A stretch of DNA of 64,000 nucleotides from Candidatus Zhuqueibacterota bacterium (GTDB lineage: Bacteria; Zhuqueibacterota; Zhuqueibacteria; Oceanimicrobiales; Oceanimicrobiaceae), in contig JAJDAG010000134.1 of NCBI GenBank assembly GCA_029262005.1, forward strand, positions 23,317 through 87,316, given 5' to 3'. Numbering within the stretch: the stretch's first letter is position 1; every line of letters starts with the position of its first letter. Both the position numbers and the translations under genes were made by a program. Below, piece by piece: positions 1-64,000 of this stretch. The notes under the pieces were generated by a model. That model was given only the letters and a program-made list of their open reading frames with translations, was not told the DNA's origin and did no database searches.

Positions 1-149
1 GTGGCTATGTTCCTATTAAAGGCTTCATCTTCCTGGTTTAAATAATTTTTGATTGTGTGCTTAAACAACAATGCTCCCTGGCTCACGGCATCCAGGAAGT
101 CATCGATTTGGCCTTCGAGTACTTTCGTGCGCCTGAATAGGAATTCCAT
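1..149 (-). CDS. DUF47/PhoU-like protein, N-terminal part (runs off window)
   Basis: Minus-strand reading from ATG at 149: MEFLFRRTKVLEGQIDDFLDAVSQGALLFKHTIKNYLNQEDEAFNRNIA; resembles the N-terminus of DUF47 (PhoU-like) proteins. Too short for the supplied ORF track. Confidence 0.55.
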   Translation of the reverse strand, partial: MEFLFRRTKVLEGQIDDFLDAVSQGALLFKHTIKNYLNQEDEAFNRNIA

Positions 150-676
150 GTTGCGCTCCTTTTTCCTTATGTTATTCAATTGACTGTGGGTTAATTTAAA
201 AGCAGGTCATCGCCGGTGGTGGGTTGTATTGATATATTTGTTCAAACTTGCAAGAAAACCCGAAAGGTATTTGTTATGCTTGCAACGGAATGAATTTCGA
301 TGGTGATGAACAATGGCGTTTTATGTGTGAGAAAGAACTTTCTGGTATCAGGCAGGCTAAGTATAAATCCCGGATTCTGCGGTAAGTAAAAAAATAGCCT
401 CAGAAGTATTCACCCAACAGATGAACGAATTCAAACTCAAGACGATTCGTAAGAAAAATCGGGATAAACGTATTGACTGCCTTATTAAGATAAAAAATAA
501 CCATTTAGATGCAATTTAACTTTCCGCTGTTTCTGTTGCATTTAGATAACAGTATTTTTATCTTTTACACTTCGAGTTCTAACCGCACAGTGGCATCAGT
601 CGGTGATGTTTTGGTCTTCTTTTGGATATTTGGAATATACGAGTATTGTCTTCACTAATTTGAAGGAAAGAGAAGT

Positions 677-2362
677 ATGAAAAAAATCATAATTGTACTC
701 TCTGCTTTGATGTTGTTCGCCGCGCAATCTCATGCGCAGAAATCAACGGTTATTTCCGGTACATTGCTAGGGGCCGACGGAAAGCCAATGGTGAAATCGG
801 AAGTACATTTGCAAAAGACCCAATCATCCAAGCCGTTGCAGACGGTGCAAACAAAGGGTGACGGCCGTTTTGAACTTACGGTTCAGGAAAAAGGAGTTTA
901 TTATCTCAGCTTTACCGGTATCAATCACTATCAAAGCTTCGCGCCTGTTTCGCTGGAAGTGCCTGCTGAGATAAAAGTAGAAGTTCGGTTAAAACAATAT
1001 GCCTATGTCAAAAATTTTGATGATGTTGGCATCATTGGCGATTTCAATGACTTTAATATGCGTAAAGCCGTGCCCATGACCCGGCAAGATGATGGCACGT
1101 TTGTGTTTGAACATGACTGTGAAGGTAAAACATTTGCCTACCAAATTATGGGTGCCGAATCAGTCGGGCACAGCGTAAATGGGACCCAGGCCGATAGCTA
1201 TGAGTATGACAATGGCGGTGATTATCGCTCGGTGGTAAATGTTGCTTCCGGCAAAGTGAAAGTCGTTTTCGATCCGAAAAAACTGCCCAACAGTGAAGAG
1301 GCGGGCGAGGCGGTTGTGCAGTTTGATGCGGCAAATGTGTTGCAGGCACAACTGCTTGCAGGGATGCAGAAACGGAATCAGTACAGGAGCAGCAGACGAG
1401 CTTATTACACGGCACATGGTCAAGATTTGTCTGGGTTCACCTATGATTGGTCGGAAGCGTTAACGGCTATCCCTGAAAAAATCGCAACCGAAAAAGAGCG
1501 CTCGTTGCGGCAAGTATTGCTGATGCAGTACCTGCAGATTGGCGGCACCGGTGCAGCGGAAGAATTGAATAAAAAACTCGTTGCGCAGGCATTGACCGAT
1601 ATTTCGCCTCGTTCACCGCTCTGGTCATTGTCGCCGGATCTCATGTTTGAAGTTGTAAATTGGGCTGAGGACAAGGCGAACGGCACAGAATACCTTGAGC
1701 AAGCGTTGCAAGGCCATGCGGACAGTGAGGTGCGGGCCAATATTTTCTTTGCCATGCTTAACCGGGCAGAACAGGATGGCGATGCAGAGCAGTTGCAAAC
1801 GGTTTACGAGCGCATGATGCGTGAAGCAGCGGATGCGCCATTGACTCGGTATGCAAAAACGCGATTCAATCCAAATCGAGCAACCCAATCGGGCAAACAG
1901 CTACCGGCATTTTCCATAAAATCGCTCGATCACCCTGATGTGATTTACAGCAATGAGAAGATGAAGGGGAAAATTTATCTTCTGGATTTTTGGGCGACCT
2001 GGTGTGGGCCATGTATTGCAGAGATGCCTGGTTTGCATGAGCTTTACAAAAAATATAAAAATCAGAATTTTGAAATTCTCAGCCTCTCATTTGATGGCAT
2101 ACCCGGGGTCATTGGAAAATTCCGAGGGAAAAAGTGGAACATGCCCTGGCTTCATGCTTTTGTCGAAGGTGGTTTTGATAGTGATTTGGCACAAACATTT
2201 CAGGTTGTCGGCATTCCAAAACCTATTCTGGTCGATGGCAACAGCAATAGTATTCTGGCGACTGAAGATGAGTTGCGCGGTGAGCAATTTGAAAAAACAC
2301 TGACAAAATTTCTTGGCAAAAATATGGATTCCGACGGTGGGGATAGTGTGACGACTAAGTAA
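677..2362 (+). CDS. Secreted TlpA-like thioredoxin-fold protein with N-terminal carboxypeptidase-regulatory-like domain
   Basis: Signal peptide MKKIIIVLSALMLFAAQSHAQ; N-terminal beta-sandwich-like GTLLGADGKPMVKSEVHLQ; C-terminal LLDFWATWCGPCIAEMPGLHELYKKY with WCGPC active site. Confidence 0.85.
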   Translation: MKKIIIVLSALMLFAAQSHAQKSTVISGTLLGADGKPMVKSEVHLQKTQSSKPLQTVQTKGDGRFELTVQEKGVYYLSFTGINHYQSFAPVSLEVPAEIKVEVRLKQYAYVKNFDDVGIIGDFNDFNMRKAVPMTRQDDGTFVFEHDCEGKTFAYQIMGAESVGHSVNGTQADSYEYDNGGDYRSVVNVASGKVKVVFDPKKLPNSEEAGEAVVQFDAANVLQAQLLAGMQKRNQYRSSRRAYYTAHGQDLSGFTYDWSEALTAIPEKIATEKERSLRQVLLMQYLQIGGTGAAEELNKKLVAQALTDISPRSPLWSLSPDLMFEVVNWAEDKANGTEYLEQALQGHADSEVRANIFFAMLNRAEQDGDAEQLQTVYERMMREAADAPLTRYAKTRFNPNRATQSGKQLPAFSIKSLDHPDVIYSNEKMKGKIYLLDFWATWCGPCIAEMPGLHELYKKYKNQNFEILSLSFDGIPGVIGKFRGKKWNMPWLHAFVEGGFDSDLAQTFQVVGIPKPILVDGNSNSILATEDELRGEQFEKTLTKFLGKNMDSDGGDSVTTK

Positions 2363-2479
2363 AGCAGTATTATTAGCAAGCGCGGCTGAACTGAATTTTG
2401 GCAGCGCTTAAATATTCGTTCATTACCATGTATAATTACTGCCAGGATTGATGTAGCGCAAGATAAACAGGAGCATGCC

Positions 2480-3928
2480 ATGATAGGGGGGATTCGCTTT
2501 TTACTCAATGATAGCGATGTTCTTACCGATGTTGCCCCCGGCACACTCGCGCTTGATTTTCTGAGGCGTGACAAACGTTTGGTTGGCACAAAAGAAGGAT
2601 GTAAAGAGGGGGATTGCGGCGCCTGTGTTGTGCTTGTTGGCGAGTTGTTCGCAGGAGGGGTTGAATACCACCCGGTCACATCCTGTCTTTTACCGCTTGG
2701 TGAGTTGCACGGTAAACATCTGGTGACAATTGAGGGTCTCAACAGGCACGCGCTTTCACCGGTTCAGCAAGCGATTGTCGATACGGGTGGCAGCCAATGT
2801 GGATTTTGCACACCCGGTATTGTGATGTCTCTGACCGGTTTTTTACTCGATCCTGAGACTCGAAAGGATGCGCGTGGTTGCAAAAATGCTCTGGGTGGAA
2901 ACTTGTGCCGCTGCACAGGTTATGCTTCCTTAATACGTGCCGGCCGGCAGGTGCTGCAAAAGATTGGCGGCAACAACATTTTCACCAACGAATTTTCAGA
3001 AAATGCAACTGTGCAAATGCTCATCGAGCAGCAAGTTCTCCCTGCCTATTTTCAATCTATTCCCGCACGGTTAAAAAATATCCCTGCAAAAGTACAAAGA
3101 CGTGACAGAGCCACGCCATACTGCCTTGTGGCCGGTGGCACCGATCTTTATGTGCAAAAGGGTGATGCGCTAGCCAATTTAAATGTTCATTTATTGAGCC
3201 GGCAGTCCGGCCTGAAGCAAATAAAGCTGAGTGAAAAGCGCGTCCACATTGGCCCTTTGACAACATTCGAAGCCTTTGCCCGCCACCCTATTATCAATCA
3301 GAGCATCCCGGATATTCAGAAATACAGTCATTATAATGCCTCATGGCAAGTTCGTAATCGTGCTACTATTGGTGGCAATATCATCAATGCATCTCCCATC
3401 GGTGATATGACGGCGTTGCTGTTGGCGCTTGAAAGCGATCTGGTTTTTCGTGCAGGTCGAAAACAACGCACTGTTGCTTTGAAATCGTTTTTCACCGGAT
3501 ATAAGTTATTTGACAAAGCAGCCGATGAGATTTTGACCGATGTCATTTTTCCGGTACCTGACGCAGGTTCAAAAATCAACTTTGAAAAAGTTTCGAAACG
3601 CCAAACTCTGGACATCGCTACGGTCAATAGCGGCATTAAAATTGTTGCAGACGGCGCTTTGATTCGAAAGGTAGAATTAAGCATGGGTGGGGTAGCCCCG
3701 ATTCCACTTTTCTTGAAAAAGACCTGTGACTTTTTGCGCAATAAACGCGTTATGCCAGAGTATATTTTACAAGCTAACGATATTGCTCAATCAGAGATTT
3801 CACCCATTAGCGATGTACGTGGGTCCTCTGAATACAAACGGCTGCTCGTCCGGCAGTTGCTCATTGCCCATTTCACTAAGTTGTTCCCGGAACTAATTCA
3901 AGTGAGGGCATTTTATGAAGCACATTGA
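2480..3928 (+). CDS. xdhA: Xanthine dehydrogenase small subunit (2Fe-2S / FAD-binding)
   Basis: Plant-type 2Fe-2S motif CKEGDCGAC, second cluster motif QCGFCTPG...GGNLCRCTGY, FAD domain VAGGTDLYVQ and RNRATIGGNIINASPIGD. Confidence 0.92.
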   Translation: MIGGIRFLLNDSDVLTDVAPGTLALDFLRRDKRLVGTKEGCKEGDCGACVVLVGELFAGGVEYHPVTSCLLPLGELHGKHLVTIEGLNRHALSPVQQAIVDTGGSQCGFCTPGIVMSLTGFLLDPETRKDARGCKNALGGNLCRCTGYASLIRAGRQVLQKIGGNNIFTNEFSENATVQMLIEQQVLPAYFQSIPARLKNIPAKVQRRDRATPYCLVAGGTDLYVQKGDALANLNVHLLSRQSGLKQIKLSEKRVHIGPLTTFEAFARHPIINQSIPDIQKYSHYNASWQVRNRATIGGNIINASPIGDMTALLLALESDLVFRAGRKQRTVALKSFFTGYKLFDKAADEILTDVIFPVPDAGSKINFEKVSKRQTLDIATVNSGIKIVADGALIRKVELSMGGVAPIPLFLKKTCDFLRNKRVMPEYILQANDIAQSEISPISDVRGSSEYKRLLVRQLLIAHFTKLFPELIQVRAFYEAH

Positions 3929-6200
3929 TGCGGCAGCTCACACCCGGGGCGAGTCGCAGTATGTTGATGACAGTCCGCAACCTCTGGGTTTGTTGCACGT
4001 GGCGGTTTTGGGCTCACCTCTGGCCCATGGGAAAATTCTGTCCATCGAAATAGAAGATGCTTTGCAATGCGATGGTGTTATCACAATTGTACTTGCCGGA
4101 GACATTCCCGGGGAAAACCAAATCGGTGCGATTATTCCGGATGAGCACTTGCTCGCGGAAAAAGAGGTTTTTTATGTAGGTGAACCCGTTGCCATTGTTG
4201 TGGCAGAAAATTTTGCGCAAGCGCTGCAGGCTAAAAATAAGATCCAGGTTCAAATTGAGGAATTGTCGGCCGTAACCGATCCGAGGGCGGCTTTCGCAAA
4301 CGGCCAAATTATCGGTACACCGCGGACGTTTGTTTTTGGTGATGTGGAAAACGCCTGGAAGCAGTGTGACCTAATCGTAGAAGGCCGGTGTGATATGGGC
4401 GGCCAGGAACATGTCTATTTAGAAACGCAACGGGCCCGGGCTGTGCCTTTGGAAAATGGTGCAATGCGGCTGTATGCGTCGACCCAAAGTCCTTATGCCG
4501 TGCAGCGAACGGTTGCCGGTATCCTTGGGCTGCCGCACCACAAAATTGAAGTTGATGTAAAGCGACTCGGTGGCGGTTTTGGCGGTAAGGAAGATCAAGC
4601 CACGGCCTGGTCATGCCTGGCCGCGCTGGCCGCGTGGAAAACAGGTAAGCCGGTTGAACTGGTTCTGCCGCGACATGAGGACATGGTGATGACCGGCAAA
4701 CGCCACCCGTACTCTTCCGACTTTAAAATTGGTTTGAGTGCACAAGGAAAAATTTTGGCTTACGATGTTAAGCATTATCAAAACTCGGGCGCTGCAGCCG
4801 ATCTTTCCACCGCTGTTTTGGAGCGCACTCTGTTTCACAGCACAAATGCCTATTTTATTCCAAACACCCGTATCTTTGGCGCCTGCTGCCGAACCAATTT
4901 GCCGCCTAACACAGCATTCCGTGGTTTTGGCGGACCGCAAGGCATGTTCGTTATGGAAAGCGCCATTGCCAAAGCAGCGGAGCAATTAAACATCCAGCGT
5001 GAGGAAATTCAGAGACGAAATTTGCTGTGCGAAAATGATATTTTTCCATATGGTCAACATGCCCATGAGGCACGGGCAGAAAAGACCTGGGCTGAAGCGG
5101 AGAACTCTTTTGCGCTTCCCGGCTTGAAGGAACGCGTTGCTCAATTCAATCAAAATAATTTTGAGAAAAAGAAGGGTTACGCTGTGATGCCGATTTGTTT
5201 TGGCATTTCATTCACAACCCATTTTCTTAATCAGGCCGGCGCTTTGGTACATGTTTATACGGATGGCAGTGTCAGTGTTTCTACCGGTGGTGTTGAAATG
5301 GGGCAAGGGTTTAGCACCAACATTACCAGGATAGCGGCAAAGGCATTCGGCATTAACCAGGTTCGGGTCAAAGTTGAAAGCGCCAACACAACGCGTGTCG
5401 CTAATATGTCGCCCAGTGCTGCCAGCGCAACCACAGATTTAAACGGCAACGCCACTATCAATGCGGTCACTGAAATTGTCGACCGGCTTAAATCATTAGC
5501 AGTTTCTGAACTTGGATTGGGGCAAAAAGAAAAGCTTTCCCTTAAAAAGGAACGTTTGTTTTATGCAGGCAAGGACACCGGGTGGGACTGGAAAAAATTG
5601 GTGCAAACGGCTTACTTGAATCGTGTAGATTTATCGGCCCATGGGTTTTATGCAACCCCGGGTATTTGCTTTGACAAACAGAAAGAGAAGGGGCATCCTT
5701 TCGCCTACCATGTTTATGGAACCGCCCTGCTTGAAGTTACGGTGGACTGTTTGCGCGGTACTTATAACATTGATTCCACAAAAATTGTGCACGACTTGGG
5801 ACGCCCGCTCAATGAACTCATCGACCGGGGACAGGTTGAAGGAGCGCTCGCCCAGGGTCTTGGCTGGATGACGCTTGAAGAGTTGATTTTTGACAAGAGG
5901 GGCCATTTTCTCTCGAACTCGCTGGCGACTTATAAGGTGCCGGACGTATTTTTTATGCCGGATGACCTGGAAATCAACTTTTTACAAACTGCACCTGGGG
6001 CCTCAGGGCCTTATGGCGCAAAAGCGGTGGGAGAACCTCCGTTTATGTATGGCATCGGCCTGTTTTTTGCAATTCGGCATGCCATGCGTGCCTTTAACCC
6101 GAAGGCTGACTTACCCTTCAATTCGCCGCTGACACCCGAGAAAGTATTGCTACAGTTGCATCCGCAATGGGGCATAGATGCTGAGAACAGAAGGCGGTGA
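3915..6200 (+). CDS. xdhB: Xanthine dehydrogenase molybdopterin-binding large subunit
   Basis: Overlaps the upstream subunit by 14 nt; QEHVYLETQRA, RLGGGFGGKE, NTAFRGFGGPQG, GGVEMGQGFSTN, GASGPYGAKAVGEPPFM motifs of the molybdenum hydroxylase family. Confidence 0.92.
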   Translation: MKHIDAAAHTRGESQYVDDSPQPLGLLHVAVLGSPLAHGKILSIEIEDALQCDGVITIVLAGDIPGENQIGAIIPDEHLLAEKEVFYVGEPVAIVVAENFAQALQAKNKIQVQIEELSAVTDPRAAFANGQIIGTPRTFVFGDVENAWKQCDLIVEGRCDMGGQEHVYLETQRARAVPLENGAMRLYASTQSPYAVQRTVAGILGLPHHKIEVDVKRLGGGFGGKEDQATAWSCLAALAAWKTGKPVELVLPRHEDMVMTGKRHPYSSDFKIGLSAQGKILAYDVKHYQNSGAAADLSTAVLERTLFHSTNAYFIPNTRIFGACCRTNLPPNTAFRGFGGPQGMFVMESAIAKAAEQLNIQREEIQRRNLLCENDIFPYGQHAHEARAEKTWAEAENSFALPGLKERVAQFNQNNFEKKKGYAVMPICFGISFTTHFLNQAGALVHVYTDGSVSVSTGGVEMGQGFSTNITRIAAKAFGINQVRVKVESANTTRVANMSPSAASATTDLNGNATINAVTEIVDRLKSLAVSELGLGQKEKLSLKKERLFYAGKDTGWDWKKLVQTAYLNRVDLSAHGFYATPGICFDKQKEKGHPFAYHVYGTALLEVTVDCLRGTYNIDSTKIVHDLGRPLNELIDRGQVEGALAQGLGWMTLEELIFDKRGHFLSNSLATYKVPDVFFMPDDLEINFLQTAPGASGPYGAKAVGEPPFMYGIGLFFAIRHAMRAFNPKADLPFNSPLTPEKVLLQLHPQWGIDAENRRR

Positions 6201-6364
6201 AATGGTCATATTTAAGCCTGGTTTCTTTCTTTTTTTGCAGTCATTTTACTTGCTTGGTAGAGCAAAATTTATTATAATTATTGACTGACTTCATGGCAAT
6301 CCATAGCAGCCTGAATGCTGCGAATACCATACTCTTAAAATAAAATATAGTGGAGACGTACCAA

Positions 6365-7423
6365 ATGGCCGAGTATAAGCATGTCACAGACCTTCTAAGC
6401 AAAGAAGATCAAGCCCTTCTTGAACATAAAAGCAACACAATTCCGAAAGAGCAACTTCACATTCCCGGCCCCGATTTTGTCGATCGGGTTTACTCGCTTT
6501 CGGATCGGTCCAATCAGGTTCTGAGAAGTATCCAGAGCACCTTTGATCATGGCAGGCTTGCCGGCACAGGCTATGTTTCCATTCTACCCGTGGATCAGGG
6601 AATTGAGCACTCAGGTGGTGCTTCGTTTGCACCAAATCCAATTTATTTTGATCCTGAAAATATTGTAAAATTGGCGCTTGAAGGGGGCTGCAACGCGGTT
6701 GCTTCAACGCTTGGTGTGCTTGGGCTTGTGTCGAGAAAATACGCCCACAAAATTCCCTTTATCGTTAAAATTAACCACAATGACTTGCTGACCCATCCGG
6801 CGGTTTATGATCAAAACCTCTATGCCAGTGTTGAGCAGGCATATGATATGGGAGCAGTGGCAATTGGCGCGACAATTTATTTTGGTTCGCAGGAATCGCG
6901 CCGTCAGATTCTGGAGATATCAGAAGCCTTTGAGCGGGCGCATCAGTTGGGCATGTACACGGTGCTCTGGTGCTATTTAAGAAATTCCGAGTTCAAGAAA
7001 GACGGCGTGGATTATCATGATGCTGCGGATTTGACGGGCCAGGCAAACCACATGGGGGTGACCATCCAGGCTGATATTGTCAAACAAAAGCAGCCTATGT
7101 GCAACGGTGGTTTCACAGCCATCAATTTTGGCAAAACGCATCCGCTGGTTTACGAACAATTGTCGTCTGATAATCCCATCGATTTATGCCGCTATCAAGT
7201 TGCCAATTGTTACATGGGCCGTATCGGTCTGCTGAACTCCGGTGGCGCTTCGGGTGAAAATGATATTCAGCAGGCCGTCAGGACTGCCGTGATCAACAAA
7301 CGTGCCGGTGGTGTGGGTATCATTTCCGGTCGGAAGGCTTTTCAGAAGCCGATGAAGGACGGCATTGAACTGCTCAATGCCATTCAGGATGTTTTTTTGA
7401 GTGAAGATGTGACCATCGCCTAG
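6365..7423 (+). CDS. fbaB: Class I fructose-bisphosphate aldolase (FbaB/DhnA type)
   Basis: [47 protein letters not shown]...INHNDLL. The ORF track starts at 6350; ATG at 6365 is a plausible start. Confidence 0.85.
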
Positions 7424-7449
7424 TTGGGTTTTATAATTTAAAAATGTGC

Positions 7450-7486
7450 AAAGGGCTGTTCTTGTGTGGTGTTTGAACGGCCCTTT
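7450..7486 (+). terminator. Intrinsic-terminator-like hairpin after the aldolase gene
   Basis: aaagggctgttc ... gaacggcccttt inverted repeat just after the 7423 stop. Confidence 0.7.
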
Positions 7487-7499
7487 GTTATTTGTGTTC

Positions 7500-8660
7500 A
7501 TGAACTTGAAAAAGCGGGTCCCTATGCAAAAAGAGAATGAACAAAAAAGGCAAATTCTGTACGCAAAAAAGTTCAGCCGGAATTACATGCTGCTAATACT
7601 CTTGTTAGTCGCAGTTGTTTTTTTTAATGTTATAAGTATTTTTTTTATTCCTATTTTGCTGGCAGCCGTTTTTACATCGTTGTTCTACCCGCTTTACGAA
7701 CGTTTGCTCGCATTAACTCGTGGCAGGGAAGCATTAAGCTCTATCATTTGTTGTGTCATTTTATTGATAGGTTTGATTGTTCCGATTTATTCAGTGGCGC
7801 ACCTGGTTTCGGTGGAGGGTGTTAGTTTGTTCAGGTCAGCGGTGCCACTAGTCCAGGAAATTTTTCAGAAGGGAGATGAAGGTATTCTGGGGGCCATTAA
7901 GAATTATCCGCTTATTCGTGCGGTGGATTTTGCCAAGATAGACTGGCAGTCATCCCTTCAGGATATCGTTAAGAATCTTGGACAAATACTCACGACCGTC
8001 ATCAACAAGACTTCAAAAGGCACATTTCATGTAGTCACCGATTTGTTTGTCACACTTTTTACAATGTTCTATTTCTTCCGCGATGGCGAGCAATTGACCA
8101 AGCGCATAAAATATTTGAGTCCGCTTGATGATGTTTATGAAGAGGGACTCATACACCGCTTTGCCTCCGTGTCGCGAGCAACGATTAAAGGCACGCTGCT
8201 CATTGGCCTTGCTCAGGGTTCGGTGGGTGCCCTTGTTATGTGGATTTGCGGCATAGAGTCCGCTATTCTCTGGGGTGTCGTGATGGTCATTCTATCGGTC
8301 ATCCCACTGGTCGGGGCATGGTTGGTGCTTTACCCCGCCGCAATCGTGCAGCTGGCTTTGGGCAATGTCTGGCAGGGGGTAACGATCATTGCTGTTTCAA
8401 TTATTGTTATCAGTAATATCGATAATTTGTTGCGGCCCCGGCTGGTCGGGCGTGATGCCGGTATGCATGATTTGATCATCTTTTTTTCAACTCTGGGAGG
8501 TATCGGCGTTTTTGGCATTATGGGGTTTATCATCGGCCCGGTCATTGCCGTATTTTTTCTGACGATGTTGGAAATTTACAGCGTTGAGTTTAAATCCACC
8601 CTGGATCTGGCACAAAATGCAGATTTGAGTGCAGAGGACAAAAAAAGTTTTGAACCGTGA
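7500..8660 (+). CDS. AI-2E family transporter (PerM-like membrane protein)
   Basis: Multiple TM segments; FYFFRDGEQL, NIDNLLRPRLVGRDAGMHDLIIFFSTLGGIGVFGIMGFIIGPVIAVFF typical of the family. The ORF start at 7446 would lie inside a terminator, so 7500 is preferred. Confidence 0.85.
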   Translation: MNLKKRVPMQKENEQKRQILYAKKFSRNYMLLILLLVAVVFFNVISIFFIPILLAAVFTSLFYPLYERLLALTRGREALSSIICCVILLIGLIVPIYSVAHLVSVEGVSLFRSAVPLVQEIFQKGDEGILGAIKNYPLIRAVDFAKIDWQSSLQDIVKNLGQILTTVINKTSKGTFHVVTDLFVTLFTMFYFFRDGEQLTKRIKYLSPLDDVYEEGLIHRFASVSRATIKGTLLIGLAQGSVGALVMWICGIESAILWGVVMVILSVIPLVGAWLVLYPAAIVQLALGNVWQGVTIIAVSIIVISNIDNLLRPRLVGRDAGMHDLIIFFSTLGGIGVFGIMGFIIGPVIAVFFLTMLEIYSVEFKSTLDLAQNADLSAEDKKSFEP

Positions 8661-8743
8661 CAGGCAGCGATTCAGCCCTTCCATTTATCGATTTTTGAGG
8701 ATATGCTTGCCGGAAGTTTCTAACGCGACCCAACTGAAATGCG

Positions 8744-10792
8744 TTATGTTTGAGTCGTTTTTTTTATTGCGGTTTTTTGTTTAAGAACTCTGTGAATTGC
8801 TTTTGCCAGTAAGTTGGGCACGATCGGTTTATGAATAAATTCATCCACACCAAGTTTTTGTGCTTCCTGCACGCGTTTAGACTGTGGGTAGCCAGACATA
8901 ACGATGGCTTTCTGGCTCGGGTTAATTTTCAGAATTTGCCTGAAGGTTTCGGTGCCATCAATTCCACCCATTTTCATATCCAGAATAATCAGTTCTTGCG
9001 GTTGCTGTTGAAGGAGTTCTACGCCCTCCTCTCCTCCTGGCACGGAAGTCACCCGATATCCCAGCCGTTTCAGCAGTTGTTCGGCCACTCGGCGCTGAAC
9101 AGGGTCGTCGTCGATTATGAGTAGCTTTTCTCCAATGCCGGAAGGGACTTCACTGCTGGGCGTCTCACGACTCACCTTCGTTTTGAAAACCGGGAAATAG
9201 AGAGAAAATCGGGAGCCCTGTCCTGGTGTGCTGTCCACAAAAATATGACCTTCGTGGTCTTCGACAATTCCGTGAACAATGCTCAGTCCTAGTCCTGAGC
9301 CGCGCATATTATCCATTTTTTTTGTCGAGAAAAAAGGGTCGTAGATTTTTTTTTGTATTGCCGAAGAGATACCTGGCCCGGTGTCTGCAATTTCGAGCTT
9401 CACGTATTCCCCTTTGGGCGTGGTTTCCCGGAGTCCACTTTTTAAGTCAAGGGAAACATTTTTTGTGCTGATTTGCAAGATCCCAACGTTTTGCATGGCC
9501 TCAACGGCATTTTGGACAAGGTTGGTGAGTGCTCTGGTTAGCTGAGCTGTACCCCCTTTAATTCGCGAGATTTCCGGGGAGAGAAAGGTTTTTATTTTAA
9601 CGCCTTTGGGAAAGGCCTTCAAATTTGGCAGCTCTCGAATGAGTTCATTCAGGTCTATTGCCTCCATTCTATAATGGCCCCGCCTGCCCAGTGACAATAA
9701 TTGTTGATTGATTTCTGCAATTCTGGAGGCAGCGGTTTCCATGTCGTGGATTAACTCTAGTGACTTGTGACCAGCCGGTAGATCGCTTCGTAAAAGAGTT
9801 GGATAAGCTGTGAGGGGTGCAAGAAGACTATTAAAGTCGTGTGCAATTTGTCCGGCAATTTGTCCTGCGGTTTCCAGGCGCTCTGCCTGGGCCAGTTTCT
9901 GGTGCAATTCTTTCTGTTCGGTAATATCTCTGATAATGACCTGGCCTGCATTTTGACCATCGTAAATAATCTGGCTGGCAAGGACTTCAACTTCTTTTAC
10001 TTTGCCGTCAAGGCCAAAAATTGTTTGTTCGAAAACAAAAGCGCCCTTGCCTTTGCGAGCGGCTTCACGTATATTTTTTTTGAACGCGTCTCTGTTTTTC
10101 TTTTTTATGAAGGCATAAATGTACTTGCCAATGACGTTCTTGCCTGTTACAGCGCCAAGCATTTTTAAGCCGGCATCATTAATATAGACTATTCTGTACC
10201 GAATCTGTACGACTACAGGTAAAGGAGAAAAGTCGGTTAACAGCCGATAGCGCTCTTCACTCTGTCTGAGTTCGTGCTCAATCTGAAACTTTTCAGTGAC
10301 ATCACGGGCAATGCCGCGTACAGCAGAGAATTTCCCATCTTTTTTTACTGTGGCGTTGCTGTATTCAAATATGCGTGGTTCGTTGTTTTTGCAGCGCAGT
10401 GTTATTTGACCTTTGAATTCTTCTTTTTCCTCAATTTTGTTTAAATAGAGTAATAGATCTTCCTGATCTTCAGGCAAGAGGAGTTTACGCAGTGATTGAT
10501 TTATTATTTCATGCGGTTGGTAGCCCAAACAGCGGGTGATCGCGTTATTTACCTGCAAAACAATGCCTTCAGGCGAGTGCACAAAAACAATATCGGTGAC
10601 GGTGTTGAAAAGTTCACTGTACTGTAGTTCGCTCTTGATTTTGTCTCGATGGGTGGTACGCAGTCGTCGTTGCAAAAACAATGTAGAAAAAATGATAATA
10701 CCGACCATAATGACAATCGTTATGATTATAGCTGGTATCAACCAAATTAATTCTGCTTCGAGACCAGGCATAAAAAAGCTCCGGTAAAACAA
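8744..10792 (-). CDS. PAS-domain hybrid sensor histidine kinase with C-terminal receiver domain
   Basis: N-terminal TM, two PAS/PAC regions (DITEQKELHQKLAQAERLETAGQIAGQIAHDFNSLLAPL), GSGLGLSIVHGIVEDHEG, REC LLIIDDDPVQRRVAEQLL...LILDMKMGGIDG. Confidence 0.88.
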   Translation of the reverse strand: MFYRSFFMPGLEAELIWLIPAIIITIVIMVGIIIFSTLFLQRRLRTTHRDKIKSELQYSELFNTVTDIVFVHSPEGIVLQVNNAITRCLGYQPHEIINQSLRKLLLPEDQEDLLLYLNKIEEKEEFKGQITLRCKNNEPRIFEYSNATVKKDGKFSAVRGIARDVTEKFQIEHELRQSEERYRLLTDFSPLPVVVQIRYRIVYINDAGLKMLGAVTGKNVIGKYIYAFIKKKNRDAFKKNIREAARKGKGAFVFEQTIFGLDGKVKEVEVLASQIIYDGQNAGQVIIRDITEQKELHQKLAQAERLETAGQIAGQIAHDFNSLLAPLTAYPTLLRSDLPAGHKSLELIHDMETAASRIAEINQQLLSLGRRGHYRMEAIDLNELIRELPNLKAFPKGVKIKTFLSPEISRIKGGTAQLTRALTNLVQNAVEAMQNVGILQISTKNVSLDLKSGLRETTPKGEYVKLEIADTGPGISSAIQKKIYDPFFSTKKMDNMRGSGLGLSIVHGIVEDHEGHIFVDSTPGQGSRFSLYFPVFKTKVSRETPSSEVPSGIGEKLLIIDDDPVQRRVAEQLLKRLGYRVTSVPGGEEGVELLQQQPQELIILDMKMGGIDGTETFRQILKINPSQKAIVMSGYPQSKRVQEAQKLGVDEFIHKPIVPNLLAKAIHRVLKQKTAIKKTTQT

Positions 10793-11373
10793 AAATGTTG
10801 CGTTATGCGAAAAATTGAATGTATTGGGAAGGTCTGAAATGTTTTTATAAACAGGGCCGTATATCCCAATGCCATGAGCATCGATGCTACGCTGTAGTAA
10901 AGCAGTACCCCAATCAACACCCAGAATCGAGAGTGTATGTGTGCAGATTCAGTATTTTTCTGAATGAATTCCAGCAAGGCCATGGCTGCAAGAATGGTCA
11001 GCCATAAATAAGCAAGTGGGGCGGTGTAACTATCCCACTTATTCATATCTTCAATGGTAAATTTAGAAACGAGCCAGATCAGACCGAATAGAATTGCAGC
11101 CAATTTGATGGTTTTCTTTTTTCCATCACTTGCTGCCCAGAAAAAAAAAGCAAGACTGTGTAAGGTAAATTCCAAAAGCGTAAAAAAATGCATAGCCCAA
11201 AGGTGAGCGAAATCGAGGTGACGCAGAGAAATAGTGAGAAAATCAAAAACGATTCCAAAGGCCAGATCAAGTACAATGAACTTTAATCCAGGATCCAGTC
11301 GGGTGCGGACATATAATGCAACTCCAAGAGGAAGAAGTGCTGTCAGGATGGCGGTTAGCGCAATCGGAGTCAT
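10747..11373 (-). CDS. Multi-pass membrane protein of unknown function
   Basis: Several hydrophobic helices; 46-nt overlap with the downstream kinase gene suggests co-transcription. Confidence 0.6.
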   Translation of the reverse strand: MTPIALTAILTALLPLGVALYVRTRLDPGLKFIVLDLAFGIVFDFLTISLRHLDFAHLWAMHFFTLLEFTLHSLAFFFWAASDGKKKTIKLAAILFGLIWLVSKFTIEDMNKWDSYTAPLAYLWLTILAAMALLEFIQKNTESAHIHSRFWVLIGVLLYYSVASMLMALGYTALFIKTFQTFPIHSIFRITQHFCFTGAFLCLVSKQN

Positions 11374-11891
11374 TTATTCAAGCCCTGGTAACGGGTGGGT
11401 TCGCTAGGCTTTGAGTGTCGGCTGGCAGTTAGTTACAGGCCCGGCTTGCCGGAAGCTCTGAATAGTAGAGCAGTTGCCGTGGAGGGTTGTAATTTAAATT
11501 TATTATTTACCCAAGCCGGCATTATAGTAAAATATGCACTTTCGCGTTTTAGCTGTAACAAAAGTGCTGTTCTCTGAGCCTGTAAAGAGACCCACTCACC
11601 GGAGTGAACAAGATACATTTTTTTCTTCGGATTCTCAAGCCAATAGTGAAAATGGCTGTAAAAAGTGTGACCCTAACGGTGAATAGATCTGTGACGTGCA
11701 AAGCCATTGTCGTTACCACTACTCACAATACAAAGGCCTTGCACGCCGGAGTTCATATCGAAATAATCTTGCTGAAAGGCTGCGATATGGCAACAGAGGT
11801 GGTAAATTGGTTTGCGATTCTCAAAATACAATCCTCAAGTAGTGAAGTTAAAGAGAAAGCCGCTATTGCTAACGTGCGGCAGTATTTCAAC

Positions 11892-12329
11892 TCAAAAGTT
11901 GACCGAGTAAGTCATTTGTGGTGTGTTTAAGACATTGGCCTTGCTGCAAAATGGTGGACACTCTCCTGATTTGTCTGCCAGGAGACCATCGACAAGATCA
12001 TCGCCTTGTTCATCAACACCCACAAGAATAATATGCCGGCTGCCATCGTCGTTCTCTCCAAAGTAATAGCGCAGCCCGGTTGTCCCTTCCTGCAGCAGAA
12101 TTGCTGCAATGGCATCTTCGCCAAAATATCCACCAATGACTTCACCCGGTGCTATTTTCGCCTGATAATTGCGGGCCATGTTGCAAGCTTCCGCCAGGCT
12201 GATGCTGTGGTCTTGCTTGCCGTCAAATCTCATTTTTTGCAAACCCTGGGTGAGCAAATCGCCATAAGTTAAGGCAACGATAGCCAGACAAACCAGTGAC
12301 ATTGTTAGCATTAACATAATTTTCCTGGT
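11892..12329 (-). CDS. Small hypothetical protein with N-terminal signal peptide/anchor
   Basis: Inner start MTRKIMLMLTMSLVCLAIVALTYG; no recognised family. Confidence 0.5.
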   Translation of the reverse strand, partial: TRKIMLMLTMSLVCLAIVALTYGDLLTQGLQKMRFDGKQDHSISLAEACNMARNYQAKIAPGEVIGGYFGEDAIAAILLQEGTTGLRYYFGENDDGSRHIILVGVDEQGDDLVDGLLADKSGECPPFCSKANVLNTPQMTYSVNF

Positions 12330-12585
12330 CATGACGAACCTCCTTCTTGAGTTTGGTGACCAGTTTAGGTGGGGGAGCAAGTCGCATAAATACCTCTTCG
12401 GGTTGCTTGAAGAGAGCGTGTCTGTGGGGGCAGATATTCCTTATATATAGAGACGTGGTTAGTGGCCGGATTCTATCACGAAAATTAAAATTAAAAAATA
12501 TTTATGCTGTTGGGAAAAGAAAGTTGTTCCGGGAAAGGGTGAAGCTCATTGTGGAGCGGCTTTGCCGTGGTGCAATTTTTAGGCG

Positions 12586-14004
12586 CTACTTTCCGGTTTG
12601 ACCGGTAAAATCATCCTTGATCTGCAGGAGGTATGCGTGGGCAGCTTCGTATTCATTAGGAATTTCGCCATCGAGAATGGCGTTTTCTATTTGTGACTTT
12701 ATTTTTCCTATAGCAGGGCCGGGTGGCAAATCACAAATTTTCATAATTTCCTCTCCACGAACCGGCGATTGAAATGCCCGCATTCGGTCTTTCGCCTCAA
12801 CTTCATCGAGACGTTTTACCACAAAGTTAAAGTTTTCCAGATGACGTTGGACGCGCCTTTGGTTCTTCGAAGTGATGTCGGCGCGGCACAGAGTCAACAG
12901 ATCTTCGAGTTCATTGCCGGCCTGAAACAGTAACCGTCGATATGCCGAATCCGTCACGCCTTCCTCGGTCAGTGCGATAGGGCGTAAGTGCAGGCGAGTG
13001 AGTTTTTGTGCGTACCGTGTCATTTCCGCAGGCAGGCGTAGTCTGCGGCCAATTGCCGGCAACATACGTGCACCGATTTCTTCGTGATTGTGAAAGTTCC
13101 AGCCTTTGCCTTTAATGAAGTGTTTTGTCCGCGGCTTGGCAATGTCGTGTACCAGGGCTGTGTAGCGCAGCGCAAGTTTGTCAGATACTCCGGCGAGATT
13201 ATCCACCACTTGCAATGAATGATAAAACACATCCTTGTGGTGGTGTCCATCTATCTGGTCAACGCCTTTTAGCTTCTGCAATTCAGGAAATATAACATCC
13301 AGCACTCCACATTCGTCCATGAGCACAAAACCAACAGAGGGTTTTACAGTGCTGAGTATTTTCAAAAATTCATCACAAATGCGTTCCATGGAAACAATTT
13401 TGAGACGGGTGGACGTTTCGCACATGCCGGCTTTGGTGGTTTTTTCCAGGCTAAAGCCAAGACGCGTGGCGAAACGGATTGCACGCATAATTCTAAGCGG
13501 ATCATCCTGAAATGTCACCACCGGATCTTTTGGCGTTCGTATGATCTGATTCTTAAGATCATGCCTGCCTCCGAAGGGATCTGATAGTTTGCCGAATTGC
13601 CGTGAGTTAAGGCATACGGCCATGGCATTAATGGTGAAGTCGCGGCGTGCAAGGTCCGTGGGTAAATCTGCTGGTTCCACGTCGGGCTTCCGGGTGTGAC
13701 TGCGGTAACTTTCCTTGCGAGCGCCGACAAATTCTAATTTGTAATCACTTATTTCCACCAGGGCGGTGCCAAATTTTTCATAGACGACCATGTTTTTGGC
13801 CGATAAATCCCGGCTGATGGCTTTGGCAAATGCCGGGCCGTTTCCGATGACCACAAAGTCAATGTCTTTGCTGGGGTGGCCGAGCAAATGATCGCGGACA
13901 AATCCACCAACGGCGTGCACCTCGATTTTTTGTTTATCAGCAACTGCTCCAATTCGGGCAAGCAGGGGGTAAGCGTTTAAGTCAATTTGGTTCTTGTCAG
14001 CCAT
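12586..14004 (-). CDS. cca: tRNA nucleotidyltransferase / poly(A) polymerase family with HD domain
   Basis: AVGGFVRDHLLGHPSKDIDFVV, RRDFTINAMAV, QDDPLRIMRAIRFATRLGF; HD-domain ALVHDIAKPRTK. Confidence 0.85.
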   Translation of the reverse strand: MADKNQIDLNAYPLLARIGAVADKQKIEVHAVGGFVRDHLLGHPSKDIDFVVIGNGPAFAKAISRDLSAKNMVVYEKFGTALVEISDYKLEFVGARKESYRSHTRKPDVEPADLPTDLARRDFTINAMAVCLNSRQFGKLSDPFGGRHDLKNQIIRTPKDPVVTFQDDPLRIMRAIRFATRLGFSLEKTTKAGMCETSTRLKIVSMERICDEFLKILSTVKPSVGFVLMDECGVLDVIFPELQKLKGVDQIDGHHHKDVFYHSLQVVDNLAGVSDKLALRYTALVHDIAKPRTKHFIKGKGWNFHNHEEIGARMLPAIGRRLRLPAEMTRYAQKLTRLHLRPIALTEEGVTDSAYRRLLFQAGNELEDLLTLCRADITSKNQRRVQRHLENFNFVVKRLDEVEAKDRMRAFQSPVRGEEIMKICDLPPGPAIGKIKSQIENAILDGEIPNEYEAAHAYLLQIKDDFTGQTGK

Positions 14005-14007
14005 AAA

Positions 14008-15693
14008 CTAAAGTCTTCCCGATTTTAAGATTGCAACAACCAGCCATATTCCCAGAATTCCGGCAAACATGAAGCCGAGCAGACCGAACAGAGGGTAGCC
14101 CCAAAGCAGGGGACCTGCTTCAAGTTTTAGTATCATGGATGAGCCCACGATTAAGGCCGCAATAATGAGGCTGAATGCGATTCTGTTTGAGGATCGGTCA
14201 ATTTCAAGCATTAGGTTTTGTAAGCCGCTATCTTTCAACTCAATTGCAAACTGGCCGTGTTTCATTTTTCGTAGCAGAAGTTCTATTTCTCGAGGACCGA
14301 TTTTGAGTAAGTCATAAAGATCTCTTAAAGTCTTGACGCCATCGTAGACGATTTTTTTCATGTCGAGCCGGCGCAGCATCAGTTTGCGCACATAGGGTTG
14401 TGCCAGGGTAAAAATTTCAAATTCCGGGTCCAGTTTGCGGGCTATATCTTCGTAGGTGCCCAAAGATTTCATGAGCAGCAGCAGGTTTGAAGGCATGCGT
14501 AATTGATGTTGTGTCATCATCTCAAAAACATCTGCGATAATGGTTTGAATGTTTATGCGCTTTATCGGCACACCATAGTATCTGTCGATGAAAGCTGCAA
14601 GGTCTGAGCGCAAGTTGCGCACGTCCTGGCTTTCTTCAAGCGAGCCAAGATTGATCAAAACTCGGATGATGAGATCAGCATCGCGCTGAATGGTTCCGAT
14701 GAGCAGGTCCGAAACTTCTTCCATCAATGCAGGCTCCAATCTTCCCATCATGCCGAAATCTACCGGGGCGATGGTTTCCACGTCTTTCACAAATAAATTA
14801 CCCGGGTGCGGGTCCGCGTGAAAAAAGCCATCTTCAAAGACTTGCTTGAGAATAAAATTTGCGCCGGTTTTCGCCAACCGTTTCAAATCGCAGCCTGCTG
14901 CAAGCAGCCGTTCCGTTTCCGAAATTTTGATGCCATCGACATATTCGATAACCAGAATCTTTGCCGTTGAATAGTCCCAAAATACTTTCGGCACGTAAAC
15001 CGAATCAAAGTTTTTGAAATTTCTCGCAAAGATTTCAATGTTCCGGCCTTCATTGATAAAATCCAATTCGCGTTTGCTGTTTTGCATCAGTTCGCGGACA
15101 ATGCCAGGCGGATCGAACTGTTGTACCTCTGGGATATATTTGTCCATCAAGCGCGCAAGGTCAGCCAGAATATCCAGATCGGTTGCCATGATTTTGCTAA
15201 CATCAGGCCGCTGAACCTTCACGACTACTTCTTCTTGCTCCAGGGTTAGGGCCCGGTAAACCTGGGCGATTGAGGCAGACGCAATGGATTCTGTATTAAA
15301 CTCCGAGAACTTTTCTTCTACCGCAACGCCGTATTCATCCTCAAGATGTACTCTGAGTTTTTCAAACGGAATCGGTGGGACATCGTCCTGCAATTTGCTT
15401 AATTCACGCAATAACTCGGCCGGAAGCAGAAAAGAGCGCGTGCTAAGCAATTGGCCCAGTTTTATGAATGTCGGGCCGAGTTCTTCCAGGGCAAGACGAA
15501 TGCGTTCGGCGTATGATAAGCGTTTTACATCGACCGTGCCTTTCCTGAAAAAGTTTTTTCCAGTCTGCCAATAAGCTTTCAGGTTCATCCTGTCTACAGC
15601 TTCGGCAAATCCATATTTGATCAGGATAGCAACAATTTGCCGGTAGCGCTTAAGGTTGCGATAACTTTTGTCAATTCGTGGAATGTAAACCAT
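14008..15693 (-). CDS. UbiB/ABC1/AarF family protein kinase-like protein
   Basis: LGPTFIKLGQLLSTRSFLLP, SIASASIAQVYRA, VKVQRPDV, FFHADPHPGNLFV, two C-terminal TM helices. Confidence 0.9.
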   Translation of the reverse strand: MVYIPRIDKSYRNLKRYRQIVAILIKYGFAEAVDRMNLKAYWQTGKNFFRKGTVDVKRLSYAERIRLALEELGPTFIKLGQLLSTRSFLLPAELLRELSKLQDDVPPIPFEKLRVHLEDEYGVAVEEKFSEFNTESIASASIAQVYRALTLEQEEVVVKVQRPDVSKIMATDLDILADLARLMDKYIPEVQQFDPPGIVRELMQNSKRELDFINEGRNIEIFARNFKNFDSVYVPKVFWDYSTAKILVIEYVDGIKISETERLLAAGCDLKRLAKTGANFILKQVFEDGFFHADPHPGNLFVKDVETIAPVDFGMMGRLEPALMEEVSDLLIGTIQRDADLIIRVLINLGSLEESQDVRNLRSDLAAFIDRYYGVPIKRINIQTIIADVFEMMTQHQLRMPSNLLLLMKSLGTYEDIARKLDPEFEIFTLAQPYVRKLMLRRLDMKKIVYDGVKTLRDLYDLLKIGPREIELLLRKMKHGQFAIELKDSGLQNLMLEIDRSSNRIAFSLIIAALIVGSSMILKLEAGPLLWGYPLFGLLGFMFAGILGIWLVVAILKSGRL

Positions 15694-15738
15694 TTAAACC
15701 GCGCGACCATGCCGCGCCTCAGTTTCAGTTGTCAATGT

Positions 15739-16395
15739 TTAAAATTGTGAAATATACAGCGTTTTGAATTCATGCATGATTTCAGAGAAATCGTCATATT
15801 CGCGATGGGCAATGTCATGTTCTTTGCAGTAATCGATCAACTCGCGGCCCCGCTTCGCAAAAACCACATCAGCAGCCCTGGCGCCGCATCTGTCAGACAT
15901 GCCATCGCCGATGTACACAACTTTGTCGTGCGTTTTTTTTGCTTCATTAACGTGGTAACCTTTGCAATTGCCGCACTGACGGCAGCCTTTGGCAAAATAG
16001 GGAAATTCCGGGCGAATGCAATCGGGTTCTTCAAAAATAAGTGCGTTGGCTTTTGCAGCCACTTTGTTGCCCAGGTAGTGGTTGTCGAGGATTCGGTTAA
16101 TATAATAATCCAGACCATCACTGGCAATTTCGACTTCGATATTAAGCTGTTGACAAAAAATTACGAACTCCGAAAAAGTGGGATCGAGTTTTTGTGTGTC
16201 GGCGAAGTCTTGCAACTGTGACCGGTTTACACGGGCAATGCTGCATTCCTGCTGCAAACACTGTTTGGAATTGATCCGGCCATCTTTCCAGCTCTGTACA
16301 ATATCATAACAACGCGTATCGGCAAACGTACGAAAGAGCAGGTTGCCAACGTCGTTTATGGCGGTAGTGCCATCAAAATCACAAATCACTTTCAT
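15739..16395 (-). CDS. MtnX-like HAD-IB phosphatase
   Basis: MKVICDFDGTTAINDVGN (DxDxT motif), IASDGLDYYINRIL, VVYIGDGMSDRCGARAADVVFAK. ATG at 16395 preferred over the 16524 ORF start. Confidence 0.75.
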   Translation of the reverse strand: MKVICDFDGTTAINDVGNLLFRTFADTRCYDIVQSWKDGRINSKQCLQQECSIARVNRSQLQDFADTQKLDPTFSEFVIFCQQLNIEVEIASDGLDYYINRILDNHYLGNKVAAKANALIFEEPDCIRPEFPYFAKGCRQCGNCKGYHVNEAKKTHDKVVYIGDGMSDRCGARAADVVFAKRGRELIDYCKEHDIAHREYDDFSEIMHEFKTLYISQF

Positions 16396-16547
16396 TGTTT
16401 CAGGCTGTTCCTGACCTTTGTATGTCATCGGTTTTGTATTCTTCTTGGTTATAAATTTCAAATAATTGTCATGCTTTTTGGTTTTTGCAGCACCATTTAT
16501 TGGGCGCCGGCTGCAAGAGCACAAGCCGGGTTTTGACCCTGCTAAAA

Positions 16548-16584
16548 CAACAATCGCCCACTTTAAATAAGCGGGCGATTGTTG
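16548..16584 (-). terminator. Intrinsic terminator of the ppdK gene
   Basis: caacaatcgccc / gggcgattgttg inverted repeat, followed on the minus strand by TTTT, just after the 16617 stop. Confidence 0.8.
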
Positions 16585-16616
16585 ATGCTGTAACGAACCG
16601 TTGTGATCTTCCGGTT

Positions 16617-19334
16617 CTAGTTTTCCTCAAGAACAGCCTGTGCAGCAGCCAATCTTGCAATTGGCACACGGAATGGGGAACAACTTACATAATCCATGCC
16701 TGTGCGATGGCAGAATTTTACGGATTCCGGATCGCCGCCGTGCTCACCACAGATACCGATTTTTATGTCGGGACGTGTAGCGCGGCCGCGTTCAACGCCA
16801 TACTTGATTAGCTGACCAACACCTTGTTGGTCAATTGTCTGAAAGGGGTCGTCTGGCAGAATTTTTTTGTCGATGTACTCCATCAGAAAGGTACCGGCGT
16901 CATCGCGAGAGTAACCAAAAGTCATTTGGGTTAAATCGTTGGTACCAAATGAGAAGAATTCTGCGGTTTCGGCAATCTTGTCGGCAATCAAAGCTGCGCG
17001 TGGGATTTCAATCATGGTGCCGATGAGATAATTTACTTTCACGCCTTTTTCTTCCTGAACTTGCTGCGCGACACGTTCAACGATGACTTTCTGATTATTA
17101 AATTCAGCGTCTGTGCCGGTAAGCGGGATCATGATTTCAGGGAAAACTTCAATGCCTTCCCGGGTACATTGCGCTGCCGCCTCAATGATGGCCCGCGACT
17201 GCATTTCAGTGATTTCAGGGTAGGTAACTCCCAGACGGCAACCGCGATGGCCCAGCATCGGGTTGAATTCGCTGAGTGACTCTACTTTGTGTTTAACATC
17301 TTCAACCGTGATGTTGAGTCGCGTGGCCATTTCTTGTTGCGCCTCTGCCTCATGTGGCACAAACTCGTGCAACGGCGGATCCAGCAACCTGATGGTTACC
17401 GGGCGATGTCCCATCTCTTTCAGGATGCCGTAAAAATCTTCACGTTGCATCGGCAACAGTTTTTCCAGGGCCTTTTTGCGCCCGGCCAAATCTTCAGCCA
17501 TGATCATCTCGCGCATGGACCAAATGCGATCACCGAAAAACATGTGCTCGGTACGGCACAGTCCGATGCCTTCGGCGCCGAATTTAATTGCGGCTTTAGA
17601 GTCGGCGGGGGTTTCGGCATTGGTTCTGACTTTCATGCGGCGGGTTTCATCTGCCCAGGAAAGAAGCTGTTTGTAGTATTCATTATGCTCCGGGTCAACA
17701 TCGATGAGTGGCATTTTATCTTGATAAATCAACCCCTTTGTGCCATTCAGGGTAATCCAGTCGCCCTCTTTTAAAGTAGTTTCGCCAAAGGTGGCAGTTT
17801 TGTTGGCGAAGTCGATGCTCAGGTCGCCGCAACCAACGATGCAGCATTTTCCCCAACCGCGTGCTACGAGCGCAGCGTGACTGGTCATTCCGCCTTTTGA
17901 CGTTAAAATGGCTTGAGCCGGTTTCATGCCGTGCACGTCTTCAGGGCTCGTTTCATCGCGCACGAGAATCACCCTCTCCCCTTTGTTACCGCGCTCTTCG
18001 GCGAGATCGGCAGTGAAAACCATTTTTCCCTGGGCGCCACCCGGACCGGCGGGCAACCCTTTGGCAATAGCCTGGTGTGTATGTTCAACTTGCGGATCAA
18101 CCATGGGGTGAAGCAGCTCATCCAATTGCGATGGTCTTACACGCAGTAAAGCTTGTTCTTTACTTATCAGGCCCTCTTTGACCATATCGACGGCCATGCG
18201 CACTGCCGCCATGCCGTTGCGTTTACCCACCCGGGTTTGTAACATCCAGAGTCGGCCACTTTCAATGGTGAACTCCAAATCCTGCATGTCAATGTAATGT
18301 TGCTCCAGCTTGGTGCGGTAGCCGTCCAGCTCTTCGTATGTATCAGGAAGCATTTCTTCGAGGGAAGGTATTTCCCTGTTGCTGTCCTGCTTTGAGCGGA
18401 TATTAATGGCATTCGGTGTACGGATGCCGGCAACCACGTCTTCACCCTGCGCATTCACCAACCATTCGCCGTAAAAATAATTTTCACCTGTGGCCGGGTC
18501 GCGGGTAAAAGCAACGCCGGTAGCTGAGTTTTTACCTGTATTTCCGAACACCATAGCCTGGACATTTACTGCTGTTCCCCACTCTTCGGGAATGCCTTCT
18601 ATTCTTCTGTAGGCAATCGCTCGCTTGCCATTCCATGATTGGAAAACAGCCGAAATACCACCCCAAACTTGCTCGTAAGGATCGTCTGGAAACTCTCTGC
18701 CGAGCACTTCTTTGACCTTCAACTTCATTTGTTCGGTTAACTCGCGTAAATCTTCAACAGTTAAATCCGTGTCGCCCGTGTATCCGTTTTTCTTTTTGAC
18801 GGCTTGCAGTAAGTGTTCCAGTTGTGGGCGGATTCCTTTGCCTTCTTTCGGCTCAACGCCGGCTGCTTTTTCCATAACCACATCGCTGTACATGGTGATG
18901 AGACGGCGGTAGGAGTCGAGCACAAAGCGCTCGTTGTTTGTCTTTGCAATCAAACCGGGAATTGTTTTGGTCGTCAATCCGGCATTGAGAACGGTTTCCA
19001 TCATGCCCGGCATGGAAACGCGCGCACCTGAACGAACAGAAAATAAAAGCGGATTTTCCGGGTCAGCAAATCTTTTTCCGAGAATTTTTTCAACTTGGGA
19101 AATCGCTTCCTGAGTTTGCCCTTTCAGCGTCTCCGGGTAGTTTCTTCCGTTCTGGTAATAATAGGTACAGACTTCGGTGCTGATTGAGAACCCGGGAGGA
19201 ACCGGCAGTCCCAGGTTTGACATTTCTGCCAGATTTGCTCCTTTGCCACCCAGCAGGTTTTTCATATCTGCGCGGCCTTCAGCTTTGCCATCGCCAAACG
19301 AATAAACGTATTTTGTGCTCATTAAATGCTCCAA
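16617..19334 (-). CDS. ppdK: Pyruvate, phosphate dikinase
   Basis: LLGGKGANLAEMSNLGLPVPPGF, GGMTSHAALVARGWGKCCIVGCG, ITEMQSRAI, FFSFGTNDLTQMTFGYSRDD, ICGEHGGDP. Confidence 0.97.
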   Translation of the reverse strand: MEHLMSTKYVYSFGDGKAEGRADMKNLLGGKGANLAEMSNLGLPVPPGFSISTEVCTYYYQNGRNYPETLKGQTQEAISQVEKILGKRFADPENPLLFSVRSGARVSMPGMMETVLNAGLTTKTIPGLIAKTNNERFVLDSYRRLITMYSDVVMEKAAGVEPKEGKGIRPQLEHLLQAVKKKNGYTGDTDLTVEDLRELTEQMKLKVKEVLGREFPDDPYEQVWGGISAVFQSWNGKRAIAYRRIEGIPEEWGTAVNVQAMVFGNTGKNSATGVAFTRDPATGENYFYGEWLVNAQGEDVVAGIRTPNAINIRSKQDSNREIPSLEEMLPDTYEELDGYRTKLEQHYIDMQDLEFTIESGRLWMLQTRVGKRNGMAAVRMAVDMVKEGLISKEQALLRVRPSQLDELLHPMVDPQVEHTHQAIAKGLPAGPGGAQGKMVFTADLAEERGNKGERVILVRDETSPEDVHGMKPAQAILTSKGGMTSHAALVARGWGKCCIVGCGDLSIDFANKTATFGETTLKEGDWITLNGTKGLIYQDKMPLIDVDPEHNEYYKQLLSWADETRRMKVRTNAETPADSKAAIKFGAEGIGLCRTEHMFFGDRIWSMREMIMAEDLAGRKKALEKLLPMQREDFYGILKEMGHRPVTIRLLDPPLHEFVPHEAEAQQEMATRLNITVEDVKHKVESLSEFNPMLGHRGCRLGVTYPEITEMQSRAIIEAAAQCTREGIEVFPEIMIPLTGTDAEFNNQKVIVERVAQQVQEEKGVKVNYLIGTMIEIPRAALIADKIAETAEFFSFGTNDLTQMTFGYSRDDAGTFLMEYIDKKILPDDPFQTIDQQGVGQLIKYGVERGRATRPDIKIGICGEHGGDPESVKFCHRTGMDYVSCSPFRVPIARLAAAQAVLEEN

Positions 19335-19482
19335 TCTACTCTTTAGAAAAAATGTATTTTAGGTCTATTATTGCTGCTGTTTAAATTTTAAATACAGTCG
19401 TGAGTGTATGAAAAATTTTCTATAAATGAAAGTTAATTTTTGGTGAGATTGGTCTGGTAGAGGTCTGCCTGATGCGTGGGTT

Positions 19483-19701
19483 TTAGAACAGGTCGAACTG
19501 GCCTTTGTTTTCGGAGACTGGTTCGTCTGTCTCTTCGAGATCGGCCTTTTTCTTCGCCACTCGATCGATGCGAGCCATGGCAATTTGCAGAGTTGGGTAC
19601 TCTGCAACAAAGTACTCTTTTCGGTGGACCCGAAAACCGGTTACAGCAGGTCTGATCAGGTAACCTTTGTATTTTTTCTCTCGTATCCTGGTCCCTTTCA
19701 T
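19483..19701 (-). CDS. Small basic hypothetical protein
   Basis: 72-aa ORF MKGTRIREKKYKGYLIRPAVTGFRVHRKEYFVAEYPTLQIAMARIDRVAKK; plausible coding composition, no family recognised. Confidence 0.4.
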   Translation of the reverse strand: MKGTRIREKKYKGYLIRPAVTGFRVHRKEYFVAEYPTLQIAMARIDRVAKKKADLEETDEPVSENKGQFDLF

Positions 19702-20067
19702 ACTGCTATTTTACTCAATAACACGCTTTTTTGCAAGTGAAAATTTCAGCCGAAGGACTGCTGCAAGTTCTGCTTGATGAATGTAAATTGTCAATTCCTT
19801 GCATTAGAGTAAACGATTATTATATTTGAATGGCTCTGTGAAAAAAATTGTAAATAATCTAACTTTGAAAAATGTTAAGGCTACCTGAATTGAGCATTTT
19901 AAAATTTAGCGCAGAAATTCCGTGGAGAAATGTTATTCATGCGCGGGAAACTTTGGAACAAAGTTTTAGTTTTGCTTTGTTGCAATGAAAATCGCAACGC
20001 TAAAGTGTTGCTTGCCACGATAATGGCTGAACAGTTATTGATTTTTATTTCTACGGAGAGTTGATTT

Positions 20068-20412
20068 TTGGCAAGAGATCGTAATAAGAATAGTGCAATT
20101 GTTTACTCAACGGCTGCTGATTTCCAAACAAAGCCAAAGCAGACAGGGGAGGCTCCGACACTGCCACCGGAGCAGCAAATTCTTAAGGTGTTGTTGGATC
20201 GAAAAAAGCGCAAGGGCAAAATCGTGACGCTAATAACCGGGTTTGTTGGCACTGAAGCCGACTTGAAAGATCTCGGGAAAAGGCTCAAGGCTAAGTGCGG
20301 TGTAGGTGGTTCGGTAAAGGGAGGCGAGATTCTTATTCAGGGTGAAGTTCGTGACCGAATCGTTGGTTTGTTGAGTGCAGAGGGATTTCGTGTGAAGAAA
20401 GCGGGTGGTTGA
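20068..20412 (+). CDS. SUI1/eIF1-like translation factor (YciH family)
   Basis: RKGKIVTLITGFVGTEADLKDLGKRLKAKCGVGGSVKGGEILIQGEVRDRIVGLLSAEGF matches the SUI1 domain pattern. Confidence 0.9.
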   Translation: MARDRNKNSAIVYSTAADFQTKPKQTGEAPTLPPEQQILKVLLDRKKRKGKIVTLITGFVGTEADLKDLGKRLKAKCGVGGSVKGGEILIQGEVRDRIVGLLSAEGFRVKKAGG

Positions 20413-20415
20413 ATT

Positions 20416-21423
20416 GTGATACGAAAGAAGCGGATTGTTATCGGCATTCATGGCGTTGGCAATAAACCACCGCAGCCTTTGTTGCAAAAGTGGTGGCGGC
20501 GGGCCATTTGCGAGGGGTTCGATCAAATTGGCGCAAGTTCCGAGCGCTGGACGTTTGACCTGGTTTATTGGGCGCAGTTTCTGTATTCCGATGCTCAGGA
20601 TGTAGGCATCACAGATTCTGAAAACCCATTGTTTGTCGAATTTCCGTACGAGCCCGAGGTAAAAAAACGCAGTTCAAGTGGGAAAAGAAAGTGGCGTAAA
20701 CGCATGCTAAATGTCGCTGAAGTCGTTATGGATTGGGTCTTCCTGACCGAAAACCAATTCTTCAATTTCGACCGTGTCAGCGATTATGTCGTCCGTAAGA
20801 AATTCGCAGATCTGGCAATGTACTATCATCCGGAAAATGTAGAAATTGATAAAGTTGGCATCAAGGTGCGCAAACTTATCCGCAATGAACTTGCCCGGGT
20901 GCTGCGCAAACATCGCAGGAAAGAGATCTTGTTGCTTTCTCACTCAATGGGGACCATCGTTGCCTATGATGTGCTCACCCACCTGGTGCCGAAGATCAAA
21001 ATTCACACGCTCATCACTCTGGGTTCACCGCTTGGTTTGCCAAATATTATGAAGAAAATTTATACTGAGATGAATAAAAATTTCAAGGCTGAAAAGACAC
21101 TTCCCACGCCTGAAAATATTGAACAAGCCTGGTATAATTTTTCTGACTTAAAAGATCCGGTGGCCATGAACCACAGCCTGGCGGATGATTTCAGGCCCAA
21201 TGCAAAAGGTGTCGGACCGAACGATATTGAAGTGCATAATGAATACGAATATCAGGGCGCAAAGAGTCCGCATAAATCGTACGGCTATCTGCGTACAGAA
21301 GAAGTGGCGCAGGTCATCAACGATTTTCTCACGAAGCGGCCGCCATGCCGTCTTAATTTAATAAAACGTTTGTTACGTGGATTGAGTAAGCGGCAACAGA
21401 AAACCGAGCCGGCGCCGGAATGA
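20416..21423 (+). CDS. Alpha/beta-hydrolase-like (lipase/esterase type) protein
   Basis: IHGVGNKPPQ near the N-terminus and SHSMG nucleophile-elbow motif followed by TLGSPLGLPN. Confidence 0.7.
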   Translation: MIRKKRIVIGIHGVGNKPPQPLLQKWWRRAICEGFDQIGASSERWTFDLVYWAQFLYSDAQDVGITDSENPLFVEFPYEPEVKKRSSSGKRKWRKRMLNVAEVVMDWVFLTENQFFNFDRVSDYVVRKKFADLAMYYHPENVEIDKVGIKVRKLIRNELARVLRKHRRKEILLLSHSMGTIVAYDVLTHLVPKIKIHTLITLGSPLGLPNIMKKIYTEMNKNFKAEKTLPTPENIEQAWYNFSDLKDPVAMNHSLADDFRPNAKGVGPNDIEVHNEYEYQGAKSPHKSYGYLRTEEVAQVINDFLTKRPPCRLNLIKRLLRGLSKRQQKTEPAPE

Positions 21424-21800
21424 ACTTGCTGCTTTTGTCAGGAACCTTTTCGATTTGCCGGCTTGCTGCAGATGCGCCTGTTCCTGAATGGGCCGCAACA
21501 GGAGAATTTGTCAGCATCACGCGAACGCCCGATGAGCTTTCAATCGTCTGCGCGCAAAACACAGTTCCTGAAAATGTGCAAACGGAACCTGGCTGGCGAG
21601 CCCTGAAAGTGCAAGGTGTACAGGACTTTGCGCTCACCGGTGTTCTGGCAGATCTGGCCAATCCCCTGGCTGAATCCGGAATTAGTATTTTTGCGATCTC
21701 GACTTTTGACACGGATTATGTTTTGGTGAAGGAGGTTGATCTGCAGCGCGCCTCTCAGTCTTTGGAAAAAGCCGGAGTACAAGTAATCGCCGTAAAATAG
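21420..21800 (+). CDS. ACT-domain protein
   Basis: DFALTGVLADLANPLAESGISIFAISTFDTDYVLVKEVDLQRASQSLEKAGVQVI; 4-nt overlap with the upstream gene. Confidence 0.75.
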   Translation: MNLLLLSGTFSICRLAADAPVPEWAATGEFVSITRTPDELSIVCAQNTVPENVQTEPGWRALKVQGVQDFALTGVLADLANPLAESGISIFAISTFDTDYVLVKEVDLQRASQSLEKAGVQVIAVK

Positions 21801-21854
21801 TGCGGTGCAAAATGAGGAAGATGGAAAAAATGAAAACCAACAGGATGAAAAATT

Positions 21855-22628
21855 ATGATTGAAACGCGTAATTTATCCAAGCAGTTTAAACTGACCCGGC
21901 AACAAAAAAAGGAGTTGGGAAACGAGTTTGCGGGCAGCACGGTTAACGCTGTTTCCGGGGTGAATTTTACCGCCCACCCGGGTCGGGTATTTTCGTTGTT
22001 GGGCGCCAATGGTGCCGGCAAAACCACCACCCTGCGCATGCTTGCCACCATGCTTAAACCAACGGCTGGAACCGCACAGATTTGTGGTTTCGATGTTGTG
22101 ACCCAGGCTGTTGAAGTGCGAAAAAGACTGGGGTTTCTCACTGGTTCAACCGGACTTTACGACAGGCTGACCGCCAGTGAATTGGTTAAGTACTATGCTG
22201 ATTTGCATGGCATGGACAAAGCAACTTTCGAGCACAGGCGCGATGAAATTTTTGACCGGCTCGACATGCACGAATTCGCTAACCGGCGCATCGGCAAACT
22301 TTCCACCGGAATGCGGCAAAAAGTTTCTATCACAAGAACCATCATCCACGATCCGGAGGTGGTGATTTTTGATGAGCCCACTGCCGGGCTGGATGTTGTG
22401 ACGGCGCGCAGCATTATCCAGCTCATCCGAGATTTTCGTAAGCAGGGCAAAACCGTGATTTTTTCTACCCACATTATGGGTGAAGTTAATCTGCTCAGCG
22501 ATGACCTGGCGATTATTCACAAAGGCAAACTTTGCTACCAAGGCACTTACCAGGAGTTTGGCGAACAGATGACCACAAAATCATTAGAAGATGAATTCAT
22601 CAAAATAGTAGAGGAGGCCGGAAAGTGA
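21855..22628 (+). CDS. ABC transporter ATP-binding protein, NatA-type
   Basis: Walker A LLGANGAGKTTTLRML, signature LSTGMRQKVSI, Walker B VVIFDEPTAGLD. Confidence 0.93.
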   Translation: MIETRNLSKQFKLTRQQKKELGNEFAGSTVNAVSGVNFTAHPGRVFSLLGANGAGKTTTLRMLATMLKPTAGTAQICGFDVVTQAVEVRKRLGFLTGSTGLYDRLTASELVKYYADLHGMDKATFEHRRDEIFDRLDMHEFANRRIGKLSTGMRQKVSITRTIIHDPEVVIFDEPTAGLDVVTARSIIQLIRDFRKQGKTVIFSTHIMGEVNLLSDDLAIIHKGKLCYQGTYQEFGEQMTTKSLEDEFIKIVEEAGK

Positions 22629-23818
22629 AAGCCTTTTTCATAATTTTCAAGAAAGAAGCCGTGGACACTTTGCGTGACAGGCGCACGCTCATTACCATGA
22701 TAGTTTTGCCGCTGGTTATTTTCCCGCTTATTATCGGCATTGTCACGCGCGTCAGTGAATCACAAGAAGGCAAGGCAAAGCTAAAGGAACTCAAAGTAGC
22801 AATCGTCTCCGTAGAAAAACTGCCACAGTTTGAAAAAATAATCCTGCAGGAAAAAGACATGGTCCTGGTTGGAAGTGTGGATGAAGACAGTGTGCGGTCT
22901 TATATCAAAGCGGAAACATTGGACGGCGCGTTTGTCTTCTCAAATAGATTCAGCAAGCGCCTGGTGGCGCTAAAACCGGGGCGGTTGAAATTTTATTTTC
23001 GCTCTGCAGAGGGCCAAAACATTAAGAAAGAACGCATGCTAAAGGTCGTGGATAAATTTGAAGAACAACTTTTGAAGGAGCGGTTTGTAAAACTGAATTT
23101 AAGTGAGACCACCGCTGAAACCATCAATTTAACTGAAGTTGATATTGCTACGACCCAGGAACGACTTGGCAAAGCCATCGGTGGATTTCTGCCTTACATT
23201 TTTGTTATTTTCTGCTTCCTTGGCAGCATGTATCCGGCCATTGATCTGGGTGCCGGTGAAAAGGAGAGAGGCACCATTGAGACACTCCTGACCACGCCGG
23301 TGGATCGCTTTGTTATCTTGCTCGGAAAATTCGGTGTTGTTGTGCTGACTGGCATCAGCTCAGCCATTATTGCACTTGTGGGCTTGTATCTTGGCATTCG
23401 TCAGGCGGGTGAAATTCCACCGGATGTGGCGGAAGTTTTGGCTTCTGTTTTACAACCACAAACCATTGTCTTGCTAATTTCGTTGTTGCTGCCTTTAACC
23501 ATGTTCTTTGCCGGCATTTTACTTTCCATGTCAATGTACGCGAAAACGTTTAAAGAGGCACAAAGCCTGATTACGCCTGTGAACCTTCTTATCATTGTGC
23601 CCGTGGCGGTTGGCCTCATTCCGGGGGTTGAACTGAACAGCGTTACAGCCCTAATCCCTATTTTGAATGTTTCGCTTTCAACCAGAGAGATAGTTGCCGG
23701 CACCATGGACTTTGCCCTGCTGACTGAGGTTTACGCATCTCTGGTTCTTATTGCGGGTTTGAGTTTGTTTTCAGCCTCAAGGTTATTTGTGAAGGAGAGT
23801 GTTATTTTCAGGGGATAG
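22625..23818 (+). CDS. ABC exporter permease, NatB-type (ABC-2)
   Basis: Overlaps the ATPase gene by 4 nt; KKEAVDTLRDRRTL, GEKERGTIETLLTTPVDRFVILLGKF, several TM helices. Confidence 0.92.
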   Translation: MKAFFIIFKKEAVDTLRDRRTLITMIVLPLVIFPLIIGIVTRVSESQEGKAKLKELKVAIVSVEKLPQFEKIILQEKDMVLVGSVDEDSVRSYIKAETLDGAFVFSNRFSKRLVALKPGRLKFYFRSAEGQNIKKERMLKVVDKFEEQLLKERFVKLNLSETTAETINLTEVDIATTQERLGKAIGGFLPYIFVIFCFLGSMYPAIDLGAGEKERGTIETLLTTPVDRFVILLGKFGVVVLTGISSAIIALVGLYLGIRQAGEIPPDVAEVLASVLQPQTIVLLISLLLPLTMFFAGILLSMSMYAKTFKEAQSLITPVNLLIIVPVAVGLIPGVELNSVTALIPILNVSLSTREIVAGTMDFALLTEVYASLVLIAGLSLFSASRLFVKESVIFRG

Positions 23819-23912
23819 AGCCAATACCTGGTGTTGTGTCTGTTAGCCTGGGTAATTCATGAGAGCTGAAATACGCTGCCAGTTCGGCATGTCGGAACTA
23901 ACATCCCTCTGC

Positions 23913-23994
23913 TTTTCGCTCCGGACGAGCGAAAACCTGTCTCCCTGCATAGGGAGTTTAGTCTGATTTGTCAAGCGTTCAACGAACAAATCAG
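23913..23994. other. Three consecutive hairpins after the ABC exporter
   Basis: ttttcgctc(cggac)gagcgaaaa, ctccct(gcat)agggag, ctgatttgt...acaaatcag. Confidence 0.6.
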
Positions 23995-24083
23995 GGGGAT
24001 GTCTAGCACACCCAACTTTGCAAAATTTCGCTTTAGCAGTTTGGGTCTGAAACTTGAATCCGGTGTGAACATTAAAAAGGACT

Positions 24084-24227
24084 TGTCATTTCGAACCACG
24101 ACGTCTTTTTGTCGTGTGTGAGAAATCTGTGCGGAAAGATGAGAATCGAGGTCAAACATTTGTTTTTGCGGTAATAAAATTGCTCACTGCAGATTTCTCC
24201 GCCGAAAGAACCGGCGTTCGAAATGAC
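24084..24227. repeat. Palindromic dispersed-repeat/MITE-like element
   Basis: Left arm tgtcatttcgaac...gtgagaaatctg, right arm gcagatttctc...gttcgaaatgac; the arms are mutually inverted. Confidence 0.6.
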
Positions 24228-24625
24228 GCCTTCTTTTGGTTTTGGGGACGATCCCGACAGAATTCTGAGGGTTTGTACAGTCACGCGTTATTCCGAACTG
24301 ACGTTGATTTAGGTAGCTGCGAAATTTGAGCTGTTATATGAATAGTGAAATTTTTGTTTCATCTCAAAAAAATGAGTGCGGCGCGCTCCTGCTGCGCGTG
24401 TTTGTTTGGCCTTGCTGGATGAGTCCGCCCTGTTTAATTCCCCGCCTGTTTGTCACAAGACGCGCAATTCCTATCCGGTCACAGTCACAGATGCCGGAAT
24501 GAGTTGATGGGAGACGGACTTGGAGATTCTGCTGTCAACATAAGGCTGACCGGGGGGTGTTGTCAATGGAAAATTGTGACAAGGATTGAAAATGTTGGCG
24601 GATAGAGGATAGGTGATTGTAGACA

Positions 24626-24814
24626 GGGGTCTTGCCATCCGGTTTACGCCTCTTGTGGCTGGTTTTGCTCTTCTCATCGCCAGGTCTACCCGACCCGCAG
24701 CTGGGTTTGCTTGAGCCGATGCGAGAGTCACGCCTGCCGAAACAAGGTTTACGCCTCTTGAAACAGAGTTTACTGCTGCTGAAGCAAGGGTTGCTTTTCC
24801 CGAACTGCCTCATA
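24626..24814. repeat. Degenerate 21-bp tandem repeat array A (about 9 units)
   Basis: Consecutive 21-bp units such as cgcctgccgaaacaaggttta / cgcctcttgaaacagagttta / ctgctgctgaagcaagggttg. Confidence 0.8.
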
Positions 24815-24884
24815 CCAAATCGATTATCACTTAATTAAGTCAGAAACCGGTGTTATATGAGCCGGTCCCGCTCGGACAAAATAA

Positions 24885-24919
24885 AAACAGCCGGCCTTCA
24901 TTGCGAAGACCGGCTGTTT
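24885..24919. terminator. Terminator-like hairpin in the duplicated flank of array A
   Basis: aaacagccggccttc att gcgaagaccggctgttt. Confidence 0.75.
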
Positions 24920-25009
24920 GCTGGTTTGTTTTGTGATATTAAATCGATACGAGTGTTGCGCATCCGCCAGAATTGACAACCAATCCTGTTCGAGCGTTAA
25001 AACCTGACA

Positions 25010-25720
25010 CTAAGGCTGGCTCGGGGCCGGCTCAGGGTTGACGACGGGTTCCGTCTCATCGACCACGGTTACGGTGCGGCTGCCATGATTGAACTTGCGG
25101 CGCAGGCCGTATTCCATCATCACCGGATCATTGTAACCCTGTTCCAGGCGAGTCACCAGATAGGCATAAACGCGCTTGCGCAACTCCCGGTATTCCGGGA
25201 TCACTTTCGACAGTTCGATGCGGGTGTTTTCGAGGTCCGCCTTGACATCCGTAATGGTATCAATTTTCTGGCGCAGGGCTTGCGCCTGGGTGGTGACCTC
25301 TGCCAGCACCTCGGCTTCGGGTTTCATGGATTCGTCGGTTTGCTCCGCCGCCACCCGCACGATGTGTTGCAAATGAGCCAGCACCTCGAGACGGCGTGTT
25401 GGCGGATCGTCGGCAACCTGGTAGAGCGCTTTCACTGTGTCCGGCTGCTCTGGCTTGAGACTGGCAAGGGAGTGGCCGACAGCGATACTTGCGCTGCGCC
25501 CGCGCTCCTGGGTCTCCGCCGTTTGCTGCCGCGCCCGCCGCTCATCTGACTTCAGCGTATAAAAAGTGTTGACCAGCCCCGGAAACGCCTTGTTGGCTGC
25601 TTCCACCTCCTTGGCCAGGTCTGCTCGCAGAGGGGTGCCGCTGTTTTGATGGCCTTCCCACATATTTTGCAACAGTTCCAGCCAGTACCCGAAGAGGTGC
25701 TTACCTAATTTTACTGCCAT
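25010..25720 (-). CDS. Hypothetical protein, helical/coiled-coil
   Basis: ORF 25010-25789; inner start MAVKLGKHLFGYWLELLQNMW preferred (gagtata spacer/SD-like upstream). Flanked on both sides by 21-bp repeat arrays. Confidence 0.6.
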   Translation of the reverse strand: MAVKLGKHLFGYWLELLQNMWEGHQNSGTPLRADLAKEVEAANKAFPGLVNTFYTLKSDERRARQQTAETQERGRSASIAVGHSLASLKPEQPDTVKALYQVADDPPTRRLEVLAHLQHIVRVAAEQTDESMKPEAEVLAEVTTQAQALRQKIDTITDVKADLENTRIELSKVIPEYRELRKRVYAYLVTRLEQGYNDPVMMEYGLRRKFNHGSRTVTVVDETEPVVNPEPAPSQP

Positions 25721-25867
25721 GATTATACTCCTTTCCCTGATGTTTTTCGGATCGTCTTTGCCGGGAATATCGGCAGCAGAATGAGCCAACTTGAGCCGCA
25801 GCAGACAATGCCTTCATTCGTATCCATCGTGGGAGTGACAGAAGAGAGACTTTACGGATGGAGGAAA

Positions 25868-26140
25868 AACCTCCGGACGCGGGTCATTTGCCTTTGGTAA
25901 ACGAATGTTGGCGTGCGTGCCGACGATATTGGCTCTCGGCGCAACAACATTGGTTCACGGACAAACAGGTTTGGTCTGTTGACAACCTGTTTTATCCTAA
26001 GAAAAATTGATTTTAGCCTGCGGGAAACCGATTTTGGCTACCAGGTGAAGCGATTGAGGCCCATGGGAAACGTTTTTACCTTGAGGGCAATGCAAGTTTG
26101 ACTGTCGGGCGGACGATTTGAGTTTCGCGGAGCATCATTT
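25868..26140. repeat. Degenerate 21-bp tandem repeat array B (about 13 units)
   Basis: Perfect 21-bp register: ggctctcggcgcaacaacatt, ggttcacggacaaacaggttt, agcctgcgggaaaccgatttt, aggcccatgggaaacgttttt, etc. Confidence 0.85.
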
Positions 26141-26476
26141 TGGAATTGCCGCTATTTGGAAAAATAGAGGGTGGCAGAGCCGCGTGAATGGCCTTTGGGT
26201 TGCAGAGATTCTTGCTCGGTCTGAGTTATTACCCGGGCCGCCCAATAAGAACCGGGCATTTGCCCTAAGCAGTCGTTAAAAAGTTTTTCCTTGAATATTT
26301 TCACATCATTTCCCTCATTGTTTAGGGGGTGGGATAAGACGTGCTTTATATCCAGTTGCAAGACCTTTCATAAATGATTGATTAAAACTAATCAAAATAA
26401 ACGGGCTTCACGTATCCAATCCCCTAAACCATGTCCGGATGCTGCTATACTCAACTTGGTGGGGGAGAAGCCCTTG

Positions 26477-26710
26477 CTAATTGCGCCCTGGGAGGGAATC
26501 CCAGGCGAGCGGAAAAAAGCCGCCAGAATTTACTGCAGGTCCATCTGCAAACATAGTCCCGTTCCATCCTTTATAGGGGCTATAGCGATACCTGGTAGGG
26601 TCTTTTTCAATTGGTGGAAAAGACCCTAGATCGGATTGGGCATAACCGGATGAAAACAAAGTGACAAGCAATTTGAGCGTTGCAACTAAACTTGAATGGA
26701 TAAATAAATT
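26477..26710 (-). pseudogene. Truncated secreted-protein N-terminus
   Basis: Signal-peptide-like VATLKLLVTLFSSGYAQSDLGSFPPIEKDPTRYRYSPYKGWNGTMF, then an early stop. Confidence 0.3.
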
Positions 26711-26910
26711 AGAAAGAGCCGAGACGCGTTTTCATTCCGAGTTGATGCCCGTGTTATACGCAACATAAAAACTAATAATGAATAAAAATTAACGGCGAGT
26801 ATATGCTCAGCTGACAGCTTTTGCTGGCAATTGACGCATATACAATCTTAGGCTCAGTGCAATCTAATCTCAATACTACCCTAAATGAAATATTCAAAAT
26901 ATAGCTCATT

Positions 26911-29900
26911 TTATTCAATGTTGTCCCAATTAGTTCCAGTCGAAGTTTTTTGATACAACTTGGCTTCCAGATTAGTAATCCACAACACATCGGACTTGGT
27001 GTGGGCAAGTCGTTTGCCACCATTTGCAAATTGGACATTAACTTTGGTGAAAGACCATGAGCTACCACTTCCACTCACTTTATATACATATCCATCATCA
27101 CCCAAAACGTACATATCGTCACTATTCTGACCACCATCTGCTAAGTCTATTGCTTTTACTCCGGCAGGTAAATGGATTTCCAGCCATGAGTTGGCAGGAG
27201 GCACCTGATACCGATACACTTTTCCTGCTTTAGAAACTACCCAGGGTGTTCCGGGCCCGTCATTTTCTACATCAATGGCGATAGCTCCTCCGCTAACGCC
27301 GCTGTTCCAGCTATTTTTCGAAGGATCATCCTTGTCCGTACCGTAGTGTAAAATGGTAAAGTCTTTATTCGTAGTCAGGGCGATTCCTCCGGCATTGGCC
27401 GAGATGGTAGGTACATCACTGATTGCCCATATGCTTCCAGATGTATGTACCGCTATATCCGTGATGCCGGAAGACTTGTTAGAAGCGTTCCGGTTATCTT
27501 TATTATATCCAAAACTTCCATCAGGTTTGAGTTTTGCCAGCGCTCCTTCTTTATCAACTATCCAGGGTTTTCCATCGTAATCTACATCTATCCGCTTTGC
27601 ATACTGATTTATCCCGCTAAGCGTGTATCCTATCCATTTTGTCCCGTTCCAATTCCATATTTTTTTTCCGCTCATCCAGATATCTTCATCCTTTTCTGCT
27701 ACATCATAAACCGGAAGTGGAGCGATGTATTTCAGGATATCTGTGGTGATTTTATCATCAGAACTGACGATTCCACTTGCTATGGACATGTAAATATTAT
27801 CCTCCGTATCTATGGCATAGCGACTAGGGTGAGCTATTCTCAGATTTTGATACGGAAAGTTATAGGTGTTGAGTTCCCACGTACCATTTTCATTTAATAA
27901 GATTGGATTGAACGTAGAAATTTTGGAAACCCCTAAGCCATATAGCCTGCCTTTGCTATCCTGAATAGATATTCCGGACAAAAAGTATTCTTCATCATTA
28001 ATACTGGGTTTGCGGTTTTCTACGACATTGTTCCAGCTACTCCCATCCCATTCTCCAAATCTGATGAGGTTTAGATACCTTTTCTTATCGGATGAAGTGG
28101 AATTGGTTTTGGAGAAAAGTCCGGATACTTTCAGGTTATTACCAGATTGATAGAGTCTGTATACCCCTTCTCTTTTATGTGGCGAGTTCACCACACCGGT
28201 ATTTACGCGTAAGCTATAGGCTTCCGGGGTAGATTTTATCCGGATTAATCCTTTGGATACAGTCACAGGTAAGTCTCTGGAAGTAATATCCCCGGTCAAA
28301 ATATCCTGCCATGTATCAGCAGGCGTTCTTTTTCCCAGATAGTATGAGCCCGGCACGCGGGATTTAGACGCATTCACCCCTACATAAACATTGCTTGCAT
28401 TATCTACCAGGAGAGTTTGCACCTTTCCTACTCCCTCCCCGGTTCGAGTGAGGTGAGTCCAACTGGTCCCATTGTGACGATATAGTTTTCCACTGCTCGC
28501 AGTTCCTGCATAGATATCATTATTGGTAGGATCGGTTGCCAGCGAAAGGGGCACCTCATCTATATCATATGCCGTCCAGGTATTACTGGACCATTTGGCC
28601 GCATACTTCCCTACTGAGGTAAATTCTCCGGCTACGTAAATGCTTCCGTCACTTTCTTCCTCAGCCAGAGCATTTACCGTACCGTTTACGCCAGTACTCA
28701 GGGCTTTCCAGGTACCGGATGGCTCACGCACAGCAATGTTATTTACAGTGGTGCTTCCCACTTTTGGAAAGTTCCCACCTGCATACAGGTTCCCGTTCCG
28801 GTCAAACAGAAGTGCATTTACCAGACCGTCTATTTCCCCTTCCAACTTCGTCCATCCGACTATATTCAATCTCCCGGTGCCTATGCCTCTTACTTTGAAT
28901 ACAAATTTTTTATCAGCCACAGTTCCGCCGGGGTAGCTGGCATCATATGTGATTTCCACATCTGCCTCATAGCTTCCGTGGGCAGGTGGTGTAAAGCTGA
29001 TATCAAAAAACTTGCCTCCGTGAGGGGCCAGGGTAGATACCAAAGCAGAACTATTTACTATGCTAAAAGCCCCGGCAGTGGGCGTTTCATTTTTAAGGCT
29101 TACGCTCTTGATAGACAAATTCACTACCCCGCTGTTTCTGAGCCAATAAGGCAGAGTGGTAGTATTACTAGGATCATGTGCCCCATAATCCACTTTATTC
29201 CTAGCGTTTTGGTAAATCACATTATAGGTCTTGCCTCCTTGCACGGTCAGTTCTGGTCTCCAAAGCGTTTTTCCATCACTCCCTATCACTTTCAAGTCCC
29301 CCCGGTGTCCATTCTCGCTGGAAAGAAGAAATTTACTCCCGGTGGCAGGTGCCGGTAATCCTACCTTGTTAGTAGAAGAAGGAAAAGTGAAACTGAGCTG
29401 TCCTTTATCAAAGGTGATGGAGTTAGCTCCGGTGCTAATACCCTCTTCATAAGTGCTGGTAATAAAGCCTCCCGTACGAAAATAAACATTTACCAGATTT
29501 CCATCATTTCCCAGATTCAGGCTATTATTCCCTGCGGCTGACGTCATCACATCTTCTTCCACAGCAGGATAAGCCGGGCTGTTTATGGTCTTACTGCTTA
29601 TCTCATAAACAGGTGTTTTACCTGTCAGGCTCATATCTTCCTCAGGTAGATAGAGTACCGCTTTGCGGAAGTTTCTCGGTGGTAGCCACACATTATTGAT
29701 GTCAAAGGCGTTCTGCATATAGGTGTACTGCCCCATCGTGGTGCCCGCCAGCTCTTTTCTATTCTGGAGAAAAGTAGGATAGGAATACCCACTGTTAAAC
29801 CAGGCTTGTACAGAAGAGGCGTAAGATTCTCTGGGTCTATTTGGAGATAAATATCCCTCTACCGGGGTAAGGTCTCCTGACTGCGCACACATATAGTCTA

Positions 29901-31521
29901 TGGCATGACCAAACTCGTGGACCAACTGATCAAACTCTCTGTATGCCTGGTCATTTCCCCATCCCTTTTCATTTACTACATATACCCCTGTACGACACAT
30001 CATCTCTTCAGTAACCAGTGCTATGTAGCGGCTATTATGGGGATCATAGGCAAATCCTCCTCTTGTTACGTTCCCAAATGTAGAACCAGTGAGACCAGGG
30101 TAGCTGTTAATCTCAGTCTGGTCATCATCATAGCGACTGATAATAAAGGTTTTTACCTGTCCTATTTGCCTCCGTTCTGCGGGTTTTATAGCATTGACCA
30201 TATTTTCTATGATTATACGGCTATTTAGTATAGCCCATTCAGATGTGGTGTTGGTGCCATAGATTTTGTTCCCAAAACTTGTTTCCAGCACTCTGGTAAC
30301 TGGCTGATCCATTCCACTTGACGGCAGATGGTAGCCGTGGACGAGTTTGACAGGTTGAAACGTAAATTGATAACTAATGCGGTCTATATGTGTGCCATAT
30401 CCTATGGAATGAGTCCCATCACCGTTAGTACTAAGGGAAATATAATCCCTTTCATGCGAACTAGATTGGTTCTTATCATGAATCACAAAAGTATTTGTTC
30501 CGTACTTATTCGGATACTTACTCTCCACTTCTATCCTATTTCCATCGGTTCCAGTGGCCGTTTTGATTTTGTACTCAACGCCTGTCTGTGGAACTAGCTG
30601 GATCAAAAAAGGATCTATATCGCCAACTGTGGGCAATTTTTCATAAGCATACCCATTACCGTCAGGACGCAATGCCAATAACTTAGCCGGAAGGTCTACA
30701 TCGTTCAAGATTTTTTCAATATTTTGAACTACATAATAGATACCCTCAGTCAGGCTCTGATTCAGATTAATCGGCTTGGTGAAAGCGGCTCCTCCACTCA
30801 GGGTACCTGCAGTCGCAGTAGCAGTCCCTGTTACCCTGGAACTGATAGAGGTCCGGCTACGACTATCGTTAAACGGGAAGTAAGCAACCAATTCTGTCTC
30901 ATCGCCTTGAATTGGCGGATAAGCCTTCATTTCGCTTTTGATTTTATTTTGGGCACGGACAGTACTCCAGATGCTGAAGTTATCGATACTGATTGACCTC
31001 GCTACTCTTTTGCCACTTACCGTAACTGCGGGCCCTTGCCACACAATGTTTGTACTGGTAGCAGTGGCCAGGGTTATGCCTGAATGAGTGTGAGGGGTAA
31101 TCACTCCATCCAGATAGCTTTTTATGGTATTACTCCCATATGTAATTGTTACAAAATGCCATTGAGCGTCACGTAACTGGGCGATCATTCTGGTTCCGTT
31201 TGTTTCGCCTGTATTGAGGTATAAATCGCAAGAGCTACTACTGCGACTGAGCAAAATATTGAAAATAGCAGCCGTAGATCCGGATGAGGTGCCAAAAATC
31301 ATCAAATCGTCTTTTTGACTCGGGGGTGTCGAATTGTCTTTCTCAACCTTGATCCAAAAGGAAATAGTTCTATCAGCCGCATCAACAGGCATGGCGCTGG
31401 GCGTAGATATCGATGCTTTTTCGGTTGGATTTTGCAGAAAAATAGCTTGGTCCTGAGCTGCTATTTCATGACATGTGAAGACGAATAAAATTAAAATTAA
31501 AATTAAAATTGATTGTTTCAT
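26911..31521 (-). CDS. Large secreted protein: LamG-like domain + HEXXH zinc-metallopeptidase motif + beta-propeller/tectonin-like repeats
   Basis: Signal peptide; DAADRTISFWIKVE...WHFVTITYGSNTIKSYLDG (LamG-like); LVHEFGHAIDYM (HEXXH); repeated DMYVLGDDGYVYKVSG...W patterns. No sorting C-terminus. Confidence 0.7.
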   Translation of the reverse strand: MKQSILILILILFVFTCHEIAAQDQAIFLQNPTEKASISTPSAMPVDAADRTISFWIKVEKDNSTPPSQKDDLMIFGTSSGSTAAIFNILLSRSSSSCDLYLNTGETNGTRMIAQLRDAQWHFVTITYGSNTIKSYLDGVITPHTHSGITLATATSTNIVWQGPAVTVSGKRVARSISIDNFSIWSTVRAQNKIKSEMKAYPPIQGDETELVAYFPFNDSRSRTSISSRVTGTATATAGTLSGGAAFTKPINLNQSLTEGIYYVVQNIEKILNDVDLPAKLLALRPDGNGYAYEKLPTVGDIDPFLIQLVPQTGVEYKIKTATGTDGNRIEVESKYPNKYGTNTFVIHDKNQSSSHERDYISLSTNGDGTHSIGYGTHIDRISYQFTFQPVKLVHGYHLPSSGMDQPVTRVLETSFGNKIYGTNTTSEWAILNSRIIIENMVNAIKPAERRQIGQVKTFIISRYDDDQTEINSYPGLTGSTFGNVTRGGFAYDPHNSRYIALVTEEMMCRTGVYVVNEKGWGNDQAYREFDQLVHEFGHAIDYMCAQSGDLTPVEGYLSPNRPRESYASSVQAWFNSGYSYPTFLQNRKELAGTTMGQYTYMQNAFDINNVWLPPRNFRKAVLYLPEEDMSLTGKTPVYEISSKTINSPAYPAVEEDVMTSAAGNNSLNLGNDGNLVNVYFRTGGFITSTYEEGISTGANSITFDKGQLSFTFPSSTNKVGLPAPATGSKFLLSSENGHRGDLKVIGSDGKTLWRPELTVQGGKTYNVIYQNARNKVDYGAHDPSNTTTLPYWLRNSGVVNLSIKSVSLKNETPTAGAFSIVNSSALVSTLAPHGGKFFDISFTPPAHGSYEADVEITYDASYPGGTVADKKFVFKVRGIGTGRLNIVGWTKLEGEIDGLVNALLFDRNGNLYAGGNFPKVGSTTVNNIAVREPSGTWKALSTGVNGTVNALAEEESDGSIYVAGEFTSVGKYAAKWSSNTWTAYDIDEVPLSLATDPTNNDIYAGTASSGKLYRHNGTSWTHLTRTGEGVGKVQTLLVDNASNVYVGVNASKSRVPGSYYLGKRTPADTWQDILTGDITSRDLPVTVSKGLIRIKSTPEAYSLRVNTGVVNSPHKREGVYRLYQSGNNLKVSGLFSKTNSTSSDKKRYLNLIRFGEWDGSSWNNVVENRKPSINDEEYFLSGISIQDSKGRLYGLGVSKISTFNPILLNENGTWELNTYNFPYQNLRIAHPSRYAIDTEDNIYMSIASGIVSSDDKITTDILKYIAPLPVYDVAEKDEDIWMSGKKIWNWNGTKWIGYTLSGINQYAKRIDVDYDGKPWIVDKEGALAKLKPDGSFGYNKDNRNASNKSSGITDIAVHTSGSIWAISDVPTISANAGGIALTTNKDFTILHYGTDKDDPSKNSWNSGVSGGAIAIDVENDGPGTPWVVSKAGKVYRYQVPPANSWLEIHLPAGVKAIDLADGGQNSDDMYVLGDDGYVYKVSGSGSSWSFTKVNVQFANGGKRLAHTKSDVLWITNLEAKLYQKTSTGTNWDNIE

Positions 31522-31531
31522 TTTGATTCTC

Positions 31532-31745
31532 CTTGAATTATTACTACAGTTACTTTGGTGTCGTTGGTTGTGTAATCACCTCCCTGGTGTCGTTTAAGTC
31601 TTTCATTGCAAGCTGAATTCATTTCAATTACCGGGACAGCCTGCGATTAGAGTTTGTTTGTCATGACGGCAACAAAATAGCAAAATCACAGAGGCGATTT
31701 CATGGCGATTTTGCGCATAAGTTTGTCATTTTTGCGCATCGAGCC
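31532..31745 (-). promoter_or_regulatory. Upstream region of the LamG gene, duplicated ahead of the 34.8-kb gene
   Basis: Extended similarity to 34843-35060, including tttggtgtc..ttgtgtaatcacct and catggcgatt...tttgtcattttt...catcgagcc. Confidence 0.7.
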
Positions 31746-31757
31746 ACAGGTGACCAA

Positions 31758-31790
31758 AAACCTGCCAGGGTTTAAAACCCCGGCAGGTTT
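31758..31790 (-). terminator. CCTGnCAGG-type hairpin after the BspA-like gene
   Basis: aaacctgccagggttt / aaaaccccggcaggttt. Confidence 0.75.
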
Positions 31791-31802
31791 GGTTTTCTAC
31801 TC

Positions 31803-34800
31803 CTACTTCATCAAAATCAAACGTTTCATGCTTTGAAAATTGTTGGCTTCGAGTGTATAAATGTAAACACCGCTGGCGACTTTGACGCCTTGCTCATTTG
31901 TGGCGTTCCAGACGACCTGATGTTGACCGGCATTAGCCTGACCGTGATAAAGCGTTTTGATACGTTTGCCCATCATGTTGTAAATGGTCAGTTTCACATC
32001 TCCCGTTTCCGGTACCGTAAACGAAATTGTAGTAGTCGGGTTGAACGGATTCGGGTGGTTCTGCATCAGCGAAAATGCTTCCGGCAGATTTTCGTTGCTG
32101 AAGGACTGCGCTTTGAAAAGACTGTTTTCAGCATCTTCGCCAATTGAGGCAGCGCTGGTAGAACCAAACGGTGTCGCGTTGGCAGTGCCCACATTACCGG
32201 CAGCATCTGTTGCTGTGCAAATCAACGAGGGCGTTTGTACGCCCCGAATTCCGAGTAGATTACCGCTGCCATCGAATACGTAAGTGTCTTTCTGGTTTGC
32301 TGTCGTTACGAACCTGAGCCTTTGGCTGTTGCTCACCGCCACGCCGCCTGCACTTTGAACCGCCGCCCAGAAACTTTGCGGGCCCGGCCCCCAGACTTTC
32401 ACGTTATTTGTTTGGTAGTTAAACTCAAGCCCTTTCCTGCCAGCTACCTGGAATTGGACGGTTGGGCTGCTCAGGGCTGGTATTTGCATCACAGAGCTAA
32501 CTGTTGGGTTGGCATCACAGTTGTCTGTTGCGCTGCAGATAACTGCGTAACCATTCTGGTCGCTATTTAAAACATCTACCAATTTAAGCTGGGCTGTAAC
32601 TACCGGCGCCGTTACGTCCGCCACAATGACATTTTGTGTTTGCTGGCTGGAGTTGCCATTGCCGTCGTCATAAGTCCAGGTGACAGCGAAGGTGCCTTGT
32701 GTTGTGTAAGTGGTCGGGTCTGGTGTTGTGGCTGTGATGCTGCCGGCACAGTTGTCTGTTGCAGTCGGCGCGGTGATTGTGACGCTGCACTCGCCAGTGG
32801 CGTCAGGCAGGCTTGCTACATCCGGCACAGGCGCTGTGTTATCTGCTACGTTGACTGTAATCGTTGTACTGCAAGAACCGCCGTTGCCATCGTCAGCAGA
32901 AACGGTGACTGTGTTGGCGCCAAGCACCAAATTGGTCGGGCTGAGGGTGATGGTGAGCGGGTCGCCATCGGGGTCGGTGACGCCGGTGACATCTGCGCCG
33001 GAGATGGTGGCGCCGCAGTTTCTATCTGCGCTCTGGTCAGCAATAGTCGCGCCGCTGCAGTCGGGCGGCTGGTTGGAAGGTGCGTCGCCGGTGCCTTGAA
33101 TGGAAAAGTCGTACGGATTCTCGTCAGCATCGTCATTGGCAATACTCACAGTTGCTGTTCGCAAGCCTACAGCGCTTGGGTCAAAGGTGATTGTGAATGT
33201 CGTTGTCCCACCACCGGAAGCAACCGGTGTGTTCGCATCAATTGTCAGTGCGAAATCAGCAGCATGGGTACCGCCTATGGTTACTAATGGTGAACCGCCT
33301 GTCAGATTTAAATCTGCCGTACCCGTATTTGTGATTGTAAACTGGTTCGGGTTCGTTCCACTGGTAGTACCAACATTACCAAAATCCGTGTCATCTGTGA
33401 GTGAAGGCGTCACATCGCCGTCAGCAATAGAATTGCCAAGGCCGGATACATCCATCTCGGAAACAGCAGGGCAGTTCTTTCCACCATCCGTAATGGTCCA
33501 GCCATCGGAGCTAATCATATTGGCTCTGGCAGTTTCGCTGCTGCAATATTTGCTGTTGCCGCCAGAAAAACTTACACCACTCTGCAGGTTTTGTGCATTC
33601 CAACCGGTGAGCAGGGCATCATAATTTGCGGTGGAAAGTGTTGCAGCCAAAAACATCGATGTTGCATTTGTTAATGCCTCTACATTCCAGCTTCCGACGT
33701 CCTGGTTAAATGCGGAAGCATTGCGGAACATAAAGCTCATATTCGTTACATTTGCTGTGTTCCAGCTGCCGATGTCCTGGTTAAAGGCCGAAGCGCCCAG
33801 GAACATGGACTTCATATTCGTTACATTCACTGTGTTCCAGCTTCCGATATCCCGGTTAAAGGCGGTGGCGAGCGCGAATGTTTGAAGCATATTCGTTACA
33901 TTCGCCGTGTTCCAGTTGCCGATGTCCTGGTTGAAGGCGGACGCAGAGAAGAACATGGCGCTTATATTCGTTACATTCGCTATGTTCCAGCTTCCAATGT
34001 CCTGGTTAAAAGCGGAAGCACGTAAGAACATAAAGCGCATATCCGTTACATTGGCAGTATTCCAGCTGCCGATGTCCTGGTTAAAGGCGGTGGCATCACT
34101 GAACATGATGCCCATATTCGTTACATTGGCCGTGTTCCAGCTGCCGATGTCCTGGTTAAAGGCGGTGGCACCACGGAACATGTTTTGCATATCCGTTACA
34201 TTCGCTGTATTCCAGCTGCCGATGTCCTGGTTAAAGGCGGAAGCACCGTCGAACGTGGTGCTCATACTCGTTACATTTGCCGTGTTCCAGTTGCCGACGT
34301 CCTGGTTAAAAGCGGAAGCATCCCAAAACATGCCGCTCATATTCGTTACATTTGATAAATCGGGTGCATCACTTGCCTGTCCGGCCAGGTTGGTGCAACC
34401 CAAGAAAGCGCGGAACATGGAAGTCCATTTACCGGTTCCCCACTGGTCAATACTCAGCAATTTATCTTTATCGCCAATATTATTAAAATAAATCTGGGGA
34501 AAGCCGGTGCCAACGCCGCTGTTGTCTTTTATGCGAATGGTATAGGTGCCGGCTGCAGCGTAATTACAAGTGTAATCACCTGTTACGCCGGTGGCTTCGT
34601 CTATGCCATCGTTATCAATATCTACATTGTAATTGTACCCGCCACCGTTGGTGGGGATGGTAAATTGAGTATTTGACGATGTTCCCGGGTTATCGGTTTT
34701 GATGGTGATGACAAAATCATTGGTTGATTGTGCAAAACTCTTTTCAGTGAAAAATGAGCCAATCAACACAGGGGTCGCTAAAATACACAAAATCAATTTT

Positions 34801-34817
34801 ATTTTACTTTTTTTCAT
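31803..34817 (-). CDS. Secreted BspA-like (DUF285) repeat protein with Ig-like/HYR-like domains and T9SS-like C-terminal sorting domain
   Basis: About nine 25-aa repeats [25 protein letters not shown]; [16 protein letters not shown]-terminus [37 protein letters not shown]...RLILMK. ATG at 34817 plausible. Confidence 0.9.
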
Positions 34818-34842
34818 GTGTTCCTCCATGTAGTTAATGTTA

Positions 34843-35060
34843 CTTGAATTATTACAACAGTTACTTTGGTGTCTTTCGTTGTGTAATCACCTCTCTGGTA
34901 TCATTTAAGTCCCTCAGAGTCTATAATAAAACTGAACTCATTTCAATGCCGGCAACTTTTGATTTGAGTCAGCTTTCGTGACGGGCATAAAATAAAAAAA
35001 ACACAGGGGCTATTTCATGGCGATTCTGTACAAATGTTTGTCATTTTTAAACATCGAGCC
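34843..35060 (-). promoter_or_regulatory. Upstream region of the BspA-like gene, paralogous to 31532-31745
   Basis: See the paired feature; same order of conserved blocks. Confidence 0.7.
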
Positions 35061-35099
35061 TGAAAATCAGCAGTAATTGTCTATGTTCTTATAAAAAAT

Positions 35100-35222
35100 T
35101 AACCACTGACTCACATTCCGATTTGTTATCGGGAAAACACGGATTCAATTTTTCTTGCAGTTTCCAGGAATTTTTTTATTTGTGAAATCCGTGTCAATCC
35201 GTGTCAATCCGTGGCAAATACT
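35100..35222. repeat. Intergenic repeat with tandem aatccgtgtc units
   Basis: gaaatccgtgtcaatccgtgtcaatccgtggcaa, with inverted partner aacacggattc upstream. Confidence 0.6.
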
Positions 35223-35429
35223 TACTGCATCAGGCATCATTTCACAGCAATGACTTGGAAATGAAGTAGTTCCGTGGTTTTTTACGTCTGGCATTTTTTG
35301 GGTAAAACTTGAAGCAGATGCAACCCCACACTGATTGATTGAAGAATAACACAGATAAAAAAGACAAGTTATCAGTGTGTTTCTTTAATCAGTGTTGACG
35401 CCTGGTTGAGGTTTGTCAGGTTTGTGGAT

Positions 35430-38400
35430 TTATTCCGGATGGGTTTTTTGATATTCCGAAGGCGAGCATCCAAACTGCTTTTTGAAACTGCGGGTAAAAT
35501 TGGCCTGGTCGCTGAAGCCGAGGGCATAGCAGATTTCGGCAACGGTGCCGGATTTCTTCGCCAGCAAATCGGCGGCGCGCTGCAGGCGCATGGAACGGAG
35601 CATCTGTCCGGCTGGCTGGCCAATCAGAGCGTTGAGCTTGCGATTGAGGTGAGTGACGCTCATGGCCACTGCGTTTGCCAGAGCTTCGACATTGAAGGCT
35701 TCATCCTCAAAACGCGTTTCGATAATCTCGATGACGCGCTGCAAAAATTCTCGATCCATGGAGGTGGCTTCCACTTCCGACGGTTTGATGATAGTTGCGG
35801 TGCTGAAACGCTCGCGCAGCTTTCGGCGCAGTGCAATGAGGTTGCGCACCCGAACCGCCAGCTCTTGCTGTCGAAAGGGTTTTAAAATATAAGCATCGGC
35901 GCCGGTTTCGAGGCCGGTGAATTTTGCTTCTTGCTGCGCTTTGGCCGTGAGCAGGATAATTGGAATATGGCTGGTGCGCTCGTCGGTTTTCAGGGTTTCA
36001 CAGACTTCGAAACCGTCCTTTTTCGGCATCATAACGTCGCTGATAACTAAATCAGGAATGGCCTCGAACGCTTGCGCGATGCCGGCCTCACCATCTTCGG
36101 CTTCCAAAATAGTGTATTCTGTTTCAAGCTGCTCGCGGATATAAGCCCGGACGTCGGCATTGTCTTCGATGATGAGGATGATGGGACGGTCGGTGGTCGG
36201 TTGACTGAAATCTGTTGCATTTAAAATAGCGCGTGATTCGGACATCCCTCTTAGTCCCTCTTTCAACAAGCTCAGGACAGGCTCTTCAAAGGGGGAAACA
36301 GTTTCAGGTGCAGAAGGCTCAGTGTCTGATTCGAACATCCCCCCCGGCCCCCCTTCGAAGGGGGGAGTCGTTACCTTTTCCCCCTTTGAAGGGGGATTAA
36401 GGGGGATGTCAAGGGTTTGTTCCGGCGCCAGATGCGCTTTACCCAACGGCAGGCAAACCGTAAAGGTGGTGCCGCTGTTTTCCTCACTGGTCACCACGAT
36501 GCTGCCGTAGTGTATTTCCACCAGTTCTTTCACCAATGCCAGGCCAATGCCCGTGCCTCCATGGGCGCGGCGGCTGGAGGCGTCCACCTGGTAGAAGCGG
36601 TCGAATATATGCGGCAGTTGCCCGGCCGGAATGCCTTCACCGGTGTCGGCAATGGTGATTTCAACACAATTAACCGGATATGTTGTGGCATTTGCTTCTG
36701 CATTGTGGATGCATATTTTGCATCTTGGGTGCAGGATTTCATGTGATTGATTTCCGTTAGAAACGTCGGCTTGCAGACCGCAATCTGGGAGCAAGGCGCC
36801 GGTCACTTTTACAGTGCCGCCTTTGGGGGTAAATTTAAAGGCATTTGAAAGCAAATTAGAAAAAATCTTTTCAATCTTGTCATGGTCGAAATAGGTTTCT
36901 TTATCAAAAGAATCTTTCTTGTCCGCAGCGTATTGCCGGGCATCTTCTATTTCAAGCTGCAAGTTTACGCCGTTCTGTTCGGCCAGCGACTCGAACGACA
37001 TGACCAGACCTTTGAGAAACGAAATGAAGTCGCCTTTGGTTGTCTGCAACTGCAGTTTGCCGCGTTCCAGTTTTGAGAGGTCGAGCAGTTGGTCGATGAG
37101 CTGAAGCAGACGTTGGGCACTGCGGCGGATGAGCGACAGCTTTTGTTGGCCGTTTTTGGTGACTTCTTCCATCAGTTGCTCGGCGGGTCCGAGAATCAGA
37201 GTCAATGGTGTGCGGAATTCATGAGAGATATTGGCAAAGAAGTCGGACTTCATTTCATCCAACTCTTTGAGTTTTTTAGTCTCAACGTCTTTCAACTTTG
37301 CTTGATGTCTGTGCTGTTGGCGGTTCATTTCGTAGCGGCGTGCTGCATACAAAATGCTAAATAGCATCAGTCCATAGAACGAATAACTCCACCAGGTGCG
37401 ATACCATGGCGGCAAAATTTTCACTGCAAACGATGATTCTTCACCCACCTTCCGGTAAACGTTTCTGGCACGCACCCGGAACCGGTAGTCACCTTCCGGC
37501 AGTTTGCGGTAAGTGACTTTGGTATCTCCAGTCCAGTTTGACCAGTCTTCCTCGAAACTCTCCAAAAAATATTGATATTGGTTGGCGGCCTCGTTATCAT
37601 AGTATGGGGCAGCGTATTCGATGGTTAGAGTATTATTTTCATAGGCTAAAGTCGGGGCTTTTATTCTATGTTCCAGATTAGCATAAGCGCCGCCGTAAAT
37701 GACAGAGTCGCTGTTCAGGGTTACGCGACGTATTAAAGCCGAATAGCCAGCTGTGTAGTCTTTCGCAATGGTTTCATCATAGCGAATTATGCCATCAGCT
37801 CCGCCGAACCAGAATACCCCCTCATATTTCTCATCGACATAATAAGTCCAAATACTACCGGAGTCCTCTATGCGCAAAAAGGGCAAGGTGTTCCACGAAT
37901 AGCTGCCATTTGGCTCTGGTGCGGCCAACCCGATATTACCGGAGTGCATCGTCAATACTCTTTGCGTTCCAGCAAGATGAAAATTTTTACCGTCTATGTT
38001 GCAGGTTGTATCTGCAAAGAGACCACCAAACGATGAACTCAACTGAAATTTTTGGCTTTTTGGCTCAAAGTACCTTAGCCCTTTGTTAGTTGGAAACAAG
38101 AGTCTATCATTGGTGGTCAAGATTCCGACCCAACCCCTGGGAAGCCCATTCGCTTCTCCGAATCGTTCTATTTTAATGGTAGAAGAATCTAACAGAGTGG
38201 ATAGAGCCAGGGAGGGTGCGTTCAAGCGTACGGCTGTGCCGTATCGAGTGGTCAACCACAACACATCAGAGCCATCTTCTTCAATCCCTTCAACCGACTC
38301 ATTGATTCCGGCAACCTCGCCAGCGAAGCGCCATGTTCCACCTTGCCGTTGCAGCAATCCGAGACCACCGAGCAACCCAACATATACACGATTTGTGTCA

Positions 38401-39770
38401 TAGCGGGAGCGGTGAAGCCATATTGGGCTGGCCCTTCCTCTTTTGTTCAACAGGCTAGCCTGTTTGTTTAAAATTTGAAAGATCCCCTCGTGTGAGGTAA
38501 GCAGTAAATGGCTGCCTGTAGATAACAATGCATTGCCTCGTACCTTCAGTCCTGGAATCACTTCAAAAGCCGGTCGTTCCCCAGGCGATGAACCACGCTC
38601 CAGAAAAATGAGGCCCTCACTGGTTGATGCAAACAGTTTGCCCTGATACCGGGTGATGCCGGTCACGCCGCTCTGCAATGCCGGAGCTAGAGAATACCGA
38701 GTCAGTGGGCTGGGCAGCTCTACGCGCGACAGACCTTTGTCCATGGCCAGCCATAACCCACCGCGGCTATCAGTATACACATCATAAACCATGTTGTCCG
38801 GCAAGCCGGTTGCTTTGTTCAAGATATGTTTAAGATTTCCCTGTTGGTCAATGACTACCACGCCGCCGTAGCGGGTTCCCAGAGCATAGCTCCCATCCGC
38901 AAGAACAGCGCCGCATAAAATTTTGTTTTGCTTCAAGTAGGCATCTGCTTCGTTCTTGTAGGGTGAAAAAGTGACGCCATCGTAAACAAAGAGACCTTGC
39001 GTGTAGGTTGCCAGCAGGAACAGCTTACCCGCTGTTGTAAAATTATCTTTTGGAGCACTAGCAGCTGATTCCCTGGAAACGCCCTCCGTTGAAACGGAAA
39101 ACGGCAGCGCAACATAAGCGGTAGTATTCGCAAGGCGCTCACCATCTGGGACGAGCCGCAGAGAATCGTTTTCCATTCTTAAAAGCCCCACCTCCGGCTG
39201 ACGAATGAAGAGCGCGTCTTCAGCAACAAAGCATTCGCCGAGCCCTTTTTCAAACTGCCAGGTCTTCAATTTGCGCAATTCGTCGTTCCAGCGGAAAAGC
39301 GTCTTTCGTGATCGGAAGTAAACGCTTTGTGAGGTGGCTGCTACACGCCAACGCGACTCGGCTTTGCGGATCTGCTCCGGAACGTGCATCCACAACGAGT
39401 TGTACTGCAAAGTACCGGCTGAGTCGGGAGCCAGGTAGCCAAACTCTTGTGAAGCTCCGACCCAGATTCGACCGATTGAGTCGGTGCTTACCGACCATAT
39501 CGGCTTCCCGTCTTTGCGGTAGGTTTGGCGCCAGGAAACACCATCGTATTCGAGCAGACAGGACGTATTGGCAAAATACATCACGCCGCGTTGATCCTGG
39601 TCGATGTCCCAGTTCTGATGGGAACAGCCATGTACTGAAGCACTGTACGTTTGAATATATGGTACTCCGGCTTCACGCCAGCGTTCATCCGCCGCCGGTA
39701 ATGAGGTTTGGGCGTAGTTTGGAGCCGTCAAAAAACTGCAAAGCAGCAGTACGATCGCGGTGTAAATCAT
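35430..39770 (-). CDS. Hybrid two-component system protein HTCS1 (sensor propeller - Y_Y_Y - HisKA - HATPase - REC - AraC HTH)
   Basis: Signal peptide; propeller blades; SHEFRTPLTLILGPAEQLM; GTGIGLALVKELVEIHYG; ILIIEDNADVRAYIREQLE...DLVISDVMMPKKDGFEVC; C-terminal AEICYALGFSDQANFTRSFKKQFGCSPSEYQK. Confidence 0.95.
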   Translation of the reverse strand: MIYTAIVLLLCSFLTAPNYAQTSLPAADERWREAGVPYIQTYSASVHGCSHQNWDIDQDQRGVMYFANTSCLLEYDGVSWRQTYRKDGKPIWSVSTDSIGRIWVGASQEFGYLAPDSAGTLQYNSLWMHVPEQIRKAESRWRVAATSQSVYFRSRKTLFRWNDELRKLKTWQFEKGLGECFVAEDALFIRQPEVGLLRMENDSLRLVPDGERLANTTAYVALPFSVSTEGVSRESAASAPKDNFTTAGKLFLLATYTQGLFVYDGVTFSPYKNEADAYLKQNKILCGAVLADGSYALGTRYGGVVVIDQQGNLKHILNKATGLPDNMVYDVYTDSRGGLWLAMDKGLSRVELPSPLTRYSLAPALQSGVTGITRYQGKLFASTSEGLIFLERGSSPGERPAFEVIPGLKVRGNALLSTGSHLLLTSHEGIFQILNKQASLLNKRGRASPIWLHRSRYDTNRVYVGLLGGLGLLQRQGGTWRFAGEVAGINESVEGIEEDGSDVLWLTTRYGTAVRLNAPSLALSTLLDSSTIKIERFGEANGLPRGWVGILTTNDRLLFPTNKGLRYFEPKSQKFQLSSSFGGLFADTTCNIDGKNFHLAGTQRVLTMHSGNIGLAAPEPNGSYSWNTLPFLRIEDSGSIWTYYVDEKYEGVFWFGGADGIIRYDETIAKDYTAGYSALIRRVTLNSDSVIYGGAYANLEHRIKAPTLAYENNTLTIEYAAPYYDNEAANQYQYFLESFEEDWSNWTGDTKVTYRKLPEGDYRFRVRARNVYRKVGEESSFAVKILPPWYRTWWSYSFYGLMLFSILYAARRYEMNRQQHRHQAKLKDVETKKLKELDEMKSDFFANISHEFRTPLTLILGPAEQLMEEVTKNGQQKLSLIRRSAQRLLQLIDQLLDLSKLERGKLQLQTTKGDFISFLKGLVMSFESLAEQNGVNLQLEIEDARQYAADKKDSFDKETYFDHDKIEKIFSNLLSNAFKFTPKGGTVKVTGALLPDCGLQADVSNGNQSHEILHPRCKICIHNAEANATTYPVNCVEITIADTGEGIPAGQLPHIFDRFYQVDASSRRAHGGTGIGLALVKELVEIHYGSIVVTSEENSGTTFTVCLPLGKAHLAPEQTLDIPLNPPSKGEKVTTPPFEGGPGGMFESDTEPSAPETVSPFEEPVLSLLKEGLRGMSESRAILNATDFSQPTTDRPIILIIEDNADVRAYIREQLETEYTILEAEDGEAGIAQAFEAIPDLVISDVMMPKKDGFEVCETLKTDERTSHIPIILLTAKAQQEAKFTGLETGADAYILKPFRQQELAVRVRNLIALRRKLRERFSTATIIKPSEVEATSMDREFLQRVIEIIETRFEDEAFNVEALANAVAMSVTHLNRKLNALIGQPAGQMLRSMRLQRAADLLAKKSGTVAEICYALGFSDQANFTRSFKKQFGCSPSEYQKTHPE

Positions 39771-39942
39771 GGTGAATTTGTTTGGTTTGTTTCCCTGAGA
39801 CGCCTTTGAGAAAGGTACAATTTAGTAATAATACATGCAAGTGGTTTGGGGTGGGGAGTAAAATGATGCCATCAGCCGGGGTAGCGGGATAGAAAGGTAC
39901 TGGGTTTACATCGTTAAACTAAAAGAACTCCATGCGAACAAA

Positions 39943-39975
39943 AACCCTGACAGGACTTCGAGCCCTGTCAGGGTT
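39943..39975 (-). terminator. CCTGACAGG hairpin after the FG-GAP cargo gene
   Basis: aaccctgacagg acttcgag ccctgtcagggtt. Confidence 0.8.
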
Positions 39976-39986
39976 GGCTACTATTC

Positions 39987-42563
39987 TTACTTCATCAAAA
40001 TAAGCCGCTTCATGGCCTGAAAATTATTGGCCTCAAGCTTGTAAATGTAAACACCGCTGGCGACTTTGACGCCTTGTTCATTTTTGGCGTTCCAAACGAC
40101 CTGGTGGTGCCCGGCGTTGGCCTGACCATGATAAAGCGTTTTGACCAACTGTCCCATCATGTTGTGAATGGTCAGTTTGACCTTACCCGTTTCAGGCACG
40201 TCAAAAGCAATTGTCGTGCTGGGATTAAATGGGTTCGGATAGTTTTGCCCTAAAGCAAATTCCTCAGGCAAAGCAGGCTCTTCATCACCCTTCATCAACA
40301 CTTCACGCTCAGCATGAGCCGGCCCTACTGTCTTGTTGAAAGGGAGATTGTCGCTATCTAAAACAGTACCGGGAAACGTGCCAACATTAAAAACATAGCC
40401 ATATGCTCCTGGTGGCGCTCCCGCAGGAACATTTTGAGTTAGCGCATCGGGTGTCAATGTTTGTCCGGGCGCCAGGCTTATATTCAACCAGGGCCCCAAA
40501 CTTGCATCCACCGCACCGCCACCTGGTTTGGTGATAACATTCCATACATCAACAATCTGCGCCGATGCTGAGTTGTTGGTGATTTCTACCTGAAATTGAA
40601 ATGAACCCCCGCTTGCTGGAATCGTGGTTGAAGTAATCGGAGTGAGAGTAATGGAAACCAGTGGCAGCACATTGACTGTCACATCGTCTGTAGCCGTGCA
40701 GCCGCTAGCATCGGTTACCAACACGGTATAAGTCGTTGTGTCAGTTGGACTCGCGGTCGGATTGGCCAGGGTTGCGTCATCGAGTCCTGTCGTTGGCGTC
40801 CAGCTGTACGTGTACGGCGCAGTACCGCCGCCGGCAGTGGGGCTGCCACCGATAACCGTTGAGCTACCCGTGACAATATCCACATCCGCACCCGCGTCTG
40901 CTGTGGGCGGTGTGTTGACCGTGACAACGATATCGTCGGTTGCAGTGCAACCAGCGGCATCGGTGACAATTACGCTATATGTTGTGGTTGCGGCAGGTGA
41001 AGCATTTGGATTGGCTGCGGTTGCATCATCCAGTCCGGTCGTTGGCGTCCAACTGTAAGTGTAGGGACTGCCATTGCCGCCGGAACCGGTCGGGCTGCCG
41101 CCAATCGCTACCGTTGCTCCGGCACAGATTCCAACATCGCTGCCTGCATCGGCAACGGGACTCGGGTTGACCGTGACAAGTACATCGTCGGTTGCAGAAA
41201 GCCCTGTCGAAGTTTCAGTGACTTCAACGGTGTAAGTTGTGGTGGCTGCCGGTGATGCATTTGGATTGGCTACGGTTGCGTCATCCAATCCGGTCGTTGG
41301 CGTCCAACTGTAAGTGTAGGGGCCGCCTTCACCGCCGGAGCCGGTCGGGCTGCCACCGATTTGTACGGGTGCTCCGGCGCAAATGGCCTGATCAGCGCCG
41401 GCATCTGCTACGGGCGGCTGGCTTGAAATTATGGTATTTTCCCACAGGACGATTCGGTTGTTTCCTGCCGCTGAACTAGCTGCATCCAGATCGCCATCGC
41501 CGTCGAAGTCCTCCAGTACCGCCCAATCGATGCGGGTTGAGGGTGAAGGAATCGGACCTTGAGAGAAGCTGCCATTGCCATTGTTTAGCCAGACAGGGGG
41601 GTTGTTCATGGTCCCGGAAAAGACATCGATATCACCATCATTATCAAGGTCGCCCAACTGATCCACGTCTGTCATCTTACCTCGGACAACAGCGGATGGA
41701 TCATGGGTGAATGTTCCGTTACCATCGTTTCTAAACAGGCTTCCAAGCGCCCAGCCACTCCAGGGGAGGCCCCAGGTAGCAAGAATGTCAATATCACCGT
41801 CTCCGTCCATGTCGGCAATGGCCGACCTAACATTCATAATTACAGTTCTGTAATCATCGTGTTCAGTAAAGGTCCCAGATCCATCATTTGTAAAGATGAC
41901 GTAGCCATAGTCTCCGGTCATATGGACGTCCAGATCTCCATCACCGTCAAGGTCTGCGACTGCACCGTCAGAGAGTGGCTTGCCATAACTCCAGGGGTAA
42001 GTGCCTGCCAGAGTAAAAGAGCCGGAACCATTGTTGAAGAATAATTGCCATCCGTTTGCAGCGAAGGTGGCAACAACAAGATCGAGATCTCCATCACCAT
42101 CAAGGTCGCCCAATGCGCCACCCGTGCCGAGACCAAGGCTTCCAATCTGCGTGAAAGCCCCTGTACCGTCATTACGCCAGACTCTAACGCCCTCTGCCCA
42201 GTTCTTCATACTCACGATGTCAGTGTCTCCATCACCATCAATGTCGCCTGCTTTGAAATTCTGACCATTTGAGTAAGCCGTGAAAGGCCCGGGAGTGAAT
42301 CCCCCTGTTCCGTCGTTCACAAACACTCGAACACCGTCCGGGCTGCGGTCTTGGAGGAGTATGTCGATATCGCCATCAGCGTCTATGTCGCCAGATCTTA
42401 TCGTATGACCTTGTACTCCAAAGTTTTGTCCGGTGTCGATAAAAGTGAGTTGTTGGGCTGTAACCGGTATGACCGAGGTAACTATACTCAGCACTGCCGT
42501 ACAAACTGTCAGTACAAACAATCTGTAACTGAAATGTGTAAATTTGTGTTTTGTGTTTCTCAT
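39987..42563 (-). CDS. Secreted FG-GAP/VCBS-repeat protein with PKD-like modules and T9SS-like C-terminal sorting domain
   Basis: Repeated DLDGDGDLDL/DIDGDGDTDI calcium-binding-like motifs; ADAGADQAICAGAPVQIGGSPTGSGG...YTYSWTPTTGLDDAT modules; [31 protein letters not shown]...RLILMK. Confidence 0.9.
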   Translation of the reverse strand: MRNTKHKFTHFSYRLFVLTVCTAVLSIVTSVIPVTAQQLTFIDTGQNFGVQGHTIRSGDIDADGDIDILLQDRSPDGVRVFVNDGTGGFTPGPFTAYSNGQNFKAGDIDGDGDTDIVSMKNWAEGVRVWRNDGTGAFTQIGSLGLGTGGALGDLDGDGDLDLVVATFAANGWQLFFNNGSGSFTLAGTYPWSYGKPLSDGAVADLDGDGDLDVHMTGDYGYVIFTNDGSGTFTEHDDYRTVIMNVRSAIADMDGDGDIDILATWGLPWSGWALGSLFRNDGNGTFTHDPSAVVRGKMTDVDQLGDLDNDGDIDVFSGTMNNPPVWLNNGNGSFSQGPIPSPSTRIDWAVLEDFDGDGDLDAASSAAGNNRIVLWENTIISSQPPVADAGADQAICAGAPVQIGGSPTGSGGEGGPYTYSWTPTTGLDDATVANPNASPAATTTYTVEVTETSTGLSATDDVLVTVNPSPVADAGSDVGICAGATVAIGGSPTGSGGNGSPYTYSWTPTTGLDDATAANPNASPAATTTYSVIVTDAAGCTATDDIVVTVNTPPTADAGADVDIVTGSSTVIGGSPTAGGGTAPYTYSWTPTTGLDDATLANPTASPTDTTTYTVLVTDASGCTATDDVTVNVLPLVSITLTPITSTTIPASGGSFQFQVEITNNSASAQIVDVWNVITKPGGGAVDASLGPWLNISLAPGQTLTPDALTQNVPAGAPPGAYGYVFNVGTFPGTVLDSDNLPFNKTVGPAHAEREVLMKGDEEPALPEEFALGQNYPNPFNPSTTIAFDVPETGKVKLTIHNMMGQLVKTLYHGQANAGHHQVVWNAKNEQGVKVASGVYIYKLEANNFQAMKRLILMK

Positions 42564-42909
42564 GACTTTTTCTCCTCTGATTTTGTGATTATCGATTCTT
42601 GAACTTCCTGCCAAATCCAGTAGTCATTTTTTTTTCAATTAAGCCTGTTACACCACCTCCCTAGTCGTTATTGTGTGCGTCAAATTGTTTTGAGCCGGGG
42701 ACTACTCACAGTCAGAAGAAATTTAGTTTATTCATTTTGTGTGTAATTAAAGTGCAGGAGTCATCTGACTTCTTGTGTTCTTGTTTTGTCCCGTATTATT
42801 AGTAAACAATCTTAGTGACGCTTGTCAGGTGTCTCACCTCATTTGAATCACCTCCATCTTGCTTGAGATATCGATTAAGAGTTTAGGGAATTGAATTGTG
42901 GTTCCCCGG

Positions 42910-42946
42910 ATGTTCGACCGGTCGATGTTTTTGACAGGTCGAACAT
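42910..42946. promoter_or_regulatory. Perfect 10-bp inverted repeat upstream of the FG-GAP cargo gene
   Basis: atgttcgacc ... ggtcgaacat. Confidence 0.55.
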
Positions 42947-42984
42947 GGTGACAAAATCTACAAATCGACCGGGCTATTCTCTAA

Positions 42985-43019
42985 CACTGAGCCGACAATT
43001 TTTGTCACTCAGCCGACAA
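42985..43019. promoter_or_regulatory. Candidate AraC-type operator: direct repeats at 21-bp spacing
   Basis: cactgagccgacaa (42985) and cactcagccgacaa (43006); 13/14 identical, T-rich spacer. Confidence 0.5.
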
Positions 43020-43164
43020 ACTGTGGGAATAGTATAAAAAGTGGGGTTGGAAGATTGCCCACCAGGTCGAGGTAGCGAGTGGATAGGCTACTCAGGTCTG
43101 TGGGTTCTGCAAAACTAACTTTTCAGATGATTTGAGAGAATAGATGGACTGACGACCGTAGCCG

Positions 43165-46100
43165 CTAATTTTTTTTGCTACCCGCAATGTCGGAAGGCTG
43201 TCGGTCAAACTGTTCACGGAAAATTTTGGAGAAGTAAGAGAGGTTGTTGAAACCCACTTGAAAAGCGATTTCCGAAACAGTACCTGCATTCTGCTCCAAC
43301 AATTGCTTCGCCCGCCGCAGGCGCAGAGACCGAACCAGCAGTGTTGGTGATTGTCCGATTAGCGCTTTGAGCTTGCGCTCGAGTTGGCGCTCGCTTAATC
43401 CGATTTCGCGGCACAGGTGCGTGATGGTAAACGACTCCTCTTCCAGGTGTGCTTCGATAAAGGCCACCACTCGCGTCAGGAAAGCCTGATCCTCGGGCAC
43501 GACACTGACTTCTGACGGTTTGATGACGGTTGTCTTGCTGAACCTCGCCCGCAGCTTACGCCGCAACTCGATCAGTTTGCGCACCCGCACTGCCAGCTCT
43601 TTTTGCCGGAACGGTTTGAGTACGTAGGCATCCGCCCCGGTTTCAAGACCGGTGAGTTTTGCCTTTGCCTGCGCCTTGGCCGTGAGCAGAATCACCGGAA
43701 TGTGGCTGGTGCGTTCATCGGTCTTTAGAGTGCGGCAGACTTCGAAGCCGTCTTTTTTCGGCATCATGACATCGCTGATCACGAGATCAGGGATGACATC
43801 TATTGCCTGCGTAATTCCTGCCTCGCCATCCCCGGCTTCGAGAATGGTGTATTCGGTTTGCAACTGCTCGCGAATGTAAGCACGGACATCGGCATTATCC
43901 TCGATTATGAGGATGATGGGACGGTCGGTAGTTGGTTCTTCGAGGTCTGGTTCAGACATCCCCCTTAATCCCCCTTCAAAGGGGGAAACAATGTCGGTTT
44001 CCTTTTCAAGGGTTAAGAGAATATCGACTCCCCCCTTCGAAGGGGGACCGGGGGGGATGTCAACCAACTGTCTCGGTGCCAGATTCGCTTTGCCCAGCGG
44101 CAGGCAAATCGTAAAACAGGTGCCTTGGCCCTCCTCGCTGGCTACTGTGATGGTGCCGTGGTGCAATTCAACCAGCTCTTTTGCCAATGCCAGGCCGATG
44201 CCGGTGCCTTCGTAGGCACGCGTACTGGAGGTATCCACCTGGGAAAAACGGTCGAAAATGTGAGACAGACGATCCGGTGGAATGCCAACGCCGGTGTCGC
44301 GGACGGTGATTTCTGCGACAGCCGCAGTGGTCTTGCTAATTGCCAATGTTACTTTCACGCTTTCCCCTTCCGGCGTGAACTTCAGGGCATTCGATAACAA
44401 GTTGGAAAAAATTTTCTCTGCTTTCTCTCTGTCGAAATAGGCCTGACCATAAATTTTCTCCGCTTGCTCCTCAACCTCAAACAGCAATGTGATCCCCTTA
44501 CCCTGCGCCCAGGATTCGAAGGACATCACCACCCCTTTTAAAAACGCCATAAAATCGCCCGGCCTCGCCTGCAGGGGCATCTTACCGCTTTCGAGCTTCG
44601 ACACATCCAGAAGCTGGTTGATGAGTCGGAGCAGACTCTGGGCGTTGCTGCGGACCATGCTCAACTTCTTTTTACTACCCTCGGTGACTTCCTCCATCAA
44701 CTGCTCCGTTGGCCCGAGAATCAATGTCAGAGGTGTCCGAAATTCATGGGAAATGTTGGCGAAAAAATCGGACTTGAGCTTGTCGAGTTCTTTGAGCTTC
44801 CTGGTTTCTACATGCCTCAACTCGGCTTTGTGTTTGTGCTTTTGCCGGTTTTTTTCATAGCGATGGAGACTGTAAAATGCACTGAACAAAAACAAGCCGT
44901 ATAGTGAATATGCCCACCACGTGCGCCACCACGGTGGTGTAATGGTGATCTTGATCGTGGCGCCTTCTTCATTCCAGACACCGTCAGCATTGCTACCGCG
45001 CACCCGAAAGACATAATTGCCCGGATTCAAATTGGTGTAGAGGGCCTTGCGTTCGCTGCCCGGCTTACTCCATTCTTTGTTAAAATTCTCCAGCTTGAAG
45101 GAATAGAGATTTTTCTCGGGCACGGAATAGTCCAGCGCCGCAAATTCAAAAGAGAATACATTGTCTGAATAGGGAAGGGTGATGGCTTCCGTTGCGGAAA
45201 TATGCTTTTGCAAAGGCGAACCGGGTTCCCCAAAGTCAACCGATTGATAACGGATTTGAAAGTCTGTGAAAACCACCGGTGGAATATGTGGATTATCTTT
45301 GATGCTATCGGGATGAAAAATATTGAACCCCTTGATGCCGCCGAAAAGCATCTCGCCGCTCTCAGCTTTTGAATATGAGCCTGTGTTAAATTCATTGCTT
45401 TGTAAACCGTCGCGCTGGTCATAGTTTCTAAATCGCTCGACAATGCGTTCATCCTTGCTCAAAATTGCTTTGGCAATTCCTTTGTTGGTGCTCATCCAGA
45501 GGTCGCCATAGTCATCGGCAAGGATGCCGTAAACGACATTGTTGGGCAGGCCATCTTTGAGCGTGTAGTGGGTGAAAGTTTCTGTCTCATATTCGAAACG
45601 GTTCAGGCCCCCGCCGTCTGTACCTAACCAAAGATAACGCTCGGGGTAGAGCGGATCCGGCAGCAGGGTTTTGAGCACATTATGATTCAAACTGGACGGA
45701 TTTTGCGGGTCATGGCGATACACATTCTGCGCTCCGCTGGCAGGATCAAAACGGATCAGGCCGCGATTGCTTGCCAGAAACATGGTGTCTGATCCACGCT
45801 GAACTATCTTGGGTATTCTCATGCTGTAGCCGCCCACCATTTCCTGAATGGCAAGCGGATAGGTGGTCAGGGTTTCCGTTTGTGGCTGCCAGCGCAGCAA
45901 GGTGCTTGTATATTCCACCACCATGTCTTGCTTGAGGCGTTCATGGATATTGCCCGCCAGCCAAATGTTTCCCTCCGGGTCTTCGTAAAGAGAATTAAGA
46001 CTTAGTTCTTTTTCACCAGGCCTTGGCAAGATGTAGCGGATCCGGCCGGAAACGTTATCATATCGCGCTAATCCCAAACGGGCTGTGAACCAAATGTTAC

Positions 46101-47463
46101 CTGAGCCGTCTTCGAGAATACCCGTCACACCTAAAGAGCCAAAAGGAATCGATGTACACATACCGGTGAGCCGATCCAGTTTGTAAACGTTATCGGGGAG
46201 GTTATTACAGAAAAACCATACCCGCCGGGACCTGTCTTGCAGGAGCGCTCCTATACTGAAACTGCTCATAGTACCCGGCTTGATCAGGCCGCTGGTATAA
46301 TTTTGAAACCGTTGTTGCTTCGGATCATATTTGTTCACACCGAGGCCGTTTGTCCCAACCCATATAGCGCCGCTGTCATCCTGAAAAACTGAACGCAGCT
46401 TGTTAAAACTTAAGCTAGATGGGTCTTGTTCGTGGCGCTGGATATATTGGTAGGTTGCAGTTTCGCGATTGAAAATAGCCAGGCCTTCTTCTGTGGCAAG
46501 CCAAAGCCGGCCGTCGCCGGCTTCACTTATTTCATTCGTTGGAGTTCCTGAGTAAAAATCGCTCCCAGCTGTGTGTGGATAGTTGCTGAACCGGCCGGTG
46601 GAGCGATTCTGCAAGCTCAATTGCGACAATCCCCTGGGCGTGGCGAACCAGAGTTCGCCGTCTCGTCCTTCAAGCAGGGAATTGCGCTTTGGGGAAAGCA
46701 GGCTGCCTGAGTTCTCCGGGTCATGGAAATACGAGACAAAAGATTGGTTCTGCGAGACAGGATTTTTACCGGAGCCTGCCGCCTGGGCCAGTTGATTCAG
46801 GCCATTTTCCGTGCCTACCCACAGGACATCGGAACGGTCCACCAGAAGATCGTAAACTCCATTGTGGCTCAAACTTCCGGGATTTGTGCTGTCGTGCAAA
46901 TAGCGAGTGAAATGATATCCTGAAACGGGCGCGTTTAACTCACCTTTTGCGGTCAAAACAAGTTTATTCACACCACCATCAACTGTGCCGATCCAGAGTG
47001 TTGTAGATTTTTCCACAGTACCTTGTGGATCCTGCGCTTCACAAATTGCGGTTACAAAATTGCTGCTCAGGCTGTTTAAGTTTTCCGGGTCGTGCTTAAA
47101 TCGGTGAAATGTTTCAGTGGCCGGGTCAAAACAATTGAGACCGCTGTTCTGCGTACCGAACCAGAGTTTCCCCCGGCTGTCTTCAAATATAGCCGTAACA
47201 CTATTGCCGGAGATGGTAGTGGAATCAAATGGGTCGTGCCGAAAAACAACAAAATTATAGCCGTCATAACGATTCAGCCCGTCCTTGGTGCCAAACCACA
47301 TAAAACCCCGGCGGTCTTGGTGAATGGTCCAGACCAAACCCTGTGATAAGCCGTCGTCAATGGTGATGTGTTCAAATCGCGGATTAACCGTTGGCGAGTC
47401 CTGTGCCAGACAAGGAAATGCCAGAAAGCTGCAAAGCAGCAGTGTGATTGCTTTGTAATTCAT
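43165..47463 (-). CDS. Hybrid two-component system protein HTCS2 (Reg_prop propeller - Y_Y_Y - HisKA - HATPase - REC - AraC HTH)
   Basis: FEHITIDDGLSQGLVWTIHQDRRGFMWFGTKDGLNRYDGYNF; SHEFRTPLTLILGPTEQLM; REC ILIIEDNADVRAYI; C-terminal SEIAFQVGFNNLSYFSKIFREQFDRQPSD. Confidence 0.95.
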   Translation of the reverse strand: MNYKAITLLLCSFLAFPCLAQDSPTVNPRFEHITIDDGLSQGLVWTIHQDRRGFMWFGTKDGLNRYDGYNFVVFRHDPFDSTTISGNSVTAIFEDSRGKLWFGTQNSGLNCFDPATETFHRFKHDPENLNSLSSNFVTAICEAQDPQGTVEKSTTLWIGTVDGGVNKLVLTAKGELNAPVSGYHFTRYLHDSTNPGSLSHNGVYDLLVDRSDVLWVGTENGLNQLAQAAGSGKNPVSQNQSFVSYFHDPENSGSLLSPKRNSLLEGRDGELWFATPRGLSQLSLQNRSTGRFSNYPHTAGSDFYSGTPTNEISEAGDGRLWLATEEGLAIFNRETATYQYIQRHEQDPSSLSFNKLRSVFQDDSGAIWVGTNGLGVNKYDPKQQRFQNYTSGLIKPGTMSSFSIGALLQDRSRRVWFFCNNLPDNVYKLDRLTGMCTSIPFGSLGVTGILEDGSGNIWFTARLGLARYDNVSGRIRYILPRPGEKELSLNSLYEDPEGNIWLAGNIHERLKQDMVVEYTSTLLRWQPQTETLTTYPLAIQEMVGGYSMRIPKIVQRGSDTMFLASNRGLIRFDPASGAQNVYRHDPQNPSSLNHNVLKTLLPDPLYPERYLWLGTDGGGLNRFEYETETFTHYTLKDGLPNNVVYGILADDYGDLWMSTNKGIAKAILSKDERIVERFRNYDQRDGLQSNEFNTGSYSKAESGEMLFGGIKGFNIFHPDSIKDNPHIPPVVFTDFQIRYQSVDFGEPGSPLQKHISATEAITLPYSDNVFSFEFAALDYSVPEKNLYSFKLENFNKEWSKPGSERKALYTNLNPGNYVFRVRGSNADGVWNEEGATIKITITPPWWRTWWAYSLYGLFLFSAFYSLHRYEKNRQKHKHKAELRHVETRKLKELDKLKSDFFANISHEFRTPLTLILGPTEQLMEEVTEGSKKKLSMVRSNAQSLLRLINQLLDVSKLESGKMPLQARPGDFMAFLKGVVMSFESWAQGKGITLLFEVEEQAEKIYGQAYFDREKAEKIFSNLLSNALKFTPEGESVKVTLAISKTTAAVAEITVRDTGVGIPPDRLSHIFDRFSQVDTSSTRAYEGTGIGLALAKELVELHHGTITVASEEGQGTCFTICLPLGKANLAPRQLVDIPPGPPSKGGVDILLTLEKETDIVSPFEGGLRGMSEPDLEEPTTDRPIILIIEDNADVRAYIREQLQTEYTILEAGDGEAGITQAIDVIPDLVISDVMMPKKDGFEVCRTLKTDERTSHIPVILLTAKAQAKAKLTGLETGADAYVLKPFRQKELAVRVRKLIELRRKLRARFSKTTVIKPSEVSVVPEDQAFLTRVVAFIEAHLEEESFTITHLCREIGLSERQLERKLKALIGQSPTLLVRSLRLRRAKQLLEQNAGTVSEIAFQVGFNNLSYFSKIFREQFDRQPSDIAGSKKN

Positions 47464-47638
47464 CTGGACTTTTTTGTCTGATTTGAGTATCTGAGCCGAC
47501 TTTCCGAAAGAAACAATTAAGTAACATTACGCGCAAGTGGCTTGGAATGGGGAGTAAAATGATGCCATCGCCGGGGTAATGGCATAGAAAGGTACTGGGT
47601 TTACATCGTTAAACTAAAAGAACTCCATGCGAAAAAAA

Positions 47639-47670
47639 ACCCTGACAGGACTTCGAGCCCTGTCAGGGTT
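47639..47670 (-). terminator. CCTGACAGG hairpin after the decayed sorting-domain copy
   Basis: accctgacagg acttcgag ccctgtcagggtt, same as at 39943. Confidence 0.75.
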
Positions 47671-47681
47671 GGCTACTATTC

Positions 47682-47935
47682 TTATTTCATCAAAATAAGC
47701 CGCTTCATGGCCTGAAAATTATTGGCCTCAATCTTGTAAATGTAAACACCGCTGGCGACTTTGGCACCTTGTTTATTTGTGGCGTTCCAAAGCACCTGAT
47801 GCTGACCGGCCGTTGCCTGACCCTGATAAAGCGTTTTGATACGTTTGCCCATCATGTTGTAAATGGTCAGTTTGACTTCTGCCGCTTCCGGGAGAGCAAA
47901 CGAAATCGTGGTGCTCGGGTTTGCATGGATTCGGG
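47682..47935 (-). pseudogene. Decayed 3' end of a T9SS-like cargo gene (sorting domain remnant)
   Basis: Minus strand reads [70 protein letters not shown]; the upstream NPNPFNP region is frameshifted (gacaacccgaatccatgcaaacccgagc). Confidence 0.8.
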
Positions 47936-47998
47936 TTGTCCGCAGGCGCTCACAAAATTGTTGGATATGAGCGAGAGCTTGCTTAAATTGACATTATT

Positions 47999-48253
47999 AT
48001 GAGAAGACGAAAATTGCTAAAGAAGCTTCTCTCCGGTTCGAAGAACATTCGTTTCAAAGAAGTCACAGTATGTGTTGAAGCATTTGGGTTTCGATTAAAA
48101 CGGGTCAATGGGAGTCATCATATTTTTGTACATCCAGACGTCCCTGAATTGATAAATATTCAGAATGTGGATGGCAAGGCGAAGCCGTACCAAATCAAAC
48201 AGTTCCTAAACATAATTGAAAGATATGATCTCCACATGGAGGGCGACGAATGA
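47999..48253 (+). CDS. hicA: HicA-family toxin (mRNA interferase)
   Basis: 84 aa; FGFRLKRVNGSHHIFVHPDVPELINIQNVDGKAKPYQIKQFLNIIERY, typical HicA fold with conserved SHHIF histidine. Confidence 0.85.
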   Translation: MRRRKLLKKLLSGSKNIRFKEVTVCVEAFGFRLKRVNGSHHIFVHPDVPELINIQNVDGKAKPYQIKQFLNIIERYDLHMEGDE

Positions 48254-48468
48254 AAGACTATCATATTAATGTATTCTATAGTCAGGAGGATGAAGGTTAC
48301 ATTGCAGATATTCCAGACTTAAAACAATGTTCCGCTTTTGGAGCAACCCCCGAGGAAGCCCTGAATGAAGTACTAAAAGCTAAGGAAGCCTGGCTTAAAG
48401 CTGCTCGCTCTGAAAATAAAATTATTCCTGAGCCGCGTTATAGACCGCTAATTTATCAGGTTGCTTAA
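48250..48468 (+). CDS. hicB: HicB-family antitoxin
   Basis: YHINVFYSQEDEGYIADIPDLKQCSAFGATPEEALNEVLKAKEAWLKAA; overlaps the toxin gene by 4 nt. Confidence 0.9.
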   Translation: MKDYHINVFYSQEDEGYIADIPDLKQCSAFGATPEEALNEVLKAKEAWLKAARSENKIIPEPRYRPLIYQVA

Positions 48469-48501
48469 AAAAGACAAGAGCCGCGTTGATTTTGTCGCCG
48501 A

Positions 48502-48627
48502 AGTTTGTTGGCAGGGTTTATGCCTCCCAAAACAAGGTTTTACTCCAACTGAAATAGATTTTACGCCTCCTGAAACAGAGTTTACTCCTGCTGAAGCAAG
48601 GGTTATTTTTCCAGAACTGCCTCATAC
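48502..48627. repeat. Degenerate 21-bp tandem repeat array C (5-6 units)
   Basis: gcctcctgaaacagagtttac / tcctgctgaagcaagggttat; near-identical downstream flank to array A. Confidence 0.8.
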
Positions 48628-48696
48628 CAAATCGATTATCACTTAATTAAGTCAGAAACCGGTGTTATATGAGCCGGTCCCGCTCGGACAAAATAA

Positions 48697-48731
48697 AAAA
48701 AGCCGGCCTTCATTGCGAAGACCGGCTTTTT
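48697..48731. terminator. Terminator-like hairpin, copy of 24885-24919
   Basis: aaaaagccggccttcattgcgaagaccggcttttt. Confidence 0.75.
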
Positions 48732-48791
48732 ACTGGTTTGTTTTGTGATATAAATTGATACGAGTGTTGTGAATTCACCAGAAGTGACAAA

Positions 48792-48824
48792 AATCCTGAC
48801 AGGGTTCCAAACCCTGTCAGGATT
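48792..48824 (-). terminator. CCTGACAGG hairpin after the orphan sorting-domain ORF
   Basis: aatcctgacagggttccaaaccctgtcaggatt. Confidence 0.8.
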
Positions 48825-48836
48825 GGCTTGTTTGTT

Positions 48837-49127
48837 CTACTTCATCAAAATGAGGCGCTTCATAGCCTGAAAATTATTGGCTTCGAGTTTGTAAATGTAA
48901 ACACCGCTGGCGACTTTGACGCCTTGTTCATTTGCGGCATTCCAAACCACCTGGTGCTGACCGGCTGTGGCCTGTCCGTGAAAAAGCGTTCTGATACGTT
49001 TGCCCATCATGTTGTAAATGGTCAGTTTGGCTTCAGCCGCTTCCGGCACGTCAAATGTAATCGACGTGGTCGGGTTAAACGGGTTCGGATGATTCTGCTC
49101 CAGAGTGTAAATTCTATTTTGTGTCAC
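48837..49127 (-). CDS. Orphan T9SS-like sorting domain (no passenger)
   Basis: GTG-start 96-aa ORF consisting only of [87 protein letters not shown]. Confidence 0.7.
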   Translation of the reverse strand: MTQNRIYTLEQNHPNPFNPTTSITFDVPEAAEAKLTIYNMMGKRIRTLFHGQATAGQHQVVWNAANEQGVKVASGVYIYKLEANNFQAMKRLILMK

Positions 49128-49272
49128 GATTGCTGGTTTTCAAAGCAGGGATCACAATTATGGTATCGCAGACCTTGCAAACCACCTGTGTTCCAGCTCT
49201 TTCAGACCCTGTTTTGTATTTCATTCCACAATCATGACACCGGAAATGAATTAATGTTTTAGACTGTAGCAT
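49114..49272 (-). CDS. Small zinc-ribbon protein (52 aa)
   Basis: Own reading of minus strand: MLQSKTLIHFRCHDCGMKYKTGSERAGTQVVCKVCDTIIVIPALKTSNRDTK*; two CxxC pairs (CHDC, CKVC). Overlaps the orphan sorting-domain ORF in another frame; absent from the ORF track because it is <60 aa. Confidence 0.65.
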   Translation of the reverse strand: MLQSKTLIHFRCHDCGMKYKTGSERAGTQVVCKVCDTIIVIPALKTSNRDTK

Positions 49273-49318
49273 GAGACTACTTCTCCATTCCCCCCGTGTT
49301 GATTTAAATTGTAAATTA

Positions 49319-49351
49319 AATTTCCCGGAGCCTGCAAGACTCCGGGAAATT
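49319..49351 (-). terminator. Hairpin after the giant BspA-like gene
   Basis: aatttcccggag cctgcaaga ctccgggaaatt. Confidence 0.75.
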
Positions 49352-49359
49352 CACCGTCA

Positions 49360-52300
49360 CTACTTCATTAAAATGAGTCGCTTCATAGCCTGAAAATTAT
49401 TGGCTTCGAGTTTGTAAATGTAAATACCGCTGGCGACTTTGATGCCTTGTTCATTTTTGGCGTTCCAGGCAACCTGGTGCTGACCGGCTGCGGCTTGACC
49501 CTGATAAAGCGTTTTGATACGTTTGCCCATCATGTTGTAAATGGTCAGTTTGACTTCAGCCGCTTCCGGCACGTCAAATGTAATCGACGTGGTCGGGTTG
49601 AACGGATTCGGATAGTTCTGTCCCAAAGCAAATGCCTCTGGCAAAGCAGGCGCTTCGTTATTCTTCATCAATCCTTCATGTTCAGCCTGACCCGGCCCGG
49701 CAGTTTTGCTGAAAGGAAAGTCATCACTATCTAAAATAATTCCGGGAAGCGTGCCGACATTAAAAGCATAGCCATATGTTCCCGGTGGCACTGCCGCAGG
49801 AACATTTTGCGTTAGCGCGTCAGGTGTTAATGTTTGTCCCGGTGCCAGAGTTCTGTTCAACCAGGGCCCCAAACTTGCATCCACCGTACCGCCACCTGGT
49901 TTGGTGATAATATTCCATACATCAACAATCTGCACCGATGCTGAGTTGTTGGTGATCTGTACCTGAAATTGAAATGAACCGCCGGTTGCCGGAATGGTGG
50001 TTGAAGTAAGCGGGGTGATTGTAATGGAAACAGGCTGACTGGAGCAGTTCTTGCCGCCATCCGTAATTGTCCAGCCATCGGAGTTGATCATATTGTCTCT
50101 GGCTGCTTCGCCGCCGCAATATTGGCTGTTGCCGCCATCAAAAGTGACGCTACTCTGCAGGTTTTGCGCATCCCAGCCGATGAGCAGGGCGTCATAATTC
50201 TCGTTGGAAAGTGTTACGCCACTAAACATTCTCACTGCATTTGTAAGCGCCTCTACATTCCAGTTTTCGAGATCCTGGTCAAATGTGACAGCATCCATGA
50301 ACATTTGAAACGTATGCGTTACATTCGCTGTGTTCCAGCCACCGATGTCCTGGTTAAAGACGGAAGCGCCATCGAACATATAGTCCAGGCGTGTTACCTT
50401 TATTGTGTTCCAGCTTCCGATGTCCTGGTTGAAGGCAGAAGCACCCTGGAACATACCAAGCATTACCGTTACATTCTCCGTGTTCCAGCTTCCGATATTC
50501 TGATTAAAGCTGGAAGCGCCCTGGAACATATTGCGCATATCCGTTACATTGTCTGTGTTCCAGTTCTCGATGCTCTGGTTAAAGGCGGAAGCGCGCTGAA
50601 ACATACCCCACATATTCGTTACATTCGCTGTATTCCAGTTTCCGATATCCTGGTTAAAGGCGGAAGCATCGAGGAACATCCACGTCATATCCGTAACATT
50701 GGATAAATCAGGCGCATCGCTAGCCTGGCCGCCCAGGTTGCCACACCCTCTAAAAGCGGCGTTCATTGAAATCCATTTACCGGGTCCCCACTTGTCAATG
50801 CTCAGCAATTTATCTTTATCGCCGCCATTATTAAAATAAATCTGCGGAAAGCCTGTGTCGGCGCCGCTGTTATCCATAATACGAATGGTATAGGTTCCGG
50901 CTGCGGCATAATTACAAGTGTAATTACCCGTCACCCCGGTGGCGTCGATTGTGCCATCGTCATCGATATCCACATTGTAATTGTATCCGCCGCCCGTGGT
51001 CGGGATGGTGAACTGAGTATTTGATGATGTTCCCGGATTATCGGTTTTGACGGTAATAACAAAGCCATCGATTATCGGGCAGGCGTCGCCGCCGTCAGTA
51101 ATGGTCCAGCCATCGGCGTTTATCATGTTGGTTCTGGCTGCTTCGCCGCTGCAATACATGCTATTGCCGCCATGAAAATTTACACCACTCTGCAGGTTTT
51201 GTGCATCCCACCCGATGAGCAGGGCATCATAATTTGTAGTGGAAAGTGTAACGCTAGCAAACATACTTGTTGCGCTTGTTAGCGCCGCTACATTCCAGCT
51301 TCCAATATCCTGGTCAAAGGAAGAAGCCAGATTGAACATGTTCCCCATATTCGTTACCTTGGCTGTGTTCCAGCTTCCGATGTCTTGGTTAAAGGCGGTG
51401 GCCACAAACATACCCCACAGACTCGTTACATTTGCTGTGTTCCAGCTTCCGATGTCCTGGTTAAAGGCCGAAGCATAGTAGAACATAGAGTTCATAGTCG
51501 TTACATTCGCTGTGTTCCAGCTTCCGATGTCCTGGTTGAAAGCGGAAGCATAGGCGAACGCTTGAGCCATATTCGTTACATTCGACAAATCAGGCGCATC
51601 AGTTGCTTGCCCTGCCAGATTGGAACAACCTTTAAACGCACTGTTCATCGATGTCCATTTACCGGGTCCCCACTTATCAATACTCAGCAATTTATCCTTA
51701 TCGCCGCCATTGTTAAAATAAATCCGCGGAAAGCCAGTTCCGGCGCCGCTGTTATCCATAATGCGAATGGTATAGGTTCCGGCTGCAGCATAATTACAAG
51801 TGTAATCACCTGTTACTCCGGTGGCGTCGATTGTGCCATCGTCATCAATATCCACATTATAATTATACCCGCTGCCGGTAGTCGGAATGGTAAACTGGGT
51901 ATTTGACGATGTTCCTGCGTTGTCGGTTTTGATGGTAATGACAAAGCCATCGATCACGGGGCAGGCGTCGCCACCGTCAGTAATGGTCCAGCCATCGGCG
52001 TTTATCATGTTGGTTCTGGCTGCTTCGCCTGAGCAATATGTGCTATTGCCGCCATGGAAAGTGACACCACTCTGCAGGTTTTGTGCATCCCAACCGGTGA
52101 GCAGAGCGTCATAGTTTGCGGTGGAAAGTGTTGCGTTCAAAAACATATTTCCTGCACTTGTTAGCGCTGCGACATCCCAGCTGCCAATGTCCTGGTCAAA
52201 GGCGGTTGCGTCGCGGAACATATTGCTCGTATTCGTTACACTTGCTGTGTTCCAGCTTCCAATGTCCTGGTTAAAGACAGTTGCCTGTCGGAACATCTGG

Positions 52301-55300
52301 TTCATATCAGTTACGCTTGCCGTGTTCCAGCCTCCGATGTCCTGGTTAAAGGCAATGGCGTCCTGGAACATCTGGTTCATATTCGTTGCCTTAGCTGTGT
52401 TCCAGCTTCCGATATCCTGGTTAAATGTGTGAGCGCTTAGAAACACATGATCCATAATCGTTACATTTGCCGTGTTCCAACTGCCGATATCCTGGTTAAA
52501 GGCAATAGCGGCGTTTAACATCGAGGACATATTCGTGACATTCCCTACGTTCCAGCCTCCGATATCCTGATTAAATGCGTGAGCGCTTTGGAACATAGCG
52601 GACATATTCGTTACATTTGCTGTGTTCCAACTTCCGATGTTCTGGTTAAAGGCGTAAGCATAGAGGAACATCCGATACATGTTCGTTACATTTGCAGTAT
52701 TCCAGCTTCCGATGTCCTGGTTAAAGACCTTAGCGTTGTTGAACATATAGCTCATATCCGTAACATTCGATAAATCAGGCGCATCGCTTGCCTGTCCGGC
52801 CAGGTTGATACAACCCCAGAAAGCTTGTCCCATGGAATTCCATTTGCCGGTTCCCCACTGGTCAATACTCAACAATTTTTCTTTATCGCCAGCATTACCG
52901 AAACGAATCCGCGGAAAACCTGTGCCTGCGCCGCTGTTGTCAATTATATGAACAGTATAGGTTCCGGCAGCGGCATAGTTACAAGTATAATCACCTGTTA
53001 CCCCGGTGGCTTCAATTGTGCCGTCGCCATCGATATCCACATTGTAATTGTAGCCGCCACCTGCGGTCGGAATAGTAAACTGAGCGCTTGACGAAGTTCC
53101 CGGATTGTCGGTTTTGATGGTGATGATAAAATAATCGGTTGTGGGGCAGTCTTTACCGCCGTCGGTAATGGTCCAGCCATCGGCGTTGATCATATTGGTT
53201 CTGGCTGTTTCGCCTCCGCAATATTTGCTATTGCCACCGTGGAAAGGGACGCCGCTCTGCAGGGTTTGCGCATCCCAACCGGTGAGCAGGGCGTCATAAT
53301 TTGCGGTGGAAAGCGTAACGCCACTAAACATTTGTGTTGCAGTTGTTACTGCTTCTACATTCCAGCTTCCGATATCCTGATCAAAGGCGGTTGCAGAGGT
53401 GAACATTTGCTGCATACTCGTTACCTGAGCTGTGTTCCAGCCTCCGATATCCTGGTTAAAGGCCGAAGCATAGTAGAACACTCGATACATATTCGTCACA
53501 TTCGCAGTATTCCAACTTCCGATGTCCTGGTTAAAGGCGGTTGCGCTCCAAAACATATTGATCATATTCGTAACATTTGCTGTATTCCAGTTTCCGATAT
53601 CCTGGTTAAAGGATGAAGCCTGATAGAACATACCTTGCATATCCGTTACCTGCCCTGTGTTCCAGCTTCCGATATCATGGTTGAAGGTGGAAACATCAAA
53701 GAACATTTGATGCATACTCGTTACATTGGCTGTGTTCCAGTTTCCAATGTCCTGGTTAAAGGCGGTAGCCTTATAGAACATATTGCGCATATTCGTTACA
53801 TTTGCTGTGTTCCAGCCTCCGATGTTCTGGTTAAAGGCCGAAGCCTGGTTGAACATGTTGGCCATATCCGTGACATTCGCTGTGTTCCAGCCGCCGATGT
53901 CCTGGTTAAATGCTGAAGCATTAGTGAACATAGAGTGTATATTTGTTGCATTTGCTGTGTTCCAGTTTCCGATGTCATGATTAAAGACTGTAGCGCCATA
54001 GAACATACTGCGCATATCTGTTACATTCGCAACATTCCAACTTCCGATATCCTGATTAAAGGATTCAGCACCGAAAAACATAGCTTCCATATCGGTCACA
54101 TTAGCTGTGTTCCAGTTTCCAATATCCTGATTAAAGGCCGAAGCATTATAGAAAACACTTTGCATATTTGTTACATTCTCTGTGTTCCAGCTTCCGATGT
54201 CCTGGTTAAAGGACGAAGCGTTGGAGAACATAGTATGCATACTTGTTACATTCGACAAATCAGGCGCATCGCTCGCCTGTCCGGCAAGATTGGAGCAGCC
54301 ATGAAAAGCGCGTTCCATCGAAGTCCATTTACCCGTTCCCCACTGGTCAATGCTAAGCAATTTATCTTTATCGCCGCCATTATTAAAATAAATGCGCGGA
54401 AAGCCCGTTCCGGCGCCGCTGTTGTCAATGATGTGGATGGTATAAGTTCCGGCTGCTGCGTAATTACAGGTGTAACTGCCGGTTTGACCGGTAGCTTCGA
54501 TTGAGCCGTCGCCATCGATATCCACATTGTAATTGTAGCTGCCGCCTGTGGTCGGGATGGTAAACTGCGTGCTTGATGAAGTGCCCGGGTTATCTGTTTT
54601 GATGGTCATGATAAAATAATCGGTTGTGGGACAATCCTGCCCGCCATCTGTAATGCTCCAGTTATCTGAGCTGATCATATTGGCTCTCGCTGATGCGCCT
54701 GAGCAATATTTACTGTTGCCGCCATGAAAAGTGACGCCGCTCTGCAGGGTTTGCGCATCCCAACCGGTGAGCAGGGCGTCGTAATTTGCAGTGGAAAGAG
54801 TCACGCCTAGAAACATCCCTGTTGCATCTGTTAGCGCCGTTACATTCAAGCCTCCGATGTCCTGATTAAAGGCGGTAGCCCCATTGAACATATGGTTCAT
54901 ATCCGTGACATTTGCTGTGTTCCAGCTTCCAATGTCCTGGTTAAAGGCGGTAGCAAACGCGAACATTTTCTGCATACTCGTTACATTTGCTGTGTTCCAG
55001 CTACCGATGTCCTGATTAAAACCCGAAGCTGAATAGAACGTATGGTTCATATTCGTTACATTGGCTGTGTTCCACCCACTGATGTCCCGGTTAAAGGCCG
55101 AAGCTTCGTAGAACATAGCGTCTATATTCGTTACATTTGCCGTGTTCCAGCCTCCAATGTCCTGGTTAAAGGCGGTGGCGCCTCGGAACATGTTCAGCAT
55201 AGTCGCTACATTTGCTGTGTTCCAGCTGCTGATATCTTGGTTAAAGGTGGAGGCAGTGAAGAACAAATGATCCATAGTCGTTACATTTGCAGTGTTCCAA

Positions 55301-55902
55301 TTGCCGATGTCCTGGTTAAAGGCTGAAGCCCCGCTGAACAATGAACTCATAGTCGTTACATTAGCAGTATTCCAGCTTCCAATGTCCTGGTTGAAGGCCG
55401 AAGCCTGAGTGAACATATGCCTCATATTTGTTACGTTTGACAAATCAGGTGCATCACTTGCCTGTCCTGCCAGGTTGGAACAACCATAGAAAGCGCGTTC
55501 CATGGAGGTCCATTTCCCGGTTCCCCACTGATCAATACTCAATAATTTATCTTTATCGCCTCCAAGATTAAAATAAATCCGCGGAAAGCCTGTGCCCGCG
55601 CCGCTGTTGTCTTTAATGCGAATGGTATAAGTTCCCGCCGCAGCATAATCGCATGTGTAGTCGCCTGTTACGCCGGTTGCTTCGTCTATGCCATCGTTAT
55701 CAATATCCACATTGTAATTATATCCGCCGCCGGTGGTGGGGATGGTAAATTGTGTATTTGACGAAGTTCCAGCGTTATCGGTTTTGACGGTGATGACAAA
55801 ATCATCGGTTGATTGTGCAAAACCCTTTTCAGGAAAAAATGAGCCAGGCAATACAAAGATCCCTAAAAGATACATAATCCATTTGGTTAAATTGGTTTTC
55901 AT
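49360..55902 (-). CDS. Giant secreted BspA-like (DUF285) protein with five internal modules and T9SS-like C-terminal sorting domain
   Basis: Five occurrences of DxFxITIKTDNxGTSS.TQFTIP...DKLLSIDxWGxGKW, each followed by 25-aa [25 protein letters not shown] repeats; C-terminus [31 protein letters not shown]...RLILMK. Confidence 0.92.
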
Positions 55903-56120
55903 AATACATCTCCTCTTTTTGTATAACAATTAAAATTATCTTCTCACAGACCTTTTCCCTCATCTGAAATGGTTAACCGGGCATGTGAGGTGGTCATTCC
56001 TATCGAGATTTTTCAAATATATCAATCTCAAATTGATCTGGTTTATTGCGAGCGAATCATAAGTATGTCCTCCTCAATTTTTGCAGGGTCCATGAAAAAT
56101 ATATTGTGATTTTATTTCCG

Positions 56121-56148
56121 CTCAGTCTGGGTTTCTACCCAGGCTGAG
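56121..56148. other. Hairpin upstream of the giant BspA-like gene
   Basis: ctcagtctggg tttcta cccaggctgag (one G-T pair). Confidence 0.5.
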
Positions 56149-56155
56149 TGAAAAC

Positions 56156-56225
56156 GACCGGCTTTTTGCTGGTTTGTTTTGTGAAATTAAATCGATATCA
56201 ATGTTGCGCATCCGCCAGAAGTGAC
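56156..56225. repeat. Third, partial copy of the flank of arrays A and C
   Basis: gaccggctttttgctggtttgttttgtgaaattaaatcgatatcaatgttgcgcatccgccagaagtgac matches 24908-24980 and 48720-48788. Confidence 0.75.
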
Positions 56226-56228
56226 AAA

Positions 56229-56261
56229 AACCCTGACAGGGTACCGAACCCTGTCAGGATT
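56229..56261 (-). terminator. CCTGACAGG hairpin after the FG-GAP/PKD cargo gene
   Basis: aaccctgacagggtaccgaaccctgtcaggatt. Confidence 0.8.
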
Positions 56262-56272
56262 AGTTGCTAGTC

Positions 56273-58723
56273 CTACTTCATCAAAATCAGTCGCTTCATG
56301 GCCTGAAAATTATTGGCTTCGAGTTTGTAAATATAAACACCGCTGGCGACTTTGACGCCTTGTTCATTTTTGGCGTTCCAGACCACTTGGTGCCGGCCGG
56401 CCGTTGCCTGACCGTGATAAAGCGTTTTGATACGTTTGCCCATCATGTTGTAAATGGTCAGTTTGATTTTGCCGCTTTCTGGCAGAGTAAAACTAATGGT
56501 GGTCGTTGGGTTGAACGGATTCGGATAGTTCTGTCCCAATGCAAATACCGCTGGCAAAGCAGGCCCTTCGTCACCTGCCGTCAACCCTTCACTTTCAGCC
56601 TGAGCCGACCCTACTGTCTTGTTGAAAGGGAGATTGTCACTATCTAAAATAGTCCCTGGAAGCGTGCCGACATTGAAAGCATAGCCATATGTTCCCGGTG
56701 GCGCTCCGGCAGGAACGTTTTGAGTTAGCGCGTCAGGTGTATTTGTTTGTCCGGGGGCCAGATTTATATTCAACCAGGGCCCCAAACTTACATCAACCAT
56801 ACCACCACCCGGCTTGGTTATAACATTCCATACATCGACAATCTGCACCGATGCTGAGTTGTTGGTGATCTGTACCTGAAATTGAAATGAACCGCCGCTT
56901 GCCGGAATCGTGGTTGAAGTAATCGGGGTGATTGTAATGGAAACCAGTGGCAGTACATTGACTGTGATGTCATCCGTATCGGTGCAGCCACTGGCGTCTG
57001 TGACCACGACTGTGTACGTTGTCGTATCTGTGGGTGTCGCTGTTGGATTGGCCAGGGTCGCGTCATCCAATCCGGTGGTTGGCGTCCAACTGTAAGTGTA
57101 GGGCGCAGTGCCACCGCTGGCCGTCGGGCTGCCGCCAATGGCGGTTGAACTGCCAATTACAATATCAATGTCGGTCCCTGCATCAGCAACGGGACTCGGG
57201 TTGACCGTAACTACAACATCGTCGGTTGCAGAAAGCCCGGTCGAAGTTTCAGAGACTTCAACAGTGTAAGTGGTCGTGGCTGCGGGTGATGCATTTGGAT
57301 TGGCTGCGGTTGCATCATCCAATCCGGTGGTTGGCGTCCAACTGTAAGTGTAGGGTCCGCCATTGCCGCCGGAACCGGTTGGGCTGCCACCGATTGGTAC
57401 GGATTGTCCGGCGCAAATAGTCTGATAAGCGCCGGCATCGGCAACCGGTGGTGATGGGGTGTAAAAATATGCCGCACCGGCGCCGGTGCCGTTATTATTA
57501 TTATCAGTGGGGGCGCCAACAAGTACGTCGCCTCCGTCATAGGAGACCGAATAGCCGAATTCGGTATTCCTCGCGGCATCACTGGCGTTGAGTTTTTTTA
57601 ACTGCCCCCAATTATCCGCGCCGCCCTCGTCGCGGGCAAAAATGTATGCCGCCCCAACACCACCGCGAACCCATCCCGGTGCGCCTGCAATGGCATAGTT
57701 CCCGTTAATGGAGACCGAGTTGCCGAAGGTGTCGTTCGCCGCGCCGGCGCTGGCAGTTACTTTTTTTACCTCTCCCCAATTATCCGCGCCGCCCTGGTTA
57801 CGGGCAAAGATGTAGGCCGAGCCGGAACTGCTGCCGTAATCGTCATCCTTTCGGGCGCCCACAATGGCGTAATCTCCGTTAATGGAAGCCGAGTTGCCAA
57901 AGCTGTCACTCAGCGCACCGTCGCTGGCAAAGACTTTTTTGACGTGTCCCCAATTATCTGAACCACCCTGGTTGCGGGCAAAAATGTATGCCGCACCGGA
58001 CCCGAATACGTTTCCGCTACCGCTAGTAGCGCCCACAATGACAAAATCTCCGTTAATGGAGACCGACCAGCCGAAACTTGTGCCGGTCGCGCCGTCGCCG
58101 GCAAGGAGTTTTTTGACTTCTCCCCAGTTGTCTGAACCACCCTGGTTGCGGAAAAAGATGTATGCTGAACCCGTGCCGGGAGGGCCGTTAGCCTCATCGG
58201 GCCATGCACCCACAATGGCGTAATCTCCGTTAATGGAAACCGAGTATCCAAAGTTGTCACCCTCGTCACCGTCGCCGGCAAGGAGTTTTTTAAACTCTCC
58301 CCAGTTATCAGTCCCGCCCTGGTTGCGGGCAAAGATGTAGGCTGAACCGGAAATGCTTCCGTTATCATCATCATCTTTGGCGCCCACGATAGCGAGATCT
58401 CCGCTAATGGAGACGGAATAGCCGAAACGGTCACCTGCAGCGCCATCGCTGGGGGTGATTTTTTTGACTTCTGTCCATTGAGCGCCATTCCGTTGAAAAA
58501 TGTATGCCGCACCGGATTCGGCGCCGTTATCACTATCGCGATATGTGCTCACAATGGCGTAGTCTCCACTAATGGAAACCGAGTTGCCGAATTCGTGATA
58601 TGCCGTGCCGTCGCTGGCGAGAATTTTAAACTCTGAGGTGAACTGCGCATGCCCGGGAAGGGCAAAAAGCATTAAAAAAACGATGGATAGAAAAACGCTG
58701 CGGTAATTATTAAAGGATTTCAT
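56273..58723 (-). CDS. Secreted FG-GAP (integrin-alpha-like) repeat protein with PKD-like modules and T9SS-like C-terminal sorting domain
   Basis: Seven repeats of the type GDxFGYSVSISGDYAIVGAxxDDDNGSxSGSAYIFARNQGGxDNWGEVKKL; PKD-like YSWTPTTGLDDAT; C-terminal [31 protein letters not shown]...RLILMK. Confidence 0.9.
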   Translation of the reverse strand: MKSFNNYRSVFLSIVFLMLFALPGHAQFTSEFKILASDGTAYHEFGNSVSISGDYAIVSTYRDSDNGAESGAAYIFQRNGAQWTEVKKITPSDGAAGDRFGYSVSISGDLAIVGAKDDDDNGSISGSAYIFARNQGGTDNWGEFKKLLAGDGDEGDNFGYSVSINGDYAIVGAWPDEANGPPGTGSAYIFFRNQGGSDNWGEVKKLLAGDGATGTSFGWSVSINGDFVIVGATSGSGNVFGSGAAYIFARNQGGSDNWGHVKKVFASDGALSDSFGNSASINGDYAIVGARKDDDYGSSSGSAYIFARNQGGADNWGEVKKVTASAGAANDTFGNSVSINGNYAIAGAPGWVRGGVGAAYIFARDEGGADNWGQLKKLNASDAARNTEFGYSVSYDGGDVLVGAPTDNNNNGTGAGAAYFYTPSPPVADAGAYQTICAGQSVPIGGSPTGSGGNGGPYTYSWTPTTGLDDATAANPNASPAATTTYTVEVSETSTGLSATDDVVVTVNPSPVADAGTDIDIVIGSSTAIGGSPTASGGTAPYTYSWTPTTGLDDATLANPTATPTDTTTYTVVVTDASGCTDTDDITVNVLPLVSITITPITSTTIPASGGSFQFQVQITNNSASVQIVDVWNVITKPGGGMVDVSLGPWLNINLAPGQTNTPDALTQNVPAGAPPGTYGYAFNVGTLPGTILDSDNLPFNKTVGSAQAESEGLTAGDEGPALPAVFALGQNYPNPFNPTTTISFTLPESGKIKLTIYNMMGKRIKTLYHGQATAGRHQVVWNAKNEQGVKVASGVYIYKLEANNFQAMKRLILMK

Positions 58724-59052
58724 AATACCTCTCTTTTGTGTTTTGGTGGTTAAAAATTATGACAATTATCAGGATTCAAAAAATTGCCTGGTTGAAAAAG
58801 TCTTCTCCCGTCCGTTTTACACGGACCTGCACGGATTTCAGACTGTTTTCGAAATATTTCCTTCAATCCATAGAAAAAAATCAGTGCCTGCCCTGACGTC
58901 GGGGAAGATCTGTGTTCATTTGTGGCAGAAGAAAATGTGTGAGGTTGTGAGTCCGTCCGTGACATGAGAGTCGTCCTCCCTAACCAGAAATATGAAAGAA
59001 GACAATGAATTTATTACGGTCTAAGATAGGTGTTTCAGAAGTGCAATACTTT

Positions 59053-59085
59053 GCCGTAGCGGCCTTTTTTTTGTCCGTAGCGGCC
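59053..59085. promoter_or_regulatory. Candidate AraC-type operator: direct repeats at 21-bp spacing
   Basis: ccgtagcggcc at 59054 and again at 59075 (11/11), spacer ttttttttgt. Confidence 0.5.
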
Positions 59086-59313
59086 ATTTCACGAAAATTT
59101 CGTAACTATCCAGCTTATGCTGTTGGCGTGCAACGTTTTAGCGTCGCGATTCTCATTAAAACAAAGCAAAACTAAAGTTTTGCACTCCGAGTCTTCAAAT
59201 ATAAGCGTCAAAATATTAACACCTTTCAAATTTCAAGCTGAAAGAAGAGTTGTCATTGGAGCTTGAAACTGGAGATTTATGTGGAATTTGAGATTTGTGT
59301 CTTGCAATTCTGG

Positions 59314-62300
59314 CTATGATGATTTATGCCGGAATGCAGAAGGCGGCTTGCCGAATTCGTCACGGAAGGCTTTTGCAAAGGAGGCACTGCTGGCATAGCC
59401 CACACTGAAGGCGATTTGGGTGATATTGCCGGCTTTTTGTTCAAGAAGTTGTTTGGCGCGTTGCAGCCGCATTTTGCGCAGGTACTGTTTAGGGGAGAGG
59501 CCGAGCAGGGCGTGCAGTTTGCGCCGCAGTTGCCGCTCGCTCATGCCCATCCGGCGGCACAACTGCGAAATTTGAAATTCTTTATCCCCCATTTTTTCTT
59601 CCACTATTTTCTGCAAATGTTCGAAAAACTGCCGGTCAACCGGGGTGACGGCAATCTCCGATGGATGCACAATCGGCATTTGCGAAAACCGCTGCCGTAG
59701 CTTGCGGCGCATTTCGATGAGATTACGCACCCGCACCAGCAGTTCTTTCGGGGTGAAAGGTTTGACGAGATAGGCGTCAACGCCGGTTTCCAGCCCCTCA
59801 ATCTTGTTTTCTTGTCCGGCTTTGGCGGTGAGCATAATGATGGGGATATGGCTGGTTTTTACGTCATTTTTCAGGGCTTCGCAAAGTTGGTAGCCGTCCT
59901 TGCGCGGCATCATCACATCGCTGATAATCAAATCCGGCACAAAGGAAAGCGCTTTCTTAATGCCCGCTTCGCCATCTGCGGCTTCAATGACGGTGTATTC
60001 GGTTTCCAGTTGCTCGCGGATATAGTCGCGCATATCCGGGTTGTCTTCCACCACGAGAACAATCGCGCCCTTGTGAGTATCAGCCCCATGTCCACTTTTA
60101 CCTGTGGTGTCTTTCGACTCAATATTGATATTCTCACTCGCAATCAATGCTTCAACATGCTCAACAACGGGCAGCGTCATTGGTGAGTCATCGATTTCAT
60201 CTTCCTTAAGGTGGGCTTTGCCCAGGGGCAGACGAATGGTAAAAGTAGAGCCAACGCCCAATTCACTTTGCACGTGAACCTCACCGTGGTGCAATTCCAC
60301 CAACTCCTTGACCAAAGCCAAGCCGATGCCGCTGCCTTCGGTGTAATGAGTTTGGGAGTCAGTATTTTGCTGAGACGCCCTTTGAGCGTCAGCCACTCGA
60401 TAGAATTTCTCAAACAGGTGGGGCAAACGGTTTTCATCAATGCCAATGCCGGTGTCGCTGACGCAAATTCCTACAAAACCCGGTGATGAGTCGCTTTTTA
60501 TAGCGCCGTTGGTTGCAGGACCGACGGCCAAATTAATCCGCCCGCCTGTCTGCGTAAACTTGATGGCATTGGACAAAAGGTTCACTATTACCTTGTGCAT
60601 TTTATCCATTTCAAAATAGCACTCAAGAACGTCACGGGATGACTCAAAGCAAAGTTCGATGCCTTTAGAGGCGGCGGCAGAATCAAACAAGGCGATAATT
60701 TGTTTCAAATAGCGCACCATGTCCCCTTTGGCGACTTTGAGCGTCATACTTCCAGCTTCACACTTGGAGAGATCGAGCAACTCGTTGATCAACTTAAGCA
60801 AGCGCTTCGTGTTGCGTTCGATCATGCTGAAGTTGCGTTGGCAATTGTCGTAATCACATTTGCCTAACATTGATTGCAGCGGGCCTTCAATCAGGGTCAA
60901 CGGCGTACGAAATTCATGAGAAATATTGGCGAAGAAGTGAGATTTATGCTGATCCAATTCCAGCAGTTTTTGTATTTCAACCATTTCAAGTTCATATTTG
61001 TGCTGAAGCACCCGGCGTCGCAACTCAAACCGGTGTGCTCCCAAGGCCGCGCCCAGAATCAACACAAAATAGCTCAAGTAAGCCCATGAAGTTTTCCACC
61101 AGGGCTGGGTGATGATGATTTTTATGGCCGCGCCTTCTTCGTTCCAAACACCGTCGTTGTTGGCGCCGCGCACGCGGAAAACGTACTCTCCCGGATCGAT
61201 GTTGGTGTAGTTGGTCTTGCGTTCAAGAGTGGGCGCGCTCCAGTCAGAATCGAAATTTTCCAGCATAAAGGAATAGCGATTTTTCTCAGGGGCGCTGAAA
61301 TCCAGCGCTGTGAATTCAAAAGTCAGCGCATTGTCTGAATAAGGCAGGAAGATTTCCCGCATCCCGGAATCGGCTTGCGGCGCCCACTCTCGCAACGACA
61401 TGGGTTTGTGGTGCACCTGCAAGTTCGTGATCGCCACAAGCGGCGGGTGCGGATTGTCTTTGATGCTGTCGGGATGAAAAATAGTGACGCCATTGAGTCC
61501 GCCGAAAACCATGTCGCCTTCGCGGGTTTTCCAAAATGCGTCGGTGTTGAACTCATCGCCCTGCAAGCCCGATTTGGCGCTGTAGTTTTTGAACTCCGCG
61601 ACCTCGCGCGTTTTCGCATCAATTTTTACATTGGAAAGTCCGCGATTTGTGCTCACCCAGAGATCACCGTCATTGCCGGCGAGAATTCCGTAAATTACAT
61701 TATTGGGCAGACCGTCTTTTTCAGTGTAGTGAATGAAGGTTTCGCCGGCGTATTCAAAGCGGTTGAGGCCGCCGCCGTTGGTTCCCACCCAAAGAAATCG
61801 ATCGGGAGCCACTGGGTCTTGAAGGATTGATTTCAGGAAGTCTTGATTGAGACTACGCTTATTTTGTGGATCGTTGTGATAGACCTTCACCGAGTTGGCG
61901 GCTATGTCTATTCGACACAACCCACCGCCGCCGGGAAACCAAAACGCGCCGCTGTGGTCTTGAAAGCCGCGTTTGAAAGGATCGTCTAGATTTATAAGGG
62001 CCTTGTCGGTTTTCAGGATATGAAATTCAAAGCGCTCATTGGCGCTGTCCCAGGCACCGAGTCCTATTTTGTTTTCGGTGGCGCCGACCGTCCACATACG
62101 GCCCTCAGCATCTTTGACCATGCCGGTAAAATAGATTGCGCTTGTCTCCGATGATTCAACCCAAATGTTTAATGAATCGGGAAGCAGTTGTTCAACGCCG
62201 GTGTAATTAAGCATATCTTCGTAAAGGGAGGATGTGTTGACCACCTTCCGCCCGCCGATCATGCGGCTATATTTCCCGGCGAAGTCAATGTCGGTCATTT

Positions 62301-63744
62301 TTAGATATTGGGCCGCGCCTGGGTCGGCAAGTCGGCTTGCGCCGTTTTGAGCGATGAGAGGGGATGCCTTCGGCTTGTATCTGTAATAACCGTCAGATTT
62401 GAGCGCCCAAATAACACCAAGGCTGTCCTCATAGACTGGGGCCCGCACTTGTATTGATGCATGCAAATTATACGCGCCCGAGGCGGAGTCAAAATCAAAA
62501 AAATAAACCCTGGGAGGGAGATAGGCGTAGTGCTTCGTCATAAGTTCAGTGTCGATTTTTCCCAAACCGTTTCCCGGGAGAATCCAGGCTGGAACATCGG
62601 GCTGGGGGAAGCTGTGAAAACCTTGCTTGCGCGGATCGTATTTATTGAGGCCATAGCCGGCGGCGCCGATCCAGATGATGCCCGCGCGATCGCGAAACAT
62701 GGAGGTCAGCCAGTTGCTATTCAGACTCGTGGCATTGTCTTGTTGCGCTTTCGCAACCCGGAACGTTTTTGTTTGGGGGTTGAAAAGAATCAAACCATCA
62801 AAGCGAGTTGCCAGCCAAAGCCAACCGTTGTCGCCAGTGCAAATGCCCTTTGTAGTGACAAACTCGGGAACAGATATTAGTCCTTCGGGATAATGAAAGT
62901 TTTCGAATCGCCCTGAAGCGCGGTTTGTTGAATCCAATCTGGATAGGCCGTCTCGAAAACCGATCCAGAGCGCGCCGTCGGGGCTTTGAAATATGGTTTC
63001 GCACGCATTTGCGTGTTGATCTACCGCATCGTCACCATACGGTTTATGCACACGGATATCTTCGCCCCTTTCGGTGCCATTTGCCTGCAACCGGAGTTGA
63101 AACAAGCCTCTGCGCGTTGAACACCAGAGGACGTTTTGTGTGTCGATTAGCAGCGAGTATATAATACTGTCATCCAGATGATCGAGATAGGGAGAATAAT
63201 CTGTGATCGTTTTAGCCTTGTCAGGGTTATCCATTCTCAAAGCAAGCCTGTTCAAACCGGTGTTTAGGCCAACCCAAATAATTATATCGCTGTTTGTTCC
63301 TTCATTCTTTTCCTCGCAAATTGCATAAATATCATTGCCGCTTAAACTGTTGGCGTCCGCGGGATTGTGTTTGAATCGCCAAAAGGTTTCGGTTGCGGGA
63401 TCGAAACGATTTAACCCGCCGCCAATGGTTCCGATCCACAGGCAGCCGGTTCTGTCTTCGATAATGGTTTGAATATAGTTGCCAGAAATAGAGGTAGAGT
63501 CGAACGGATTGTGGCGGTAAACTTTGAAAGTGTAGCCGTCGTAGCGGTTGAGCCCGTCTTTTGTGCCAAACCACATAAAACCGCGGCTATCCTGAAAAAT
63601 GGCGTTCACCATGCCCTGGGAAAGACCGTCGGAGATGGTGACATGCTCGAAGCGCGGATTTACCGTAAGCGCGTTTTGCGCCGGGCAAGGAAATGCCAGA
63701 AAGCTGCCCAGTAGCAGGGCGATTGCTGTGTAATTCGGGTGCAT
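59314..63744 (-). CDS. Hybrid two-component system protein HTCS3 (Reg_prop propeller - Y_Y_Y - HisKA - HATPase - REC - AraC HTH)
   Basis: FEHVTISDGLSQGMVNAIFQDSRGFMWFGTKDGLNRYDGYTF; SHEFRTPLTLIEGPLQSML; REC VLVVEDNPDMRDYIREQLE; HTH TQIAFSVGYASSASFAKAFRDEFGKPPSAF. Inner start at 63744 places the signal peptide MHPNYTAIALLLGSFLAFPCPAQ at the N-terminus. Confidence 0.95.
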   Translation of the reverse strand: MHPNYTAIALLLGSFLAFPCPAQNALTVNPRFEHVTISDGLSQGMVNAIFQDSRGFMWFGTKDGLNRYDGYTFKVYRHNPFDSTSISGNYIQTIIEDRTGCLWIGTIGGGLNRFDPATETFWRFKHNPADANSLSGNDIYAICEEKNEGTNSDIIIWVGLNTGLNRLALRMDNPDKAKTITDYSPYLDHLDDSIIYSLLIDTQNVLWCSTRRGLFQLRLQANGTERGEDIRVHKPYGDDAVDQHANACETIFQSPDGALWIGFRDGLSRLDSTNRASGRFENFHYPEGLISVPEFVTTKGICTGDNGWLWLATRFDGLILFNPQTKTFRVAKAQQDNATSLNSNWLTSMFRDRAGIIWIGAAGYGLNKYDPRKQGFHSFPQPDVPAWILPGNGLGKIDTELMTKHYAYLPPRVYFFDFDSASGAYNLHASIQVRAPVYEDSLGVIWALKSDGYYRYKPKASPLIAQNGASRLADPGAAQYLKMTDIDFAGKYSRMIGGRKVVNTSSLYEDMLNYTGVEQLLPDSLNIWVESSETSAIYFTGMVKDAEGRMWTVGATENKIGLGAWDSANERFEFHILKTDKALINLDDPFKRGFQDHSGAFWFPGGGGLCRIDIAANSVKVYHNDPQNKRSLNQDFLKSILQDPVAPDRFLWVGTNGGGLNRFEYAGETFIHYTEKDGLPNNVIYGILAGNDGDLWVSTNRGLSNVKIDAKTREVAEFKNYSAKSGLQGDEFNTDAFWKTREGDMVFGGLNGVTIFHPDSIKDNPHPPLVAITNLQVHHKPMSLREWAPQADSGMREIFLPYSDNALTFEFTALDFSAPEKNRYSFMLENFDSDWSAPTLERKTNYTNIDPGEYVFRVRGANNDGVWNEEGAAIKIIITQPWWKTSWAYLSYFVLILGAALGAHRFELRRRVLQHKYELEMVEIQKLLELDQHKSHFFANISHEFRTPLTLIEGPLQSMLGKCDYDNCQRNFSMIERNTKRLLKLINELLDLSKCEAGSMTLKVAKGDMVRYLKQIIALFDSAAASKGIELCFESSRDVLECYFEMDKMHKVIVNLLSNAIKFTQTGGRINLAVGPATNGAIKSDSSPGFVGICVSDTGIGIDENRLPHLFEKFYRVADAQRASQQNTDSQTHYTEGSGIGLALVKELVELHHGEVHVQSELGVGSTFTIRLPLGKAHLKEDEIDDSPMTLPVVEHVEALIASENINIESKDTTGKSGHGADTHKGAIVLVVEDNPDMRDYIREQLETEYTVIEAADGEAGIKKALSFVPDLIISDVMMPRKDGYQLCEALKNDVKTSHIPIIMLTAKAGQENKIEGLETGVDAYLVKPFTPKELLVRVRNLIEMRRKLRQRFSQMPIVHPSEIAVTPVDRQFFEHLQKIVEEKMGDKEFQISQLCRRMGMSERQLRRKLHALLGLSPKQYLRKMRLQRAKQLLEQKAGNITQIAFSVGYASSASFAKAFRDEFGKPPSAFRHKSS

Positions 63745-63955
63745 TGAAAAACCCGCAGTTAGAATCATCGGCATTTTTATGCGCCGAGAGCTCCGCGAAG
63801 GTGCCCGATTACAGTTCATCAGTCAATTTATTTATTTCTTGTTTCTTTGTTCTTTTACAACTTAGTTTCAAGTTCCAAGTGCGACAGTTTTAAAAATGGG
63901 TTAATTGCATTATATTAAGTTCGCAATTGACCAAAACCACAAACTGGAGCACGTA

Positions 63956-64000
63956 ATGCCCTATAAGCAATTAACCCATGAGCAAAGATACACAATTTAC
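63956..64000 (+). mobile_element. IS30-family transposase, N-terminus (runs off window)
   Basis: atgccctataagcaattaacccatgagcaaagatacacaatttac = MPYKQLTHEQRYTIY, the typical IS30 transposase start; likely IS end just upstream (~63898 onward). Confidence 0.75.

Follow-up and report, generated by a model that had tools for sequence, protein, structure and literature searches.

The window, a 64,000-nucleotide stretch of the genome of a Candidatus Zhuqueibacterota bacterium, contains a tandem array of degenerate 21-bp units that precedes the gene for an all-α protein, and the same pairing of array and gene recurs at related loci of the phylum and, with longer units, at DUF6261 loci of Bacteroidota. 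We propose, at what we judge to be even chances, that this array (A2) acts in cis within a locus of two parts, the other being the encoded protein, which would bind A2 as a DNA element with multiple sites. The linkage of A2 to its downstream gene is the main point of the present analysis and was absent from the preliminary description of this DNA. The locus is composed of the following features.

25883..26150 (approximate), minus strand, the strand of the gene that it precedes: array A2, about 12–13 degenerate 21-bp units
25721..25882, minus strand: gap (5′ region) of about 162–163 bp between A2 and the start codon, from the sequence
25010..25720, minus strand: gene for a 236-residue all-α protein of the window-type family, from the open reading frame (ATG at 25720)

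The preliminary description had staked A2 on an autocorrelation at lag 21 above that of dinucleotide-shuffled controls, and this is what is observed. Across 25868–26140, identity at lag 21 is 0.468, compared with 0.251 ± 0.028 in dinucleotide-preserving shuffles, none of which reached that value in 2000 trials. The observed identity also exceeds the 99.9% quantile of the shuffle maximum across lags 5–69 (0.378), and lags 42, 63 and 84 are likewise elevated (0.42, 0.40 and 0.44). The unit consensus is approximately GATTTTGGCCTGCGGGCAAAC in the register 25883–26150. The array had been described as about 13 units of strictly 21 bp without indels; 12–13 units and a nearly indel-free course hold, although one 22-bp step, or one 22-bp and one compensating 20-bp step, occurs depending on the alignment. 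The view that A2 is not a CRISPR array was correct, given that its 21-bp units run on without spacers, vary across their whole length and lack the alternation of repeats and unique spacers of a CRISPR or TIGR-like layout. No Rfam model matches positions 20000–50000 of the window above its gathering score. Separately, coding tandem repeats of 75 bp are found at 33685–34352, 50313–50700, 51293–51584, 52177–52767, 53360–54254 and 54845–55439, where they encode BspA-type repeats in large secreted proteins, one of 1008 and one of 2189 residues.

What kind of protein is encoded beside A2? The gene is preceded by a good Shine-Dalgarno sequence, GGAAAGGAG, at about 25728–25736, and its product carries a YGLRRKF motif and a VTVVDE tail. 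The protein has no match above cut-off in Pfam or NCBIfam, including the PQLLE family NF052641 (curated cut-off of 80 bits) and DUF6261, PF19775 (Pfam gathering cut-off; hhalign E 0.32), and no convincing match in PADLOC, PHROGs or the PDB sequences. No DNA-binding domain of known type was recognised. In a single-sequence AlphaFold2 model (pLDDT 66) the protein is helical throughout and has two long helical segments, and a fold search with this model returned no significant structural match. The mean net charge of the protein families is close to zero or slightly negative (about −0.8 and −3.8).

The window-type family has 13 matches in its own genome, about 32 in the related genome G003 and a few elsewhere, fragments among them. 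The window protein shares 33–34% identity with the neighbours of three G003 arrays and 76% with the proteins of two further G003 loci (L214 and L216), whose arrays are recognisably related to A2 and which partly keep the 5′ region between A2 and the gene. The genes flanking the window locus are unrelated to it, and the neighbours at other loci are diverse. Several G003 members (L204, L209, L214 and others) have one in-frame stop within the window-type match, in some cases perhaps the terminal stop codon of the gene itself, and the family also includes several C-terminal fragments. Given these stops and fragments, birth and decay in the family may be quick.

A listing of flanking genes first showed several arrays directly upstream of genes for all-α proteins of about 220–260 residues. 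Homologues of the two families concerned, NF052641 and the window-type family, were then gathered by protein alone from the 64 genomes of the class, and the 700 bp upstream of each gene were scored as carrying an array when the best lag within 12–35 was 21 with an identity of at least 0.5, among loci for which 250 bp or more of upstream sequence was available. A 21-bp array lies upstream in 31 of 36 window-type or PQLLE loci and in none of 501 control genes from the same genome (Fisher p=1.8e-45, a value that overstates the number of independent events because homologous loci are not independent, although the contrast is still plain). When the six loci that had been ascertained through their arrays are set aside, 25 of 30 have the upstream array. 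The window locus itself (L205) has 21 as its top lag, with an identity of 0.58. The neighbour of the array on contig C10 (L141/L196) is a PQLLE protein (NF052641 of NCBIfam, E 5.8e-60), and a PQLLE gene with an upstream 21-bp array (L234) is found in a genome of another class of the phylum (G076). The locus layout consists of a tandem array, a gap of usually 20–400 bp and a gene for an all-α protein of about 210–260 residues. Proteins of about 240 residues at loci L197–L202 (in G000, G003 and G026) score only weakly against PQLLE (E 1e-6 to 1e-11) and also have upstream 21-bp arrays, which suggests that additional divergent families are arranged alike.

Five of the 36 loci (L213, L229, L185, L194 and L186) are devoid of the array, which is therefore not indispensable; L213 keeps the conserved 5′ region without the array, indicating that the array can be lost.

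The arrays have a homogeneous centre and decayed edges, as would be expected of a neutral minisatellite generated by slippage in tolerant intergenic spacers, with the 21-bp length a matter of chance. However, the linkage to one gene family against none of the control genes refutes slippage as the whole explanation, and both the single period and its recurrence at 41–42 bp with DUF6261 argue against it further. We consider a neutral origin very improbable.

The sequence of the unit varies from locus to locus, and the 21-bp period is constant. The 31 gene-linked arrays contain about 10 steps other than 21 bp against about 2534 substitutions from consensus, a ratio that is an estimate since the aligner penalises non-21 steps. 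The period is kept while the sequence is not, which supports the earlier suggestion of selection on spacing, although recombination that homogenises arrays could give the same scarcity of indels. Array and protein also diverge together. By a Mantel test (r=0.46, p=5e-4), array similarity correlates with protein identity, and mean unit similarity is 0.55 where protein identity exceeds 55% and 0.31–0.33 below. In 39 of the 40 most similar protein pairs, the two arrays match best when both are read in the same orientation with respect to their genes. Such co-divergence could also reflect plain linkage by joint duplication.

Within the unit, A+T content follows a 7-bp sub-period that is detected in 21-bp arrays (z 6.2) and in the 42-bp (z 4.7) and 41-bp (z 3.0) arrays of the DUF6261 loci; this signature played no part in finding either array set. 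Sub-periods of 3 bp and 10.5 bp are not significant in the 21-, 41- or 42-bp arrays. The earlier idea that 21 bp represents two helical turns is possible as a spacing, but the sub-period that reaches significance is 7 bp, not 10.5 bp. Curvature from phased A-tracts, which had been put forward as a check, was dropped (10.5-bp harmonic, z 1.7).

The preliminary description had alternatively read the 21-bp unit as a heptapeptide, such that the array would encode a small repeat protein. Some arrays are indeed open in at least one frame, with a mean of 1.6 of six open frames against 1.1 expected. Nonetheless, stop codons interrupt all six frames of A2, in eight of the 31 arrays every frame is closed, the 3-bp compositional period is missing and the period is 41 in many Bacteroidota arrays. 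The stop codons exclude coding for A2, and a coding function of the arrays in general is, on these grounds, unsupported and extremely improbable.

DUF6261 (PF19775), a family whose size and helical look we take to be similar to those of the array-linked proteins, was examined for this reason. At 27 of 31 DUF6261 loci the top upstream lag within 12–69 is 41 (10 loci) or 42 (17 loci), and the downstream lags are scattered, with a single 41 and no 42. Profile comparison by hhalign detected no homology among the window-type, PQLLE and DUF6261 families. The arrangement of array and all-α gene is widespread, in at least two phyla, and the window locus has both features of the proposed class, an array with a period of 21 or 41–42 bp within about 700 bp upstream and an all-α gene.

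The main rival explanation places the partnership at the level of RNA: the array would be transcribed into a repeat RNA that serves as ligand, substrate or inhibitor of the protein encoded downstream, as in type III toxin–antitoxin loci. The gene order is the same as in those loci, some gaps contain a strong ribosome-binding site and terminator-like stems, the orientation of the array relative to the gene is conserved, and DUF6261 arrays give a strong hairpin signal (mean z −2.9). However, that signal stems from inverted repeats and is nearly equal on the antisense strand (mean z −2.7). Moreover, the 31 21-bp arrays fold no better than column-permuted controls (mean z −0.20 sense and −0.08 antisense), so an RNA hairpin array was dropped as a candidate for the 21-bp class; A2 taken alone gives z −3.5 on the sense strand. 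The all-α proteins match no toxin family, and arrays without a gene are dispersed elsewhere in the genome. An RNA-level role appears unlikely, at roughly one part in several of our expectation.

In addition to A2, the window contains two further 21-bp arrays that share a flanking element.

24641..24808, plus strand: array A1, 21-bp unit GGTTTACGCCTCYTGAAACAG, 202 bp past the 3′ end of the window gene, without an adjacent cognate gene
48516..48620, plus strand: array A3, 21-bp units, without an adjacent cognate gene
24809..24960 and 48621-48770, no strand assigned: element common to the flanks of A1 and A3, 95% identity

The nearest relatives of the A1 and A3 units are gene-linked arrays of one G003 group (L204/L209/L212), and the last units of A1 and A3 together with the following ~140 bp are 95% identical. 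A hairpin scan places a strong, bidirectional terminator-like hairpin at 24885–24919 in the element beside A1, and the hairpin part of this dispersed element recurs alone at 56156–56208. ARAGORN found no tRNA remnant in the neighbourhood of another array, A4.

More 21-bp arrays are present in the same genome, on contigs C128, C10, C184, C35, C193, C201, C202, C97, C168 and C5, as well as in G003, in a census that sampled about 1.1 Mb, targeted contigs included. On contigs that were not chosen for their arrays (855 kb), intergenic 21-bp arrays are rare, with two peaks, so that the arrays count as discrete loci and not as a property of the genome at large. Six gene-less arrays (C184, C35, two on C193, C202 and C168) resemble the array of the C10 PQLLE gene with a similarity of 0.85–0.98, and two (C97 and C184) correspond to that of the C5 gene, although several arrays end at contig ends and the gene of some apparent orphans may sit on an unjoined contig. 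The array on C201 likely belongs with the gene on C101. The homology of the gene-less arrays covers a leader of about 70 bp and the array; on C35 the 5′ region of the gene is kept and the gene is absent, and on C97 a gene remnant is left. Two arrays of the same genome (L158, 141–267, and L180, 9510–9660) have 21-bp units that match no gene-linked array here (best similarity 0.46–0.48). A pattern scan of 85k genomes gave 10 matches with a clear multi-unit 21-bp array in only one, a Bacteroidetes MAG, in which 12 units of 21 bp (TTCCGTTACCAGGTTTTTCAT) lie near a contig end (L034, 6648–6901) and no PQLLE or DUF6261 match is found.

Dispersal of this kind raises the second rival explanation, in which the arrays behave as satellite or MITE-like repeats that spread with the help of the gene, comparable to REP/RAYT, and serve no host function. 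The multiple gene copies in the two genomes, the homology of gene-less arrays over leader and array, and a resemblance to the BrickBuilt MITEs of Porphyromonas gingivalis (PMC4596501) are consistent with such a repeat. On the other hand, the proteins match no transposase family and the all-α model is unlike HUH or DDE enzymes. For the queries tried, PQLLE relatives occur in no phages, plasmids or viral contigs and window-type relatives in no viral contigs, and the conservation of both the position before the start codon and the period argues for function. We regard a selfish repeat as a doubtful account, on a par with the RNA-level one; the two each fail at least one tested defining feature of class membership.

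What, then, could the array do for the protein? From the linkage, the fixed period, the co-divergence of array and protein, the dispersed cognate arrays and the parallel linkage of DUF6261, we infer a function in DNA recognition. The protein, or an oligomer of it, would recognise its own array as a multi-site element through cooperative binding, and the spacing of sites within the array would be what selection keeps. The target is most likely duplex DNA rather than transcribed RNA because the 21-bp arrays lack an RNA-fold signal, the inverted repeats of DUF6261 arrays are strand-symmetric and gene-less copies are dispersed. Bound protein may control its own gene by acting at its own promoter and may, furthermore, mark or organise other sites that carry a cognate gene-less array, like a centromere-like or operator array. 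More speculatively, a 7-bp step combined with a 21-bp repeat might realign the recognition steps with the B-DNA helix after every second turn. The proposal of DNA binding has to be weighed against the lack of a known DNA-binding domain, the near-neutral to acidic charge and a model of pLDDT 66 without a confident fold match. A wider and distinctly more tentative possibility is a chromosomal nucleoprotein system, undescribed and present in at least two phyla, in which all-α families would read their own arrays in 7-bp steps (three per 21-bp unit and six per 42), spread as a filament and use dispersed gene-less arrays as extra sites, with many orthogonal pairs per genome.

With the proposed pairing, proteins of unknown function acquire a candidate ligand that can be tested directly. 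Genes of the PQLLE and DUF6261 types seem to be accompanied by a conserved element acting in cis, which annotation pipelines either pass over or mistake for heptapeptide open reading frames. Constraint that holds a period strictly while the sequence drifts is, in addition, unusual, and numerous orthogonal protein–array pairs per genome, if true, would be a natural resource for the study of multi-site nucleic-acid recognition.

Several known systems join a repeat array to a protein gene. In type III toxin–antitoxin systems (ToxIN, CptIN and TenpIN), a tandem-repeat RNA antitoxin lies upstream of the toxin gene. The present loci likewise have a tandem-repeat element directly before a single protein gene, but their units are shorter and more numerous, the 21-bp arrays show no RNA-fold signal and gene-less arrays lie elsewhere; no toxin of the ToxN, AbiQ, CptN or TenpN type was matched in Pfam, NCBIfam or PADLOC, and the model is all-α. 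REP/RAYT systems similarly combine one gene that has adjacent repeats with cognate gene-less repeats elsewhere. However, REP sequences are hairpin pairs, whereas the arrays here hold 8–20 direct units, and the window protein has no Pfam transposase match and a model without strands, unlike a Y1 (HUH) transposase. Centromeres of the parC–ParR type are direct-repeat arrays upstream of the gene for their binding protein. The present loci share the direct-repeat array before a gene, but they are chromosomal and multi-copy and lack a ParR family match, and no ParM-, ParA- or TubZ-like NTPase partner, as in parC–ParR or TubC–TubR, was seen beside the array-linked genes.

A search of the literature, with subscription journals outside its scope, returned nothing on PQLLE or on matching 21- or 41/42-bp bacterial arrays and an unrelated mention of DUF6261. 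The association of array and all-α gene is apparently undescribed, no published description having been found. The closest published element found is BrickBuilt, a MITE/minisatellite of P. gingivalis with 23-bp head-to-tail repeats without spacers, a leader, a tail and inverted-repeat ends (PMC4596501). It resembles the present arrays in being dispersed and intergenic, with a leader, short repeats and many copies per genome, but differs in its period (23 bp versus 21 or 41–42 bp here) and is called a miniature transposable element, in an abstract that mentions no linked cognate protein gene (PMC4596501). PQLLE (NF052641) and DUF6261 (PF19775), both families of unknown function, represent the protein halves of the same arrangement as that of the window. 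Thus, the array–gene locus is likely a new protein–DNA (or protein–RNA) system of bacterial chromosomes.
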